Below are positions 1-64,000 of a stretch of 64,000 nucleotides of DNA, piece after piece. Location of the stretch: the NCBI GenBank assembly GCA_007693385.1, contig REDR01000045.1, forward strand, positions 1-64,000, read 5' to 3'. Positions within the stretch are counted from its first letter, which is position 1. Each line of letters starts with the position of its first letter. The notes beneath the pieces were generated by a model. It had not been told where the DNA came from. It made no database searches and was given only the letters and a program-made list of their open reading frames with translations. The position numbers were made by a program, and so were the translations under genes. Origin of the DNA: Anaerolineaceae bacterium. GTDB lineage: Bacteria; Chloroflexota; Anaerolineae; Aggregatilineales; Phototrophicaceae.

Positions 1-90
1 CTCCAATAGCGTGACGGACTTTGCAATTCTCATTATATGGGCTTTTGTGAAGTCGTGCAAATGCGCTGAAATTGTCGCCGCGCCCGCACG

Positions 91-2004
91 TCATGAGATC
101 GCTTCGCGTTCCGTCGCCAGCAACGCATCGGCCAGCGCTTCGATGGCGGCGCTCTGTTTGCGGTACAGCGTGGCTTCACCGATGTATAGGCGGCGGGCGG
201 TGTCGCGTGCCTTCTTATTCTCCACGAAGCGCAGGGTGAGGATATTGTAGAACAGCCATTCTTGACTGCGGAAATCGCGCTCTCCATCCGGGCGCAGGCG
301 TTCCAGACAGTCGGTGAGGACATCGCGCAGGGCTTTGACGCCGTTATTCTCGTTTTCCGGTAGGCGATTCTGCACCGCCTGTAGTTCCAGCAGGCGGCTA
401 CTATTCAATCCCGGCCCGCCCCACCAGTGACGCAAGGCGGCGTGAACCTGCTCGATGACCTGTTCGCGTTCCGGCAACACCGAAAACATCTGAGCGTTAC
501 CGCGTCCTTGCCGGTATTCAACCACCGCCGCATCCAGACGGGTGAGCGTGAATTGCGGCAGAAGTCCTTCCAGCGCGGCGTAGACTTCGGTCTGCAATAG
601 CAAATCGTCCACCGTGCGGGCGGCGCGGCGCGTGAACACCTTCAGCATGATGTGGTCTTCGCGCTCGGTTTCTAGCTCGTCGCGGTTGGCCTGCACGCCC
701 ATCATGCCGATCAAAGCGCGGGCATCGGCTTGCTGGCTGACCGGGCGGCCACTGTAAAGCGGCACCACCCAATAATCATCATAGCGCTGGGCGACATACG
801 GCTGATCGCGGTGAAAGCGTTCGATCAAATCATTGATGTCATCCTGCAAGGACGCTTCGGAGAGCGTTACATCACCCACCGACTTGATGAACTCCGGCGT
901 GCGATCCGCCAGCAGAGCGACGAAAGCTACCTTCACGCGGAAGTAATCGCACACTGATTCCAGCGTCGCTTCTAGCAACTGTAACAGGTCGGTGCGCGTC
1001 AGCAGGCGCTCGCTGAGGTTCTGCAATTGCGCGAGTTGTTCATCGTTCTCTTGATTGTAGATCAGCAGGCGTTCCAGATAGGGCAGGCTGACATCGACGC
1101 CCCATTGCCACACAAGGATGACAGTGACCACCGCGAACGGCATGAAGTCGCGCCCGATGACGCCGACGATCTGCGTCGCCGGTTCGGTCAGCAGGATAAC
1201 CGCCAGCGCCAGCATCCCCGTCGCCGGGCCGACCAGCATGAAGCGCAATAAATCCGCCTTCACGATGCGATCCGGATGGCGCGAGCCGAAGAACGACAAC
1301 GGATAAGCCAGCAATAACAGCATCAAGATGACGATGATATTCGATAGATTGACCAGCGTCAGCGCCCCTAGTGTGAATTCCTGCGCGGGGGGCAACAGCG
1401 CCGAGTAGGGGAATATGCCGATCCCGGGCATCAGCAACGCCACCAGCAGATAAGTCATGCGGCGCTGGGTACTGCGCGTTAAGCATCTCTGCCGTGCCCG
1501 CCATGTGTTGAACATCGCCGCCGCGTTTGCGCCGATGAAGTAGGCGATGTACAGCGCGAAGAATCCGTGCGCCTGCAAGCTGACCACATCTTCCACGATG
1601 ATCGGCTCGATGAGGTTATCCGAAAATAACGCCAGAAACAGGAAGACCACGCCGAAAACATAAAGCAACCGCGCCACGCGCCGCCGCCGCCCGCGTGAGG
1701 CTAAGCCGGTTGTCGCTAGCAGGGCGTCCGATAGGTGGAACGTCGCCGCCGGAACGAAGGCCAGCCCCAGCCATTGCAGGCGCTTGATGTCCTGCCATGT
1801 TTCCAGCATCGGATCGAGGCCGGTCAGCACATCGCCGATGTAGACCACCGTCACACAGCCCAGCACGATAGCCGACACGCGGGCGACGCGGTTCATCAGA
1901 TTGCGCGTCAGGTTGTATAGCAAAAGAGACGCGGAGACGATGACGATGGTCGCCGCTAGAATATCATTTGTCGAAAAAAGCAATGCGTCAAAAAAGTCAC
2001 TCAT
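91..2004 (-). CDS. Membrane sensor with GAF-like region and C-terminal HTH-like tail
   Basis: A 637-residue protein. Roughly residues 10-310 hold about eight hydrophobic segments, followed by a coiled-coil-like linker (NEDEQLAQLQNLSERL) and a GAF-like region at about 330-480. There is no histidine kinase H-box or ATPase domain. The last 60 residues contain LRFVENKKARDTARRLYIG followed by EATLYRKQ, which reads like a sigma region 4 or LuxR-type helix-turn-helix. It is therefore probably a membrane sensor that may itself touch DNA or another protein; this is inference. It starts 27 bp after the GNAT gene on the same strand, so the two are probably co-transcribed. The start ATG has no strong ribosome-binding site. 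No specific family name is claimed. Confidence 0.72.
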   Translation of the reverse strand: MSDFFDALLFSTNDILAATIVIVSASLLLYNLTRNLMNRVARVSAIVLGCVTVVYIGDVLTGLDPMLETWQDIKRLQWLGLAFVPAATFHLSDALLATTGLASRGRRRRVARLLYVFGVVFLFLALFSDNLIEPIIVEDVVSLQAHGFFALYIAYFIGANAAAMFNTWRARQRCLTRSTQRRMTYLLVALLMPGIGIFPYSALLPPAQEFTLGALTLVNLSNIIVILMLLLLAYPLSFFGSRHPDRIVKADLLRFMLVGPATGMLALAVILLTEPATQIVGVIGRDFMPFAVVTVILVWQWGVDVSLPYLERLLIYNQENDEQLAQLQNLSERLLTRTDLLQLLEATLESVCDYFRVKVAFVALLADRTPEFIKSVGDVTLSEASLQDDINDLIERFHRDQPYVAQRYDDYWVVPLYSGRPVSQQADARALIGMMGVQANRDELETEREDHIMLKVFTRRAARTVDDLLLQTEVYAALEGLLPQFTLTRLDAAVVEYRQGRGNAQMFSVLPEREQVIEQVHAALRHWWGGPGLNSSRLLELQAVQNRLPENENNGVKALRDVLTDCLERLRPDGERDFRSQEWLFYNILTLRFVENKKARDTARRLYIGEATLYRKQSAAIEALADALLATEREAIS

Positions 2005-2031
2005 CAGTGGCGCTTGATCTGTTTGTTAAGG

Positions 2032-2583
2032 TCAACGGATGGACTTGCCGAAGAAGATGGCAATATCCCCATTGCGAAAGTATTGGTCATGGTAGCCGCA
2101 GAACGCCAGCCCGTGATGGCCGCAAAATGTGATGGCCGGATGGTTCTTGGTCTGGATTTCAAACACCAGTTGATCCAGATTTTGCTCTACTGCCCAGCGC
2201 GTCGCCACTTTGAACAAGCGCGTGCCGATTTTACTGCGGCGGTACGGGCGCGATATGACTAAATCCTGCACCCAGCCGGATTGATGCACCGGATCAGCCC
2301 GCATGGTCAAATAGCCTAGCGTCTCGCTTGCGCCGTCTTCATCGCGGTTGATGGCGACCAGAAAACACTGCGCGGCTTCTAGCGCCAGATGCAAACGACG
2401 GCTGTCTGCTGGATACGTGACCGGCATCGGACGCGGCAAGCGCTCCGAGCGAAAGACCACGCCGCGCCCCATCGTTTCCGGCTGGACGTGCATCTGCCAG
2501 ACGTGGGTCGTCTCGTAATCGTGATCCAGCGCCATACAGGACGGTATATCGTTGGTGGTCGCGTCGCGGATTTGTAGCGTCAT
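2032..2583 (-). CDS. GNAT family N-acetyltransferase
   Basis: A 183-residue protein beginning MTLQIRDATTNDIPSC, a typical GNAT N-terminal strand. The acetyl-CoA binding region is visible as VQDLVISRPYRRSKIGTRLF, an R/Q-x-x-G-x-G/A-like motif. It ends with FCGHHGLAFCGYHDQYF and a terminal beta strand. The family transfers an acetyl group from acetyl-CoA to an amine; the substrate cannot be read from sequence. The ATG at 2583 was chosen over an upstream extension because AGGA lies about 6 nt before it. It is probably co-transcribed with the downstream membrane sensor. Confidence 0.85.
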   Translation of the reverse strand: MTLQIRDATTNDIPSCMALDHDYETTHVWQMHVQPETMGRGVVFRSERLPRPMPVTYPADSRRLHLALEAAQCFLVAINRDEDGASETLGYLTMRADPVHQSGWVQDLVISRPYRRSKIGTRLFKVATRWAVEQNLDQLVFEIQTKNHPAITFCGHHGLAFCGYHDQYFRNGDIAIFFGKSIR

Positions 2584-2705
2584 CTGTTTTCCTGCGTGGT
2601 GGGCAAAACACACACCGGACTCACGAAAGCCCGGCGCACTACTTCTGATTATCGTGCCGAAAGGCGGCCTGTCAAGTGTAGCATGATTCGCCACCGGTCA
2701 TCACC

Positions 2706-2735
2706 TTGACATAAACCGCCGCTAACGCCTATAAT
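2706..2735 (+). promoter_or_regulatory. Strong sigma-70-type promoter of rpmF
   Basis: TTGACA at 2706-2711 and TATAAT at 2730-2735 are both perfect consensus hexamers separated by 18 bp. They lie about 40 bp upstream of the L32 gene. A high-output promoter is expected for a ribosomal protein gene. Confidence 0.85.
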
Positions 2736-2775
2736 CGCATGTCTTAATGTGGATAAAAACGAGAAGGGAATCGTC

Positions 2776-2964
2776 ATGGGGCCGCTACCGAAGCGCAAAA
2801 TCAGCAAGACCCGCCGCAACAAGCGGCGCACGCACGATAAAATTTCCTTGCCCAATCTGATCTATGATGCCAACACTGACGAGTATCGTCTGGCGCATCA
2901 CGTCGGCAAGACTTCCGGTATGTACAAAGGTCGTCAGGTCATTGAGCCGGAAGACGAAGATTAG
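2776..2964 (+). CDS. rpmF: 50S ribosomal protein L32, cysteine-free form
   Basis: A 62-residue basic protein starting MGPLPKRKISKTRRNKRR, with the L32 C-terminal motif YKGRQVI. L32 binds 23S rRNA in the large subunit. The two CxxC pairs that hold zinc in most L32 proteins are replaced here: Y30-D31-A32-N33 and G44-K45-T46-S47. There is no Cys in the protein, so it is the zinc-independent (C-minus) type. The start at 2776 has AAGGGA about 7 nt upstream; an in-frame TTG further upstream is less likely. It is followed by a terminator and then fabD. Confidence 0.93.
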   Translation: MGPLPKRKISKTRRNKRRTHDKISLPNLIYDANTDEYRLAHHVGKTSGMYKGRQVIEPEDED

Positions 2965-2992
2965 CCCAACATCGGGCATACAAAACAGATGA

Positions 2993-3028
2993 GCCGTGCC
3001 CGCGTTCCCGTTGGCGCGGCTTTTTTTT
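2993..3028 (+). terminator. Rho-independent terminator after rpmF
   Basis: GCCGTGCC (2993-3000) pairs with GGCGCGGC (3013-3020) with one G-U pair, followed directly by eight T. It lies between the rpmF stop and fabD, so it may act as a full or partial terminator that lets most transcripts carry only L32. Confidence 0.8.
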
Positions 3029-3065
3029 CGCTTTTTAACGTCAATCAAACCGTGAGGAGGACGTG

Positions 3066-4007
3066 ATGGACTGGTCGCAGACCGCATTTATTTTTCCCGG
3101 ACAAGGCTCGCAGAAGGTCGGCATGGGCGCTGATTTCTACGCGACATCGCCCGCCGCTAAAGCGATATTTGACGAAGCCGACGACGTGCTAGAAACCGGC
3201 TTCAGCGCGTTGATCTTTGAAGGTCCGGCGGCGGAACTGGACGACACATACAACACACAGGCGGCGCTGTATGTGTGCGGCGTGGCGGGGTTGGCCGCGC
3301 TACAGGAAGCCATCCCGACGGCGCGGGCGATCTGTCTGGCCGGTCACAGTCTGGGCGAATTCACCGCATTGACCGCTAGCGGGGCGCTATCCTTCGCGGA
3401 TGGTTTGCGGCTGGTGCGTGAGCGTGGCCGCTTGATGCGCGAAGCCGGTCAGCGCAACGCGGGGGCGATGGCCGCCTTGCTGGGGGCGTCGCTGGATGTC
3501 GCGCATGAAATCTGCACGGCGGCCACCTTACAGACTTCTGCGCCGGTCGTCATCGCTAACGACAATTGCCCGGGACAGGTGGTGATTAGCGGCGCGATAC
3601 CCGCCGTAGACCGCGCCATCGCGCTGGCCGCGCAGAAGGGAGTCTCGCGGGCGGTCAAGCTGGCGGTCAGCGTCGCCGCCCATTCGCCTTTGATGGCTTC
3701 CTCTGCCGATGCTTTCCGCGAAACGCTGGCGCAAACGCCGATTAATCCGCCGCAGATTCCGGTCTATGGCAACGTCAGCGCCGCGCCGTTGGCCGATGTG
3801 GACGCCATCCGCGCCGAGCTAGACCGGCAGTTGACCGAGCCGGTACGCTGGACGCCGAGCGTGCAGGCGATGATACGCGATGGCGCGGTGAACTTCGTGG
3901 AGATTGGTGCGGGGAATGTGCTGGCCGGTCTGGTCAAGCGCATTGAACGCAAGGCGGGGCGCTATGTGGTGGAGGATATGGCGGGTGTCTCCGCGCTGGC
4001 CGGATGA
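3066..4007 (+). CDS. fabD: Malonyl-CoA:ACP S-malonyltransferase
   Basis: A 313-residue protein of usual FabD length that moves the malonyl group from CoA to acyl carrier protein to feed fatty acid chain elongation. The N-terminus has FPGQGSQKVGMG, typical of acyltransferases. The catalytic serine is in GHSLGE at residue 95, and the active-site His lies in the AAHSPLM motif near residue 200. Start: AGGAGG lies 5 nt before the ATG at 3066; a GTG one codon upstream is too close to it. The pairing with rpmF is conserved in many bacteria, but plsX and fabH are missing between them here. Confidence 0.95.
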   Translation: MDWSQTAFIFPGQGSQKVGMGADFYATSPAAKAIFDEADDVLETGFSALIFEGPAAELDDTYNTQAALYVCGVAGLAALQEAIPTARAICLAGHSLGEFTALTASGALSFADGLRLVRERGRLMREAGQRNAGAMAALLGASLDVAHEICTAATLQTSAPVVIANDNCPGQVVISGAIPAVDRAIALAAQKGVSRAVKLAVSVAAHSPLMASSADAFRETLAQTPINPPQIPVYGNVSAAPLADVDAIRAELDRQLTEPVRWTPSVQAMIRDGAVNFVEIGAGNVLAGLVKRIERKAGRYVVEDMAGVSALAG

Positions 4008-4125
4008 CCGCGCCGCGCCCGCTTTCAACGCGAACGCTCATTTATCGCAAAGCGGCGTTTAACGTCAATGCGCTACGTTTGGCGGACACACGTTATCAAA
4101 AAGTATCCGCAAAGGAAAATGCACT

Positions 4126-4941
4126 ATGTCCGCACAAGCATCCGCACCTGATGCGCCGGTTGATGCGCCGGATAGCGTCTTTGAAGGCTTAAAGCGCTTT
4201 AACCTCATCATGGGCGTGTTCCATCTGGTACAGGGCATCGCTATGATCGTCCTGAGTACCGATTTCACGTTCACCGTCACGACGCTGTATCTTCGCGCTG
4301 TACAGCCGGAAGAAGGTCAGCTATTTCTGGAGCAAAATCTACAGGACGCCTTCGACGTGCCGTTCGGCCCGGCGGTGGCGTTGTTCCTGCTGATTTCCGC
4401 CGTCGCGCATTTCCTCATCGCCACAGTCGGCTATGACCGCTACGTTAAGGGACTCAAGAACAACATCAATCAAGCGCGGTGGTACGAGTATGCGCTCAGT
4501 TCGTCGTTGATGATCGTGCTGATCGGGATGCTGGTCGGCATCTATGACCTGTCCACGTTGATTCTGCTGTTCGGCCTGAACGCGATGATGAACCTGTTCG
4601 GCCTGATGATGGAACTGCACAACCAGACCACCAAGAAAACCGACTGGACGGCGTACATTTACGGCTGTATCGCCGGTCTCATCCCGTGGATCGTGATTAT
4701 CCTGTATCTGGTTGGCGCGGCGCAGTCCGTCGATACCGAAGTCCCGGGCTTCGTGTACGCGATCATCGCCTCGATTTTCGTGTTCTTCAACATCTTCGCG
4801 CTGAATATGTTCTTGCAATATAAGCGCATCGGCCCGTGGAAGGAATATCTGTTCGGGGAGCGTTCGTACATTGTGCTTTCGCTGGTGGCGAAGTCGGCGC
4901 TGGCGTGGCAAATCTGGTTCGGCCAGCTACAGCCCGCCTAG
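4126..4941 (+). CDS. Heliorhodopsin
   Basis: A 271-residue protein with seven hydrophobic helices. The last helix has YIVLSLVAKSALAWQI, the heliorhodopsin signature, with the retinal Schiff-base Lys at 256. Helix C has RWYEYALSSSLMIVL, placing the counterion at Glu121. His33 (GVFHLVQ) and His95 (VAHFLIA) match the two histidines known in the family. Other conserved stretches are GCIAGLIPWI and GERSYIVL. Heliorhodopsins bind all-trans retinal, sit inverted in the membrane (N-terminus cytoplasmic) and have slow photocycles; their role is mostly unsettled. The AAAGGA site is well placed before ATG. The gene stands alone between fabD and psuG; no carotenoid or retinal synthesis gene is in the window. 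Confidence 0.96.
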   Translation: MSAQASAPDAPVDAPDSVFEGLKRFNLIMGVFHLVQGIAMIVLSTDFTFTVTTLYLRAVQPEEGQLFLEQNLQDAFDVPFGPAVALFLLISAVAHFLIATVGYDRYVKGLKNNINQARWYEYALSSSLMIVLIGMLVGIYDLSTLILLFGLNAMMNLFGLMMELHNQTTKKTDWTAYIYGCIAGLIPWIVIILYLVGAAQSVDTEVPGFVYAIIASIFVFFNIFALNMFLQYKRIGPWKEYLFGERSYIVLSLVAKSALAWQIWFGQLQPA

Positions 4942-5071
4942 AACGCGGCGCGTTGCGTCAATAATCGAAATAAACATCAGATGCGCGGGGACGGCCTGAC
5001 GGTTGTCGCCGCGCTGTGTTATCATCTGGCATGATCGAATCAATCGGACGAACGAAAGTATAGAGACACTC

Positions 5072-5977
5072 ATGCAATTGCATTATGCCGAAGAAGTGCG
5101 CGACGCGCTGGCCGAAGGCCGTCCGGTGGTCGCGCTGGAATCGACTGTTATCTCACACGGTTTGCCGTTCCCGCACAATGCGGAAATCGCCGCCAACATG
5201 CAATCCGCCATCCGTGCGGAAGGCGCGGTGCCGGCCACGATCGCGGTATTGGGCGGTAAAATTCACGTCGGGTTATCCGACGAGCAAATCCATCATCTAG
5301 CAACCGCGCCCGACATCCGCAAATGTAGCCGCCGCGATTTCAGCATCGCTGTCGGCCTCAAGCAGGACGCGGCGACCACCGTCGCCGGTACGATGATCGT
5401 CGCGCATCAAGCGGGGATTCGCGTGTTTGCGACCGGCGGCATCGGCGGCGTGCATCGCGGCCACCCGTTCGACGTATCCGCCGACCTGATCGAGCTAGGG
5501 CGCACGCCGGTCGCGGTGGTCTGTGCGGGCGCGAAGTCCATCCTCGATCTACCGCTAACGCTGGAAGTGCTGGAAACGCAGGGCGTGCCGGTGCTGGCTT
5601 ACGGCGCGGACACGTTCCCGTCGTTTTATACCCGCGAGAGCGGGCTGGCGGTTGATGAGCGCATCGACACGCCACAACAGGCGGCGGACATCATCCACGC
5701 CAGCTTATCGCTAGGGTTGGGGCATGGCGTGTTGATCGCGGTGCCCGTCGCGCCGGAATACGAGATGCACGCGGCGCAGGCCGAAGAAGCCATCCAGCAG
5801 GCAGTAGCCGAAGCTGACGCGCAGGGCATACACGGCAAAGACGTGACGCCGTTCATCCTGTCGCGCATGGGCGAATTAACCGATGGGCAGGCACGAGCGA
5901 CCAACACCGCGCTATTGCAGAATAACGCCCGCATCGGCGGGCAGATCGCCGTCGCGTTAAGCGCCCGCGACGCTTGA
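5072..5977 (+). CDS. psuG: Pseudouridine-5'-phosphate glycosidase
   Basis: A 301-residue protein that reversibly cleaves pseudouridine 5'-phosphate to uracil and ribose 5-phosphate. It has the family motifs VALESTVISHGLPFPHN near the N-terminus, KCSRRDF, and VFATGGIGGVHRG; the Lys in the middle of the protein is expected to carry the covalent sugar adduct. Start: MQLHYAEEV at 5072 begins at the usual family N-terminus; the 23 residues upstream look non-family. It ends next to a PfkB kinase (see there), the arrangement in which a pseudouridine kinase supplies its substrate. Confidence 0.95.
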   Translation: MQLHYAEEVRDALAEGRPVVALESTVISHGLPFPHNAEIAANMQSAIRAEGAVPATIAVLGGKIHVGLSDEQIHHLATAPDIRKCSRRDFSIAVGLKQDAATTVAGTMIVAHQAGIRVFATGGIGGVHRGHPFDVSADLIELGRTPVAVVCAGAKSILDLPLTLEVLETQGVPVLAYGADTFPSFYTRESGLAVDERIDTPQQAADIIHASLSLGLGHGVLIAVPVAPEYEMHAAQAEEAIQQAVAEADAQGIHGKDVTPFILSRMGELTDGQARATNTALLQNNARIGGQIAVALSARDA

Positions 5978-5985
5978 TTCAACCG

Positions 5986-6891
5986 ATGGACGCGATACGC
6001 ATCGTTGGCACGGGCGCGGTTTTTATTGACGACATCGTTCTGCCGGATGGTCAAACCCACATGGGCACGCTGGGCGGCGGGACGGTTCACGCTTTGCTGG
6101 GTGCGGCGCTGTGGGACGAGCGTCCGGGGTTATCGGCGTTTGTCGGCGCGGATTTGCCGCCGGATGTGCGCCCGTTTCTGGCTCAACATCTGAATCTGGA
6201 TGGCCTGATCGCGTTGCCGACGCCGCAGGCGCGAGCGTGGCAGATATTCGAGCATGACGGCACGCGCCGCGAATTGCACCGCGTCGAATCGGCGCATATG
6301 ACGCCGTTCATCAGTGGCACGAACCCCGACCATCTACCGGCGCATTATCGGCGGGCGGATGGCTATTTCCTGCTACTCGGCTTTGATGATCCGGCTGTGT
6401 GGGGCGATCTGCCCGGCCTCAAGCTGTGGGAGCCGAATCAATTGGCGATGCTATCCGGCGGGCGCGATGACGTGTGCCGCGTCCTGTCGATCCTGTCGCC
6501 GGATGTGGTATCGCCCAACCTCAGCGAAGCTCGCATGATCTACGGCGAACGCTCGCCGCATGAATTGCTGGATTGTCTGCTGGCGGACGGGGCGCGGGCG
6601 GTGGCGTTACGCATGGGGCGGGATGGTTCGCTGGTGGTGGCGTGTGGCGGGACGCCGGTGCATGTGCCCGCGTTTCATGTGGAAGCCGTCCGCGATGAGA
6701 CCGGCGCGGGCAATACATACAACGGCGCATTTCTGGCCGGGATGGTGGCCGGACGCCCCCTCACGGAATGCGCGGTGATGGGCACGGTGGCCGCCTCTTT
6801 TTGTGTGGAGCAGGTCGGCGTGATTGATCCGGCACAGATCAGCCACGCCGAACGCTCTGCGCGTTATCGTCGGCTTATGCTTTCGCTTTGA
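5986..6891 (+). CDS. PfkB-family carbohydrate kinase, possible pseudouridine kinase
   Basis: A 301-residue PfkB kinase (ATP plus sugar or nucleoside to phosphate ester and ADP). The N-terminus MDAIRIVGTGAVFIDDIV and the C-terminal DETGAGNTYNG motif are visible. The usual GAGD catalytic Asp is Asn here (N243), a variant that also occurs in some PfkB branches. It starts 8 bp after psuG (ATG 5986), or overlaps it from a TTG at 5974. The neighbour suggests a psuK role, but the substitution makes that uncertain. Its end overlaps the convergent M20 gene by 17 bp. Confidence 0.82.
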   Translation: MDAIRIVGTGAVFIDDIVLPDGQTHMGTLGGGTVHALLGAALWDERPGLSAFVGADLPPDVRPFLAQHLNLDGLIALPTPQARAWQIFEHDGTRRELHRVESAHMTPFISGTNPDHLPAHYRRADGYFLLLGFDDPAVWGDLPGLKLWEPNQLAMLSGGRDDVCRVLSILSPDVVSPNLSEARMIYGERSPHELLDCLLADGARAVALRMGRDGSLVVACGGTPVHVPAFHVEAVRDETGAGNTYNGAFLAGMVAGRPLTECAVMGTVAASFCVEQVGVIDPAQISHAERSARYRRLMLSL

Positions 6892-8053
6892 GCAAGCGCA
6901 ACGCGGCATCAACCATTATTGCCGCGCCCAGTTTGAACGGCTCTTCGCTGATGTCAAATATCGGGCTGTGGTGCGGGCGATGTACGTCGTCCAGCTTCGC
7001 GCCGAGTATGAACATCGTGCCCGGCGCGGCCTGCGTCATGTACGCGAAGTCCTCCGCGCCCATCATCGGCGGGATTTCGTACACTTTCTCCGCGCCGACG
7101 TATGTCGCGGCCACCTCGCGCACCAGATCAACCACCGCCGGATCGTTGTAAAGCGGCGGGTAGCCGCGTTCGATCAGCAGATCGTAGTCGCCGCCCAGCG
7201 CCCGCGCCACACCGAGCGCCGCGTCCAGTTCCGTGTGAATCTGGTCGCGCAGATCGGCGTCAAACGTGCGGATCGTGCCTTTGAGCTTGACCTCGTGCGG
7301 GATGACGTTATTCGCGTCGCCGCCATTGATCGCGCCGATGGTGATGACCGACGCGCCGAGCGGGTCGGTGCGCCGTGACCGGATGCCCTGTATCGCGTTG
7401 ATGACCTGTGCGCTGATGAAGATGGGGTCAATGCCGGTGTGCGGCATCGCGCCGTGTGTGCCCACGCCTTTGATGGTGGCGAAGAACGTATCCACCGCCG
7501 CCGCCGCGTATTCCGGCGTTATGGCGATTTCGCCCACTGGACGCATACTATCGACGTGTAAGGCCAGCGTCGCCGTCACACCGTCCAACGCACCATCTTC
7601 GATCATCCGTACCGCGCCGCTTTTGATCTCGGTATCCCAGCGTTCTTCGCTCGGCTGAAACAGCAGGCGAATCTCGCCGGGCGGACGCTCGGATTCCGGC
7701 ATGGCCGTCAACAGCTTGGCGACGCCCAGCAGAATCGCGGTGTGCGCGTCGTGGCCGCAGGCGTGCATCTTGCCGGGTATGGTGGACTTATACGGCGCGT
7801 CTACCGCTTCATGGATGGGCAGGGCGTCCATATCGCCGCGAATCCCGATGACCGGACTGCCACTGCCGATGCTGACCACAACGCCGGTTCTGCCGACGCC
7901 GGTCTGCGGTTCTAGGCCGAGCTTGCGTAACTCGTCGGCGACGATCTGCGCGGTGCGCGTCTCCTCGAAGCCGAGTTCGGGGTGGGCGTGGAAGTCGCGC
8001 CGCCATTCGATCATATCTTCTTCGATGGCGCGGGCTTGCTCCAATAGTTGCAT
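6875..8053 (-). CDS. M20 family metal-dependent amidohydrolase
   Basis: A 392-residue M20D peptidase-family protein of the hippurate hydrolase or N-acyl-amino-acid amidohydrolase type. These cytoplasmic enzymes remove acyl groups from amino acids, using two metal ions. Motifs: FHAHPELGFEE, GIRGDMDALPI, and the metal site MHACGHDAHTA with Cys99 and His101. Later landmarks are HVDSMRPVG and MMGAEDFAYM. Start: the ATG at 8053 has AGGAGA 8 nt upstream; a longer reading to 8119 lacks this. The exact substrate cannot be assigned. Confidence 0.92.
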   Translation of the reverse strand: MQLLEQARAIEEDMIEWRRDFHAHPELGFEETRTAQIVADELRKLGLEPQTGVGRTGVVVSIGSGSPVIGIRGDMDALPIHEAVDAPYKSTIPGKMHACGHDAHTAILLGVAKLLTAMPESERPPGEIRLLFQPSEERWDTEIKSGAVRMIEDGALDGVTATLALHVDSMRPVGEIAITPEYAAAAVDTFFATIKGVGTHGAMPHTGIDPIFISAQVINAIQGIRSRRTDPLGASVITIGAINGGDANNVIPHEVKLKGTIRTFDADLRDQIHTELDAALGVARALGGDYDLLIERGYPPLYNDPAVVDLVREVAATYVGAEKVYEIPPMMGAEDFAYMTQAAPGTMFILGAKLDDVHRPHHSPIFDISEEPFKLGAAIMVDAALRLLKAKA

Positions 8054-8118
8054 GGTCAGTTTCTCCTGTGTGTATTGTATGTCGCCGTAACTACCCGGAT
8101 ATTTTCTTTTGCCTTGCA

Positions 8119-8667
8119 TCAGACCGAACTTCGCCTCTGTGTAGCGTCGTGGACGGCATTCAGCAAGATTTTTGAGCGCGTCGCGTAGTAAACATGGTAG
8201 TAGTCGCCATCAATGAAAGCGTTGTATATCTGGCGCGATACCTGAAATCGGACTTCGTTGATGATGATTTGATACACTCTTGATCTGTTTGAGCCTGTCA
8301 CGTGGCGGCGGATGTGGCCTGCTTGGACTGCTACCGCGTCACTGCTCAAGTCGTTGGAGATCAACGAGATGGTGTATGTCTTGTACGCGATGATGCCACC
8401 GAACAACACCAGCATGATCAATTCTATCAGGCCGACTTCGCTTAAACTTGATGGAAGATCGTCCCGGATAAGCCATATAAAGCCACCCACGAGCAACACA
8501 ACCACCACATAGAATAGCAGAGCGAGCCGCCGTTCGCGCCGCAAGATGTCCTTCTGGCGGTCACTCATGCGGCCACTGCGATTAAACAGCATGTCATCCT
8601 GCGAGACGCCGAGCAGGTTCATCACGTCATCCGGGCCGGGCGGTGTATTGCTGAACAGACGCATCAT
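8119..8667 (-). CDS. Small two-helix membrane protein, unknown function
   Basis: A 182-residue protein not recognised as a known family. Two membrane segments are clear: LALLFYVVVVLLVGGFIWLI near 48-67, and LIELIMLVLFGGIIAYKTY near 80-98. The N-terminal 45 residues are hydrophilic. The C-terminal 80 residues form a soluble part with YQIIINEVRFQVSRQIYNAF, which resembles cytoplasmic domains of small membrane proteins with a beta-sandwich, though this is a guess. GGGAG lies about 8 nt before the start. It sits between cystathionine beta-synthase and the M20 gene on the same strand. Confidence 0.7.
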   Translation of the reverse strand: MMRLFSNTPPGPDDVMNLLGVSQDDMLFNRSGRMSDRQKDILRRERRLALLFYVVVVLLVGGFIWLIRDDLPSSLSEVGLIELIMLVLFGGIIAYKTYTISLISNDLSSDAVAVQAGHIRRHVTGSNRSRVYQIIINEVRFQVSRQIYNAFIDGDYYHVYYATRSKILLNAVHDATQRRSSV

Positions 8668-8692
8668 AGCGCAATCTCCCGTTTTCTACCGC

Positions 8693-10150
8693 CTAACGTC
8701 TGGCTAAAAAGTCCAGCAGGTCAATCTGGGTGATGATGCCGACGACGCGCTTATCGTCCGCTTCGCCGTCGGGCATATCTTCCGTCACCAGCGCCAGCTT
8801 AGCGGTGCTGAATAGGCTCATCATGGTCTCTAGCGGCGTGTTGATGCTCAGCGTCTGCGCGTTGCCGTTGATCGTGCCGGTGGCGTCCTCCAGTCGCGTG
8901 GTCGTGCCATCGCCGGATGTCATCAGCAGGTAGTTCAGCAAGCTGACTTCGGTCACCACGCCGAGCAACTGCCCGCGCCGCCCGACGACGGGCAACTGTG
9001 ACACGTCCGCCGCTTTCAGCTTGGCGATCACATCGCCCACCGCATCCTGACAACTGGCGGTCAATATCTCGCGCTGGCCTTTGTGATCCAGCACGGCGGC
9101 GATGGTGGTGTCCGTCCAGTCACTTTCAAGGAATTGATTCTCGCGCATCCAGTTATCGTCAAACACTTTGCTCAAATAACGGGAGCCGCTATCCGGCAAT
9201 AGCACGACGACCATCTTACCGCTTTCCAGATCGCGCTCGTGGGCGTATTTGAGCGCACCGGCCATCGCCGCGCCGCAACTGTTCCCGGCGAAGATGCCTT
9301 CTTCACGCACGATACGCCGCGTCATCAGCATGGATTCTTTATCGCTGACGCGCACTACGTCGTCAATCACGCTGAAATCGTAGTTAGACGGGATGAAATC
9401 CTCGCCGATGCCTTCGGTCTTGTAGGCTTGTGCTTCGCCCATCTTGCCGGTATAGAAGTATTCATGGATGATTGACCCCACCGGATCGACGCCGACGACT
9501 TGAATCTTGGGGTTCATCTGCTTGAGGTAGCGCCCGACGCCGGTGATCGTGCCGCCGGTGCCCATCCCGCACACGAACACGTCGATCTGTCCGGCGGTCT
9601 GCCGCCAGATTTCCGGGCCGGTTGTCTCGTAGTGTGTCTGCGGGTTGATCGGGTTGTGATACTGGTTGGCGAGGATGCTATTGGGCGTCTCCTCGACGAT
9701 CTGGCGGGCGACGCTGTAATAACTGCGCGGGTCTTCCGGCTCGACGTTGGTCGGCGTGACCACCACCCGCGCCCCGTAAGCGCGTAGCACGCGGATTTTC
9801 TCATCGCTCATTTTATCCGGCATGACGAACACGCACTTATAGCCCTTGAGGATGGCCGCCATCGCCAGCCCGACGCCGGTATTGCCGGACGTGGCCTCTA
9901 CGATGGTGCCGCCGGGCTTGATTAAGCCGCGCTTTTCCGCGTCTTCGATGATGGTGATGCCGATGCGGTCTTTCACGCTACTGCCGGGATTGAAATATTC
10001 GACTTTGGCGACGACCTGACAGCGCAGGCCGCGAGAAAGCCGGTTCAGCCGGATAAGCGGCGTATTGCCCATCGTGCCCAGCACATTGTCATGAATCTGC
10101 GGCTCGGCGGGCAGGTCGGTGGCGTCCTGCAAAATAGGGTCAGTAGTCAT
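8693..10150 (-). CDS. Cystathionine beta-synthase with C-terminal CBS pair
   Basis: A 485-residue PLP enzyme. The catalytic domain (about 20-340) has NPGSSVKDR with the PLP Lys60, the phosphate loop EATSGNTGVGLAMAA and GTGGTITGVGRYLK. The C-terminal third holds two CBS domains, often regulatory in this family. It condenses homocysteine and serine to cystathionine; an O-acetylserine sulfhydrylase activity cannot be excluded from sequence. The start ATG at 10150 is preceded at about 30 nt by GGAGGAGG, which serves a three-codon ORF (see findings). TTG or CTG starts upstream are possible but less likely. Confidence 0.9.
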   Translation of the reverse strand: MTTDPILQDATDLPAEPQIHDNVLGTMGNTPLIRLNRLSRGLRCQVVAKVEYFNPGSSVKDRIGITIIEDAEKRGLIKPGGTIVEATSGNTGVGLAMAAILKGYKCVFVMPDKMSDEKIRVLRAYGARVVVTPTNVEPEDPRSYYSVARQIVEETPNSILANQYHNPINPQTHYETTGPEIWRQTAGQIDVFVCGMGTGGTITGVGRYLKQMNPKIQVVGVDPVGSIIHEYFYTGKMGEAQAYKTEGIGEDFIPSNYDFSVIDDVVRVSDKESMLMTRRIVREEGIFAGNSCGAAMAGALKYAHERDLESGKMVVVLLPDSGSRYLSKVFDDNWMRENQFLESDWTDTTIAAVLDHKGQREILTASCQDAVGDVIAKLKAADVSQLPVVGRRGQLLGVVTEVSLLNYLLMTSGDGTTTRLEDATGTINGNAQTLSINTPLETMMSLFSTAKLALVTEDMPDGEADDKRVVGIITQIDLLDFLARR

Positions 10151-10244
10151 CAAAACTATCAGGCGCTCATCGTACAGCGCCTCCTCCTTTCTGGTTATCT
10201 GGCTCAACTTGAATGGTCAAACACTATACTGAATTAAAGCACGA

Positions 10245-10279
10245 AACCCGCCGTAAAATCAAACCACAATCGGCGGGTT
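10245..10279 (-). terminator. Stem-loop terminator after the DUF697-like gene
   Basis: AACCCGCCG (10245-10253) pairs perfectly with CGGCGGGTT (10271-10279). On the minus strand the hairpin is followed by a T-containing stretch. It lies between the stop of the gene at 10316 and cystathionine beta-synthase. Confidence 0.55.
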
Positions 10280-10315
10280 GGGTCTATGGTATTTTCGGTA
10301 GTTCCGGCGCGTCCG

Positions 10316-11374
10316 TTAATTCAGATCGCGCTTGCGGCGTAAACGTTGCGGCGATTCGCCCGGCACGCGCTCGATGATGTCGCCAACTTCCAGATCGACC
10401 TTGACGATATTCACGTACCAGCGCACCGACCCCTCGAAATCCGCGCCGACGATCTGTTCCACATTTTCCGTCACGGTTTCCAGCGCTACATCGTCTGCCG
10501 CGTCGTCAATCGTCTTGAGGATGGCCTCGCGAACCGCCCAGTATTTATCGGCGTCAATACGCATCCCCTGCTTACCGTCGAGATTGCGCGTCGTGATTTT
10601 GCCCTCTGCATCGGCGGCGACGGCGAATTCGTCCGCGCCCCGCTTGAGCGTCTGCGCGGTGTCGTCTACCGTCCCGCGCAGATCATCGGCGGCCTGCTGT
10701 GCGCCATCGGCCAGCGTGTCGCGTAGTTCTTCGGCGGTGGACTGCACATCCTCCGCGACATCTTCCGCGCCTTCTTCCAGCGTGTCGCGCAGTTCTTCGG
10801 CGGTGGATCGTACATCCTCCGCGACATCTTCCGCGCCTTCTTCTAGCGTATCGCTGGCATCTTCGGCGGCGTCGCGGATGGTGACGCGCTTTTTGCCGGA
10901 TGATTTCGACTTGCGCGGTGGCTTACCATTGGCCGATGACTTATCCGCCTGCACCGAGAGCCGATACTGCGCTTCGATGTACGTCTGCCATGCGAGACCG
11001 ATAGTTAGTGTCGAAGCGCCGGTCATCGTGCCCGCTATCGCCCAGCCGATGAACGGCACGGCATTCAGGAATTCATTCACAAGCCCTTGCGACACTTTCA
11101 ACGCGCCGTAGCTGACCACGCCGCCGGTCATCACGATGACGCCCGCGTTGCCCAGTAATTCGTGCAAGCGTTGCGCGGATAATCTCTCGTCGTAATAGAT
11201 GCGGTAAATGTCGTAAAACATCCACGCATCGGCGGCGGCGATACCGATGTTTTTAGTCAGTTCTAGCGCAGGGGTGGGCACGGCGGCGGCTAGACCGGTG
11301 CCGAGCATGGTCTGCGCGATGCGGATGAACCCATCCGCCCGTTTGCGCTCGATTGATTTCGGTTCAACTGTCAT
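10316..11374 (-). CDS. DUF697-like membrane protein with helical repeats and C-terminal DUF6958-like domain
   Basis: A 352-residue protein. Residues 10-140 look like a DUF697 (YcjF-type) domain with glycine-rich membrane helices. Residues about 165-250 are charged helical repeats, a 22-residue unit [22 protein letters not shown] repeated almost exactly (shown across two 11-residue halves, [11 protein letters not shown] and [11 protein letters not shown]), then diverging copies. This resembles LEA or apolipoprotein-like amphipathic helices. The last 90 residues, from [16 protein letters not shown] to [13 protein letters not shown], look like a DUF6958-type domain. The function is unknown; a membrane-associated stress role is a guess. 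It is divergent from rnhA. Confidence 0.75.
10690..10870 (-). repeat. 66-bp in-frame tandem repeat coding for amphipathic helices
   Basis: Two near-identical 66-bp units in the DUF697-like gene encode the 22-residue helical unit; the motif coding for AEDVAEDV appears twice at the same phase. Degenerate copies flank it. The period matches 22 codons (six helical turns), so it is coding, not intergenic satellite. Confidence 0.7.
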
Positions 11375-11429
11375 CAGTTGTCGTCCTTTTAATATCCATA
11401 ATCGAATCTGTATTCAATTATATCATGTT

Positions 11430-11457
11430 TTGCGCGGTTCTCACGGTCTGTTAAAAT
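11430..11457 (+). promoter_or_regulatory. Candidate rnhA promoter
   Basis: TTGCGC at 11430-11435 and TAAAAT at 11452-11457 with a 16-bp spacer, about 36 bp before the TTG start of rnhA. On the other strand TATAAT (11417-11422) could serve the divergent gene, but its -35 is poor. Confidence 0.45.
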
Positions 11458-11492
11458 CGGAGCGGTGCGTTCACGACAGGGAGAAGCGATCT

Positions 11493-11930
11493 TTGAAGAC
11501 GATAACCATTTACACCGACGGCGGCTGTAAACCGAATCCGGGCGCGGGCGGATGGGGCGCGGTGTTGATCTACGATCAGCACCGTAAGACGCTGAGCGGC
11601 GGCGCAGAACAGACCACCAATAACCAGATGGAACTGACCGCCGCCATCGAAGCGTTAGAGGCGCTCAAAGAGCCGTGCCGCGTCCATCTATACACCGATA
11701 GCCAGTACGTGCGTAAAGGCATCACCGAATGGATTGAGAATTGGGCGCGTAACGGCTGGAAGACCGCCGCGAAAAAATCGGTCAAGAATCAGGCGCTATG
11801 GCAAAGACTACACGCCGCCACCGAACGCCACGACATCACATGGCATTGGGTGAAAGGCCACGCCGGTGACGAGTACAATGAAATGGTCGATCAACTGGCG
11901 GCGGAAGCCCGTCAACGCTACGGACGATAA
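11493..11930 (+). CDS. rnhA: Ribonuclease HI
   Basis: A 145-residue enzyme that cleaves the RNA strand of RNA:DNA hybrids (R-loops, primers). All four catalytic acids are visible: Asp9 (IYTDGG), Glu47 ([10 protein letters not shown]), Asp69 (YTDSQYV) and Asp133 (NEMVDQLA); the catalytic His is His123 in KGHAGD. These positions match E. coli RNase HI to within one residue. The start is a TTG at 11493, because AGGGAGAAG lies 7 nt upstream and the protein then begins exactly at the family N-terminus. It ends 11 bp from a convergent aminotransferase. Confidence 0.96.
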
Positions 11931-11941
11931 CGCGCCGTCGC

Positions 11942-13108
11942 TCATTGCTTCAGCCGTGCCAGCCGCCGCGCCGCCTCGTCGATTTGCTCGTCGTGCTTGG
12001 CGAACGAGAAGCGGACATGATTTTGCCCTAGATGGCGATGCGCCGCATGGTAGAACGTCGTCGGCGGGATGACCGCCACGCCGATCTCCGCCACCGCATA
12101 GCGGCTGAAGGCGATGTCGTCGCCGTCGAACACCGCGCTGAAATCGCCCATCACAAAATACGTGCCCTGCGGCGCGGTGTAGCTGATCCCGGCGCCGTCC
12201 AGCGCCGCCATGATGCGCTGGCGTTTGCCTTCGTACACGGCGCGATAGTTCGCGTAGTAATCATCGCCTAGCTTGAAAGCGTGGGCTACCGCGAGCTGTG
12301 CGGGGTGGTTGGTGGCGAAAGCGATGTACTGATGCGCCGACCACACGCCTTTAATCAGCGCCGTGTCCCCATACGCCCAGCCGATTTTCCAGCCGGTCAT
12401 GCCGAATGTCTTGCCCGCGCTCCCGATGGTGACGGTGCGCTCGAACATGCCGGGCAACGTCGCGATGGGGATATGCACATTGTCACCGAACACCAGATGC
12501 TCGTAGACCTCATCGCTGATGACGGTCACATCATACTGCTGACACAATTCCGCGATCAGCGCCAGTTCTTCGCGGGTGAAGACGCGCCCGGTGGGGTTGT
12601 GCGGCGTGTTGATGATGATGGCGCGGGTGCGTTCGTTGAACGCGGCGCGGAGTTCGGCCTCATCGAATGTCCAGTCCGGCGCGTGCAACGACACAAAGAC
12701 CGGCGTCGCGCCCGCCATCAGCACGCCGGGCACGTAGCTATCGAAGAACGGCTGAATGATGATGACCTCATCACCGGCATCGACTAGCCCCATGATCGAC
12801 GCGAACACCGCTTCCGTCGCGCCCGGCGTCATCACCACGCCTTGATCGGGGTCAACCGTCAGCCCGTAGTGTTTTTCGGCATGGTTCGCCACGCCCTGAC
12901 GGGCGGCGGGTGCGCCGGGGCCGGGCGCGTACTGGTTATGTCCGCCTTGCTGTAGCGCGTCGATGAACGCTTGCACCGCTTCCGGCGGGCCGTCGAAATC
13001 CGGCTTGCCCTGTCCAAGATTGACGGCGTTATACTGCGCGGCTAGCTGATTGATCTCGGTGAAGATAGTCGTGCCAAAAGGCATCACACGCTTGGCGATT
13101 TGTGGCAT
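11942..13108 (-). CDS. PLP-dependent class I/II aminotransferase (methionine or kynurenine type)
   Basis: A 388-residue fold-type I aminotransferase. It has NLGQGKPDFDGP near the N-terminus, NTPHNPTGRVF in the middle, ISDEVYEHLVF, and the PLP Lys233 in SAGKTFGMTGWKIGWA. The pattern resembles the YbdL and kynurenine/glutamine aminotransferase group, which move amino groups between hydrophobic amino acids and 2-oxo acids; the substrate is inferred, not seen. Start: the ATG at 13108 has AAGGAT upstream; a longer reading to 13198 has no such site. The upstream 180 bp are shared with a divergent hydrolase. Confidence 0.88.
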   Translation of the reverse strand: MPQIAKRVMPFGTTIFTEINQLAAQYNAVNLGQGKPDFDGPPEAVQAFIDALQQGGHNQYAPGPGAPAARQGVANHAEKHYGLTVDPDQGVVMTPGATEAVFASIMGLVDAGDEVIIIQPFFDSYVPGVLMAGATPVFVSLHAPDWTFDEAELRAAFNERTRAIIINTPHNPTGRVFTREELALIAELCQQYDVTVISDEVYEHLVFGDNVHIPIATLPGMFERTVTIGSAGKTFGMTGWKIGWAYGDTALIKGVWSAHQYIAFATNHPAQLAVAHAFKLGDDYYANYRAVYEGKRQRIMAALDGAGISYTAPQGTYFVMGDFSAVFDGDDIAFSRYAVAEIGVAVIPPTTFYHAAHRHLGQNHVRFSFAKHDEQIDEAARRLARLKQ

Positions 13109-13287
13109 GATAGCGCATCCTTGCTGTTTGCTTACGGGTACGCCGCCCATTGTAACGCAAGCGCGGCGCGACAAACAGCGTACTGCTATTCCGCGCATTT
13201 TGCGCTATAGTTGGCGGTGCGGATTTCGCCTGATTGGGGCGGCTTTCTGTCGCTGGCGCGTCCGGCATAATGGAGGAGTAAAAAACC

Positions 13288-14280
13288 ATGTTAAAGGGAC
13301 TTTTCAAGACATTATTGCATCTTTACGCTTTGAACCTGCGCGTGCAAACCGTCGTCTTTCTGGCGATCTTGATACGCGCCCGTGCGGAGCGCACCTTATC
13401 CGAAGAGCAGAATCAGGCGGCGAAGGGCAAGCAATTTGACCGGCGGCGCGATGCTGAAGATTACACGGTCTATCACACCATTGAGGACGGCATCGAGCGC
13501 GTGACGTTCGAGCCGAAAGAGCGCAAATTCGACACGCCGATCATCTTTCAGCATGGGATGTGGCAGGGCGCGTGGGCGTGGGAACGCTGGGGGCCGCTTT
13601 TCGCTTCGTGGGGCTGGCAATCGCACGCTATCAGCTTGCCCGGCCACGCCGGATCATTCAAACAGCGCCCGTTATGGCGTTGCACGCTGGACTATTATCT
13701 GGCCTTCCTCAAAGCGGAAGTCGAGCGCCATCCGGTGAAGCCGGTCATCATCGGTCACAGCATGGGCGGCGCGTTGCTTCAATGGTATCTGAAGTACGTC
13801 GGCGATGATCTACCGGCGGGTATCCTGTTGTCGTCGATGGTGTCGCACAGCGCGATAGCTGACGGCTTGCCCTTGCTGGCACGTCAGGACCCGATGGGGA
13901 TGTTCCTCAGCACGATCACATGGAATTCAAAATCGTGGGTGCGCGATCCGTACTATCTCGCGCAGAAGGTATCGTCGCCGAATGCGCTGGTCAAGCCGGT
14001 TGATCTGCACGCCAAGCTGAGCGACGGCTCACTGCTGGTCAGCTTCCAGCACAACCCGCCGTTCTGGTCGCCACCGGAAAACGTGCAGACGCCGCTTCTG
14101 TGGTTGACCGGAGAAAATGACGCCATCGTGACATTTGAGGGACAGCGCAAATCCGCCGAGTATTACGGCGCGGAATTTATGCCGCTTGCCGACACCGCAC
14201 ACGACATCCCAACCGAGCCAAACGGCGAGCAGGTCGCCCGCATGATTCATGATTGGCTGGTCGGGCGCGAAATTTCTTGA
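13288..14280 (+). CDS. Alpha/beta hydrolase, possibly membrane anchored
   Basis: A 330-residue protein. An N-terminal hydrophobic stretch (LRVQTVVFLAILI, about 17-29) may anchor it. The hydrolase core starts near residue 80 with FQHGMWQGAW. The nucleophile is Ser158 in GHSMGG. The acid is probably Asp in TGENDAIV, and the His is in TAHDIPTE. It is a serine esterase or lipase-like fold of unknown substrate. A GGAGGAG site lies 9 nt before the ATG. It is followed 37 bp later by a small membrane protein gene, probably in the same transcript. Confidence 0.85.
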   Translation: MLKGLFKTLLHLYALNLRVQTVVFLAILIRARAERTLSEEQNQAAKGKQFDRRRDAEDYTVYHTIEDGIERVTFEPKERKFDTPIIFQHGMWQGAWAWERWGPLFASWGWQSHAISLPGHAGSFKQRPLWRCTLDYYLAFLKAEVERHPVKPVIIGHSMGGALLQWYLKYVGDDLPAGILLSSMVSHSAIADGLPLLARQDPMGMFLSTITWNSKSWVRDPYYLAQKVSSPNALVKPVDLHAKLSDGSLLVSFQHNPPFWSPPENVQTPLLWLTGENDAIVTFEGQRKSAEYYGAEFMPLADTAHDIPTEPNGEQVARMIHDWLVGREIS

Positions 14281-14317
14281 TCTGATTACGATTTTGAGGA
14301 TAGAAAGCCACTGATTT

Positions 14318-14893
14318 ATGGGTACGTTCTTTGTCTATGTTTGCTCCGCGCTGTGTTTACTGGTGTACATTCCGGTTGTATTGAATGGGGCGCGGGGCTT
14401 GATGACACGAGAGGCGAAGTTCAATTCGCGCTTTATGCTGGTCGTGTTTAAGGGCACACCGGCCATCATTTTCAGCATCGGCCAGACGGCGGGCGGCGCG
14501 TTGTCGATCTATGGCATCATGCTAGCGGTCAGCAACAACAATCTGCTGTACATCCCGCCGTTTGTGTTGCTGGGCGCGGCGGTGTCGATGGCGGCGCTGT
14601 TCATCGCCCGCAAGACCGCCACCGGCGAACATCAAATGCAGTTCACACAGCCGCACATTCGCATCAACCTGCAAAACATCCGCACGCAGTACGGCGGAAT
14701 TAACTATCCGGGCACGGGGCAGGCGCAACCGGCGGACGATGACCCCGACGTTATCACCATCGACGCCGAAGACGTGAAGCCGGTTGAAGATGACAGCAGG
14801 CGCGACGATGACGACGACTTCATCGTGATTGATCGTGGCGATGGCACGCCGCCTGACGACGACGGCAGGCCGTCCGGCGACTATCGCGCTTAA
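14318..14893 (+). CDS. Three-helix membrane protein with acidic tail, unknown function
   Basis: A 191-residue protein. Hydrophobic segments lie near 4-24, 42-66 and 75-97, then a hydrophilic part of about 90 residues that ends in a strongly acidic stretch (DDSRRDDDDDFIVIDRGDG). It is not recognised. The acidic C-terminus is probably cytoplasmic and disordered. A candidate promoter for the downstream leader overlaps its stop codon. Confidence 0.7.
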   Translation: MGTFFVYVCSALCLLVYIPVVLNGARGLMTREAKFNSRFMLVVFKGTPAIIFSIGQTAGGALSIYGIMLAVSNNNLLYIPPFVLLGAAVSMAALFIARKTATGEHQMQFTQPHIRINLQNIRTQYGGINYPGTGQAQPADDDPDVITIDAEDVKPVEDDSRRDDDDDFIVIDRGDGTPPDDDGRPSGDYRA

Positions 14894-14918
14894 AACCGAA
14901 TCGCCGTTAGATTATAGT
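14890..14918 (+). promoter_or_regulatory. Candidate promoter of the malate synthase leader
   Basis: TTAAAA at 14890-14895 (4 of 6 to TTGACA) and TATAGT at 14913-14918 (5 of 6) with a 17-bp spacer. It would start a leader of roughly 330 nt before the malate synthase gene. Confidence 0.4.
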
Positions 14919-14924
14919 ACACAC

Positions 14925-15256
14925 TGTAGGAAAACAGACTCGTTATTTCCTTCACAATGCGGTGGGAAAAACCGGCCGCGTCAGGTAAGCTGAAGGCATC
15001 GTGAAAAAGCACACATGCTTGAAGGAAATAATATTATGTCTATTTTGATACTTTCCCCCCTTAAAAGGCTATACAGCGTAGCGGCCTGCGCCGCGATTAT
15101 CGTATAGCCTCATCTTCATAAACTGTACACCACAATAGCAATGACCAGCCCCGAGCCATCGCGCTCAGGGGGAGGCTTCGTACACTCTGTTTAACATCGT
15201 ATCTGCGGCGCGATGCGCGTTATCCGCCGCAAGACACATGACGAAAGGACAAACGA
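14925..15256 (+). promoter_or_regulatory. Structured leader of the glyoxylate-shunt genes
   Basis: A gene-free 360-bp region with several stem-loops. The strongest is at 15066-15110: AGGCTATAC pairs with GTATAGCCT and encloses an inner hairpin GCGGC-ctgc-GCCGC. A second at 15149-15171 pairs CCCC/GGGG and GAGC/GCTC with one bulged A. A smaller one lies at 15006-15019 region (AAGCA-caca-TGCTT). A 23-codon ORF with a good ribosome-binding site overlaps the first. No known riboswitch class is recognised. It could be attenuator-like control of the downstream operon; this is inference. Confidence 0.5.
15036..15107 (+). CDS. Candidate 23-residue leader peptide
   Basis: An ATG with GAAGGA placed 7-8 nt upstream opens a 23-codon ORF ending in TAG at 15105. 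The peptide begins MSILILSPLKRLYSVAA and ends CAAIIV, so it is hydrophobic with a KR pair in the middle, perhaps a single short membrane helix. Its 3' half lies inside a long hairpin. It is 150 bp upstream of the malate synthase gene, so it may be a regulatory leader peptide or a small membrane protein, or chance. Confidence 0.4.
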   Translation: MSILILSPLKRLYSVAACAAIIV

Positions 15257-16849
15257 ATGACGACGACATCCAGCACGATTGACATTCGCGGGGCGCTGAC
15301 TCCCGAATATGAGGCGATACTGACGCCGCAAGCGCAGGAATTCTTGACCATGCTGGCGCGGCACTTCACCACGCGCCGCAACGAGCTACTGCGTGCCCGT
15401 GAGGAACGACAGGCGCGGATCAACGCGGGCGAACAACCGGACTTCTTGCCGGAAACCCGCCACATCCGCGAAGATGACGGCTGGCGCGTCGCGCCCGTCC
15501 GCGCCGATTTGCAAGACCGCCGCGTGGAGATCACCGGGCCGACAGATCGCAAGATGGTGATTAACGCGCTGAACTGTGGCGCGAAGGTGTTCATGGCTGA
15601 TTTTGAGGATGCCAACGCGCCGACGTGGGATAACATGATGAACGGGCAGATCAATCTGCGCGATGCGGTGCGCCGCGAGATCGACTTCTACGATGAGGGA
15701 CGCGGCAAACAATACAGCCTCAACGAGCAGACCGCAACGCTGATGGTGCGCCCGCGTGGGTGGCATCTGGACGAGAAGCATTTCATCGTGGACGGAGAGC
15801 CGATTCCGGCGGGGTTGTTCGACTTCGGCCTGTATTTCTTCCACAACGCGGCGGAATTGATGGAGCGCGATAGCGGGCCGTATTTCTACCTGCCCAAGCT
15901 GGAAAGCCATCTGGAGGCGCGGTTGTGGAACGATGTTTTTAATCTGGCGCAGGATACGCTGGAAATCCCACGCGGCACGATCAAAGCGACTGTTTTAATC
16001 GAGACGATCCTCGCCGCGTTCGAGACGGAAGAAATCCTGTACGAACTGCGCGACCATTCCGCCGGTCTGAATTGCGGACGCTGGGATTATATCTTCAGCT
16101 ATATCAAGAAATTCCGGGGCAATCCGGCAATGATCCTGCCAGACCGCGCACAGGTGACGATGGCGGTGCCTTTCATGCGGAATTACACGCTACAGGTCAT
16201 CAAGACCTGCCACAAGCGCGGCGCTCATGCGATGGGCGGCATGGCGGCGCAAATCCCGATCAAAGGCGATCCCTCAGCCAACGCGCAAGCGCTAGAGAAG
16301 GTGCGGCAGGACAAACTCCGTGAAGCGCAAGAGGGGCATGACGGAACGTGGGTTGCCCATCCCGGGCTGGTGCAGACCGCGCTCGATATATTCGACCAGT
16401 ACATGCCGCAGGCCAATCAGATTGACCGCCAGCGTGATGATGTGCAGGTCACGCCCGCCGACCTGCTGAACCCCAGCGAAGGGACGATCACCGAAGGCGG
16501 CCTGCGCTGGAACCTCAAAGTTGGCATCCAGTACCTTGAGGCGTGGCTGGGCGGTAACGGGTGCGTGCCGCTTTACAACCTGATGGAAGACGCCGCCACC
16601 GCCGAGATCAGTCGGGCGCAGGTGTGGCAATGGCTACATCATCGCGCCGAACTGGATGACGGGCGCACCGTGACGCCGGACTTGTTCGGCCAATTTCTCG
16701 AGGAGGAGATGGACGCCATCAAGCAGGAAATCGGCGCGGAGCGCTTCGCGGGCGGCCATTTTGACAGGGCGGCGCAGTTGTTCGACCAGATGATCCGCGA
16801 ACGTGATTTCGTCCCGTTCCTGACTCTACCGGCCTACGATTATCTGTAA
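15257..16849 (+). CDS. aceB: Malate synthase A
   Basis: A 530-residue enzyme that condenses glyoxylate with acetyl-CoA to malate, the second step of the glyoxylate shunt. Family motifs are [17 protein letters not shown], the acid site [18 protein letters not shown], and [13 protein letters not shown]. Length matches malate synthase A, not the longer G form. GAAAGGACA precedes the ATG. It is the first gene of a pair with isocitrate lyase, which starts 53 bp downstream on the same strand. The pair indicates growth on acetate or fatty acids. The leader upstream may regulate both. Confidence 0.96.
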
Positions 16850-16902
16850 ATATCAATCCGTTTAGATTGTCTCTTATACACACGAAAAGGATGAAAAAGA
16901 TC

Positions 16903-18237
<1,335 letters not shown>

Positions 18238-18270
18238 CGCGCCACAACGCACGACAAACGCATTAAACGA

Positions 18271-18303
18271 TGGGCGCTCATCCCGGTGCGGGATGGGCGC
18301 TCA
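18271..18303. terminator. Bidirectional stem-loop between aceA and the convergent gene
   Basis: GGGCGCTCATCCC pairs with GGGATGGGCGCTC across a 5-nt loop with two G-U pairs. It sits between two convergent stop codons. No clear T tract is present on either side, so activity as a terminator is inferred. Confidence 0.5.
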
Positions 18304-19784
18304 TGATTCGGCGGCTGAGTCCGTGTCGTCATCTGCGGGCGCGGACGCTTTCAGCACGTAAAATGAGCCGCGCTTCTGCCCCAGCTTATGCAGGATGTCC
18401 TTCGTCACCAGATCGGCCAGATCGCGGCGGATCGTCTCGGCGTGGACATCGGGGAACATGCCCTGTAATTGGCTGTTGGTGATGCGCGTGTTGCCGCGCC
18501 GCTTCAGATAGATCAGCGCCGCTTCCTGTCGTGGATTCAGCAGGACGTGGGCGTATTCGTCCAATGTGATCGGCTCTTCTTCCGGCTGGTCATCCGCCGC
18601 ATCATCCGCCAGCGCATCAAACGAAGCGTTGTATAGCTTGACGCGAAAGCCGCTGTCCGTCTCGCTGAATTCCGGTTCGCGCAGATCGTTCTCGGCCATC
18701 AGGTCAATCATGCGGTCAACGCCATAGCCCAGACGCTCGATGAACCCCATGTCGGATAGTACCTGCACGATGGCCGGATTGCGGCTGAAGCGCTCGTCTT
18801 TGATGTTGGCTAGCGTGACCGGGCCGGGCAACCGTCCCGGGCTGTTGACTTCCATGCGGTCTTTGAACAGGAATAACCGGATGCCATCGCCTTGAATGCT
18901 GTAATCGCGGTGGGCTACCGCGTTGACCACCACTTCGCGGGCGGCCTCCATCGGATACTCCGGCTGTTCGGAACGTGCCATCGTGCCTTTGAGCGCGACG
19001 CCTTTCCGCATGTGGTCGAGCAGAAATGTCTCGGCGCGGCGAATCTGATCCGGTAGCGTGCCGTTGATGTCCTGCCGGCTGAACGTGTCGCCCATCTTCT
19101 CCCCCGCGAAACGCACGGCGGTTATCTCCGTGCCGCGTATGTGCGGGGCGGGGTCTTTGCCGAATAGCAAAATACCGGCATTGGTCGGGCGGAACTCGTC
19201 GCCCTGTTTGGCGAGGCATCCACGTTTATACAGCAGATTCTCCGCATCGTTCTCCGCGATGCGGAGCAGGCGGGCGTAGTCGTTGACCTTATCCCAGTCC
19301 AGATCGTCCAGTGTGGCGCGGGGGGCGATTTCCGTCTCAAAGCTGATTTCGCCGCGTTGCAAGATTAGCCGGTGTAATTCAGTCGGCTTGAGGACGATGT
19401 TCTCCGCGCCCGTCCGCGTCAGATAGCGCCCGTCGCTCAGGTAGATGTACGGCATACCGGCGGGCACTTCCACCGCGATGATCGTCTTGCCCGCGATGTC
19501 TGCCGGTGTCGGTAGCGGCGTGATAAGCGGCGGCGTCAGCGCCAGCGCCGCATTCAACAGCGCCTCAATGGTGGCCTGCGGATCATCCACGCCGAGCGCT
19601 TGCGGCGTCTCCGCGCCGACCACGCCGATCAGCAGATGCCCGCCTTGCGCGTTCGCCATCGCCGCCAGCGTATCGCCGATATGCGATCCTCCGGTGGTAT
19701 CGCGGAACCAGTCCAGCCGTTCGTTGCGTCTGTCATCCAGCAACGCCGAGAGATCGTCGGCGGATAGTTCGGGCGTGACGCGGA

Positions 19785-19788
<4 letters not shown>
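18301..19788 (-). CDS. AlbA_2/Schlafen-type regulator with HATPase-like domain and winged helix
   Basis: A 495-residue protein. The N-terminal 120 residues match the AlbA_2 (Schlafen-like) domain: NERLDWFRD and MANAQGGHLLIGVVG. Residues 250-400 have the RecG-like HATPase_c_4 pattern with EAAREVVVNAVAHRDYSIQG (N-box-like), PGRLPGPVTLANI and [25 protein letters not shown]. The last 90 residues contain a winged-helix-like part (TRITNSQLQGMFPDVHAET). These proteins are usually called ATP-binding or transcriptional regulators without known targets. Its ATG overlaps the Lon stop (ATGA), so it is translationally coupled to Lon. Confidence 0.86.
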
Positions 19789-22238
<2,450 letters not shown>

Positions 22239-22426
22239 TTCCGATAAATGTTGGGATTAACTTTTAACTATACATCAACTGCCCACAATGCGTAAGTTAG
22301 AAAAAATCGCCGCCGCGCCAACCGCTTCTAACGGGCTTTCAAAACAGGGGGGGCTGGTCTAAAATGGCGTGACGGCGGCCTGAGCCGCGAATCATTTTGA
22401 CAAACCAACCATAGAGGTTTTTGCCT

Positions 22427-23839
22427 ATGCGTTACCCAATCGGCTTGATCGTTGTCTCTGCCGCGCTCGCGCTCGCCCTTGTGGTGAGTGGTGGCGTGCT
22501 ATTGCTTGACCCGCCGCGTGATCTGATCGTCTCGGCGGCGTTCGAGCCGGCGACTATATCGCCCAACGCGGACGGCGAAGACGACGTGACCCGCTTCACT
22601 TATGAGATTTCGCGCCCCGCGTGGGTGTCGCTGACCTTCACCGCCGAAGACGGCGAAGAATTCATATTCCGTGATCGTCAACCCCGCGACGCCGGACGCT
22701 ACAACGTGCTATTTAGCGGCGTGGTGGACGGCTTCACGTTGCCCGATGAGGACATCACCGGCGAAGTCGTGCGCCGCCTGATACCGGATGGCGTCTACAC
22801 ATGGCGCTTGACAGCCGAGCCGCAGGGCGACGGCGACCCCGCCGAGCAGACCGGCACGCTGACCGTGCAGGATGGCGCGGCGGAATTGCCCTTGCTGGTC
22901 GAGTTCTCCGTTCAGCCGGATGTGTTCATGCCCAATCAAGACGGCATCGCTGACCGCACGCAGATTAACGTGTTCGTCAATGTCGATCATGAGCAATTGA
23001 ACGTGTTCTTGCTCAATGCGGACGGCGAACAACTGCCGGTTGTGCGCCGTGAAGAAGGCCGCCGTACCGGAGAAGCAGGCCGCCATTTGTATGATTATGA
23101 GGGCGGCGTGGACATCGGCGCTGATCCGCCGCCGGATGGCGTGTATACCGTCGTCGCTGAAGTGCGCGATGCTGTCGGCCAGATCACACGGCGCACCGCG
23201 TCGCTAGAGATACGCAACGGCGGCAAGCCCCGCGCTGAGATACGCGGCCAGAACGTCGGCGCGACGGTGGTCTTTGTGGCGCGGCCTTACGATGAGCGCT
23301 ACTTCAGCGATAGCAACGGCTGGGGCGAGCGCATCGCCATTCCCGACGATCCGGCCGATACCAGCGCGTTGCCGGTCACGATGCCGCTAGGCGATATGCT
23401 GGTCTTCAAGCTGACCGTCGATAACTACGGCCCGACGCCGATTCGCACCAGTGGCCCGCCGCCGGGCACGGTGTACCAGTTTTCACAACGCGCCTCATCG
23501 CTGGGGGCGCTGGAACAGTCCGGCGTGTGGCGCGTCGGTATTGACTGCGAGACGGCGGAAGAATCCTATCGCTGGCGCTGGGGACTGGGCGATGAGGAAA
23601 CATTGCAGACTATCGAAGACCCCGTGACCGGCAATACTTACCTGTATCTGCCGCCCGGCGAGCGCATTGTGGTGTGGGGCGGAATCCGCATGACGGAGTT
23701 CAATCCATTCGCTAATCCGCAGGTGTGCTGGGCGGGGCTGATTCATGAAGATGTCGCTATCACCCTGCGGAATAACAATGTCGGGCGGCGTGAAGTGCGA
23801 ATTTTGCCGGTGGGCGAAACGACGGACGGAGGCGAATAA
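22427..23839 (+). CDS. Exported protein with two FlgD-like Ig domains
   Basis: A 470-residue protein with an N-terminal hydrophobic segment (IGLIVVSAALALALVVSGGV) acting as signal or anchor. Two repeats follow, each with a (S/M)PN-x-DG-x-x-D start, as in ISPNADGEDDVTRF and MPNQDGIADRTQI, and each with DGVYT near the end. These are the marks of FlgD-like Ig domains. The C-terminal 180 residues are not recognised. It is the first of four tightly spaced genes; GAGG lies before the ATG and a TAAAAT (22360-22365) may be its -10. A surface or cell-wall-associated role is inferred. Confidence 0.72.
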   Translation: MRYPIGLIVVSAALALALVVSGGVLLLDPPRDLIVSAAFEPATISPNADGEDDVTRFTYEISRPAWVSLTFTAEDGEEFIFRDRQPRDAGRYNVLFSGVVDGFTLPDEDITGEVVRRLIPDGVYTWRLTAEPQGDGDPAEQTGTLTVQDGAAELPLLVEFSVQPDVFMPNQDGIADRTQINVFVNVDHEQLNVFLLNADGEQLPVVRREEGRRTGEAGRHLYDYEGGVDIGADPPPDGVYTVVAEVRDAVGQITRRTASLEIRNGGKPRAEIRGQNVGATVVFVARPYDERYFSDSNGWGERIAIPDDPADTSALPVTMPLGDMLVFKLTVDNYGPTPIRTSGPPPGTVYQFSQRASSLGALEQSGVWRVGIDCETAEESYRWRWGLGDEETLQTIEDPVTGNTYLYLPPGERIVVWGGIRMTEFNPFANPQVCWAGLIHEDVAITLRNNNVGRREVRILPVGETTDGGE

Positions 23840-25162
23840 ATGGGCGCGATGTGGCGGGCTTTAACTGTGGCGCTGTGCTGTGTGCCGCTTCTGCTGGCGT
23901 GCGGTGGCGGCGATTCTGATGAGGCGGCACCGGTTGAATCCGACGCCGCGCCGACTGCCACGCTGGACGCATCAGCGCGATTGAGCGCGACGGCGGGCAC
24001 GGCTGACAATCCGTATGTGATGGCTTTGCGGGCGGTGGGCTTGATCGACGAGCAAGTGCCGGTCATGCTGGCCGATCTTGGCGCGGACGATGTGCCGTCG
24101 TCGGCGTCTTTGCGCGATGATCTCGGTTTGCGCGATGACCTGCGCGATCTGGAATTGGCGCTTATCGCCCATTTCGGCGTGGACATCCCCGACTATGAGC
24201 GCGATGACCTGCAAACCGTCGCCGACCTTGCGCCGTTCGTCTACCGGCGGGTGAGTGCCGCGCTCACCCGCGCCATCAACGAGCGCACCGGCTTATTCAT
24301 CGAGATCGCGCTGGTCGAGAGCTACGCGGAAGCGCTGACCGCGCTGTGCGCGTCGGATAGCGGTCTGGTCACGATGGCATGGCTGGACGGCATCGCCTAC
24401 ATAGCGGCGGAGGCGCTGGCCTGTGGCGATCCGGCGTTGCGCGTCCAATTAGCCGACGATAGGCCGTCACCATTCGCGGATGTCGCCTTTGACCGCGACG
24501 CGCTCACCGCGTTGGATGACGAAGCGGACGACGACGAAGAAGAAGAAGAAGAAGCGGCGGACTCAGCCGACGAATCCGCGCCTTCCGTGATTGCCGCGCC
24601 GCCGCATGTGACCGTCCGTGCCGCCTCTCTGCGCTCCGGTACGGAGGGCGTGCTGATGATCGCGTCTGATCTGGGCGCGACCAATCCCGCCGTGCTGGAA
24701 ACGCGGGCGTTCTGCCGCCTGTCGGCGACGGATTTCTTTAGCTGGTTCTTGCCGTCGCTGATATTCAGCGCGGAAGGCGTCAGTCCGGCGGAGGTGGTCG
24801 AGATGGAGTCGCCGCTTGATATGTTGCGGGCGATTGCTGATGGCGATTGTGCGGGCGCGATGTTCTCACGCGCTCAACTGCGCGAGCTGGAAGACCTGCC
24901 CGAATTCGACGATATGCGCGTATCGCGCACCACGCCGACTCTACCGTATGGCGTGCTGACCTATCCGCTAGAAGTCGATGTCGGCGTGCGCCTGAGTCTG
25001 GACGATCACTTGATCGAATTGGCCGCCGATGCGGTAGACGGGCGCTATTTGCATCTGCTACTGGGGCATCATGTGCTGGCCGAAGTGAGCGCGGACGATT
25101 TCGCGGCGTTGCGGGCGTTCATCGAAGAATCCGGCTATGATCTGGCGCAAGTGGGCAACTAG
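23840..25162 (+). CDS. Lipoprotein with ACP-like domain and PhnD-like domain
   Basis: A 440-residue lipoprotein: signal MWRALTVALCCVPLLLAC with the lipobox Cys21. Residues about 60-135 resemble an acyl carrier protein: DDLGLRDDLRDLELALIAHFG then VDIPDYERDDLQTVADL; the serine that carries phosphopantetheine is Asp100. After it comes a periplasmic binding-like part (INERTGLFIEIALVESYAEAL, GLVTMAWLDGIAYIA), as in phosphate or phosphonate binding proteins, split by an acidic run (DDEADDDEEEEEEAADSADES region, 226-246). The start ATG touches the previous stop; GGAGG is 8 nt upstream. Its ligand is unknown. Confidence 0.7.
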   Translation: MGAMWRALTVALCCVPLLLACGGGDSDEAAPVESDAAPTATLDASARLSATAGTADNPYVMALRAVGLIDEQVPVMLADLGADDVPSSASLRDDLGLRDDLRDLELALIAHFGVDIPDYERDDLQTVADLAPFVYRRVSAALTRAINERTGLFIEIALVESYAEALTALCASDSGLVTMAWLDGIAYIAAEALACGDPALRVQLADDRPSPFADVAFDRDALTALDDEADDDEEEEEEAADSADESAPSVIAAPPHVTVRAASLRSGTEGVLMIASDLGATNPAVLETRAFCRLSATDFFSWFLPSLIFSAEGVSPAEVVEMESPLDMLRAIADGDCAGAMFSRAQLRELEDLPEFDDMRVSRTTPTLPYGVLTYPLEVDVGVRLSLDDHLIELAADAVDGRYLHLLLGHHVLAEVSADDFAALRAFIEESGYDLAQVGN

Positions 25163-25165
25163 CCG

Positions 25166-26098
25166 ATGTTTGATCTTGCGGTAGTTATCGTTACATGGAA
25201 CGTGCGCGAGATGGCGCTGGACGCGATCCGCACCGTCATCGAAGACATGGCGAATAGCGGTTTAGATGGTCGCGTGTATGTGGTCGATAGCGCGTCATCG
25301 GATGGCACGGCGGAGGCGGTAGCTTCGGCCTTCCCGCAGGTAGACGTGTATGCCAGCCCGGACAACATCGGATTCGGACGCTCCAATAATCATGCGATCC
25401 AGCGCGTGATGGCGCTGTACGAGCCGCCCCGCGCCGTGTATCTGCTGAACCCGGACACTATCACCCGCGCCGGTGCCACCCGTGCGCTGTATGATGCGCT
25501 GATGGCTGATGAGTCCTGCGGGCTGGTTGGCGCTCAACTCGAATATGGTGATGGCGCTTTTCAGCATGGCGCGTTCATGTTTCCGGGCTTGCGCCAGCTA
25601 TGGATGGAGCTATTCCCCGCGCCCGCCCGCCTGACGGAGACGACATTCAACGGACGCTATCCGCGCCATCTGTACACGGTGGGCGAGCCGTTCGGCGTGG
25701 ATTTCACGCTGGGCGCGACCATGATGCTCAAGACCGAAGTCATCCGGCAAACCGGCATGTTTGACGAAGACTTCTTCATGTATTGCGAAGAAGTCGATTG
25801 GGCGTGGCGCATCCGGCGGGCGGGCTGGGATGTGCGGTGCGTGCCACAGGCGCGGGTGGTGCATCTTGCCGGCCAGAGTTCGGGGCAGGTGCGCCCGCGT
25901 AGCCTCATCAACCTGTGGGAAAGCCGCCTGAAGTTATTCCGCAAACATTATCCGGCGTGGAAGTTCCGCGCCGCACGCTGGATGATCGCCGCCGGTATGC
26001 GCCGCAAAATTCGGCAAGCGGACGCGCTCCCACCGGATGAGCGTCCGGCCATCGTCGCCGCCTATCAGCACATCATGGAGTTAGCCCGCCATGCCTAG
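25166..26098 (+). CDS. Glycosyltransferase family 2 (rhamnosyltransferase-like)
   Basis: A 310-residue GT2 enzyme. It begins DLAVVIVTWNVREM, with the nucleotide-sugar pocket VVDSASSDGT and the DxD-type motif LLNPDT (residues near 95). FDEDFFMYCEEVDWAWR and GWDVRCVPQARVVHL are typical of rhamnosyltransferase-like cell-surface enzymes. It would add sugar from a nucleotide donor to a lipid-linked or polysaccharide acceptor at the inner membrane face. It follows the lipoprotein gene by 3 bp and overlaps the next glycosyltransferase by 8 bp, so the four genes form one operon. Confidence 0.88.
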   Translation: MFDLAVVIVTWNVREMALDAIRTVIEDMANSGLDGRVYVVDSASSDGTAEAVASAFPQVDVYASPDNIGFGRSNNHAIQRVMALYEPPRAVYLLNPDTITRAGATRALYDALMADESCGLVGAQLEYGDGAFQHGAFMFPGLRQLWMELFPAPARLTETTFNGRYPRHLYTVGEPFGVDFTLGATMMLKTEVIRQTGMFDEDFFMYCEEVDWAWRIRRAGWDVRCVPQARVVHLAGQSSGQVRPRSLINLWESRLKLFRKHYPAWKFRAARWMIAAGMRRKIRQADALPPDERPAIVAAYQHIMELARHA

Positions 26099-26852
26099 CA
26101 TCGTCGCCGTGATCCTCACCTACAACGAATCCGCCCACATCGCCGACTGCATCGCTAGCGTCCGCTTCGCGGATGAGGTGGTGGTGTTCGATAGCTACAG
26201 CACCGACGACACCGTGCAGATCGCACGCGATTGCGGCGCGGTAGTCCTGCAAAATCCGTTTGAGAATTACGCGCAACAGCGCAACGCCGCGTTGAAAGCG
26301 ATGGAAGACCGCGCCGACTGGCTGTTATTCGTCGATGCTGACGAGCGCATATCGCCGGAACTGGCGGCGGAAATCCGCGAGGCGTCGGCGCAATCCGGCT
26401 ATGATGGCTGGCGTATTCCGCGCCATAATTACATCTTCGGCAAGCTGACGCGGGGCGCGGGCTGGTATCCGGATTATCAAACGCGCTTGCTACGTCTGGG
26501 CGCGGCGCACTATGACCCGCGCCGTAAAGTTCACGAGATCGTCTTGCTGGACGGCGGCGACTCGCGGCTGGGCACGCTGGAAAATCCGATCATCCATTAT
26601 AACTACACGGACGGCGTACAATTCGCCGCCAAACAGCGCAAATACACCGCTTACGAGGCGAAGATCATGCACGAGCAGGGCATCCGCCCGCGCCCGCAGA
26701 ATTACATCCTGCAACCGTTGCGGCATTTCCGCTGGCGTTTCTTCACGCTCAAAGGCTACCGCGACGGACTGCACGGTTTGCGTCTCAGTTTGTGGCTGTC
26801 GTGGTATGAATTCCGCAAGTATCAGATTCTGCGCGGCTTCTGGAAGCGCTGA
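26091..26852 (+). CDS. Glycosyltransferase family 2 (WaaE/KdtX-like)
   Basis: A 253-residue GT2 protein. Motifs: VAVILTYNESAHIADC, VVVFDSYSTDDTVQIARD, and WLLFVDADERISPEL carrying the DAD acid triad. The C-terminal HNYIFGKLTRGAGWYPDYQTRLLR fits lipopolysaccharide core glucosyltransferases of the WaaE group, though monoderm bacteria use related enzymes for surface glycans. It overlaps the upstream glycosyltransferase by 8 bp and closes the operon. A terminator-like hairpin follows the stop. Confidence 0.88.
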   Translation: MPSIVAVILTYNESAHIADCIASVRFADEVVVFDSYSTDDTVQIARDCGAVVLQNPFENYAQQRNAALKAMEDRADWLLFVDADERISPELAAEIREASAQSGYDGWRIPRHNYIFGKLTRGAGWYPDYQTRLLRLGAAHYDPRRKVHEIVLLDGGDSRLGTLENPIIHYNYTDGVQFAAKQRKYTAYEAKIMHEQGIRPRPQNYILQPLRHFRWRFFTLKGYRDGLHGLRLSLWLSWYEFRKYQILRGFWKR

Positions 26853-26871
26853 GCAATGCGTAGGCGGGGGC

Positions 26872-26893
26872 GGGGACGCTTGAGGGCGTCCCC
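26872..26893 (+). terminator. Stem-loop after the glycosyltransferase operon
   Basis: GGGGACGC (26872-26879) pairs perfectly with GCGTCCCC (26886-26893) over a 6-nt loop. It lies between the convergent glycosyltransferase and hpf genes. The T tract is weak, so it may act from both sides. Confidence 0.6.
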
Positions 26894-26907
26894 GTTGTAT
26901 CGTGTGT

Positions 26908-27534
26908 CTAGCCGTTCGCGGGTAATAGCACGCCGTAGCCGCCACCATCGCGGATGTATACCACGTTCACATTGCCGGTCTGATCGTTGAGGAACATGAA
27001 GAACTTGTGCCCCAACAATTCCATTTGCTCGATGGCTTCTTGCTCGCTCATCGGGCTGAGGTCTAGCGCCTTGCGCCGCACGATTTCGTCCGCCGTTTCA
27101 TCATATGCCGCGTTATATTCTTCGGCGATTTCTTCGTAGTGCGGCACTTCTTCAGCGATGTCCAGTTCTTCCTGCGTAGCGATGAAGCGCTCCGCCGGTT
27201 TGCCGGAACGCCGTCTGCGATCTTTGACCTTGCCCTTGAAGCGCTGAATTTGCCGGAACATCTTATCACAGGCGGCATTGACCGCTTTCTTGACCGCCTC
27301 TTGATCGTCGCCGCTGATGCGCTCTTCGGCGCGGAGGATCGCGCCACGAGAGTGACGCAGGGTGATCTGCGCGATGGTCAGATCAGCGCCGCGCTTGGCG
27401 TTCTTGCGCGACAGTTCCAGCGAGAGATCGGTGATATTCGGCAGATAACGGTCTAGCTTGCCGAGTTTGTTTTGGGCGAACTCCTCAAGATGTGGTGGTA
27501 AATTTATATTTTGGCTACGAATGTGTAGTTGCAT
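26908..27534 (-). CDS. hpf: Ribosome hibernation promoting factor, long form
   Basis: A 208-residue long-form HPF. The N-terminal S30AE fold starts MQLHIRSQNINLPPHLEEF and continues to about residue 105 with the basic stretch KVKDRRRRSGK. The C-terminal domain (about 150-205) has MSEQEAIEQMELLGHKFF then MFLNDQTGNVNVVYIR. Long HPFs hold ribosomes as 100S dimers in stationary phase. AAGGAG precedes the ATG. It begins 15 bp after comF, so the two are one transcript. Confidence 0.94.
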   Translation of the reverse strand: MQLHIRSQNINLPPHLEEFAQNKLGKLDRYLPNITDLSLELSRKNAKRGADLTIAQITLRHSRGAILRAEERISGDDQEAVKKAVNAACDKMFRQIQRFKGKVKDRRRRSGKPAERFIATQEELDIAEEVPHYEEIAEEYNAAYDETADEIVRRKALDLSPMSEQEAIEQMELLGHKFFMFLNDQTGNVNVVYIRDGGGYGVLLPANG

Positions 27535-27549
27535 TATTCTTGCTCCTTC

Positions 27550-28293
27550 TTAATGAGAGTTCCTCAAAGAGTCATCAGTGACGGCGGCGGAATCCGCGAC
27601 GGTCACTGTGAGTCCGTCAATGTGTGTCGCGCCTGCGGATTGCAGGGCGGCGGCACAGTGCCACAACGTCGCGCCGGACGTGCTGACATCATCCACGACG
27701 ACCACGCGCAGACCGGCGGAATCGGGATGCGCGGCGAACGCGCCCGCCACATTTTGCAGGCGTCCGGCGCGGTCTAGCCCGACCTGTGCCCCCGTGTGGC
27801 GCTCACGTTGTAGCAGGTCGAAGCGTGCCGGTATGCCGGTCTTCTGCGCCAGTTCCCACGCCATCAATGACGCTTGATTATAACCGCGTTCGGCTTCGCG
27901 TCTAGGATGCAAAGGCACGGGCATGATGCAATCGGCTTGCAAACCGGAATCCGCCATCACCCGCGCCAGACGCGCCGCCAGTGGTTGATAGAGCGTCGTG
28001 GCGTTCTGATACTTAAAAGCGTGGATGGCTTGCGCCACGATCCCGTCATGCTTTCCGGCGCTGTAGACTGCCATCTGCTCCGCGTGTCGCTTGCATGTCT
28101 GCACCGGCTCGATTTCCAGTGTGTGCAGGCAACGCCCGCACCACACATGATCGACACGCCCGCAGGATTCACAGCGCGGCGGGAAAACCAGATCGAGCGC
28201 TCCGTCCAGCAGACGCGCCCACCGTGATCGAGACGCAACAAGCCCCGCGAAAGGTTCTCTCAGGGCTTGCCGGTCATTGTCGTTCGATAGCAT
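27550..28293 (-). CDS. comF: ComF family phosphoribosyltransferase-like protein
   Basis: A 247-residue protein. A zinc-finger-like pair CESCG...WCGRC lies near residues 40-55. The phosphoribosyltransferase signature RVVVVDDVSTSGAT is near 205, and the central PVPLHPRREAERGYNQA motif is the ComF landmark. ComF is needed for DNA uptake in some competent bacteria, but in many genomes its role is not tested. The start at 28293 has GGAGG 8 nt upstream; the longer reading to 28350 is less likely. It is followed by hpf. Confidence 0.88.
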   Translation of the reverse strand: MLSNDNDRQALREPFAGLVASRSRWARLLDGALDLVFPPRCESCGRVDHVWCGRCLHTLEIEPVQTCKRHAEQMAVYSAGKHDGIVAQAIHAFKYQNATTLYQPLAARLARVMADSGLQADCIMPVPLHPRREAERGYNQASLMAWELAQKTGIPARFDLLQRERHTGAQVGLDRAGRLQNVAGAFAAHPDSAGLRVVVVDDVSTSGATLWHCAAALQSAGATHIDGLTVTVADSAAVTDDSLRNSH

Positions 28294-28405
28294 CCAACCA
28301 GCCTCCGTCAACGGGTGGTCTTGTAGGACGATGGCATCGGCGCATGTCAACGCCGTGTGACCTCATTATACAGCAACTTTTATCTGGGGATAATTCACGC
28401 TTGCA

Positions 28406-28423
28406 GGCGTAGCACGCTACGCC
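28406..28423. repeat. Short palindrome GGCGTAGC-ac-GCTACGCC
   Basis: A perfect palindrome in the intergenic stretch between comF and the Tad genes. The core TAGCACGCTACGCC recurs at 54680-54693, so it may be a small dispersed element. Confidence 0.5.
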
Positions 28424-28452
28424 GCTACTACAGATTTTCGTTCAGACTGTAG

Positions 28453-28472
28453 GGGCGCAATTCATTGCGCCC
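28453..28472. repeat. REP-like palindrome GGGCGCAAT-tc-ATTGCGCCC
   Basis: A perfect 9-bp inverted repeat with a 2-nt loop, lying just outside tadC. Related blocks (GGGCGCAAT and ATTGCGCCC) occur at 38926-38955. It may double as a terminator for tadC. Confidence 0.5.
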
Positions 28473-28497
28473 AAGATTTTCGGTATCGCACGGGCGT

Positions 28498-29439
28498 TTA
28501 GAAACGCTCGAACGCGCCGGACTCCATCACGGCGAGGATCGCCGGGCCTAGCAAAACGATGAAGATCGACGGGAAGATCAAGAACACCATCGGGATCAAC
28601 ATTTTGACCGGCGCCTGTTGCGCTTTTTCCTGTGCGCGTTGGCGACGCTTGACGCGCATCTGCTCCGACTGAATACGTAACACCTGCGACATACCGACGC
28701 CGAGTTGGTCGGCTTGCACGATGGCGGCGACGAACGTCGTCACGTCGGGAACGTCCATGCGCTCCGCCATGTCGCGCAGGGCATCGCGCCGTAACTTGCC
28801 GAGCTGAATCTCACGCAGGACACGCCCGAAAGCTAGCGCTAACTCGTTGTCCCACTTCTCGTACACTTTGCCCATCGCCATATCGAAGCCCAGACCGGCC
28901 TCCACGCAGATCACCAGCAAGTCGAGCGCGTCCGGCAAAGCCCGCAGGATGCTCTCTTGCCGCCTCTGAATCTTGGTATTTAACTGCGACATCGGCATGT
29001 AGTAACCCATCGCCGCGCCACCGACGAAGAACATCACGGAGGTCTGGAACGTCTCTTCGAGTATCTGCACCGCGATGAGACCGCCACCAACGGCGAAGAC
29101 CACAGTCAGCACGATGCGCTGAATGAAGAACTGCGACGGGTCGGTTGTCATACCGGCTAATTCTATCTTCTGCCGCACCGTCTCTAACTGCTTCTGCGGC
29201 GTTAGCCGGATGACGACCCCCGCCACGCCCCTGAGGAACGGCTCGATCACGCGCTCTTTCATGCCGATAGACATTTCGACTTCTTCTAGCGAAGTCGGCA
29301 ATTCGCGGTCACCGTATTGCTCGAGGATGTCGGCTAGCGGGTCTTTTTCGCTGTCCTGACGCAGGCCGATATAGACCATCAGCCCCAGCGCCACCACAAC
29401 GATGATTAAAAAGATGAGTATATTTACGGGAATCGGCAT
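28498..29439 (-). CDS. tadC: Tad pilus inner-membrane platform protein TadC
   Basis: A 313-residue T2SSF-family protein. There is an N-terminal helix (INILIFLIIVVVALGLMVYI type, residues 3-22), a second near 110, the F domain near 165-290 with ALPDALDLLVICVEAGLGFDMAM, and a last helix near 290-308. It forms the inner-membrane platform of the Tad/Flp pilus machine with TadB. It is the last gene of a five-gene run, 12 bp after tadB. The usual pilin, prepilin peptidase and secretin are not in the window. Confidence 0.9.
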   Translation of the reverse strand: MPIPVNILIFLIIVVVALGLMVYIGLRQDSEKDPLADILEQYGDRELPTSLEEVEMSIGMKERVIEPFLRGVAGVVIRLTPQKQLETVRQKIELAGMTTDPSQFFIQRIVLTVVFAVGGGLIAVQILEETFQTSVMFFVGGAAMGYYMPMSQLNTKIQRRQESILRALPDALDLLVICVEAGLGFDMAMGKVYEKWDNELALAFGRVLREIQLGKLRRDALRDMAERMDVPDVTTFVAAIVQADQLGVGMSQVLRIQSEQMRVKRRQRAQEKAQQAPVKMLIPMVFLIFPSIFIVLLGPAILAVMESGAFERF

Positions 29440-29451
29440 CGGGTTATCGTC

Positions 29452-30432
29452 CTATATGTCAATGTCAACGATCTTTTGCACTACTGCCGCGCCAATGCCA
29501 ATCATCGCCAGACCGACGCCGAGCAACGGCCAGCCACACGCCCGATTATCAAATAGCGGGTTGATGAAGCCGGGGCTAACGACCTGCAAGAACAGCGCCA
29601 GCACGATAGGCAAGAAGCTAATCAGATAGCCGGTGATGCGCCCCTGCGCGGTCAGCACGCGGATTTCACCTTTTAGCTTGATGCGCTCGCGGATGGTGTG
29701 GCCGATGACCGCCAGAATCTCCGCCAGATTACCGCCGACTTCGCGGTTGATGTTCACGGCGGTGATGACCAGATCGAGGTCTTCGCTCTCCACGCGATCA
29801 AGCATGTGCTGTAGCGCGTCGCCCATGTCGATGCCGAGCTGTACTTCCTGCACCACGCGATGAAATTCGGTCTTGGTCGGCTCGCTGGAGTCGCGGGCGA
29901 TGGCTTCCATTGATTGCAGGGCGCTATAGCCGGAGCGTAGCGCGTTCGTCCACAGGCTGAGCGTGTCCGGCAATTGCGTTTCAAATTCACGCAGGCGCGA
30001 GCTAATCTTGCGCGAAACGTAAATACGCGGGAACAGAAAGCCGACGAAGCCGCCGATGATCGAGAAAACAATATCGCCACTGAAAAGCACGAAGTACCCG
30101 ACGGCGAAAACGCCCAGCGTGCTGATGATATGCAACGCGGCGAACTCTCCAATAGTCAGCTTGAGGTTGGCGCGTGCGAGTTGAATACGCCATTTCTGGC
30201 CGAATTTGCGATTTGCGAAGAAGCTGTCTAGCGCTTCAATCGCCCGCCCTTCGCCCTTATCTACCGCTTGATCGTCTTCGTCGCCGTATGTCTGGAAGCT
30301 GTCGTTCGTCGCTTCTTCAAGGCGACGCTCAACAAAGTCTTCATCAGAGCGTGCGGTGAAGATGCCGATGGCGACGATCACCATAGACAACAGACCCGCC
30401 CCGCCTAGAATTAGTAATTGCTCCGTACTCAT
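29452..30432 (-). CDS. tadB: Tad pilus inner-membrane platform protein TadB
   Basis: A 326-residue T2SSF protein with an N-terminal helix (LLILGGAGLLSMVIVAIGIF), a central pair of membrane helices near 110-150, the F domain around 160-290 with LPDTLSLWTNALRSGYSAL and the C-terminal helices. It works as the platform with TadC. It begins 119 bp after cpaF. Its closest relatives in the family lack a pilin-like part, as here. Confidence 0.9.
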   Translation of the reverse strand: MSTEQLLILGGAGLLSMVIVAIGIFTARSDEDFVERRLEEATNDSFQTYGDEDDQAVDKGEGRAIEALDSFFANRKFGQKWRIQLARANLKLTIGEFAALHIISTLGVFAVGYFVLFSGDIVFSIIGGFVGFLFPRIYVSRKISSRLREFETQLPDTLSLWTNALRSGYSALQSMEAIARDSSEPTKTEFHRVVQEVQLGIDMGDALQHMLDRVESEDLDLVITAVNINREVGGNLAEILAVIGHTIRERIKLKGEIRVLTAQGRITGYLISFLPIVLALFLQVVSPGFINPLFDNRACGWPLLGVGLAMIGIGAAVVQKIVDIDI

Positions 30433-30551
30433 GGCTCTATCCCGCTATACTCGAACAAGTCCGTCTACGCTTGATTGTAGTCGGCGGCGGTTTGTGGCGT
30501 CAACGCATCTGACAGGATACAAACCGCCTTATAACCGGCGTGTGCGCGGCA

Positions 30552-31967
30552 TTAACGCCGCTTGCCCAGCCCGAAGGTGGACGGCGGCAGGTGAATACCG
30601 GCGTCTTCGATCTGCTCGATGAATTTTGGCCGGATGCCCGTCGGTTTGATGCTACCGACGATCTTGCCCGCTTCATAGCTGGTCTGCTGGAACTCGAAGA
30701 TGTCCGACATGGTAATCATCTCGCCTTCCATGCCTTGCACTTCGGTGATGTAGAGAATCTTGCGTGAGCCGTCGCGTAGGCGCGACTGCTGGCAGATGAC
30801 ATCAACGGCGGAGGCGATCTGCTCGCGGATGGCGCGGGTGGGTAGTTCCATACCGGCCATCAAGCACATGACTTCCAGACGCGAAATCGCGTCGCGGGGG
30901 GCGTTGGCGTGCAAGGTGGTCAGCGATCCATCGTGGCCGGTGTTCATCGCCTGAAGCATGTCCAGCGCTTCGCCGCCACGACACTCACCGACGATGATGC
31001 GCTCCGGACGCATACGCAGACAGTTAATCACGAGGTCTTGAATGCTGATCGCGCCTTTGCCTTCGATGTTGGAGGGGCGGCTTTCCAGCGTGACCACATG
31101 ATCCTGCTGAAGCTGTAGCTCCGCCGCGTTCTCGACGGTGATGATGCGCTCGTCGTTGGGGATGAAGCTGGATAGCACGTTGAGCAGGGTGGTCTTGCCG
31201 GAACCGGTACCGCCGGAGACGACCATATTCAGGCGGGCGATGACGCAAGCCCGCAGGAAGTCGGCGATCTGGCCGGTCATCGAGCCGAACTTAATCAGGT
31301 CATTGACCGTTAGCGGATCAACCTCAAATTTACGAATGGTGATGGTTGGCCCGTTGAGCGCGATGGGGCGGATGACGATATTCACACGCGAGCCGTCTGG
31401 CAGGCGGGCATCCACTAGCGGCGAGCTTTCGTCCACGCGACGACCAAGCGGCGCGACGATGCGATCAATGATGCGGAGGACGTGCGTATCATTATCAAAC
31501 GTCAGGTTGACGCGGGATAGCAAGCCTTTGCGCTCTACATAGATCATCTTGGGGCCGTTGACCATGATTTCCGACACCGCCTCATCGCGCAAGAGCGGGT
31601 CAATCGGCCCGAAGCCGATGATGTCCGACACGATAGAGTCGAACAGGCGCTTCTTTTCCTGTCGGGAGATCATCACGCCTTCTTCGGCCAGAATCGAATG
31701 AAAAAGTTCTTCGATGTGGCGGCGGATTTCGTCTTTCGACTGCGTTTCGATGTCCTGATTGATCTCACCTAGCAGGCGATTTTGCACCCGTGTCTTGAGG
31801 TCGGCATAGCTGGCTTGAGTCGTCTTGCCAGCCGGTGCGCCGCCGGTATCGCCCACGGTGCGGTTGGTGCGTCCACCGCCGGACGGTGGCGGGCTTTTAT
31901 CGCCGCCTTTACCTTTGCCGCCTGACGGGTCTTTGTCGCCTTTTTCGATGCGCTTTAGCAGAGACAT
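30552..31967 (-). CDS. cpaF: Tad pilus assembly ATPase CpaF (TadA)
   Basis: A 471-residue GspE/CpaF-type ATPase. The N-terminal 60 residues are a Gly-, Pro- and Ser-rich linker. The ATPase core has Walker A SGGTGSGKTTLLN at about 251-263, the Asp box ITVENAAELQLQ, and the Walker B region MRPERIIVGECRGGEA. KH-like and linker parts precede it. It powers pilin insertion and retraction from the cytoplasmic face. It starts 29 bp after cpaE and is followed by tadB. Confidence 0.95.
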   Translation of the reverse strand: MSLLKRIEKGDKDPSGGKGKGGDKSPPPSGGGRTNRTVGDTGGAPAGKTTQASYADLKTRVQNRLLGEINQDIETQSKDEIRRHIEELFHSILAEEGVMISRQEKKRLFDSIVSDIIGFGPIDPLLRDEAVSEIMVNGPKMIYVERKGLLSRVNLTFDNDTHVLRIIDRIVAPLGRRVDESSPLVDARLPDGSRVNIVIRPIALNGPTITIRKFEVDPLTVNDLIKFGSMTGQIADFLRACVIARLNMVVSGGTGSGKTTLLNVLSSFIPNDERIITVENAAELQLQQDHVVTLESRPSNIEGKGAISIQDLVINCLRMRPERIIVGECRGGEALDMLQAMNTGHDGSLTTLHANAPRDAISRLEVMCLMAGMELPTRAIREQIASAVDVICQQSRLRDGSRKILYITEVQGMEGEMITMSDIFEFQQTSYEAGKIVGSIKPTGIRPKFIEQIEDAGIHLPPSTFGLGKRR

Positions 31968-31996
31968 AACGATAAATTCTCCTCAATCAATCACTT

Positions 31997-33358
31997 CTAG
32001 CGGCCAAATAGCGCGGTCAGCAGACCGCCTTTTTTCTGCTTGGTCTGCTTTTCGGCCTTCTGCTGGGCGATGGCCTCCGCTTCTTCTTCGTCAATTTCCA
32101 TCAACTCATTATACAGGCGGGTTGCCAGTTCGTAGAATTGACGGGCGGGCGGGCGATCCGGATTACGCTCCGCCGCGATGAGCGGCACGCCCTTATTGAC
32201 TGCGCTCAAATACGTGCGGTCATCCACCGCCGGTATCTGCGCCAGAACTTTCACCTTCAGATACCCCTCGACGCGCTCGACGGGCACAGTAGGGATTCTC
32301 TTGCGGCGGTCTTCAACCACTTTGCTCAATACGATGCCGGTCTTGCCCTGTTCATAATCCAGCTTGTCGAAGATGTCCAGCACCAGCCGCATATTCTTGA
32401 CGCTGACCAGCGTCGGCGTGCCGACCAGCAGAATCCGCGATGCTTGATCGAATATGCCCAGTTGCATCTCGTCCAGCCGCGTTGAGGTATCGACGATGAC
32501 GAAATCGTACAGGTTACGCACCTGCTCGATGATGCGCCCCATCGTGTCGGGGCGGGCGACCACCGGATCGGCGGCTTCGGGGCGGGGCGGGCCGAGCAAT
32601 ACTTTCAGCCCGCTATCGTGTGTGGTGACGATGTTCTCGAACAATTCCAGATCAATGTCGTCAACGTCCTGCGCGACTTCCACCACGCTCGATTGCGACT
32701 TCAGATTGAGGAACGTGCCCACGTCCGAGAATTGCAAGCTCGCGTCGATCAGCAACACGCGCACGTCCTCACGCATCAGCGCGGAGGCGAGGCTGGTGGC
32801 GATGGTGGTCTTGCCGGTGCCGCCCTGCGGACTGTAAACCGCGATGACGTGTCCGGCACGATCCCCGACTGTTTCGCCCGGCTCGCCGACGTTGCGGATT
32901 TTCTCCATAACGCCCTGTTCCATAGCGGCGTATTGGCGGCGCACCTGCTCGTGATTGCGGTAAACGGCGCGGATGGTGTTGTACAGGTCGTCCATTGAGG
33001 CTGACTTGCCCAGAAAATCCCGCGCACCGGCGCGGAGCGCCTGCCGCATGTAGTCGGGGTCATTCTGCACCGACATGATAATCACGGCGGCGGTGGGCAC
33101 TTGCTTGGTGATGATGTTGGTGGCCTGCAAGCCGTCCATGTCGGGCATGTTGATGTCCATGATGATGACATCCGGTTGCAGTTCTTTCGCCATCTGCACG
33201 CCTTGACGACCTGTTTCGGCGTTGCCGACGACTTTCAGATCAGCCTCAAATGCCAGTAGCTTGCCGATGTTTTCGCGTACTTCACGGATGTCATCGACCA
33301 ATAAAATGGTGATGACATCCTCCTGTTGATCCTGTGTTGGCTTGCGTCCACCACTCAT
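31997..33358 (-). CDS. cpaE: CpaE-like protein: receiver domain fused to MinD/ParA-type ATPase
   Basis: A 453-residue protein. Residues 15-125 are a receiver with all key residues: Asp22/Asp23, phospho-site Asp68 (IIMDINMP), Ser96, Lys118 (FLGKSAS). Residues 168-410 are a MinD/ParA ATPase with SPQGGTGKTTIA as deviant Walker A and IDASLQFSDVGTFL. CpaE-type proteins position Tad pili at the cell pole; the receiver suggests phosphorylation control. It lies between cpaB and cpaF. The C-terminal tail is charged and Lys-rich. Confidence 0.92.
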   Translation of the reverse strand: MSGGRKPTQDQQEDVITILLVDDIREVRENIGKLLAFEADLKVVGNAETGRQGVQMAKELQPDVIIMDINMPDMDGLQATNIITKQVPTAAVIIMSVQNDPDYMRQALRAGARDFLGKSASMDDLYNTIRAVYRNHEQVRRQYAAMEQGVMEKIRNVGEPGETVGDRAGHVIAVYSPQGGTGKTTIATSLASALMREDVRVLLIDASLQFSDVGTFLNLKSQSSVVEVAQDVDDIDLELFENIVTTHDSGLKVLLGPPRPEAADPVVARPDTMGRIIEQVRNLYDFVIVDTSTRLDEMQLGIFDQASRILLVGTPTLVSVKNMRLVLDIFDKLDYEQGKTGIVLSKVVEDRRKRIPTVPVERVEGYLKVKVLAQIPAVDDRTYLSAVNKGVPLIAAERNPDRPPARQFYELATRLYNELMEIDEEEAEAIAQQKAEKQTKQKKGGLLTALFGR

Positions 33359-33424
33359 GATAAGTCCCTATCTCTGCATACCTAAGATGTTGCCCTGCCC
33401 GCCGGTTAATGCGCCTGTCGTCGA

Positions 33425-34672
33425 TTAATCACCACTGCCCAATGTGATGCGCTGGCCGGCGATCAATTCGCGGATACTGCGGATTGCCGGTTCAATCGCG
33501 TAGTCGTTACGGCGCGGCACGGTGATGTCGTATTCGGCGATGATGTAGTCGATGGTCACCGGATCGCTGGGCTGGCGCGAACGATCCGCCGCCCCGCGTA
33601 GCGCGAATGTGATCGGCACACGCGCCTCAAGTAGCCATGTGACGATGGCCGCTTCTTGTGGCGTCACCGCGAGCGTTACGATGTCGGGGCGCGGCGGTTG
33701 CGGTGTCGGGAATTCAGCCGCCTGTTGTTGTTGCTGTTGCTGTTGCGCGTCTGCTGGCACGACTGGCGTCGGTGATGCTACTTCTTCAAACAGGCGGCCA
33801 TCCGTCGGGAAGTCGCCCACCCAGACCACCTGCGCGTCGAGGATGGTGCGATGCGTCAGCAAGCGCGGGCGCGGGGCTTCTGATGGCAGGATAGCGACGG
33901 GATAATCCAGCAGAGAGGTCGAGACGCGCACGCTCCCCGCGCCTAGCTCCAGAAACGGAATCGGCACGCGGCGGGTATCAAAGCGACCACTGATGTTATC
34001 ACCCAGCGTCAGATTCAGGCTACTGGCCTGCTCGCTATCCCCGCCAAACGCGGCGGAAATCAAGCTGACCTGATTGGGTAGGGCGCTCTGGAATTCTTCA
34101 TCGAGATCAACGAACAATAGCGAAACGATGATGTCCACGCTGTCGCCCTGTTGCAAGGCATAGGCGACGCTGGTCAGGCGATCCATCGGCAAGGAGATAG
34201 CGACGGTGCCCGGCGGCAAGATAGCGGCGGCGTCCGAACCAACCGCCGACAATTGATCGAGCGAATCGACCAGATACGACGACAAGACCGGCTGTTCACT
34301 GAGGATGTCCACGCGGGCGATGCGTCCGGCGATGTCGTCAATGTCGGTGATGTGGCTAAACGGCAGGGCGTCAAACGGCCATGGCCGCAACTCGACGGCT
34401 TCCGGCGGGATGGTCGCACCGCGTGAGATATTCTGCACGGCTACCGCGATCAGGCGTAATTCCTGCGTGGGGATGGCTGTCGCCGCCGGATCAGTCGGCA
34501 CGGCGGTTTCTGCCGGTTCTTCTTCGTCTTCCTGTACCAATTCTACCGCCGGTGACGGCTCTTCTTCGTCGTCGCTGTCACCCGTGCCGATCAACAAGAC
34601 CAGACCGACGGCGGCGACGATGATGACGAAAGCCACCAACAGCAAAAGGCGTGTACGTGTACGGTTGTCCAT
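33425..34672 (-). CDS. cpaB: Flp pilus assembly protein CpaB/RcpC, SAF domain
   Basis: A 415-residue protein: a helix near 8-29 (LLLLVAFVIIVAAVGLVLLIG), an acidic stretch, then a SAF-type domain with AVAVQNISRGATIPPEAVELR, and a repeated CpaB domain with GDSVDIIVSLLFV. A long glutamine run of eight Gln lies near residue 305 before PTPQPPRPDIV. CpaB/RcpC stabilises the pilus outside the membrane. It is the first gene of the cluster; 250 bp upstream have no clear promoter. Confidence 0.86.
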   Translation of the reverse strand: MDNRTRTRLLLLVAFVIIVAAVGLVLLIGTGDSDDEEEPSPAVELVQEDEEEPAETAVPTDPAATAIPTQELRLIAVAVQNISRGATIPPEAVELRPWPFDALPFSHITDIDDIAGRIARVDILSEQPVLSSYLVDSLDQLSAVGSDAAAILPPGTVAISLPMDRLTSVAYALQQGDSVDIIVSLLFVDLDEEFQSALPNQVSLISAAFGGDSEQASSLNLTLGDNISGRFDTRRVPIPFLELGAGSVRVSTSLLDYPVAILPSEAPRPRLLTHRTILDAQVVWVGDFPTDGRLFEEVASPTPVVPADAQQQQQQQQAAEFPTPQPPRPDIVTLAVTPQEAAIVTWLLEARVPITFALRGAADRSRQPSDPVTIDYIIAEYDITVPRRNDYAIEPAIRSIRELIAGQRITLGSGD

Positions 34673-34921
34673 TCAATCCCTCCGAATGTTTTTAGATAAC
34701 CCACGCCATCCCCCCGATGGTTCTGGTCGTGCGTCGATTCCGCGTCAATGCGCCGCATCATCGGGCGCACAAAATCCCTCAACACTGCATTTATTGTATA
34801 GCAAGTGAAAGTGTCGATCAGTTAAGACTGGCCGCGCCAACATCTGCTGATGCCTCTATTGTAGCGTCACGCGCATTTTACGGCAACGTCTGGCATGAAA
34901 CCCGAATGCACTGCGCCGCCG

Positions 34922-35992
34922 CTAACTGACCGGAAGCTCTAGCCGCACTTTCGTTCCTTCGCCTTCGTCACTGCTGATGCTGAAATTGCCTTTGACCAGT
35001 TCAAACTTCTCTTTCAGCGTCAAAAAGCCCTGAGCGCGGGCATCCTGATGATCGTCGCGTGACATCAAATCCTCAACGTCAATCGCCCGTCCGTTGTCTG
35101 ATACCTGAATCAGAACCGGATTATCCTGAAAATCTATGCGAACCTTAATCTGCTGACTGTTGGCGTAATCACGCGCATAGCCGACTAAATCCTGCACAGC
35201 GCGGAAGATCATCACCTCTTTATGTTGTTCTTTCAGCCGTCGTTCTTCGCCCAGTATGGTCAGGTCGATGTTGATCGCGTTCTTCTCGCGCACGGAATCC
35301 ACCCAGCGCTTGATCGTCGGCACGACGCCGAGATCGTCGAGCATCATCGGGCGCAGGTCGAAGATGAAGTCGCGCACCTTCTGGAATGTGACGCTGGCCG
35401 CCTCTTTGAGGTTGCCGAGTTCCTCTCCGGCGCGTTCCGGGTTGCGGTCAAATAAGCGCTGGCAGATTTCCGCCTGCAAGATGAAGTTCGTCAGCGATTG
35501 TGCCGGGCCGTCGTGCATCTGCCGCGCAAGGCGCTGGCGTTCTTCTTCCTGCGCCTGCACAATGCGTACAATATTAATCGTGCCGCGCTCCGGCTCGTCG
35601 TCCTCTTCGATCTCGAAGCTGTGGACGCCCTGCACCTTGCTCATGATGTCCGATAGGAGCGCTTGCTCCGCCTGTAGTTGCTCGTATTGCGCTTCAAACT
35701 TCTCGTACTGGCCGCGCATCGTCGCCAGCCGGAAGCGCACATCAAGCGCCTCTTTGTACTTGTCGCGGATTTCATCACGGGGGCGGCTCTCTAACGTCGC
35801 CTCGATGGTCTGGATTTCAAAGGCGATGTCGGAATAGCGATCCTGTTCGCGCTCCACGACCTGCTGTGTCTGGCTGATCTGGTTTTTGAGTTCGGCCAAC
35901 TGACTTTTAATCTCGCCCATGCGCTTGGTGACGCGCTCGATGATAGCCTGACGCGGATCATCGAATAGTGTATCGTGTGCTAAATCGGCCAT
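34922..35992 (-). CDS. DegS/NarX-type sensor kinase with degenerate ATP site
   Basis: A 356-residue soluble kinase without membrane helices. Residues 20-120 form a coiled coil (KRMGEIKSQLAELKNQISQ type). The H-box is RLARQMHDGPAQSL with His160. The ATPase region lacks the N-box Asn: FRAVQDLVGYARDYA where the family has EALxN (Gly271), and the G1 box reads SDNGRAID rather than DNGxG. So it may bind ATP poorly. It follows the LuxR regulator by 7 bp and precedes the Tad genes on the same strand. Confidence 0.85.
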   Translation of the reverse strand: MADLAHDTLFDDPRQAIIERVTKRMGEIKSQLAELKNQISQTQQVVEREQDRYSDIAFEIQTIEATLESRPRDEIRDKYKEALDVRFRLATMRGQYEKFEAQYEQLQAEQALLSDIMSKVQGVHSFEIEEDDEPERGTINIVRIVQAQEEERQRLARQMHDGPAQSLTNFILQAEICQRLFDRNPERAGEELGNLKEAASVTFQKVRDFIFDLRPMMLDDLGVVPTIKRWVDSVREKNAINIDLTILGEERRLKEQHKEVMIFRAVQDLVGYARDYANSQQIKVRIDFQDNPVLIQVSDNGRAIDVEDLMSRDDHQDARAQGFLTLKEKFELVKGNFSISSDEGEGTKVRLELPVS

Positions 35993-35999
35993 CTGCTTT

Positions 36000-36776
36000 T
36001 TAATCCTCTTCTCTCATATCGGTCTGCGTCGCCTCGTCGGTCACACGTTCATCGCCTGTTGTGGGGTTATCGTCGTGCAGGCGCACCCAGCCATGCCGGA
36101 TAGCGGTCACAGCCGCCTGTGTGCGGTCACGCACGTTCATCTTATGCAAGATAGATGTCATGTGATTCTTCACCGTTTGTCGGCTGATGCCAAGTGCCAG
36201 ACTCATCTCTTTGTTGCTCATGCCGTGAATAACCGCGTACAATACTTCGGTTTCGCGTGGGCTTAACGGCGTGAAGCATCGCGCGGTCATGTCGTCGTCG
36301 TATGTGCCGATCAGCGCCTCGATCCGCGCTTCGACCCATTCCTGCTTCATCTGCTCATTCATCGCCTGCCCGTTAATCACGTAGCATCCGCCCGCCACCG
36401 CGCGGATCGTGCCGGTTAGCGCATCCGCGCTGATGTCTTTGGAGCAATAAGTTTTTGCGCCAGCCTGTAGCGCGTACAGCACATGCTCTTCTTCGTGGTA
36501 GCCGGTCAGGATGATAACATCGGTATTCGGCGCGACGACTTTCAGCGCTTGCGTCACCCGTAGGCCGTTGATGTCCGGCAGGTTCATGTCCACGATAGCG
36601 ACATCCGGCTGTACTCTGCTGACCAGCTTGACGCCGCTATGACCGTTCCCCGCATAGCCGACAATGCGGATGTCCGGCTCTAGGCTCAGGGTTTTCGCTA
36701 GCCCTTCTCTGAAAATTGGATGATCTTCGATGACGGCTACCGTAATTTGTTCAACAATAGGATTCGTCTGATTCAT
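36000..36776 (-). CDS. NarL/LuxR-type response regulator
   Basis: A 258-residue regulator. The receiver has Glu17/Asp18, phospho-Asp63 (IVDMNLPD), Thr in ILTGYH and Lys in YCSKDI. The LuxR helix-turn-helix at about 190-235 has LSPRETEVLYAVIHGMSNKEM and ISRQTVKNHMTSILHKM. A 20-residue acidic tail follows. It pairs with the kinase downstream and may control the Tad genes that follow; the target is inferred from position only. Confidence 0.93.
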   Translation of the reverse strand: MNQTNPIVEQITVAVIEDHPIFREGLAKTLSLEPDIRIVGYAGNGHSGVKLVSRVQPDVAIVDMNLPDINGLRVTQALKVVAPNTDVIILTGYHEEEHVLYALQAGAKTYCSKDISADALTGTIRAVAGGCYVINGQAMNEQMKQEWVEARIEALIGTYDDDMTARCFTPLSPRETEVLYAVIHGMSNKEMSLALGISRQTVKNHMTSILHKMNVRDRTQAAVTAIRHGWVRLHDDNPTTGDERVTDEATQTDMREED

Positions 36777-36969
36777 TGAATTCTAGGTCGGACGGCGGAT
36801 CACTTCAACGCGCCAACCGTTACCATCTCCGTACACAGAACACATCGTTATATATCTGGCTCTATTGACAAGTCATGGCAGGCTTGGCAACATTAGCCGC
36901 ACTGAGTCCGCACAAGTGTGACTTGCAAACACACTATAGCATAAGAAATTGAAATCGCGCCAATTGCCT

Positions 36970-37770
36970 ATGATTGCTCAAACATATAATCAACTGAAAT
37001 ACTATCAATTCCCATCATTCATCGGGATCAATCACGGAATATTCACCCGCAAGGGCGGGGTGAGTGCCGCGCCGTATGGCGAACACAACGTCGGCGGTAC
37101 GGTGGGCGATGACCTATCTGCTGTGCGCCGCAATCATGAGTTGATGTACGAAGCGCTGGCGGTCAATGGCGAGCGCTCCTGTACCGTGTGGCAGGTTCAC
37201 GGCGCGGATACCGTCATCGCGCATCGTCCGATCAACGGGCGGCGCTGGGTAGCGCTGGCGGATGGCATCGTCACGGATCGGCCAGACACGCCGCTTGTCA
37301 TGCGCTACGCCGACTGCACGCCGATTTTGTTCTGTGATGCGGTGCGCGGCGTCATCGGCATCGCGCACGCCGGTTGGCGCGGCACGGTATCCGGCGCGGC
37401 GCGGAGCGTGGTCGATACCATGACGCGGGCTTTCGGCTGTCGTCATGCCGACATCCGCGCCGGTATCGGCCCCAGCATCGGCCCGACGCGCTATCAAGTC
37501 GGCGAAGAGGTGGTGAGCGCAATCTGTGACTATTACGGCACGCTGACCGGCGACATGCCGGAAGGCGACTTGATCCGCCGTGATCCCGCCGACGGCACCG
37601 CCTACCTGAATCTGTGGGCGGCCAACCGGCTTGATCTGGTGCGGGCGGGGCTGGCGCAGGAACAAATCCACGTCGCGGGGATGTGTACCGCGTCGCGCAC
37701 GGACGAGTGGCACTCGCACCGCGCCGAGCGTGGTAAAACGGGGCGCTTCGGCGTGGTGATGTCGCTATGA
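36970..37770 (+). CDS. pgeF: Purine nucleoside/peptidoglycan editing protein, YfiH (laccase-domain) family
   Basis: A 266-residue YfiH protein. Motifs: INHGIFTRKGGVS, VWQVHGADTV, MRYADCTPILFCD and IAHAGWRGTVSG with the metal-site His and Cys residues, then GPSIGPTRYQVGEEV. Family members act on purine nucleosides or edit peptidoglycan. The ATG at 36970 is preferred over a TTG at 36949. It overlaps yggS by 4 bp, a common pairing. Confidence 0.92.
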   Translation: MIAQTYNQLKYYQFPSFIGINHGIFTRKGGVSAAPYGEHNVGGTVGDDLSAVRRNHELMYEALAVNGERSCTVWQVHGADTVIAHRPINGRRWVALADGIVTDRPDTPLVMRYADCTPILFCDAVRGVIGIAHAGWRGTVSGAARSVVDTMTRAFGCRHADIRAGIGPSIGPTRYQVGEEVVSAICDYYGTLTGDMPEGDLIRRDPADGTAYLNLWAANRLDLVRAGLAQEQIHVAGMCTASRTDEWHSHRAERGKTGRFGVVMSL

Positions 37771-38501
37771 TAAAGACATCTATCGCTGACAACATCGCGG
37801 AGGTGCAGGCCAATATTGCCTCTGCCTGTGACCGCGCCGGACGCTCACCCGACGATGTGACGCTGGTCGCGGTTAGCAAGCGCCAGCCGCTAGACCGTGT
37901 GATCGCCGCCGTGCAAGCCGGTCTGGTGCATCTGGGCGAAAATCGCATCGACGAAGCCGAGATGCGCCGCGAGCGCATCATGGCGGCGGGCGGCGGGTAT
38001 CTGGTCTGGCACATGCTGGGGCGCGTTGAACCGCGCCGCGTGCGCTATATCCCGCGCCTTTTTCAGCGCTTTCATGCGCTGGATAGCGTCCGGCTGGCCG
38101 AAAGGCTATCGGATTTGATCGTCGCGGGTGATTTGCCGCCGTTCCCCGTGTGGGTGGAGGTCAACATCACCGGCGAAGCGAGCAAGGCCGGATTCGACGC
38201 GCACGGCTGGGCGCACTCTGCGACGGTTTTCGCGGAATTACGTACTGCTATCGGGCGGATTAGCCATCTACGCGGGCTTGACCTGCGCGGGCTGATGACG
38301 CTCGCGCCATACGTTGCCGACATGGAGCAGACGCGCCCCGTCTTTGCCGGTTTACGCCATCTGCGCGACGCGCTGACCGACTCGCTCGGCGTGCCGTTAC
38401 CCGATCTCAGCATGGGCATGACCAATGATTATCCGGTGGCGATTGAGGAGGGCGCGACCACGGTTCGCGTCGGACGGGCGATCTTCGGGGAGCGCGATTG
38501 A
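37767..38501 (+). CDS. yggS: YggS-family pyridoxal phosphate homeostasis protein
   Basis: A 244-residue PLP-binding protein. Motifs: LVAVSKRQPLDRVIAA (PLP Lys), HLGENRIDEAE, WHMLGRVEPRRVRYI, VNITGEASKAGF, and LSMGMTNDYPVAIEEGATTVRVG. It keeps vitamin B6 vitamers balanced and has no own reaction. Its ATG overlaps the pgeF stop (ATGA). YggT follows after 97 bp. Confidence 0.95.
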   Translation: MIKTSIADNIAEVQANIASACDRAGRSPDDVTLVAVSKRQPLDRVIAAVQAGLVHLGENRIDEAEMRRERIMAAGGGYLVWHMLGRVEPRRVRYIPRLFQRFHALDSVRLAERLSDLIVAGDLPPFPVWVEVNITGEASKAGFDAHGWAHSATVFAELRTAIGRISHLRGLDLRGLMTLAPYVADMEQTRPVFAGLRHLRDALTDSLGVPLPDLSMGMTNDYPVAIEEGATTVRVGRAIFGERD

Positions 38502-38539
38502 GCGCGTTTTAGCGTCCCCTCATGCGTCGGCGGTATCTT

Positions 38540-38568
38540 TTGAAAGAAACAGTATGGTACGGTGTTAT
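38540..38568 (+). promoter_or_regulatory. Candidate yggT promoter
   Basis: TTGAAA at 38540-38545 and TGTTAT at 38563-38568 with 17-bp spacing, 30 bp before the yggT ATG. The -35 matches 5 of 6 positions, the -10 matches 4 of 6. Confidence 0.45.
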
Positions 38569-38598
38569 ATGTTTCGATTAATCGAGAGGATGAAGTAA

Positions 38599-38868
38599 AT
38601 GGCCGCAATTGCGAATCTGTTGTTGATCTTTCTACAGCTTTACTCGTTTATCATTCTGGCGCGGGTGTTGCTGAGTTGGTTTCCCAATGTAGACCCGGAT
38701 AATCCCATCGTGCGCTTTTTGTACGAAGCTACCGAGCCGGTGTTACAGCCGGTACGCAACTTCTTGCGCCGCCAGTTTCCGGAGATGGGGATGCTGGACT
38801 TTAGTCCGATTGCCGTCTTTCTCGGCATTTTCGTCCTGCAAATCTTGATCCGTAGCGCATTCTTCTAA
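38599..38868 (+). CDS. yggT: YggT family membrane protein
   Basis: An 89-residue protein with two helices: IANLLLIFLQLYSFIILARV then a tail helix FLGIFVLQILIRSAF. The family motif is SWFPNVDPDNPIVRFLYEATEPVLQPVRNF (given here in two parts, SWFPNVDPDNPIV and RFLYEATEPVLQPV). It is thought to aid cell shape or division; the role is unproven. GAGAGGATG lies before the start. The position after yggS is standard. Confidence 0.92.
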   Translation: MAAIANLLLIFLQLYSFIILARVLLSWFPNVDPDNPIVRFLYEATEPVLQPVRNFLRRQFPEMGMLDFSPIAVFLGIFVLQILIRSAFF

Positions 38869-38912
38869 ATCGCGGATGGTGCGGGCATGGTGGATCGGGT
38901 GCAATTCATCGT

Positions 38913-38955
38913 GGGCGCGATTCATGGGCGCAATCCGTCGCGCCCTATTGCGCCC
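38913..38955. repeat. Interleaved inverted repeats (A-B-A'-B')
   Basis: A GGGCGCGA (38913-38920), B GGGCGCAAT (38926-38934), A' TCGCGCCC (38938-38945) and B' ATTGCGCCC (38947-38955). Either A with A' or B with B' can pair but not both in simple nested form. It lies between yggT and the DUF167 gene, a 176-bp gap without a gene. Confidence 0.6.
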
Positions 38956-39044
38956 GCGTTTGTCCGATTGGCGCTTTCCGGTGTAAGATAAACGGTATAA
39001 TCGCAAGACAACAACGCCTAATGAATGACAGAAAGTGAAGAACC

Positions 39045-39365
39045 GTGAATCGTGAATTCAAAATTACAGACGCAAAAGGCGGCGCGGCGTTTACCGTGCG
39101 CTGTGTCACCCGTGCCCAGCGCACGGAGGTTGTCGGCGTGCAGGATGACGGCACGCTGAAAATTCGTTTGCAGGCATCCCCGGCGGGCGCACCGGAAGCG
39201 AATGATGAACTGGTCGCGTTTCTGGCGGACAAGCTCGATGTCGCGTCGGACAAGATCGAGATTGTGGCCGGACAGGATGGCCGCGAGAAGCTCATCAGCG
39301 TGGAGGACATCAGCACCGCCCACGTTGAGTCGATGTTGGGCGGTAATCTGCTGGCTGATGAATGA
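39045..39365 (+). CDS. DUF167/YggU family protein
   Basis: A 106-residue protein with a GTG start. The family core is visible in TVRCVTRAQRTEVVGVQDDG, LKIRLQASPAGAPEANDELV and DKIEIVAGQDGREKLISV. The function is unknown. It lies behind the yggS-yggT pair, where this family is often found, and is directly followed by a lipoprotein gene. Confidence 0.88.
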   Translation: MNREFKITDAKGGAAFTVRCVTRAQRTEVVGVQDDGTLKIRLQASPAGAPEANDELVAFLADKLDVASDKIEIVAGQDGREKLISVEDISTAHVESMLGGNLLADE

Positions 39366-39380
39366 GTGAAACCGGCTGAT

Positions 39381-40130
39381 ATGGGCGTGCGCTGGGGGTT
39401 GTTGCTGGCCTGCGCGTGGCTTCTGGTCGCGTGCGCGTCCGCGCCGGATGCGGTGCGGACGCCGTTCCCGACGCTGACGCTGATCGCCTTGCCACCGACG
39501 GCCACATCCGCGCCGCCCACCGCGACGCCGACATCGGCTGTGTTGATTAGTCCGGCAGACCTCATCACGCCGACGCCCGCCGGAAGCAGTCAGGCGCTGG
39601 TCGAGATGGCGCGGGCTGATGTTGGCGGGCGCGATGATCTGGCGCGGGCGGATATACGGCTCGCCCACGTTGCACCGCGTCGCTGGGCTTCGGCGGAGAC
39701 GCTGGACTGCCAGCCCGCCGAGACGGACGACCCCCGCGCCATGATCGACGGCTACGAGATCATCCTGACCGGCGGCGGGCAGGTCTACATCTATCACAGT
39801 GACCGGACGCGGGTGCAACTGTGCGCCGCCATGCCGCTTGACCAAGTGCCCGGCGATGTGCTGGTGCGTTTCGACGCTATCGCGGCGGACTTCCTGCGCG
39901 TGGCACGGCGCGATCTGGCGCGGCGGCTAGATGTCGATACATCGCGCATCGCCCTGCACGAGATGGGCGTCGTCGTCTGGCCGGATACCAGCTTGGGCTG
40001 TCCGCGCCCGAACCAGACATACACCGAAACCCGCACTACCGGCTATCGCATTCTGCTGACGGTAGATGGCGTCGAATACGCCTACCACACCGATTATGAC
40101 CGCGTGTTGCTGTGCCCGTCGGCTAACTGA
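39381..40130 (+). CDS. Putative lipoprotein with duplicated domain
   Basis: A 249-residue lipoprotein: signal MGVRWGLLLACAWLLVAC, lipobox Cys18. A Thr- and Pro-rich linker follows (residues about 20-75). Then two copies of a 50-residue unit: GYEIILTGGGQVYIYHSDR then VQLC, and GYRILLTVDGVEYAYHTDY then VLLC; the second has LGCPRPNQTY before it. Each copy has a YxYHxD motif and a terminal Cys. A GTG at 39366 could be the start, 15 bp upstream. The function is unknown. The end overlaps the convergent NACHT gene by 8 bp. Confidence 0.68.
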   Translation: MGVRWGLLLACAWLLVACASAPDAVRTPFPTLTLIALPPTATSAPPTATPTSAVLISPADLITPTPAGSSQALVEMARADVGGRDDLARADIRLAHVAPRRWASAETLDCQPAETDDPRAMIDGYEIILTGGGQVYIYHSDRTRVQLCAAMPLDQVPGDVLVRFDAIAADFLRVARRDLARRLDVDTSRIALHEMGVVVWPDTSLGCPRPNQTYTETRTTGYRILLTVDGVEYAYHTDYDRVLLCPSAN

Positions 40131-42927
40131 CGCTGATCGGCGTGGGTAGCGCTTCGCCCATCTGCATCTGAATATCCCCTAGCGCCCGATAAGCCGCTTC
40201 GCGCACGTAATATTCACGGTGGCGCAGGGCGCTGTAGATCGTGCCCATTTGCCCGTATGCCGCTAACTGGCCGAGATTGCCCACCGCCAGATATTGCACC
40301 TCCGCCGGGCCTTCTTCCAGCGCACGGCGCAACAGGCGCTCGCCGCTTTCGCGCTTGCTGGCGAGATCGCCCACGCTATCCACCCATCGCTTCAGCCAGT
40401 CGATCTGCTCCGGTTGCGGGTAGCGTCGCGGGCCACTCGCCGCGATGCCGTATTGCAAATCTAAAAATGCCTGCTCCGCCGCCGATTTGACGTACCATTC
40501 ATCATCAGCTAGCGAGACATCATGCAGATAGATCAGCGCCCACGGTGCGCGGATGCGGCGCAGGCCGAACACCGCCGCCCGCCGGAGCATCATATCCTCA
40601 TGACTCACCGCGTCGAATAGCACCGGATAGCCTTCGTCGGGGATAGCGGCGAACGACTCCGCGATGGTCTGGCGCATCGTCTCGTGTCCCTGCGTGAACA
40701 TGACCGCCATCTCCTCTAGCGCTTCGTCCGTGCCGATCACCCCGAGCGCAAGACCGGCGGCGATTTGCACTTTCGGATCGGAATCGCCCATCAGCGCCGC
40801 TATCGCCCCCACATCGTCGCCGTGCCGCAACGCGCCCAACCCCAGACACGACAGGCGGCGCACGGTGGCGTCGGGATGGTTCAGCGAGCGTTCGAAGATG
40901 CGAACCGCGTTACGATCTCCCGTGCCGACCAGCGCGGCGGCGATGCGTTCGCGGGCGGTGGGGTATTGCTTGCGGGCGGCGAACAGCTTGCCCAGCGTCC
41001 GCAACAGGCCGGGCACCCATTCCACCTTGCCCCCCGCGTATCGTATCCACTGCGCCGCGTCGAGTAGTTGATTGAGCAGAACGTCAAGCGGGGCGTCCAT
41101 GCGGGCACGCACCACATTATCAAGCGGGGTATGCGCGGCGGCGAAGATGAACGCATCGCGCCATGTGGGATCGTCAGCGCGGGCGATTTGCTCGTCGTCG
41201 TCCATCTCCGGCAGGGCGAAGCTGGCGAAGTAGGCGGCCACCATCACATGGCTGAACTGATAGCGCCCGCCGCGATAGCGCCGCAAAATCCCCGCCTTGA
41301 CCATCTCCTTGAGGAAATTCAGCGCTTCGGCGCTCAAACGCTGATTCTTCTTGTCGTCCAGCGCCACCTCCGCCGGAACTTCGACGGTGCCGGACGCTTC
41401 ACCCTCCGCCGGATCGTCGCCGCGCAAGGAGTCTAATTCCATCTCGAAATCGTCCAGACGGGCGCTGATGTCGTCCGGCGTGTCGTCGTCATCCGTCGGC
41501 AGATCGTCGGCTTCGGCGCTCTCCACCGGCGCGATGAGGCGGCTCAGCGCTTCCGGCAGGATGTAGCCCTGTTCCAGTTGAAGCGTCGCCGCCCCGACGA
41601 GACGCTCGTGCAGGGTGTCGGCGTCGGCAGAAGGGGCGCGGGCGGTCAGGTAGTTCGCCAGCCAGTCGGCGAGTCCGGTCTTGGTCGGGGAGTCGTAGAT
41701 GCTCCACGTCCGCAGGGTTTGCTCGAATGGCGTGCTGTTGCGGCTACGCCCGCGCACCTTACGCATCGTCTCCGCGTCGATGTCGGCGGATTGGCGGCGT
41801 CCGCCCCCGCTTAGCTTGCGCCAGTTCTGCGCCCACAGGTCGGTTAAATTCGCGCTCTGCTCATCGTGCCACGGGCGCACGAAAACCGGCGTATATCCGG
41901 CACGGCTCAGGCCGCCATAGCCACGCGGGGAAGCGGTCACGATGATGAAGTTCTGTTCGCCGTACATCTCACGCAGACGCGCCAGCCAATCCAGCTTACG
42001 CGCCCGTTCTTCGGTGGGTAGTTCGTCCAGACCATCCAGCAATAGCAACGCTCGCCCGTCATTGAGGCGCTGATAGATGTTGCGTGCCATCTTCATGCGC
42101 GTGTTGTAGCTGACGTAATGTTGCAGAGCGCGGACGAGTGGCTCGGCGGGGTCAACGCGCCGCCCGAATTCGGCGACGCTGATATTGACGTTGGCGAGAT
42201 GGGTATACATCGGCGTTAGCTGGCGGAAGGGCAGGCCAACCCGCGCCGCGTCAGCGTTGACGCCGGCATCGTCGCCGCCTTTGCGCCGTTCGGAGAGCGT
42301 CTGCTCGGCGATTTCTTCCACGCGCACCCGTTCGGTGTAACGGCGGGCGCTGGCTTCGCGGGCTTTTAGCTGACTGCGTTCCTCTTCTTCCATGCGTTGC
42401 TGGATGGCGTCTTTGGGTGGCTCGAATTGCACCATGCCCAGACTCCACAGCGCGATAGCGTGTAGTGCGGTAGTTCTGCCGCTTCCGGGCAAACCGAGCA
42501 GGGCGACGGCGCGATCTCCGTTATCCAGATCGTCAATCGCCAGCGTGTGGATGTTGTACGGCGCGTGCAGATAGGGGTGGTCGTGGATGTGGGGGACGGC
42601 TTCAAACACGTTGGGCACGATTGGCTCTTCACGCGGGGCGATGAAGTCCGGCGCTTTGATGAAGCGCGGCTCGACCAGTACATCGCTCAGCGAGATGCGC
42701 CCGCCCGCCAGATGATCGGCCTGCACGAACTTGACCAGATCGTTCAGATAACCGGCGTCGGCGCTCCGCACCGCGAATTCCCGCGCCTGTTGTGTGCCGG
42801 AACCCAGCGAGCGCCGCGCTTCGCTGATGAAGTTCCGCGCCCGATAGGCCGCGTAAGCTGTGCCCCATCCGGCCAGCAAGCCAAGCCCGAAGTTCTCCGG
42901 GCTGAAGTTGAAATTCAGATCAGTCAT
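40123..42927 (-). CDS. NACHT-like NTPase with HEAT repeats
   Basis: A 934-residue protein. An N-terminal hydrophobic segment (FGLGLLAGWGTAYAAYRA, 13-30) could anchor it. NTPase: Walker A-like LLGLPGSGRTTALHA at 143-157, with Arg151 where Lys is expected; Walker B is ALLLLDGLDELP (293-304). A charged 60-residue insertion lies between them. The C-terminal half (from about 630) has HEAT-like repeats with HPDATVRRLSCLGLGALRHG and DPKVQIAAGLALGVIG. STAND NTPases of this kind act as signal switches. It starts 21 bp after the zinc-ribbon gene. No defence gene is near. Confidence 0.75.
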   Translation of the reverse strand: MTDLNFNFSPENFGLGLLAGWGTAYAAYRARNFISEARRSLGSGTQQAREFAVRSADAGYLNDLVKFVQADHLAGGRISLSDVLVEPRFIKAPDFIAPREEPIVPNVFEAVPHIHDHPYLHAPYNIHTLAIDDLDNGDRAVALLGLPGSGRTTALHAIALWSLGMVQFEPPKDAIQQRMEEEERSQLKAREASARRYTERVRVEEIAEQTLSERRKGGDDAGVNADAARVGLPFRQLTPMYTHLANVNISVAEFGRRVDPAEPLVRALQHYVSYNTRMKMARNIYQRLNDGRALLLLDGLDELPTEERARKLDWLARLREMYGEQNFIIVTASPRGYGGLSRAGYTPVFVRPWHDEQSANLTDLWAQNWRKLSGGGRRQSADIDAETMRKVRGRSRNSTPFEQTLRTWSIYDSPTKTGLADWLANYLTARAPSADADTLHERLVGAATLQLEQGYILPEALSRLIAPVESAEADDLPTDDDDTPDDISARLDDFEMELDSLRGDDPAEGEASGTVEVPAEVALDDKKNQRLSAEALNFLKEMVKAGILRRYRGGRYQFSHVMVAAYFASFALPEMDDDEQIARADDPTWRDAFIFAAAHTPLDNVVRARMDAPLDVLLNQLLDAAQWIRYAGGKVEWVPGLLRTLGKLFAARKQYPTARERIAAALVGTGDRNAVRIFERSLNHPDATVRRLSCLGLGALRHGDDVGAIAALMGDSDPKVQIAAGLALGVIGTDEALEEMAVMFTQGHETMRQTIAESFAAIPDEGYPVLFDAVSHEDMMLRRAAVFGLRRIRAPWALIYLHDVSLADDEWYVKSAAEQAFLDLQYGIAASGPRRYPQPEQIDWLKRWVDSVGDLASKRESGERLLRRALEEGPAEVQYLAVGNLGQLAAYGQMGTIYSALRHREYYVREAAYRALGDIQMQMGEALPTPISVS

Positions 42928-42948
42928 GGGTTTCTACGCTCCGATTTT

Positions 42949-43656
42949 TCAGACGATCACCAGAATCCGCCCGCAGTTCTCACAATTCACCATTTGATCG
43001 CCACGCCGCACCGCTTCCTCAATCGCCATCGTTTGCTCGACGCCGCAGGTGGTGCAGGTGCGCCCGCTCATGGTGGAGATCGGACGGTTGCCCTTGCGTG
43101 GTTTCATCGTATCGTATAATCGGCGATTCTGTTCCGTAACGTCGCCCAGAACGCCCTGTCTATCGCTTTGCAGTTTGCTCAATTGCGCTTCTAAACGCTC
43201 GCGTTCGGCGACGAGATCGCTCTGTTGGCTCTCGGCTTCCGCCGTGACCGCGCTCAATTCGGCTTGCGCCGCCGTCAACGTTTCCTCAGCCGCTTCAAGC
43301 TCGATCATCAATTCCAGCATGTCGTCTTCTAGCTGGCCGTGCCGGTTCTTCAGCGCGGCGACTTCGCTCTGGATGTCCTGCAATTCTTTGGGATTCTTCA
43401 CCGCGCCGCTATACAGTCGCGCTTCGCTGTTGGTCGCCTTTTCGACGTTGGCCTGTATCAATAGTTCCAGATCGCGGTAGCGCGTCCGCAATGGCTTGAG
43501 CGCTTCCTCCGCCGCGCTGACTTTCGCCTGTGCCCCTTGAATCGCGGCGCTGTCGGCCAGTTGTTCGGCGATGGCTTGCAGGCGTTTCTGATGTTTCAGG
43601 CGCTCAAGATCAATGGTCTGTAAACGGAGCAGGGCTTGTGCCTGTGTGTTGGTCAT
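42949..43656 (-). CDS. Coiled-coil protein with C4 zinc ribbon (DUF164 family)
   Basis: A 235-residue protein. Residues 10-180 are a long coiled coil (LERLKHQKRLQAIAEQLADS; EAAEETLTAAQAELSAVTAE). The C-terminal zinc ribbon is RTCTTCGVEQ and NCENCGRILVIV (four Cys). Family members are widespread but unassigned; a nucleic-acid-binding role is suggested by the ribbon. It leads a two-gene operon with the NACHT-like gene. Confidence 0.85.
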   Translation of the reverse strand: MTNTQAQALLRLQTIDLERLKHQKRLQAIAEQLADSAAIQGAQAKVSAAEEALKPLRTRYRDLELLIQANVEKATNSEARLYSGAVKNPKELQDIQSEVAALKNRHGQLEDDMLELMIELEAAEETLTAAQAELSAVTAEAESQQSDLVAERERLEAQLSKLQSDRQGVLGDVTEQNRRLYDTMKPRKGNRPISTMSGRTCTTCGVEQTMAIEEAVRRGDQMVNCENCGRILVIV

Positions 43657-43779
43657 AGCGTGATCCTTCTAAATTCATCGGTTTCGTGCATCAGGCCATG
43701 TGTTACTATAAGGACAGCGACGATATAATCTATATTAGAACATATTGGGCGAAAACAACCAAAGGCAGGTTTCTTGAAT

Positions 43780-45423
43780 ATGCGACCAGCTTTTACTGGC
43801 TATATCGAGCCGAGAGAGTGGCGGTGGGTGTTAATCATCAGTTGCGGTCTGGCACTGCTGGCTTTCTCACCGTTTTTCTGGATTAGTTATCAGAGTTTGG
43901 CGGGCAACACGGACTCCGCCTTCATGGGGTTGTTGCACGGTCACATTGACGGCTCGGCGAATCTGGCGCGGATGTCGTCCGCACAGGATGGCGGCTGGCT
44001 GGTGAATTACCTGCACACGCCGGAGCCGCACGACGGCGCATTGACCGACCTGATCTATATTTTGCTGGGGCGGCTGGCCGGTATGACTTCGCTCTCGGTA
44101 GTGGTCATCTATCATGTCGCCCGCGTTTGTGCCGCCGTGTTCATGTACATGACGATCTATCATCTGGCGGCCACGATATGGAGCCGCGTGCGGACGCGCC
44201 GCTTCTTCTTCATGCTGGCGTCGATGGGTAGCGGGCTGGGCTGGTTGTTCGGCCTGTGGACGGATGGCGCGGCTTATCTGGATTTGACCGAGCCGGGCGG
44301 ATTCGCGTTCTATAGCTCATTGACCAGCGTGCATCTACCGTTGGCGATTGCGTCGTTATGCTTGCTGGCGAGCGTGGTCATCACCGTCACGCGCCCCGAC
44401 GAAACGCCGCCGCCGACGGTCAACAATGGCGGGGTGACGGTTTTCTGTGTGTCGCTGGTGCTGGCCTTGCTGTACCCGCTCGCGTTTCTGCCGGTGGCGG
44501 TGGCCTTCGCGCTCAATATTCTGTTGAACTGGACGGGCGATAAACGAATTAATACGCCACAGGCGCATTGGTTACTGTGGTTTTTGGTGCCGCCTTTGCC
44601 GGTCTTGATGTACTATCTGCTGGTGTTGCGCCACGATCCGATTGTGTCCGGCATCTGGACTCAGGGGCTGGTCATCGCGCCGCCGTCAATTGCCGCTTTC
44701 CTGATAAGTCTCGGGTTGCCGTTGTTGATCGCGGTGCCCGGACTATACCGCGCGGTGCGCCGCTTCGAGCGTGACGGCAATCAGTTCATGTTGATCTGGC
44801 TGGTGATGATCGTCCTGCTGATTTACCTGCCGGTTGGTCCGCAGGTCAGCTTCATAGTCGGCGTGATGATTCCGGTATCGTACTTCGCCACCCGCGCCCT
44901 TGAAGATGTGTGGATGGACTATCTACCGGCTAATCCGCGTTACGCGCTGTTGATCGTGCTGTTTCCGCTCGTCTTCGTCAGTAATGCGCTGGCGCTGGTC
45001 GCGCCCATTCGCACCATCTACGACGATACGGAGATGGGGGATACCAGCTTGCATTTGCCGTTTGAATACGCCGACGCTTTCCGGTGGATTGCCCAGCGTG
45101 ATGAGCCGGACGTGATCGTGCTGGCCGCGCCCGATGTCGGGCTGTGGTTGCCGGTGTGGGCGCGGGTGCGCGTGGTCTACGGCCACCCGACGCAAACGCT
45201 GGACGCATCGCAGAAGCGCGACGCGGTGCTGGCGTGGTATTCGGCGGAGACGTGCGATCTGGACTTCCTGCGCGGCGAATCGGGCGATTATCGCGTGCGT
45301 TATGTGCTGTATGGCCGCATGGAACGGCGCATCGGTTCCGCGCCGTGTCTGGACTCGCTGACGCGGGTCGCCAACTTCGCCACATTGGGCATTTACCGCT
45401 ATGACGGGCGCTCGTCGCCGTGA
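43780..45423 (+). CDS. Polytopic membrane protein, glycosyltransferase-like
   Basis: A 547-residue protein with roughly ten to twelve membrane helices in the first 420 residues, then a soluble C-terminal domain. Stretches such as WVLIISCGLALLAFSPFFWI and NSAFMGLLHGHIDG-like turns near residue 50 recall GT-C type glycosyltransferases, but the acidic motif is not clear. It is not confidently named. A TATAAT lies at 43724-43729. The ATG at 43780 has AGGCAGG 10 nt upstream; a TTG at 43774 is the other option. A hairpin follows its stop. Confidence 0.65.
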   Translation: MRPAFTGYIEPREWRWVLIISCGLALLAFSPFFWISYQSLAGNTDSAFMGLLHGHIDGSANLARMSSAQDGGWLVNYLHTPEPHDGALTDLIYILLGRLAGMTSLSVVVIYHVARVCAAVFMYMTIYHLAATIWSRVRTRRFFFMLASMGSGLGWLFGLWTDGAAYLDLTEPGGFAFYSSLTSVHLPLAIASLCLLASVVITVTRPDETPPPTVNNGGVTVFCVSLVLALLYPLAFLPVAVAFALNILLNWTGDKRINTPQAHWLLWFLVPPLPVLMYYLLVLRHDPIVSGIWTQGLVIAPPSIAAFLISLGLPLLIAVPGLYRAVRRFERDGNQFMLIWLVMIVLLIYLPVGPQVSFIVGVMIPVSYFATRALEDVWMDYLPANPRYALLIVLFPLVFVSNALALVAPIRTIYDDTEMGDTSLHLPFEYADAFRWIAQRDEPDVIVLAAPDVGLWLPVWARVRVVYGHPTQTLDASQKRDAVLAWYSAETCDLDFLRGESGDYRVRYVLYGRMERRIGSAPCLDSLTRVANFATLGIYRYDGRSSP

Positions 45424-45437
45424 CGCTGAAATAAAAG

Positions 45438-45465
45438 GCGGGCGGAGACTCTCGCCGCCGCCCGC
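45438..45465. terminator. Bidirectional terminator hairpin
   Basis: GCGGGCGG (45438-45445) pairs perfectly with CCGCCCGC (45458-45465). It is preceded by AAAA on the plus side, so it has an A-rich flank for the minus strand gene, and sits between two convergent genes. Confidence 0.65.
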
Positions 45466-45491
45466 AGGGTGCCAATGGTATTGAACGGCTT

Positions 45492-45959
45492 TTAGAAGCC
45501 GAAGTCGTCAAAGCCCAGATCACCGCATACGCGCCAGTCGCCATCTTCGACGACCATCTCTAGCGTCTCCGGCGTGCCCTCTCCGGCGGCTGGTTCGGTG
45601 AACTCTTGTCCCATCGCCGAGATGGTGACTTCGCCGCCGATGGTCACGGTAGCGCTATCGTCGGTACGGTCAGATACCGTATAGGTTACGTTGCTCATAT
45701 CGAACTCGGCTTCGCCCATCATCGCCTGCATTTCGGCCATCATGTCGCCCGAGCCTTCGAGCTGAGCCTCAAGTATGGTGCGTTGTTCGGCGCACAGCAG
45801 AGGAAGTGCGGTGTCGAAGTCAAACGTCATGAGCGCTTCGAACGCCTGTTGAGCCACCGCTTCCGGGTCGCCATCATCGCCCCCTCCACCGCAGGCCGCC
45901 GCTACAATTGAAATGACAATCAACGTGCTAAAAATTGTCAGTCTGCGTAGGAATTTCAT
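45492..45959 (-). CDS. Small lipoprotein, DUF4878-like
   Basis: A 155-residue lipoprotein: signal MKFLRRLTIFSTLIVIS ending with lipobox Cys23 (AAACGGGG). The rest resembles a cystatin-like/DUF4878 lipoprotein: PEAVAQQAFEALMTFDFDTAL, then a beta-rich part ending in MVVEDGDWRVCGDLG. It is exported and anchored to the membrane; the function is unknown. The promoter at 46016-46043 serves it, with an inverted repeat in the start region. Confidence 0.8.
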   Translation of the reverse strand: MKFLRRLTIFSTLIVISIVAAACGGGGDDGDPEAVAQQAFEALMTFDFDTALPLLCAEQRTILEAQLEGSGDMMAEMQAMMGEAEFDMSNVTYTVSDRTDDSATVTIGGEVTISAMGQEFTEPAAGEGTPETLEMVVEDGDWRVCGDLGFDDFGF

Positions 45960-45992
45960 TTGTCTTGCTCCCTTTGTTGAATTGGATAGCTT

Positions 45993-46007
45993 GTAGTCCT
46001 AGACTAC
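45993..46007. promoter_or_regulatory. Inverted repeat GTAGTC-cta-GACTAC
   Basis: A perfect 6-bp palindrome with a 3-bp spacer lies just downstream of the lipoprotein promoter, about where a repressor operator would be. No matching regulator is identified. Confidence 0.4.
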
Positions 46008-46015
46008 GTATATTC

Positions 46016-46043
46016 AGTATAGACCAATTGACCAGATACGCAA
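46016..46043 (-). promoter_or_regulatory. Promoter of the small lipoprotein gene
   Basis: On the minus strand TTGCGT (46038-46043) and TATACT (46016-46021) with 16-bp spacing, followed by the palindrome at 45993-46007 and the gene at 45959. Confidence 0.55.
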
Positions 46044-46137
46044 CCGCCCGCATAATGACTACTAGAGATAGGCCAGTCGGGGGGCTGATGGTTGGTTCTG
46101 TCGGGTGTGTGCGTTAAGTGAGGAGTCAGGATATAAT

Positions 46138-46788
46138 ATGTCAGGGTTATTTGATAAACTCAATGTGCTTTTAAGGTCAGGTGTTAATCATTTTCTGGAT
46201 GATGTCGCTTCGTCGGTTCCGCGCTCAGATGCACCGCGCAATGAATCGGCTACCGTCGATTCTCTGCGCGAGCGTATCAACCGCGCTGTGGAATATGAGC
46301 AGACGCTGACGCGGCAGATTGACGGTTTAATTACCGAGATCAACGGCCTGAATGAACAGGCTGACCGCGCCATCGCCGCCGGACAAGAGGCGATGGGACG
46401 ACATCTGATCGCCAAAATCAAACGGCGTGAACAATACCTTGATATGCTCCGCGCTGATCTGGCGATGCACCAGCGCATCGCTGAGGATTTGATTTTGCAG
46501 GTTAATCAACTGGATGCGGCAGTCGCCAGCCATCAGCACGCCGAGCAATCCGCCGCCACGCCCGAAGACGACGGCACGGCGACCAGCGACGCGGCACAGG
46601 ACGCGACCAACCGCTTCCGCCGTGTACTGGACGAGGCGCAAGGCCGCATTGATTCGCTCGGTGAGAAGTTGCGTTCGCGGCAGGAGGTGACGGCGGATGC
46701 GCTGGATGATGAGCCGACCACACAGGCCGATAGCGCGGCGGTTGATGACGAATTAGAGGCGCGTCGGGATCGTCTGGCGAAGCGCTAA
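46138..46788 (+). CDS. PspA/IM30-like coiled-coil protein
   Basis: A 216-residue protein starting MSGLFDKLNVLLRSGVNHFLDD, which recalls the PspA N-terminal amphipathic helix. A coiled coil covers about 40-130 (EQTLTRQIDGLITEINGLNE), then a low-complexity acidic and Thr-rich part. PspA-like proteins bind stressed membranes; here only the N-terminal half is clearly like the family. AGGAG lies 12 nt before the ATG. The sensor kinase follows after 44 bp. Confidence 0.7.
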   Translation: MSGLFDKLNVLLRSGVNHFLDDVASSVPRSDAPRNESATVDSLRERINRAVEYEQTLTRQIDGLITEINGLNEQADRAIAAGQEAMGRHLIAKIKRREQYLDMLRADLAMHQRIAEDLILQVNQLDAAVASHQHAEQSAATPEDDGTATSDAAQDATNRFRRVLDEAQGRIDSLGEKLRSRQEVTADALDDEPTTQADSAAVDDELEARRDRLAKR

Positions 46789-46832
46789 CCAGAGCGATGA
46801 CCGCTATTGAACGGGATGATCGGGTGGATTGA

Positions 46833-49439
46833 ATGGACAACAAAAAGACGTATAACCTGCTTTTAGTCGCCGGAGATTACGAGATTATTCAGCAGGTGAG
46901 TCGTGCGCTTGGCTCGGCGCGTTTCTACGTACAGAACGCCTTTAACCACCGCGAAGCACAATACATGCTGACGCACGGTGAATTTGATGTCGTGCTTGTC
47001 GATGCCGCGATGATTGACCGGCACACCGGCGCGGCCACACTGCCGATGACGACATCAGCCGTCAGTGATGTGCCGGTCATCGCCTTCGCGCTGGATCACA
47101 ACGCGCAGGCCGTCGTGGAGCAAGTCGGCGTTCCGGCCATCAATATCACCGAGATCGCCGTCATCCGGCGCACCTTGTCGCGGGTGCTGGGCATATCGGT
47201 CTATCATCAGACCGGCCTGCTACCACCACAGGCCGATGATCCGATCTTATCCGGCCAGTACGAACGCTTTAACACGCTATTCGCGCTCAGTAAATCGCTG
47301 ACCGAAGTGCTGGACTTGAGCGAAGTGCTGAATCGCGTGGTAGATGCGGCGCGGCAATTAAGCGGCGCGGATGAGGCGATGATCTTGTTGCCGGAAGGCG
47401 ACGAGCTATATCTGCGGGCGCGGGTGGGCATCGGGCTGGATGTCGCGCAGAATTTCCGCGTCAAAACCCGCGACACGCTGGCCGGTCAGGTCTTCTTCAC
47501 CGGACGACCGGTGATGATCGGCAAGGACGGGCCGCACAAGGTCAAGACCGAGTATTTCGTCAATGCGTTATTGTACGTGCCGATCATGATTCGTAATGAA
47601 ACAATCGGCGTGTTGGGCGTCAATAATCACAGCAAAGGCGAAGAATTCACCGACAATCACCGCCAATTTTTGGAGGCGCTGGCGTCATTCGCGGCGGTCG
47701 CCATCCAGAACGCGCGGACTCATACCGAGAGTCTGGCGCGTAACCGTGATCTCGAAACGCTGGTCAGCGCTACGCAAGCGCTCAACGCGCCTTTATCGCT
47801 AGAAGAGGCGCTGAGCAACGTGGCGTTACAGATGGCGCGGACTTTGCGCGTTGAGCATATCCAGATATTCGAGTGGAATCGACTGGATGACCGGCTGTAT
47901 TTGCAAGCATGGCATGATGATAGCGTGTGGCCGTTCGGACGCGGCCCGCTTGTCGATATGGAAGAATTAGGCGCGATCCGCGCCATGATCGCCAACGAAG
48001 GCCGCCAGCGCGGTTATTGCTGGGTGACGCCGGATGTGCCCAACGACGAACAGACGCGGCGCTGGTTGCCGGAAATCGGCGCGGACACGGTGTTGATCGT
48101 GCCGGTATATGCGGAGCATCTGCTGGGCGTTTTGCGCCTGTTCTTCGTGCAAGCGCCGCATGAACCGTTTGACGGTGAGCTGATGGATGATATTCGCCAG
48201 CGTGCCTTGCGCGTGGTGGCCGACCTGCTGAACAATTCCGAGCGCCCGTTAACGCTGGCGATCCGCAAATTGATCGACCACATCCGGCAACGTTCCGGCG
48301 CGGATTGGTGCGACGTGTTATTGCCGGTGCGCGGCGATAGTGCGCTGGGTGTGGCGCTTCGCATTGGCGAGGCGGCATGGACGGGGCGCCCTCAGCCGAG
48401 CATTGACCTCAGCGCTTACCATGACCTGCGCGATTCCCTGCAAGCGGGGCAACCGGTTGAAGCGCGACAGAGTACACGACAGAACACGGCGGGCGGCGCT
48501 CATCTGCTGGCGCGGACGGACTCCCGTTCGATTCTAGCGGTGCCGATGGTGGATAAGACGCGCACGCGCGGGCTGGTGGTCTTCGGCTGTACCGCGCAGG
48601 AGCGACACTTCATCGGGCGCGATGTGATGATGGCGCGGGCTATCGTCAGTCAGGGCGCTATCGCGCTGGAGAATGCGCGGCTGGTGCATGATCTGGAGAG
48701 CAGTCTGGGCGAGTTGCAGGTCACACAGGAGCGTCTGGTGCAGACCGCACGTTTATCCGCGATGGGCGAACTGGCGTCCGTCGTCGCGCATCAGATGAAC
48801 AATCCGCTAACCACGATCATCGCCGACACCGAATTGATGCTACTCGACGAACCGGAAGACTCCCCGCGCCGTGAGGCGTTGCTGGCGATTGCGCGGACGG
48901 GCAAGCGTGCGTCCAGTGTGGCGCGGCGTCTGCTGGCGATTGCGCGGCCATCGGAGGAATCATCGGACTATATCGACGCGGTGGATAGCTTGCACGGCGT
49001 GCTGGCGTTGCTATCCGGCTACTTGAAGCAGGCCGGAATCAAGCTGGATGTCACCGTGCCGGACGAAAAACTGCCGCCGGTGCGGGCGGTGCGCGGGCGT
49101 CTGGACGACATCTGGCTTAACCTGTTGATGAACGCTTATGAAGCGGTGCGCGACGCGCCCAAGCCGTGTGTCATCGTGGATGTTGCCCATGACGACGCCC
49201 GCCGCGAGCTATACGTCAGCGTCGCCGATAACGGCGCGGGCATTCCCGATGACCTGCACGATAAGATTTTCCTGCCGTTCTTCACCACGAAATCGGGCGG
49301 GGAGAGTACCGGATTAGGCCTGCACATCAGCAGGCGCACCGCCGAAAGCGCCGATGGTTCAATCCGTCTGGAATGCGCTGACGGGTGGACGCGCTTTGTC
49401 GTCACCTTGCCGACCCATACAACCATTGTCGTTGATTGA
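46833..49439 (+). CDS. Three-GAF sensor histidine kinase with receiver-like N-terminus
   Basis: An 868-residue soluble kinase. Residues 1-120 are receiver-like with Asp57 (VVLVDAAM) but a weak acidic pocket. Three GAF-like domains follow (about 145-300, 310-480, 490-620). The H-box is VVAHQMNNPLTTI with His653. The N-box is NLLMNAYEAV, the G1 box VADNGAGIPDD, and the G2 box TGLGLHISRR. It would phosphorylate the OmpR regulator downstream; the signal is unknown. It follows a PspA-like gene in what looks like one operon. Confidence 0.9.
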   Translation: MDNKKTYNLLLVAGDYEIIQQVSRALGSARFYVQNAFNHREAQYMLTHGEFDVVLVDAAMIDRHTGAATLPMTTSAVSDVPVIAFALDHNAQAVVEQVGVPAINITEIAVIRRTLSRVLGISVYHQTGLLPPQADDPILSGQYERFNTLFALSKSLTEVLDLSEVLNRVVDAARQLSGADEAMILLPEGDELYLRARVGIGLDVAQNFRVKTRDTLAGQVFFTGRPVMIGKDGPHKVKTEYFVNALLYVPIMIRNETIGVLGVNNHSKGEEFTDNHRQFLEALASFAAVAIQNARTHTESLARNRDLETLVSATQALNAPLSLEEALSNVALQMARTLRVEHIQIFEWNRLDDRLYLQAWHDDSVWPFGRGPLVDMEELGAIRAMIANEGRQRGYCWVTPDVPNDEQTRRWLPEIGADTVLIVPVYAEHLLGVLRLFFVQAPHEPFDGELMDDIRQRALRVVADLLNNSERPLTLAIRKLIDHIRQRSGADWCDVLLPVRGDSALGVALRIGEAAWTGRPQPSIDLSAYHDLRDSLQAGQPVEARQSTRQNTAGGAHLLARTDSRSILAVPMVDKTRTRGLVVFGCTAQERHFIGRDVMMARAIVSQGAIALENARLVHDLESSLGELQVTQERLVQTARLSAMGELASVVAHQMNNPLTTIIADTELMLLDEPEDSPRREALLAIARTGKRASSVARRLLAIARPSEESSDYIDAVDSLHGVLALLSGYLKQAGIKLDVTVPDEKLPPVRAVRGRLDDIWLNLLMNAYEAVRDAPKPCVIVDVAHDDARRELYVSVADNGAGIPDDLHDKIFLPFFTTKSGGESTGLGLHISRRTAESADGSIRLECADGWTRFVVTLPTHTTIVVD

Positions 49440-49589
49440 GTTGCCAGTTTGCCTTGATCGGTTTACAATCTTTATAAACAAAAGTGATGTGACTACAATG
49501 CTTCGTTGATCGTCTGGTGACGTTTCGCTTCGCTTTGAATGTATGCAATTTTTGTGAACACTTTGAATTATTCGGAGGCAAATTGGATC

Positions 49590-50276
49590 ATGGTGACTAT
49601 TCTAGCCGTTGACGATGATCCCGATGTACTCGGTACGTTAGAACGGGTACTTGATCGTGAAGGCTTTGATGTTGATACGCTTGAATCCGGTGCTGAAGCG
49701 CTGGATTATCTGCAAGACAAGACGCCCGATATGGTGATACTCGACATTATGATGCCGGAGATGGACGGCATCGAAGTCTGTAACAAACTGCGCCATAATC
49801 CCCGCTATATCGCTCTGCCCATCCTATTCTTGACCGCAAAAGGCACAACCGACGACATCGTGAACGGCCTGAACGCCGGTGCGGATGATTATGTCGTCAA
49901 ACCGTTTGAATTGGCGGAATTACGGGCGCGAGTGTACGCCTTGTTACGGCGTGGCGCTCGTGGTAAAGAGATCAAGCGCGTGTTGAAAATCGGTGATCTA
50001 CAGTTGGATTCCGACACGTATCAGGTGACAGTCAACGATCAAAGCGTGCAGTTGACATCGACTGAACATCGCCTGCTACGCCACTTCATGGAGAACCCGA
50101 ATCAGGCGTTGTCGTTGCCGCACCTGTTGCAGATGGTGTGGGATTATCCCGCAGATGCTGGCGATCCTGATCTGGTGCGGGCGCACGTACGGAATCTGCG
50201 CTGTAAGATCGAACTGGACGATGCGCGGCGCTATATTCGCACCGTGCACGGCGTCGGCTACATGATTAAAGAGTGA
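49590..50276 (+). CDS. OmpR/PhoB-type response regulator
   Basis: A 228-residue regulator. The receiver has Asp8/Asp9, phospho-Asp52 (ILDIMMPEMDG), Thr82 and Lys104 (YVVKPFE). The winged helix at about 130-225 has VQLTSTEHRLLRHFMENP and LVRAHVRNLRCKIE. GGAGG lies 12 nt before the ATG at 49590, or 5-6 nt before a TTG at 49584. It follows the three-GAF kinase by 150 bp and is the likely partner. A Pho-box-like repeat follows in the promoter of the next gene. Confidence 0.93.
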   Translation: MVTILAVDDDPDVLGTLERVLDREGFDVDTLESGAEALDYLQDKTPDMVILDIMMPEMDGIEVCNKLRHNPRYIALPILFLTAKGTTDDIVNGLNAGADDYVVKPFELAELRARVYALLRRGARGKEIKRVLKIGDLQLDSDTYQVTVNDQSVQLTSTEHRLLRHFMENPNQALSLPHLLQMVWDYPADAGDPDLVRAHVRNLRCKIELDDARRYIRTVHGVGYMIKE

Positions 50277-50299
50277 AAGCGGCGTTTAGGCCGTCGAAC

Positions 50300-50354
50300 T
50301 TCATAATAAATTCATAAGGTGATGACGCTGAATTGACATAGTTGGCGTTATAAT
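50300..50354 (+). promoter_or_regulatory. Pho-box-like direct repeat and -10 of the second regulator gene
   Basis: TTCATAA at 50300-50306 and again at 50311-50317 (period 11 bp, 4-bp AT-rich spacer) resembles operators of PhoB/OmpR-type regulators. TATAAT lies at 50349-50354. The -35 is weak, as in activator-dependent promoters. A TTGACA 10 bp before TATAAT is too close to act with it. Confidence 0.5.
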
Positions 50355-50398
50355 AGGGATGCAAACAACGATGAAGACCTTATGGATAGGATCGCTTT

Positions 50399-51106
50399 AT
50401 GTATCATATTTTGTGCGTCACCCATGACCGGACAATGTGCCAGATGCTTCAGGATCAACTGCAAGTGGACGGCTATCACATCATTCATGCAGATTCCGCA
50501 CAGATCGCTAGAGAATACATCACCGAAGATCATTTTGATCTGTTCATCATTGATCTTGATTTAGGCGACAATAGCGGCGAAACCGGCGCTCAGTTATGCC
50601 GTGACCTGCGCGAGCAGTTAGAAGCGTTGGACGCGCCGATCATCCTGACGGCCAGCCCGCTTAATACGCAGATGGCGATTAACATGCTGGAGACGTGCGG
50701 CGACGATTACGTGCGTAAGCCATTGGTCACCCGTGAGCTGGTCGCCCGCATCCGCGCTCAATTGCGCCGTGTGGCGGTCAATGCGCGGGTAATCGGCCTG
50801 TTGCGGATTAACCCCGATTCGTTCTCGGTTTATATAGATGGCCGAAACGTCAATCTGACGCGCATCGAATTCGACATCCTGTATTTTCTCATCAACATGC
50901 CGCAAGAGTGGGTGACGACAGGGGAGATACTATCCGGCGTGTGGAACTATCCGGCAGAAGCCGGTGATGCGGCGCTGGTACGCAACCATATCCGCAACAT
51001 CCGCCGTAAGGTCGAGGCCGACCCGGAACGCCCGCAGATTCTCCAGTCACGGCATGGACGCGGCTATAAAGTCCACGCGCATATCGAAGTTGAACACGCT
51101 GTTTAG
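50399..51106 (+). CDS. OmpR-type regulator with degenerate acidic pocket
   Basis: A 235-residue protein with receiver and winged helix. The phospho-Asp is Asp52 (IIDLDLGD), and Thr and Lys are kept (ILTASP, VRKPLV). The usual DD pair at 8-9 is Thr8-His9 (ILCVTHD). The C-terminal winged helix has VNLTRIEFDILYFLINMP and LVRNHIRNIRRKVE. So it may work without normal phosphorylation. Upstream it carries the Pho-box-like repeat, so it may be controlled by the first regulator. It precedes the glmS promoter. Confidence 0.88.
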   Translation: MYHILCVTHDRTMCQMLQDQLQVDGYHIIHADSAQIAREYITEDHFDLFIIDLDLGDNSGETGAQLCRDLREQLEALDAPIILTASPLNTQMAINMLETCGDDYVRKPLVTRELVARIRAQLRRVAVNARVIGLLRINPDSFSVYIDGRNVNLTRIEFDILYFLINMPQEWVTTGEILSGVWNYPAEAGDAALVRNHIRNIRRKVEADPERPQILQSRHGRGYKVHAHIEVEHAV

Positions 51107-51120
51107 TTGTGTTAACCCCC

Positions 51121-51149
51121 TTGCCAATTGAGCGAATTGCGTTTATCAT
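51121..51149 (+). promoter_or_regulatory. Promoter of the glmS leader
   Basis: TTGCCA at 51121-51126 and TATCAT at 51144-51149 with 17-bp spacing. Both hexamers match 5 of 6 positions. Transcription would start about 100 nt before the ribozyme. Confidence 0.65.
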
Positions 51150-51180
51150 GCGCCCAGACAGACTAAGACGAGGCGCATGA
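51146..51180. repeat. Stem-loop between promoter and ribozyme
   Basis: TCATGCGCC (51146-51154) pairs with GGCGCATGA (51172-51180), a perfect 9-bp inverted repeat with a 17-nt loop overlapping the -10 of the glmS promoter. It could be the terminator of the preceding regulator gene, but lacks a T tract. Confidence 0.45.
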
Positions 51181-51250
51181 TGTAGCGCCTTGCATCGCGC
51201 AAATCGTGTGACGAGGAGGTGTACAGCGCGAGATCATCGGGGCATTGGAT

Positions 51251-51455
51251 AGCGCAAGGACCTGAATAGATTCATCCGGTTCAGGTTGACGAGGTGACGG
51301 TTGGCGCGAGCGGTCGCGCCGAAAATCGAGAGATCAGCGGATGCCGTCAGGGTGATGTCCACCATCCTTTGTCTAGTTCCCCCCGCATAGCAAAAGCCGA
51401 CCACGAAAACCAGCAGGTAACTGCTGGCACAGGTGGCGCGGCAAGTGGACAAAAA
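51251..51455 (+). promoter_or_regulatory. glmS glucosamine-6-phosphate-activated self-cleaving ribozyme
   Basis: The RNA core matches the glmS ribozyme. The cleavage site A|GCGC is at 51251/51252. P1 is ACCTGAA (51260-51266) with TTCAGGT (51280-51286). The conserved GTTGACGAGG is at 51285-51294. TGACGG (51295-51300) pairs with CCGTCA (51344-51349). ATCGAGAGATC is at 51325-51335 and AGCGGATGCC at 51336-51345. P3 is GTCCAC (51357-51362) with GTGGAC (51445-51450). There is a peripheral hairpin at 51410-51427. On binding glucosamine-6-phosphate the leader cuts itself and the glmS mRNA is degraded. A hairpin at about 51482-51508 lies before the gene. The 3' limit is approximate. Confidence 0.94.
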
Positions 51456-51556
51456 CCGGCGCGTTGGCGTCGGGCGTGGTGTGCCCCTGCTTCGCGCAGT
51501 ACGGGGCGCTCCTATTTCATCAAACCTTATGACAATTGAATGAATAGGAGTGAACG

Positions 51557-53404
51557 ATGTGCGGAATCGTAGGTTATATCGGCACAGCTGACGCGACGGC
51601 GATCATCGTGGATGGCTTGCAACGTCTGGAATATCGCGGCTACGACTCGGCGGGTGTCGCCGTGTTGAATGGCAAGGGCATTGAAGTTCGGCGCGATGTC
51701 GGCAAGCTGAGCAATCTCCGCGCCCGCGTGCAGGCCGACCCGATTCACGGCACGCTCGGCATCGGCCATACACGCTGGGCGACACATGGCATCCCCTCAC
51801 AGCGCAACGCACACCCGCACGTCAGCATGGCGGGCGATTTCGTGGTGGTGCATAACGGCATCGTGGAGAACTATCTCGAACTGCGCGAGCAGTTGATGGC
51901 GGAGGGCGTCAACTTCGCCAGCGATACCGACACGGAAGTTATCGTGCAGTTGATCGAGCGTTACGCGCACGCCGAAGTCGAAGTCGATTTCGCGTCTGCG
52001 GTGCGGCAGGCGGTGCGCTGTTTGCGCGGCGCACATGCGATTGTCGTCATCCACAAGCACGAGCCGAACCAGATGATCGCGGTTCGCATCGGCAACGCGG
52101 GCGGCGTGGCGCTGGGGCTGGGCGAGGGCGAGATGTACGTCGCGTCCGACATCCCCGCCATTCTGGAGCATACGCGGCGCATGGTGTTTCTGGAAAGCCG
52201 CCAGATGGCGCTGATCTCCCGTGAGGGGTACGCGCTTTTTGATCTGGACGGCCAGCCGTTAGTCGGCGATGTGCAGACTATCGCATGGGACCCGGTGAGC
52301 GCGGCGAAGGGTGAATATAAACACTTCATGCAGAAAGAGATTTTCGAGCAACCCCGCGCCATCACCGACACGCTAGGCGGGCGCATCGACTTCGAGCATC
52401 ACCGCGTCCACCTGCCTGACCTTAATCTGAGCGCCGGTCACGCGCTTGAACTGCGGCGGTTGGTGACGGTGGCTTGCGGCACCAGCTACTATAGCGGGCT
52501 GGTCGGTAAATTCTTCATCGAGCAAATCGCCCGTTTGAACGTCGAAGTCGATTATGGCAGTGAATACCGCTACCGCGACCCGATCATTGACCGGCAGACC
52601 GCGATACTGGCGATCACACAGAGCGGCGAAACTGTCGATACGCTGGCCGCGATGGAAGAAGCCCGCGACAAGGGCGGGACGGTGTGGAGCATCGTCAACG
52701 CTTTCGGCAGTCAGGCGATGCGCGTCGCCGATGGCACGATCACCATGAACGCCGGGCCGGAAATCGGCGTCGCCAGCACAAAAGCGTTCACGTCGAGCAT
52801 CGTCGATCAATACCTGCTGGCGATCTATCTCGGGCAATTGCGCGGCACGATCAACGATGAACAGCGCGTCGCGCTGGTGCAGGATGCCTCACGGATTCCG
52901 GCGCTGGTCAGCAAGGCGCTAGAACTGGATGAGCAGGTGCATCAACTGGCCGGCGAGCTATATCACTTCACGGATTTTCTGTTTGTGGGGCGCGGGCTGA
53001 ATTATCCCATCGCGTTAGAAGGGGCGCTGAAGCTCAAAGAGATCAGCTATATACACGCGGAAGGCTATCCCGCCGGTGAGATGAAGCACGGCCCTATCGC
53101 GCTGATCGACGAGAACATGCCGGTTCTGGCAATCGCGCCGCGTGATGGGCTGTACGAGAAGATGATCTCGCAGATCGAGCAGGCCAAAGCGCGGGGCGGG
53201 CTGGTGATCGCCGTCGCCACCGAAGGCGATACGCTGATCGCGGGGAAAGCCGACCATGTGCTCTACATCCCGCAGACCGCCGAATTGATTAATCCGGTGG
53301 TGTCGGTCATCCCGTTGCAGTTACTCGCGTACCACATCGCGGTATGGCGTGGCGCGGACGTTGACCAACCGCGCAATCTGGCGAAGAGCGTCACTGTGGA
53401 GTAG
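51557..53404 (+). CDS. glmS: Glutamine:fructose-6-phosphate aminotransferase (isomerizing)
   Basis: A 615-residue enzyme that makes glucosamine-6-phosphate for peptidoglycan precursors. The glutaminase half begins MCGIVGYIGT with nucleophile Cys2, and has LEYRGYDSAG and TRWATHG. The isomerase half has two SIS domains with ACGTSYYSGL, AITQSGETVDTLAA and LNYPIALEGALKLKEISYIHAEGY (in two parts). The end LAKSVTVE is the usual conserved C-terminus. AATAGGAG is placed before the ATG. The ribozyme upstream controls it. It overlaps a convergent gene by 14 bp. Confidence 0.98.
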   Translation: MCGIVGYIGTADATAIIVDGLQRLEYRGYDSAGVAVLNGKGIEVRRDVGKLSNLRARVQADPIHGTLGIGHTRWATHGIPSQRNAHPHVSMAGDFVVVHNGIVENYLELREQLMAEGVNFASDTDTEVIVQLIERYAHAEVEVDFASAVRQAVRCLRGAHAIVVIHKHEPNQMIAVRIGNAGGVALGLGEGEMYVASDIPAILEHTRRMVFLESRQMALISREGYALFDLDGQPLVGDVQTIAWDPVSAAKGEYKHFMQKEIFEQPRAITDTLGGRIDFEHHRVHLPDLNLSAGHALELRRLVTVACGTSYYSGLVGKFFIEQIARLNVEVDYGSEYRYRDPIIDRQTAILAITQSGETVDTLAAMEEARDKGGTVWSIVNAFGSQAMRVADGTITMNAGPEIGVASTKAFTSSIVDQYLLAIYLGQLRGTINDEQRVALVQDASRIPALVSKALELDEQVHQLAGELYHFTDFLFVGRGLNYPIALEGALKLKEISYIHAEGYPAGEMKHGPIALIDENMPVLAIAPRDGLYEKMISQIEQAKARGGLVIAVATEGDTLIAGKADHVLYIPQTAELINPVVSVIPLQLLAYHIAVWRGADVDQPRNLAKSVTVE

Positions 53405-54545
53405 CGGCGTCATCCATCTCATATAGCGGCAAGGTCAGCGTGAATGTCGTGCCCTCATCGGGCGTGCTGGTCACGCTGATCTGTCCTTCGTGTTGCTCGA
53501 CGATTGATTTCACGATGCTCAGGCCGAGTCCCGTGCCCTCTTGATGGCGGTGTTGATCTTCGTTCACGCGATAGAACTTGTCGAAGATATGCGGGAGCGC
53601 GTTCTGCGGGATGCCGATGCCGTTGTCGCTGATGACGATTCGCCAGTCCAGCCCGTTGGTCGCCACCGCTACGCGCACCGCGCCGCCTTCCGTCGTGTAT
53701 TTGATGGCGTTGCTCAGCAGGTTACTGATCGCTTGCCCCAGCCGTTCCGCGTCAATCATCACCTGTATATCGGCGGCGGGCGGCTGATAGTCTAGCGTGA
53801 TGCGCTTTTGTTGTGCGTTGAAATCGAACGGATTCAGCGTGCGCCGCATGAAATCATCCAGCGATACCGCCTGTCGGTCTGGCGCTTGCCCCGTCTCGAA
53901 CCGCGCTAGATCGAGTAAATTGGTGATGAGGTCTTGCATCTGCTGGACGTTGCCTTCTAGTATTTCGAGATATTTCCGCCCGCCGTCGTCGTCAATACAT
54001 CCGTGTTTCTGCAATAGATACAGGGCGGTCTTGAAGTTGTTGAGCGGATTTTTGAGATCGTGCGATGTCATCTGTAGCACATCATCCTTCATCTCGCTCA
54101 ATCTCTGGTAATTGGCGCGGTCACGTTCGCGCATGGCTTCCATTTCGCGGCGCTGTTGCTGAATGGTCAGATGCGCGTTGACCCGCGCCAGCACCTCACG
54201 CGGGCGGAAGGGCTTGCCGATGTAGTCCACGCCGCCGACGCTGAAGCCGCGCAGGATGTTGTCGCTGTTGGTCAGCGCGGAGACGAAGATCACCGGCGTT
54301 AGACGTGTTCTCGGGGATTCGCTCAATCGTTGGCAGAGTTGGAACCCGTCGAGGCCGCCGGGCATCATCACGTCAAGCAAGATCAAATCGGGTATGTTCT
54401 GCTCGATGACCTTCAGCGCTTCTTCGCCGCTTTGTGCGGTGTCTATCTCGTGACCTTTGCGCCCCAGAATGCGGGCGAGTACCTGTATATTCTCCGGCAG
54501 ATCATCGACAATCAGAATTCGGCTGGGCGGTGCGGTTAACGTCAT
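53391..54545 (-). CDS. Receiver-histidine kinase hybrid
   Basis: A 384-residue soluble protein. The receiver (10-125) has Asp14/Asp15, Asp58 (LILLDVMMPGG), and Lys111 (YIGKPFRP). After a short coiled coil comes the kinase: H-box TSHDLKNPLNN with His162, the N-box SNLLSNAIKYT, the G1 box SDNGIGIPQN, and GTGLGLSIVKSI. It lacks a sensory domain, so input must come through the receiver. It is convergent to glmS. The promoter at 54588-54617 lies upstream. Confidence 0.93.
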   Translation of the reverse strand: MTLTAPPSRILIVDDLPENIQVLARILGRKGHEIDTAQSGEEALKVIEQNIPDLILLDVMMPGGLDGFQLCQRLSESPRTRLTPVIFVSALTNSDNILRGFSVGGVDYIGKPFRPREVLARVNAHLTIQQQRREMEAMRERDRANYQRLSEMKDDVLQMTSHDLKNPLNNFKTALYLLQKHGCIDDDGGRKYLEILEGNVQQMQDLITNLLDLARFETGQAPDRQAVSLDDFMRRTLNPFDFNAQQKRITLDYQPPAADIQVMIDAERLGQAISNLLSNAIKYTTEGGAVRVAVATNGLDWRIVISDNGIGIPQNALPHIFDKFYRVNEDQHRHQEGTGLGLSIVKSIVEQHEGQISVTSTPDEGTTFTLTLPLYEMDDAATPQ

Positions 54546-54587
54546 GGTGCCATCTCTCCACCTGTAGCGATGCTATGCGCTGATTCT

Positions 54588-54617
54588 ATCATAGTTTATT
54601 CTTTTCGTGCGTGTTAA
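54588..54617 (-). promoter_or_regulatory. Promoter of the receiver-kinase gene
   Basis: On the minus strand TTAACA (54612-54617) and TATGAT (54588-54593) with 18-bp spacing, both 5 of 6 to consensus, about 45 bp before the start codon. Confidence 0.6.
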
Positions 54618-54673
54618 TTGGTACGTCCGCGTGCATTTCAACATTTTGGCGTTGTGTCAATTGAGGGCGCAGT

Positions 54674-54695
54674 AGGGCATAGCACGCTACGCCCT
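54674..54695. repeat. Palindrome related to the one at 28406
   Basis: AGGGCATAGC-ac-GCTACGCCCT, a 10-bp inverted repeat with one mismatch. It shares the core TAGCACGCTACGCC with the palindrome at 28406-28423. It lies in the 290-bp gap before rpmH, which otherwise shows only the two promoters listed here. Confidence 0.5.
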
Positions 54696-54757
54696 TTGTA
54701 TCGACAATATGATTATCGCCAATAATCCGAAACGCCATTCGCGGCCATACCCTCCCC

Positions 54758-54786
54758 TAGACGATGCCCGCACTCTAATTTATACT
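54758..54786 (+). promoter_or_regulatory. Promoter of rpmH
   Basis: TAGACG at 54758-54763 and TATACT at 54781-54786 with 17-bp spacing, 50 bp before the rpmH start. No DnaA boxes are seen nearby. Confidence 0.55.
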
Positions 54787-54835
54787 GTTAAGTCGTTCAT
54801 TCGTCAGTCAATCAGAACCAGAATGAGGTTTTAAG

Positions 54836-55015
54836 ATGTCAACAAAAAGAACCTACCAACCGAAGATTCGGCGGCGGGCGCGTGTCCATGGTTTTCGCGC
54901 TCGCATGAAGACACGCGGCGGGCGGACAGTGCTCAAGCGTCGTCGGGAACGTGGCCGTCACAGTCTGGCGGTATCGCCCACGCACGTGAAGAAGATCAAC
55001 TGGAATGCACGCTAA
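54836..55015 (+). CDS. rpmH: 50S ribosomal protein L34
   Basis: A 59-residue basic protein: [19 protein letters not shown], then [18 protein letters not shown] and [10 protein letters not shown]. This is the L34 pattern (KRTYQPK, HGFRARM, GGR-x-VL-x-RRR). L34 sits near the exit tunnel of the large subunit. The tail of about 15 residues ([13 protein letters not shown]) is longer than the 44-46 residue norm. GAGG lies 8 nt before the start. It is followed by a hairpin and rnpA, the conserved order. Confidence 0.95.
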
Positions 55016-55021
55016 CGCATC

Positions 55022-55038
55022 GCCCCGCTAGACGGGGC
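55022..55038 (+). terminator. Hairpin between rpmH and rnpA
   Basis: GCCCCG (55022-55027) pairs with CGGGGC (55033-55038), a 6-bp stem, followed by TTTGTGTGTT. It may be a partial terminator that lowers rnpA relative to rpmH. Confidence 0.55.
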
Positions 55039-55054
55039 TTTGTGTGTTCTCACC

Positions 55055-55408
55055 ATGTCGATAAAGCGGCGCTATCGACTGCGCCGACCACAGGATTTCG
55101 CAAGATTACGGGCTGAAGGGCAAGTAACCAGACACGCCATGATGATCCTGAGCGTCGCGCCCAACCCATTGACACATAATCGTTATGGGATTATCACCGC
55201 GAAGCGGCTAGGCAACGCGGTCAAACGTAACCGTGCCCGCCGACAGGTGTCGCACGCGCTCCGCGCATTGCATCCGGCGTTACCCGCCGGTTTTGATGTG
55301 GTGTGCATTGTGCGCGGCGCGGCCATTGGCGCAGAACAATCTGCGATTATGGCGGCGCTACGGCAAACGCTACGCCGTGCCGATTTATTGTCAGAGGATG
55401 AACTATGA
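55055..55408 (+). CDS. rnpA: Ribonuclease P protein component
   Basis: A 117-residue protein that binds the RNase P RNA and helps trim pre-tRNA 5' ends. The N-terminus is [18 protein letters not shown]. The family core is [28 protein letters not shown], the RNR motif, given here in two parts ([17 protein letters not shown] and [11 protein letters not shown]). The ATG at 55055 begins at the expected end; a longer reading from 55040 is less likely. The stop overlaps yidD by 4 bp. Confidence 0.95.
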
Positions 55409-55638
55409 AATGGCTTGCTCTGGGTTTGATTCGCTTCTACCAGAAGCGGATTTCGCCCCTGTTGCCGCCGTCGTGCATTTACGAACCGAGTTGTTCGCAA
55501 TATACTTATGAAGCCATCCAGATACACGGCGCTTTGCGCGGTTCGTGGATGGGGTTCAAGCGTATATTGCGCTGTAATCCGTTCGCACGTGGCGGCCACG
55601 ATCCCGTCCCCCCCAAGAAGGAGAAAAACGCTAAATGA
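55405..55638 (+). CDS. yidD: Membrane protein insertion efficiency factor YidD
   Basis: A 77-residue protein with [34 protein letters not shown] and the [15 protein letters not shown] end, all YidD marks with the conserved Cys residues. It helps YidC in membrane insertion. The start ATG overlaps the rnpA stop, and its own stop overlaps the next gene by 4 bp. Three linked overlaps suggest translational coupling. Confidence 0.95.
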
Positions 55639-56966
55639 GCAACTTGGCATATAAACGCGCCCGCCTGCTCGCTCTGTCACTGGTCGCCCTGTTGATTTTG
55701 TTGGGCTGTAACCAGCGCATGGGCGTTAGTTGGGCGAGTATGTCGCTTGTGACCACCGCGCAGGATATTCTGGTATCTTACGAAGAGCGCATGGTGCTGG
55801 TCAGCCGTACCAACGGATTCGTCGTCACGCGGGATTTGCAGGGCACGACTACCGCCCGTGATTCGGCGGACGCATGGCGCATTGACGGGCGCGACGTGGA
55901 CGCGGAATTCTACACCGCGCCGTTATTCTTCGATTATGGTGGCGAGCGCCTGATGCTGGTGGCCGATTATAACAGCCGTCGCCTATTGACAATCAATTTT
56001 AACCGCGCTTGCTTCGCTAATCGCGTCGGCGCGTGCGTCGGGCAGGACCCGCCCTTTGTGGAATTATCCGGACGGGTGCTGGCCGATATGGGGCAGGATG
56101 AAAGCCGCATCTATGTTCCGCTTAACGATGAAGATGGCGTGGTGGCCTATAACAAGGGGCTGTACGAAGAAGGCTGGGACATCGAGGACGCCGACGAGCG
56201 CCGCCGCCGCTTCGATGAGACGCTGACCGTCGCGTGGACTTTCGAGACGGAGCGTGGCGTCTGGGCGCAACCGATTGCGCTGAACGGCACGGTTTATATT
56301 CCGGCGATGGATCACCGTTTGTATCGCGTGTCTGCTGAAACCGGCGAAGAACTGGCGCGGCTGGAGCTGGGCGGGGCGCTGGCTTCCGGCGTGGTCGTGC
56401 ATGACCGCACGCCAGCTACCGACTTTGATGACCTGACCGGCCCGCCGGAAGACGCCGAGATTAATCTGGAAACGGCGCGGTTGTACGCCGGAACTTTCGG
56501 GCGTAGGATTTATCAGATTCCGCTAGATTTCCAGACGGGCACGGAGGACAGTCTGCCGTTCTTCGAGGCCAATAACTGGGTTTGGGGTGCGCCGAAGATC
56601 GTGGATAATACGCTATATGCGGCTGATCTCGGCGGGTACGTGTACGCGATTGACGTATCCGACGACGAATTCCGCGAGTTATGGCGCGTGCAGACCGAAA
56701 TCGGCGGCATCCGCGCCACGCCACTTGTCACCGAGAATCATGTCATCGTCGCCTCGCGTGAGGGGCAGGTGATGTGGCTTCGCCGTGAGGATGGCTCGAC
56801 ATTCACCCAGCAAGATGTACGCAACGAAGTATTGAGCGAATTAATGCTGATCCCCGGCGACGAGAACCGCGAGACGCTGATTATCGTCAGCACGGTGAGC
56901 AACAGTCGCATTATGGTGGCGTTTACGCTTGAGGGTGCGCCGCGCTGGACGTACCCATCGTCATAG
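55635..56966 (+). CDS. Lipoprotein with PQQ-like beta-propeller repeats
   Basis: A 443-residue lipoprotein: signal [15 protein letters not shown] with lipobox Cys25. The rest shows propeller blades such as [41 protein letters not shown] and [21 protein letters not shown], with repeated AxP...N..Y.....G..Y patterns. This is BamB-like in fold, but a monoderm host has no BAM complex. It lies between yidD and yidC, so it may help membrane protein biogenesis; this is inference from position. Confidence 0.82.
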
Positions 56967-57013
56967 CGGGCGTGATGGATTCGTTAAATACGGTTTAGCA
57001 GAAACGAGGCGTT

Positions 57014-57952
57014 ATGTTTGAGACTTTTATCGTCAATCCACTCATCACCGTTCTGGCGCTGTTTTATAGCTTGCTGGGCAATAACATTGTGCTGGCGATC
57101 ATCGCGCTGACGGTCATCATCCGTCTGGCGACATCGCCGCTTCTCATCCGGCAACAACAGGCCACCGCTAAGATGTCGGAATTGCAACCGCGCCTGAAGA
57201 AGTTGCAGGAAAAACACAAGAATGACCGCGAGAAACTGGCGCAGGAGCAGATGAAACTGTACCGTGAGGAGGGCGTCAATCCGGTAGGCGGTTGTTTGCC
57301 CATCTTCATCCAGTTGCCGATTCTATTGGCGCTGTATCAGGCGATTTTGTTCGGTCTGGCGAGTACGCCGTTTCAGGTGGTGGACTTGTCCGGGCGCTTC
57401 ATGGTGGCCGGTCTGGGCGATTTAGTGCCCCTACAAAACAAATGGGCGGGCATGGACTTGACGCTTTCGCCCACGCTGAATCCGGCTTACGCGCTACTGT
57501 TTCCGGTGGTGGTCGGCGTGACGACGTGGCTACAAACCAAGCTGACCATGCCGACGCCGAAGCCAACCGGCGACGCTAAATCCGATCAGGCGATGCAGAT
57601 GACGCGCAGTATGACGACGATCATGCCGATCCTGTTCGCGTTCTTCTCGCTGTCGTTCTCCGTCGGCCTGTCGATCTACTTTGTGGTGTCCAACGTTGTC
57701 GGCATTGTGCAATATACGCTGATGGGCAAGGCGGAATGGGGTAAATTGCTGGGGCGCGAGAAAGACAAAGACGAAAAGCCCGCCGCCAGCAAAACCGCCG
57801 AAGGCACCGCACAGCCCGCCATCGCCGCGCAGAGTTCATCCGGCGGCAACGTGGTCAGAAGTGGCGGCGATGTCGTCATCGAATCCGCGCCGAAGCCGAA
57901 AGCTGAGAAGCGCAAAAGCAAGAAGATGCGGCCACGCGACAAAAGAGAATAA
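57014..57952 (+). CDS. yidC: Membrane protein insertase YidC
   Basis: A 312-residue YidC/Oxa1/Alb3 insertase of the short monoderm type (no long periplasmic domain). The conserved Arg37 is in TVIIRLATSPLLIRQQ. The coiled-coil loop SELQPRLKKLQEKHKND is typical. Five membrane helices are seen, and a charged cytoplasmic tail of about 70 residues (Lys and Arg rich: KPKAEKRKSKKMRPRDKRE) may touch the ribosome. It follows the propeller lipoprotein by 47 bp. A hairpin follows the stop. Confidence 0.95.
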   Translation: MFETFIVNPLITVLALFYSLLGNNIVLAIIALTVIIRLATSPLLIRQQQATAKMSELQPRLKKLQEKHKNDREKLAQEQMKLYREEGVNPVGGCLPIFIQLPILLALYQAILFGLASTPFQVVDLSGRFMVAGLGDLVPLQNKWAGMDLTLSPTLNPAYALLFPVVVGVTTWLQTKLTMPTPKPTGDAKSDQAMQMTRSMTTIMPILFAFFSLSFSVGLSIYFVVSNVVGIVQYTLMGKAEWGKLLGREKDKDEKPAASKTAEGTAQPAIAAQSSSGGNVVRSGGDVVIESAPKPKAEKRKSKKMRPRDKRE

Positions 57953-57985
57953 GTATCGGTTGTGGGGGGCTGTTCACAATGCTGA

Positions 57986-58010
57986 CGGGCGGAATGGATC
58001 ATTTCGCCCG
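57986..58010 (+). terminator. Hairpin after yidC
   Basis: CGGGCGGAAT (57986-57995) pairs with ATTTCGCCCG (58001-58010) with one wobble, then CTTTGCGCTT. It lies between yidC and jag, so it may only reduce read-through. Confidence 0.5.
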
Positions 58011-58057
58011 CTTTGCGCTTAGTCCATCACGAATTTTAAGCAAAGGATTTAGACGAC

Positions 58058-58813
58058 ATGGAAGAACCGCTTGAATTTACCGGCGAAACGGTTGACGCCG
58101 CGATTGCCGCCGGTTTGGAGCAGTTAGGCGTCAAGCCCGGCGATGTGCTGGTCGAAGTGTTGGAAGAACCCTCACGCGGGGTTTTTGGAATCGGGGCGCG
58201 TCCGGCACGGGTGCGCTTGAAGTTGATGCGCCCGCCTGTGAGCGAGCCGGAGCGTGAGCCGTCGCCGGAGTCAGTCGCGCCATCCGCCTCAGCCGAAGCG
58301 CCGACCTCAGCAGAGGACGCGCCGCGTGTGGTGGCTGATGTCTCGCCGGAAGATGCCGACAACGCCGGCGCGATTGCGCGTTCGGTATTGCTGGAATTGC
58401 TGGACAAGATGAACATTCGCGGGCAGGTGACGGTTGAAGACGCGACAGACGACGACCAGCCGGTGACGCTCAATATCGAAGGGGCGGACGCGCACATGCT
58501 GATCGGGCGGCGCGGCGATACGCTCAACTCGCTACAGTACATCACCCGCTTGATCGTCAGCAAGCGGCTCGGGCGGCGGGCGAATATCATCATTGACGCC
58601 GACGGCTACAAATCCAGCCGCGTTGATCGTCTGGAGCAGTTGGCGCAACGCATGGCCGATCAAGCCATCGAGACCGGGCGCGTCGTCGCGCTGGAGCCGA
58701 TGCCAGCCAACGAACGCCGCATCATCCACATGACTCTGCGTGGACGTGACGACGTGGAGACGCGCAGTTCCGGCGAGGGCGACGGCCGCAAGGTGACGAT
58801 TGTCCCGCTTTAG
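58058..58813 (+). CDS. khpB: RNA-binding protein Jag/KhpB (Jag_N, KH and R3H domains)
   Basis: A 251-residue protein. Jag_N at 5-55 has ETVDAAIAAGLEQLGVKPGD and RGVFGIGARPARV. A low-complexity linker follows. The KH domain (about 115-180) has MLIGRRGDTLNSLQYITRL, and the R3H domain (about 190-245) has MPANERRIIHMTLRG. KhpB binds RNA and affects cell division and envelope synthesis in some Gram-positives. It closes the rpmH-to-jag block, the conserved order. Confidence 0.95.
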   Translation: MEEPLEFTGETVDAAIAAGLEQLGVKPGDVLVEVLEEPSRGVFGIGARPARVRLKLMRPPVSEPEREPSPESVAPSASAEAPTSAEDAPRVVADVSPEDADNAGAIARSVLLELLDKMNIRGQVTVEDATDDDQPVTLNIEGADAHMLIGRRGDTLNSLQYITRLIVSKRLGRRANIIIDADGYKSSRVDRLEQLAQRMADQAIETGRVVALEPMPANERRIIHMTLRGRDDVETRSSGEGDGRKVTIVPL

Positions 58814-58838
58814 TCGCGGGCGCGGGGTGGCGGCTTAG

Positions 58839-59666
58839 ATGACCGGCATTGATTATTTACTCGTCGGCCATATCGCATCGGACATCGTGCCGGAAGGCCG
58901 CGCATTGGGCGGCACAGTCGCGTATGCTGTGTTCGTGGCGCGTGCCTTCGGCTTGCGTCCGGCGTTGCTGACCAGCGCCGCCCCCGACGAGCCACTCCTG
59001 CGTCAGTTGCCGCCGGATGTCCCCGTCCACGTCGTCCCCGCCACACACACGACCACCTACGAGAACATCTACACGGCGGCGGAGCGCGTGCAGTATCTCC
59101 GCGCCGTTGCCCATCCGCTAACCCCCGGCGATGTGCCCGTCGCGTGGCGTGCCGCGCCATTGTTGCATATCGCGCCGATTGCCGATGAGATCGACGCGAC
59201 GCGGCACGCTGACTATGCGCCGCAGGCCGCCATCACCTTGACGCCGCAAGGGTTTATGCGCCAGCAAGAAGCCGACCAGCGCGTGACGCCGCGTCGCTGG
59301 TTCGATGCGGACGCCCTGCGCGGGGCACAATTGACCATCCTCAGCGAGGACGACATCGCCGCCGAGCCGACTATCGAAGCCGACTATGCGCGGGAAGCGC
59401 CTTTGCTGGTGGTCACGGATGGCGCTAAGGGTGGCCGCTATTATCTGGCGGGGGAGCGTCATGATTACACGGCGCATCCGGTGACGGCGGACGATCCCAC
59501 CGGCGCGGGCGATGTATTCGCTGTGTCGTGTACGGCGGCCTATCACCTGACCGGCGACATTCACCGCGCTATCGACGTTGCGGCGCGGGTGGCGGCATGG
59601 TCAACGATGCGTTCCGGCCTGCCGGATTGCATCCCCTCCCCGGAGCGCATCGCCGCGCTTTTATGA
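58839..59666 (+). CDS. PfkB-family carbohydrate kinase
   Basis: A 275-residue PfkB protein, shorter than the 300-residue norm. The N-terminus is IDYLLVGHIASDIVPEG, and the motif DDPTGAGDVFAVSC retains the catalytic Asp. It would phosphorylate a sugar or nucleoside with ATP; the substrate is unknown. It starts 25 bp after jag, so it may be read through. It differs from the PfkB gene near psuG, which has Asn in the same motif. Confidence 0.88.
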   Translation: MTGIDYLLVGHIASDIVPEGRALGGTVAYAVFVARAFGLRPALLTSAAPDEPLLRQLPPDVPVHVVPATHTTTYENIYTAAERVQYLRAVAHPLTPGDVPVAWRAAPLLHIAPIADEIDATRHADYAPQAAITLTPQGFMRQQEADQRVTPRRWFDADALRGAQLTILSEDDIAAEPTIEADYAREAPLLVVTDGAKGGRYYLAGERHDYTAHPVTADDPTGAGDVFAVSCTAAYHLTGDIHRAIDVAARVAAWSTMRSGLPDCIPSPERIAALL

Positions 59667-59747
59667 CCACCCTCTATCAATAAATCGCCCGCCTGCTGGT
59701 ACAATGGGCACATAGACTATCAACCGGAATTGGATCAGGATTGCACG

Positions 59748-61358
59748 ATGATCGAGCGTATTTTGTTCAATGGCAATATCTACACGCAACATGCCGACCA
59801 GCCCAACGTCACCGCGTTGGCGATCAGTGGCGGGCGCATCGTCGCCTACGGACTGGACGAGGACATTCTGCCGTTAGCTACCGCCGGGACGATCCAGCAG
59901 AATCTCGATAAGCAGACGGTCATCCCCGGCCTGACCGACGCGCATATACATTGGCAATGGACGGCGCGTTCGCTTTCTGAAGTCGATGTGTTTGAAGTGC
60001 CGACGCGCCATCATGCCGTGCAACGTGTCGCGGAGCGCGTGGCGACCACGCCGCAAGGCGAATGGATCACCGGCTATGGCTGGTCGCAGGAATTTTGGCC
60101 GGATAAATCATTCCCGACTGCCGACATTCTCGACGCGGTATCGCCGGAGCATCCGGTTTATCTACGCTCCAAAAGCGCTCATGCGGTGTGGGTAAATAGC
60201 GCCGCGTTGCGTTCGGCGGGCATCACCGCCGACACGCCCGATCCGGTGGGTGGCAAGATCGGACGCGACGAATCCGGCCAACCGAACGGCATCCTGTTCG
60301 AGACGGCGGCGCAGATGGTCTTTGACTATGTGACGCACCCCACCGACGAACACATCGCTGACCAGATGCGCGACCTGCAAAAGCTGGCGTTAGCGTCCGG
60401 CTTGACCGGTGTGCATGACTTCGACGGGCCGCGCTGTTTCTCCGCGTTGCAGTTGCTACACGGGCGCGGCGACTTGCATCTGCGCGTCGTCAAGAACATC
60501 AATGCGCCGTATATTCACCACGCGCACGAACTCGGCTTGCATTCCGGCTTCGGCGATGACTTTCTGCGGTTGGGCGGCCTGAAGATATTCGCCGATGGCG
60601 CACTCGGCCCGCGCACCGCGTTGATGATCGCGCCGTATGAGGGCGAGCCGCACAATAACGGGATGCGCGTCACGGCTCAAGATGAGATGTACGCGCTGGT
60701 CAGCCGCGCATCACTGGCCGGTTTCCCGTCCACGATCCACGCTATCGGCGATTTAGCGGTGCGCGAAGTGCTGGACGTGTATCAGGCGGTGCGGGCGGAC
60801 GAAGCGAAAGTCGGCATCAAGCCCGACCAGCGCCGCCACCGCATCGAACATTTGCAGATCATCCATCCTGATGACGTGAACCGGCTGGCCGAACTGAACA
60901 TCATCGCCTCCATGCAACCGATTCACGCCACGTCCGACTGGCACATGGCAGATCGCTATTGGGGGGCTGAGCGCTGTGAACTGGCGTATAATCCGTTAGC
61001 GCAGATTCAGCGCGGCGTGGTCGTCGCATTCGGCTCGGATTCGCCGATTGACCCGTTCGATCCGCTACCCAACATCTACGCGGCGGTGACGCGGCGCAGG
61101 CCGGATGGCTCGCCGGGTGCGGCGGGCTGGTATCCGCAGAATAAGATCAGCGTGGAGGCGGCGGTGCGCGGCTTCACCATCGGCCCGGCTTACGCGGCAG
61201 GCATGGAGGATCGTCTGGGCAGGTTGATTAACGGCTATCTGGCCGATCTCGTCGTGCTAGACCGCGATATTTTCACGATCAGCGCCGATGAATTGCTCGA
61301 CGTGGAAGTGATGGCGACGATGGTCGGCGGTGTATGGCGCTACGAGGGCATCTCATAG
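59748..61358 (+). CDS. YtcJ-like amidohydrolase
   Basis: A 536-residue amidohydrolase with the usual N-terminal MIERILFNGNIYTQHADQP, the metal pair TDAHIHWQWTARS, a central GVHDFDGPR, the IADGALGPRTALM segment and the RIEHLQIIHPDDV motif with a metal His. The C-terminal VAFGSDSPIDPFDPL has the catalytic Asp. YtcJ-like enzymes hydrolyse amide or related bonds in unknown substrates. Start: AGGA 7 nt before ATG at 59748. It stands alone and ends 14 bp from a convergent GTPase gene. Confidence 0.9.
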   Translation: MIERILFNGNIYTQHADQPNVTALAISGGRIVAYGLDEDILPLATAGTIQQNLDKQTVIPGLTDAHIHWQWTARSLSEVDVFEVPTRHHAVQRVAERVATTPQGEWITGYGWSQEFWPDKSFPTADILDAVSPEHPVYLRSKSAHAVWVNSAALRSAGITADTPDPVGGKIGRDESGQPNGILFETAAQMVFDYVTHPTDEHIADQMRDLQKLALASGLTGVHDFDGPRCFSALQLLHGRGDLHLRVVKNINAPYIHHAHELGLHSGFGDDFLRLGGLKIFADGALGPRTALMIAPYEGEPHNNGMRVTAQDEMYALVSRASLAGFPSTIHAIGDLAVREVLDVYQAVRADEAKVGIKPDQRRHRIEHLQIIHPDDVNRLAELNIIASMQPIHATSDWHMADRYWGAERCELAYNPLAQIQRGVVVAFGSDSPIDPFDPLPNIYAAVTRRRPDGSPGAAGWYPQNKISVEAAVRGFTIGPAYAAGMEDRLGRLINGYLADLVVLDRDIFTISADELLDVEVMATMVGGVWRYEGIS

Positions 61359-61372
61359 CGCCGCGTTCAATC

Positions 61373-63157
61373 TCACGATCCGGTGATGCCGTCGTGTAAT
61401 GTCTGGGCGCGTTTGCGGTACGTCTCGAACTTGACCTTCTGCTCGGCGTAGCGCTTATCCAGCACTTCCAGCCGACTGAAGATCGGCGTCAGCACTTGCT
61501 GGCCGTATTGCGTCAGGCGGGCGCGTTCTTTGGCGGTCAGGTTATCCAGTGCATCATGATAGCTCTTGACCAGCGTATCCATGCGGGCGTTGAAGTCGTC
61601 TTTCAGTTCGCGGGTGATGCGGCGGTAGTGGCGCAGGGCATACACCCCGCCGACGGCGGCTAGTGGCGCGGCGATGGCGAACGCGGGCAGGGCGAACGGT
61701 GCCGCCCCCGCGCCGAGTAGCGGTCCCGGCGTCCCGATGGAGGCCAGCAACGCGATCACTGTGCCGCTGATTCCGGCTAGCGACCATGTGGTGAAGCCGC
61801 TCATGCTGACGTTGAATTCACGCTGAAATTCATCGACCACCGCGCCGCTTGAGTAACTCTTGAGTTCGCTCTCCGCGATGCGGATAGCTTCTTCGAGGCT
61901 CTCGCGCTGTTCGGCGTATGTACTGGCGTCCAATCCGGTGATTTCTTCCTGTTCCAGCAATTCGACCAGTTTATTCAGGCGGTCAATCACGCTTCGCCAG
62001 TAGATTCTGCTCTGGTCAATTACCGCGTTGATGTAGCCGTTGCTGGCTTCGCCGATGTCGCGCAATGCCCGCCCGACCACCACATCATGAAACTCTGCCC
62101 GCAGTTTCTCCCGACTGGTACTGCGCCCCAGTTTCCGCATGGATAGGTTATTGTCGATGAACGTCAGCCCGCGATCACGCATCCCGTGTAGCACCGCGTC
62201 CACTTCGGCGCGGGCGGCCTTGAGTTGCCCGTCCAGCCCCAGTGATTGCGCCTTTAGCTCCGCCTGTACCTCTTTGACGCGGGCGGTATCGGCGCGGACG
62301 AGATCGGCGCGTTGCTGAATGTGATCGTAGTAGGAGTCGACGATCTTGCGTCCGGTGTCAAGCTGGGCGATTAACTTCTGCTTGGTGGGCGGGGCGCTCG
62401 CCAGATGCCCGCGCAAATGCGCCCGCACCGCGTCCACGCCGCCGCGCTCCACTTCGCCCGCCGCCTGACTTTCCAGCGCTTGCTTGGCGGACGCCATGAA
62501 TATTAGCGGCTGTATATTCAGATGTTCTTTGACCTGTTGCTCGATGAAGCGGCGCACCGTCTTTTGTTCGTCCGCGTCTAGCAGGTCGATCTGGTTCACC
62601 ACAAGGATGATCTTCTTGCCGTAGTTCTTCGCCATCTCCAGATACAGCCGTTCGGTATTGGCGAAGGCGCGTTTAGCGGAAAGCAAAAAGATGACCAGAT
62701 CGCTACGGTGCAGGAAGTCTTTAGCGATGCGCTCGTGCTGTTGAAACACCGAGCCGGTGCCCGGCGTATCCACGATAGCGACGCCCGGCGCGCCGGTGTT
62801 GGGGTGCGCCCATACGCGCAGGCTACCGCCTTCTTCGACTTTCGGCTTGAGTTGCGGCGTTTCGCTGTAGCGGATCAACTCGATGACTTCCGTCGTCGGC
62901 GTGATGCCGGTGGGCAGGACTTCCGCGCCCAGCAGAGCGTTGACGAATGTCGATTTTCCCGCGTTGAATTCCCCGATGATGACCACTAAATAGAACATCT
63001 CGCGCAGGTCGCTGTTGACATCTTTCAACCGCTTGCGATCCGCTTCTGACATCTCGCCCATCTCCGCCAGCGTCGCGGAGACATCGGTCAGAAGGTCAAT
63101 CACGCTTTCGCGCAAGGCGGCCAATGGGCCGTGCATCACCTGAACATCGTGACTCAT
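61373..63157 (-). CDS. Bacterial dynamin-like GTPase
   Basis: A 594-residue dynamin-family protein. G1 is GEFNAGKST (62-70), G3 is DTPG (130-133), and G4 is NQID (188-191). A long helical region (about 260-420) forms the stalk. A paired hydrophobic segment near 455-510 (VIALLASIG and PAFAIAAPLAAVGGVYAL) acts as a membrane paddle. Such proteins bind and reshape membranes or help keep them intact under stress. It follows a partner gene by 25 bp on the same strand. Confidence 0.92.
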   Translation of the reverse strand: MSHDVQVMHGPLAALRESVIDLLTDVSATLAEMGEMSEADRKRLKDVNSDLREMFYLVVIIGEFNAGKSTFVNALLGAEVLPTGITPTTEVIELIRYSETPQLKPKVEEGGSLRVWAHPNTGAPGVAIVDTPGTGSVFQQHERIAKDFLHRSDLVIFLLSAKRAFANTERLYLEMAKNYGKKIILVVNQIDLLDADEQKTVRRFIEQQVKEHLNIQPLIFMASAKQALESQAAGEVERGGVDAVRAHLRGHLASAPPTKQKLIAQLDTGRKIVDSYYDHIQQRADLVRADTARVKEVQAELKAQSLGLDGQLKAARAEVDAVLHGMRDRGLTFIDNNLSMRKLGRSTSREKLRAEFHDVVVGRALRDIGEASNGYINAVIDQSRIYWRSVIDRLNKLVELLEQEEITGLDASTYAEQRESLEEAIRIAESELKSYSSGAVVDEFQREFNVSMSGFTTWSLAGISGTVIALLASIGTPGPLLGAGAAPFALPAFAIAAPLAAVGGVYALRHYRRITRELKDDFNARMDTLVKSYHDALDNLTAKERARLTQYGQQVLTPIFSRLEVLDKRYAEQKVKFETYRKRAQTLHDGITGS

Positions 63158-63182
63158 GTGCTGTCCTCTTGCTTCAATCGGT

Positions 63183-63980
63183 CTAGCGCCCGAATAGACG
63201 CCGTTTTCCCAGTTTGGTTAATTCGCTCTCGATGTCGATTAACTCGGCTTCGATATGGCGTAACTTCTGGAATTGCTCGGTCTGAATTTGCGTCTGCGTC
63301 TCCACAAGGCGCGTCAGTGGCGCGACGACATCGCCGCGTAGCTTCATGCCATAGTCAACCTGTTTGGCCGCCGCTTTGTTGACGATCTCGATGTATTGCT
63401 GGCCGAAGGCGTTCATGCGGTTCTTGTGCGCTGTCGCCATGAAATAACCGACGATGGGCATGGCGAACACGCCGAGCATCGTCATCACCAGCAACACCGC
63501 AAACGCGATCAGGTCGAAGCCGGTCAGCAACATCACGATTAGCCCGCCGATCACCACCAGCAACCACACCGCCAGCGCGAAACGCACCGAACGCACGCGC
63601 TCGTCCAGCTTTTCCGCTTCTTGTTGGCGTGCCGCGTTCTCGATGGCTTCTAACTGCGGGCGGATTTGCTGTAGCGCACTGCGATCATACGTCATCGGGG
63701 CGCGTACTTCGCCGATCACCTTATCGCGGATGGCTAACGGCAGGGATGTGATCTCGCGGTTGGCGTATTTTACCAGATCATCCGCGTCTTGAATGTCTTT
63801 GCCTTCCAGACGTGGCGCTAGCCCGCCGGTGATTTCCGGCAATTCTTCGATGGTCTGGTACACCTCAAAGCGCTCGAAGGCTCTGCGGGCATATTGCGGC
63901 TTGGCATCGCGCCGGAACAGTCGCCCCAGCCCCAGCAAGTCCAGCAGGCCGATGCGGAATGAGCCGAACGTGCGCGACAT
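63183..63980 (-). CDS. Membrane protein partner of the dynamin-like GTPase, possibly truncated by the window edge
   Basis: At least 265 residues. Two adjacent hydrophobic segments lie near 133-175 (LAVWLLVVIGGLIVMLL and LIAFAVLLVMTMLGVFAM), then a coiled coil (TQTQIQTEQFQKLRHIEAELIDIESE in two parts) and a basic end. No GTPase motif is seen. The reading frame stays open from the ATG at 63980 to the window edge at 64000 and has no ribosome-binding site there, so the true start may lie outside. The pair with the GTPase suggests a two-part membrane system, inferred from position. Confidence 0.7.
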   Translation of the reverse strand: MSRTFGSFRIGLLDLLGLGRLFRRDAKPQYARRAFERFEVYQTIEELPEITGGLAPRLEGKDIQDADDLVKYANREITSLPLAIRDKVIGEVRAPMTYDRSALQQIRPQLEAIENAARQQEAEKLDERVRSVRFALAVWLLVVIGGLIVMLLTGFDLIAFAVLLVMTMLGVFAMPIVGYFMATAHKNRMNAFGQQYIEIVNKAAAKQVDYGMKLRGDVVAPLTRLVETQTQIQTEQFQKLRHIEAELIDIESELTKLGKRRLFGR

Positions 63981-64000
63981 CTGGAAAATATCGCGCAGAG

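Follow-up and report, generated by a model that had tools for sequence, protein, structure and literature searches.

What might a heliorhodopsin (HeR) do when its gene stands between the housekeeping genes fabD and psuG, and where would its retinal come from? These questions are raised by the window, a stretch of 64,000 nucleotides (positions 1 to 64,000 of contig REDR01000045.1, assembly GCA_007693385.1) from an Anaerolineaceae bacterium whose genome comprises 3.59 Mb in 137 contigs and is 96.9% complete. The relevant features are listed below in window coordinates, with residue equivalences taken from the alignment.

3063..4007, + strand: fabD-like acyltransferase (PF00698), upstream neighbour of HeR, not a conserved partner
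4126..4941, + strand: HeR gene, 271 aa, with seven transmembrane helices and a long extracellular A-B beta hairpin
4222..4224, + strand: His33 codon (His23 of 48C12)
4408..4410, + strand: His95 codon (His80 of 48C12)
4486..4488, + strand: Glu121 codon, Schiff-base counterion (Glu107 of 48C12)
4891..4893, + strand: Lys256 codon, retinal-binding lysine (Lys241 of 48C12)
about 5072..5977, + strand: psuG, pseudouridine-5'-phosphate glycosidase family (PF04227), downstream neighbour of HeR
5974..6891, + strand: PfkB-type kinase (psuK-like), conserved neighbour of psuG

The Gene Encodes a Member of the Heliorhodopsin Family

The original prediction placed a heliorhodopsin at 4126–4941, and the open reading frame lies exactly there. 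Its product matches Pfam PF18761 over the entire profile (1–242 of 242) with 345 bits (cut-off 26.7 bits, E-value 2.4e-103), and the NCBIfam HeR equivalog NF038020 with 359.6 bits (cut-off 100). The only solved structures matched by the sequence are heliorhodopsins, with E-values of 1.6e-79 for TaHeR and 8e-66 for 48C12. Likewise, Lys256, Glu121, His33, and His95 had been numbered correctly as the key residues, since they align 1:1 with K241, E107, H23, and H80 of 48C12. We aligned 61 heliorhodopsins, drawn from Chloroflexota, from other bacteria, and from archaea; all of them share E121 and K256, and H33 and H95 are at least 90% conserved.

We used this alignment to build an AlphaFold2 model, which has seven long helices, a mean pLDDT of 90.7, and a pTM of 0.88. 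The A-B loop forms a beta hairpin (strands 48–59 and 67–79), K256 lies within helix G (241–267), and E121 within helix C (116–136). Structure prediction and alignment with 48C12, which had been proposed as checks, thus both returned the expected picture of a heliorhodopsin fold with its Lys and Glu in these helices. All ten PDB matches of the model with E <0.001 are heliorhodopsins, the best being TaHeR (6is6; TM 0.88 for the query and 0.95 for the target, rmsd 1.7), and type-1 rhodopsins rank after them, at E about 1e-3. The predicted loops B-C, D-E, and F-G contain 4, 2, and 4 Lys/Arg residues, while A-B, C-D, and E-F contain 1, 0, and 0, a predicted distribution that would fit the inverted N-in/C-out topology.

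TaHeR, from the Thermoplasmatales archaeon SG8-52-1 (PDB 6is6, 7u55, and 7clj), is 56% identical to the window HeR over 244 residues and shares with it the fold, the retinal Lys, the Glu counterion, and the His residues. The window HeR differs by a longer N-terminus and A-B loop and by its host, which is bacterial and has carotenoid genes as well as another rhodopsin. 48C12 (PDB 6su3, 6su4, and 6uh3), which is of actinobacterial origin, is 50% identical, with all functional residues aligned. Much closer are the HeRs of two sister genomes of the same taxonomic family, Bin_70_1 and maxbin.031 (loci L020 and L021; genomes G013 and G032), with 77% and 74% identity, respectively. Codon positions 1, 2, and 3 of the gene differ from these two sisters at 20–24%, 12–13%, and 54–58%; third positions thus differ 2.3–2.9 times as much as first and 4–5 times as much as second positions, as would be expected for a gene under purifying selection. 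By sequence comparison, we consider it confirmed that this is an intact and genuine heliorhodopsin, one more member of a family that was already known from Chloroflexota.

The Genome Carries a Second Rhodopsin and Carotenoid Genes

The original prediction also stated that the vicinity is free of carotenoid and retinal genes. This is true of the adjacent genes but not of the genome, for which all our statements rest on family searches, and which holds two loci of interest.

G000:C109:34957–35697 (L100:9892–10773): NDQ-type, KR2-like type-1 rhodopsin (family search)
L101:9214–17353 (contig C101 of G000): carotenoid/photolyase island (profile searches)

The best PDB matches of the C109 rhodopsin are 8jh0 and entries of the sodium pumping rhodopsin KR2. 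It is identical to KR2-type entries at the N, D, Q, and K of the motifs YRYLNWLIDVPMLLLQ and ADVASK, and we regard it as a putative light-driven sodium pump. Downstream lie the genes of two large sensor histidine kinases, of which one has HisKA_7TM/PAS/GAF domains. Both sister genomes have a type-1 rhodopsin as well, but with the motif RYIDWLLTVPLL in place of NDQ, which we take to be of the proton-pump type. On the same contig C109, we observed a recA gene interrupted by a Hint/intein domain (PF01079 and PF14890; L100:2870–4417).

The C101 island consists, in order, of a DUF6992 protein, a fused lycopene-cyclase-type protein (matched twice by TIGR03462), phytoene synthase, SDR, an AhpC/TSA-type protein, alpha/beta hydrolase, photolyase, and a CrtI/CrtD-type desaturase. 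DUF6992, which adjoins the lycopene cyclase here, is also found near HeR in two other loci (L026 and L059). In L026, which is from another genome, distant homologues of the island's DUF6992, SDR, hydrolase, and photolyase surround the HeR gene. This locus suggests, if only weakly, that HeR is connected with light-stress islands like C101.

Known Retinal-Forming Enzymes Are Rare in HeR-Bearing Anaerolineae

A genome-wide search for blh and crt genes, also proposed with the original prediction, gave a mixed result: genes for phytoene synthase, a desaturase, and a lycopene-cyclase-type protein are present on C101, while blh was not found. Profile searches of this 96.9% complete genome detected neither Blh/Brp (PF15461) nor an RPE65-type oxygenase (PF03055), and no retinal oxygenase was seen beside HeR or beside the C109 rhodopsin. 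Since no known retinal-forming enzyme was detected, the chromophore supply of HeR is only putative. Each sister has a match to the RPE65 family, a full-length one in G013 and a partial one in G032, so the oxygenase may have been lost or left unassembled in the window genome. Among 396 Anaerolineae genomes, Blh scores over the cut-off in 1 and RPE65 in 13. Only 3 of the 47 HeR-positive genomes (G346, G400, and G443) have either enzyme and 44 have neither. A type-1 rhodopsin passes the cut-off in 16 genomes, and 7 of these have one or the other enzyme.

Because carotenoid genes up to the lycopene-cyclase type coexist with two opsins while the known oxygenases were not found, as in 44 of the 47, we tentatively entertain the possibility, well short of an even chance, that Anaerolineae bearing HeR and type-1 rhodopsins form retinal through an enzyme whose family has yet to be described. 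Such a gap has been met in other organisms too. CL500-11 belongs to the Chloroflexota. This aquatic group has already been listed as rhodopsin-bearing without blh (PMC7734400).

The same absence of Blh/Brp and RPE65 matches, here and in the 44 sampled genomes, could also mean that the window HeR has no chromophore and is an apo-protein with a light-independent role, or a remnant. We consider this unlikely. The retinal-pocket residues are invariant across the 61 relatives (at least 90% for the two His), the protein is 74–77% conserved despite heavy synonymous change, and the genome keeps two different opsins. Moreover, Aurantimicrobium minutum lacks the known retinal genes yet makes retinal, and Rhodoluna lacicola responds to, and uses, added retinal (PMC7734400).

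A chromophore-bearing HeR might instead be a light-driven ion transporter, as reported for the viral V2HeR3, for which proton transport has been described (PMC9448325). Such activity is less likely for the window HeR, and we give it a low probability: its closest matches are the prokaryotic TaHeR and 48C12, studied prokaryotic HeRs have been described as having no ion-pumping activity (PMC8612252), and the genome has a separate rhodopsin of the pump type.

HeR Is Patchily Distributed but Probably Belongs to This Lineage

In a phylogenetic tree, the window HeR forms one clade (support 100/100) with L020 and L021, which come from two MAGs labelled Anaerolineae, of the same family as the window genome but of two other genera. 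HeR was found in 3 of 98 genomes of the family and in 47 of the 396 Anaerolineae genomes sampled. A pattern this scattered suggests that the gene was lost repeatedly, or transferred within the group. The presence of HeR in merely 3 of 98 genomes might be taken to mean that the gene is foreign, either misbinned or recently acquired. This is very improbable, and misbinning in particular is unlikely, given the fully supported clade with HeRs from two other genera of the family, the third-codon GC of HeR (0.77), which matches that of fabD (0.75) and psuG (0.76), and the other genes that flank HeR on either side on a 98-kb contig. Across the class, a type-1 rhodopsin accompanies HeR in 5 of 47 genomes, as against 11 of 349 genomes without HeR (Fisher p 0.03, uncorrected for relatedness), a co-occurrence that is suggestive only.

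Neighbouring Genes Are Not Conserved Partners of HeR

The order fabD–HeR–psuG given in the original prediction is correct and continues with the PfkB kinase, all on one strand, with gaps of 118 bp (fabD/HeR) and about 130 bp (HeR/psuG). The accompanying idea that these genomic partners are informative fared less well. In 29 psuG loci of relatives, neither fabD nor HeR was found beside psuG (0/29; available flank, up to 1.5 kb), which rules out a conserved partnership and indicates that the two housekeeping genes are not partners of HeR. It is hardly credible, despite the shared strand and the short gaps, that HeR forms a functional unit with fabD and psuG for light control of fatty-acid synthesis or pseudouridine breakdown, because in these 29 relatives psuG has neither fabD nor HeR upstream and recurs beside the PfkB kinase (in about half of the loci), and because the sisters carry HeR at another place. 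A promoter and terminator scan around HeR was uninformative, with one promoter-like site (4996–5025) as compared to 0.7 expected.

Two other regions of the window were noted. A 637-aa protein with a membrane N-terminus, a sensor-like soluble part, and no Pfam match is encoded about 2 kb from HeR (91–2004, − strand), and a gene run at 28498–36776 (− strand) looks like a pilus/secretion cluster of the Tad type that includes response regulators.

Comparison with related genomes yielded a different neighbourhood. In both sisters, the genes divergent to HeR encode a GAF-HisKA_3-HATPase histidine kinase and, with it, a LuxR-type response regulator, and the genes that follow this pair read as stress-protein-like. 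Orthologues of the sisters' kinase, defined by 66% identity or more (true orthologues show 66–76%), were found in 7 of the family's 98 genomes, 5 without HeR and 2 with it. The window genome has no orthologue, its best match being 37% identical. We therefore rejected this kinase as an obligate partner of HeR, since only 2 of the 7 genomes that bear it have HeR and the window genome has HeR without it.

In one genome (G051, locus L143), the kinase/regulator pair adjoins a homologue of the gene that in L021 lies beyond HeR, and for this reason we read the site as empty of HeR. L143 and L021 would then represent the empty and the occupied site of a HeR gain or loss.

More broadly, within about 6 kb of 80 HeR loci, photolyases are found in 5 and alpha/beta hydrolases in 5. 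There appears to be no universal HeR partner, because in a tally of 138 open reading frames flanking 40 Chloroflexota HeRs no Pfam family occurs more than 5 times. These data agree with published surveys, in which the surroundings of HeRs are enriched in two-component and redox genes and in some cases include light-repair and carotenoid genes (PMC8612252), and in which ten groups of HeR neighbours include photolyase, SDR, and alpha/beta hydrolase (PMC11109279).

HeR Probably Acts in trans as a Light Sensor or Regulator

The conserved residues, the predicted structure, and the comparison of genomes argue for the window HeR being a functional family member, probably a light sensor or regulator that acts in trans on light- or oxidative-stress functions, with retinal that is either endogenous or scavenged. 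By analogy with the family, retinal on K256 would absorb visible light and then isomerise, and a proton would shift inside the pocket near E121. The slow photocycle would move the cytoplasmic loops and so, instead of pumping ions, control a partner in the cytoplasm or the membrane. Since even the closest relatives differ in their HeR neighbours, we place this partner elsewhere in the genome, where it may be a sensor kinase or belong to the photolyase, carotenoid, or antioxidant stress functions. What speaks against this reading is that the window genome shows no partner gene linked to HeR, no orthologue of the sisters' kinase, and no known retinal-forming enzyme. Retinal would come from the organism's own carotenoid pathway, via an unrecognised or unassembled cleavage enzyme, or be taken up from neighbours, and this supply would feed the sodium-pump-like rhodopsin of C109 too.

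Other HeRs offer precedents for direct regulation of this kind: HeRs have been described as binding and regulating an ABC transporter (PMC11109279), glutamine synthetase (PMC9529153), and CPD photolyase (PMC9769723). The role first proposed for the gene, light sensing or a light-linked enzyme role, survives best in its sensory and regulatory half; the enzyme half has precedents in glutamine synthetase and photolyase, but nothing found here links the window HeR to any particular enzyme.

Because HeR neighbours differ completely between the window genome and its sisters, immediate neighbours alone are a poor guide to HeR function. This genome offers a test case in which HeR, a sodium-pump-type rhodopsin, carotenoid genes, and a photolyase occur together, yet no known retinal synthase was found. 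Specialists may care most about the lack of known retinal synthases across the class, a gap that this genome exemplifies rather than closes and that bears on the question of how rhodopsin-bearing bacteria without blh obtain their retinal.
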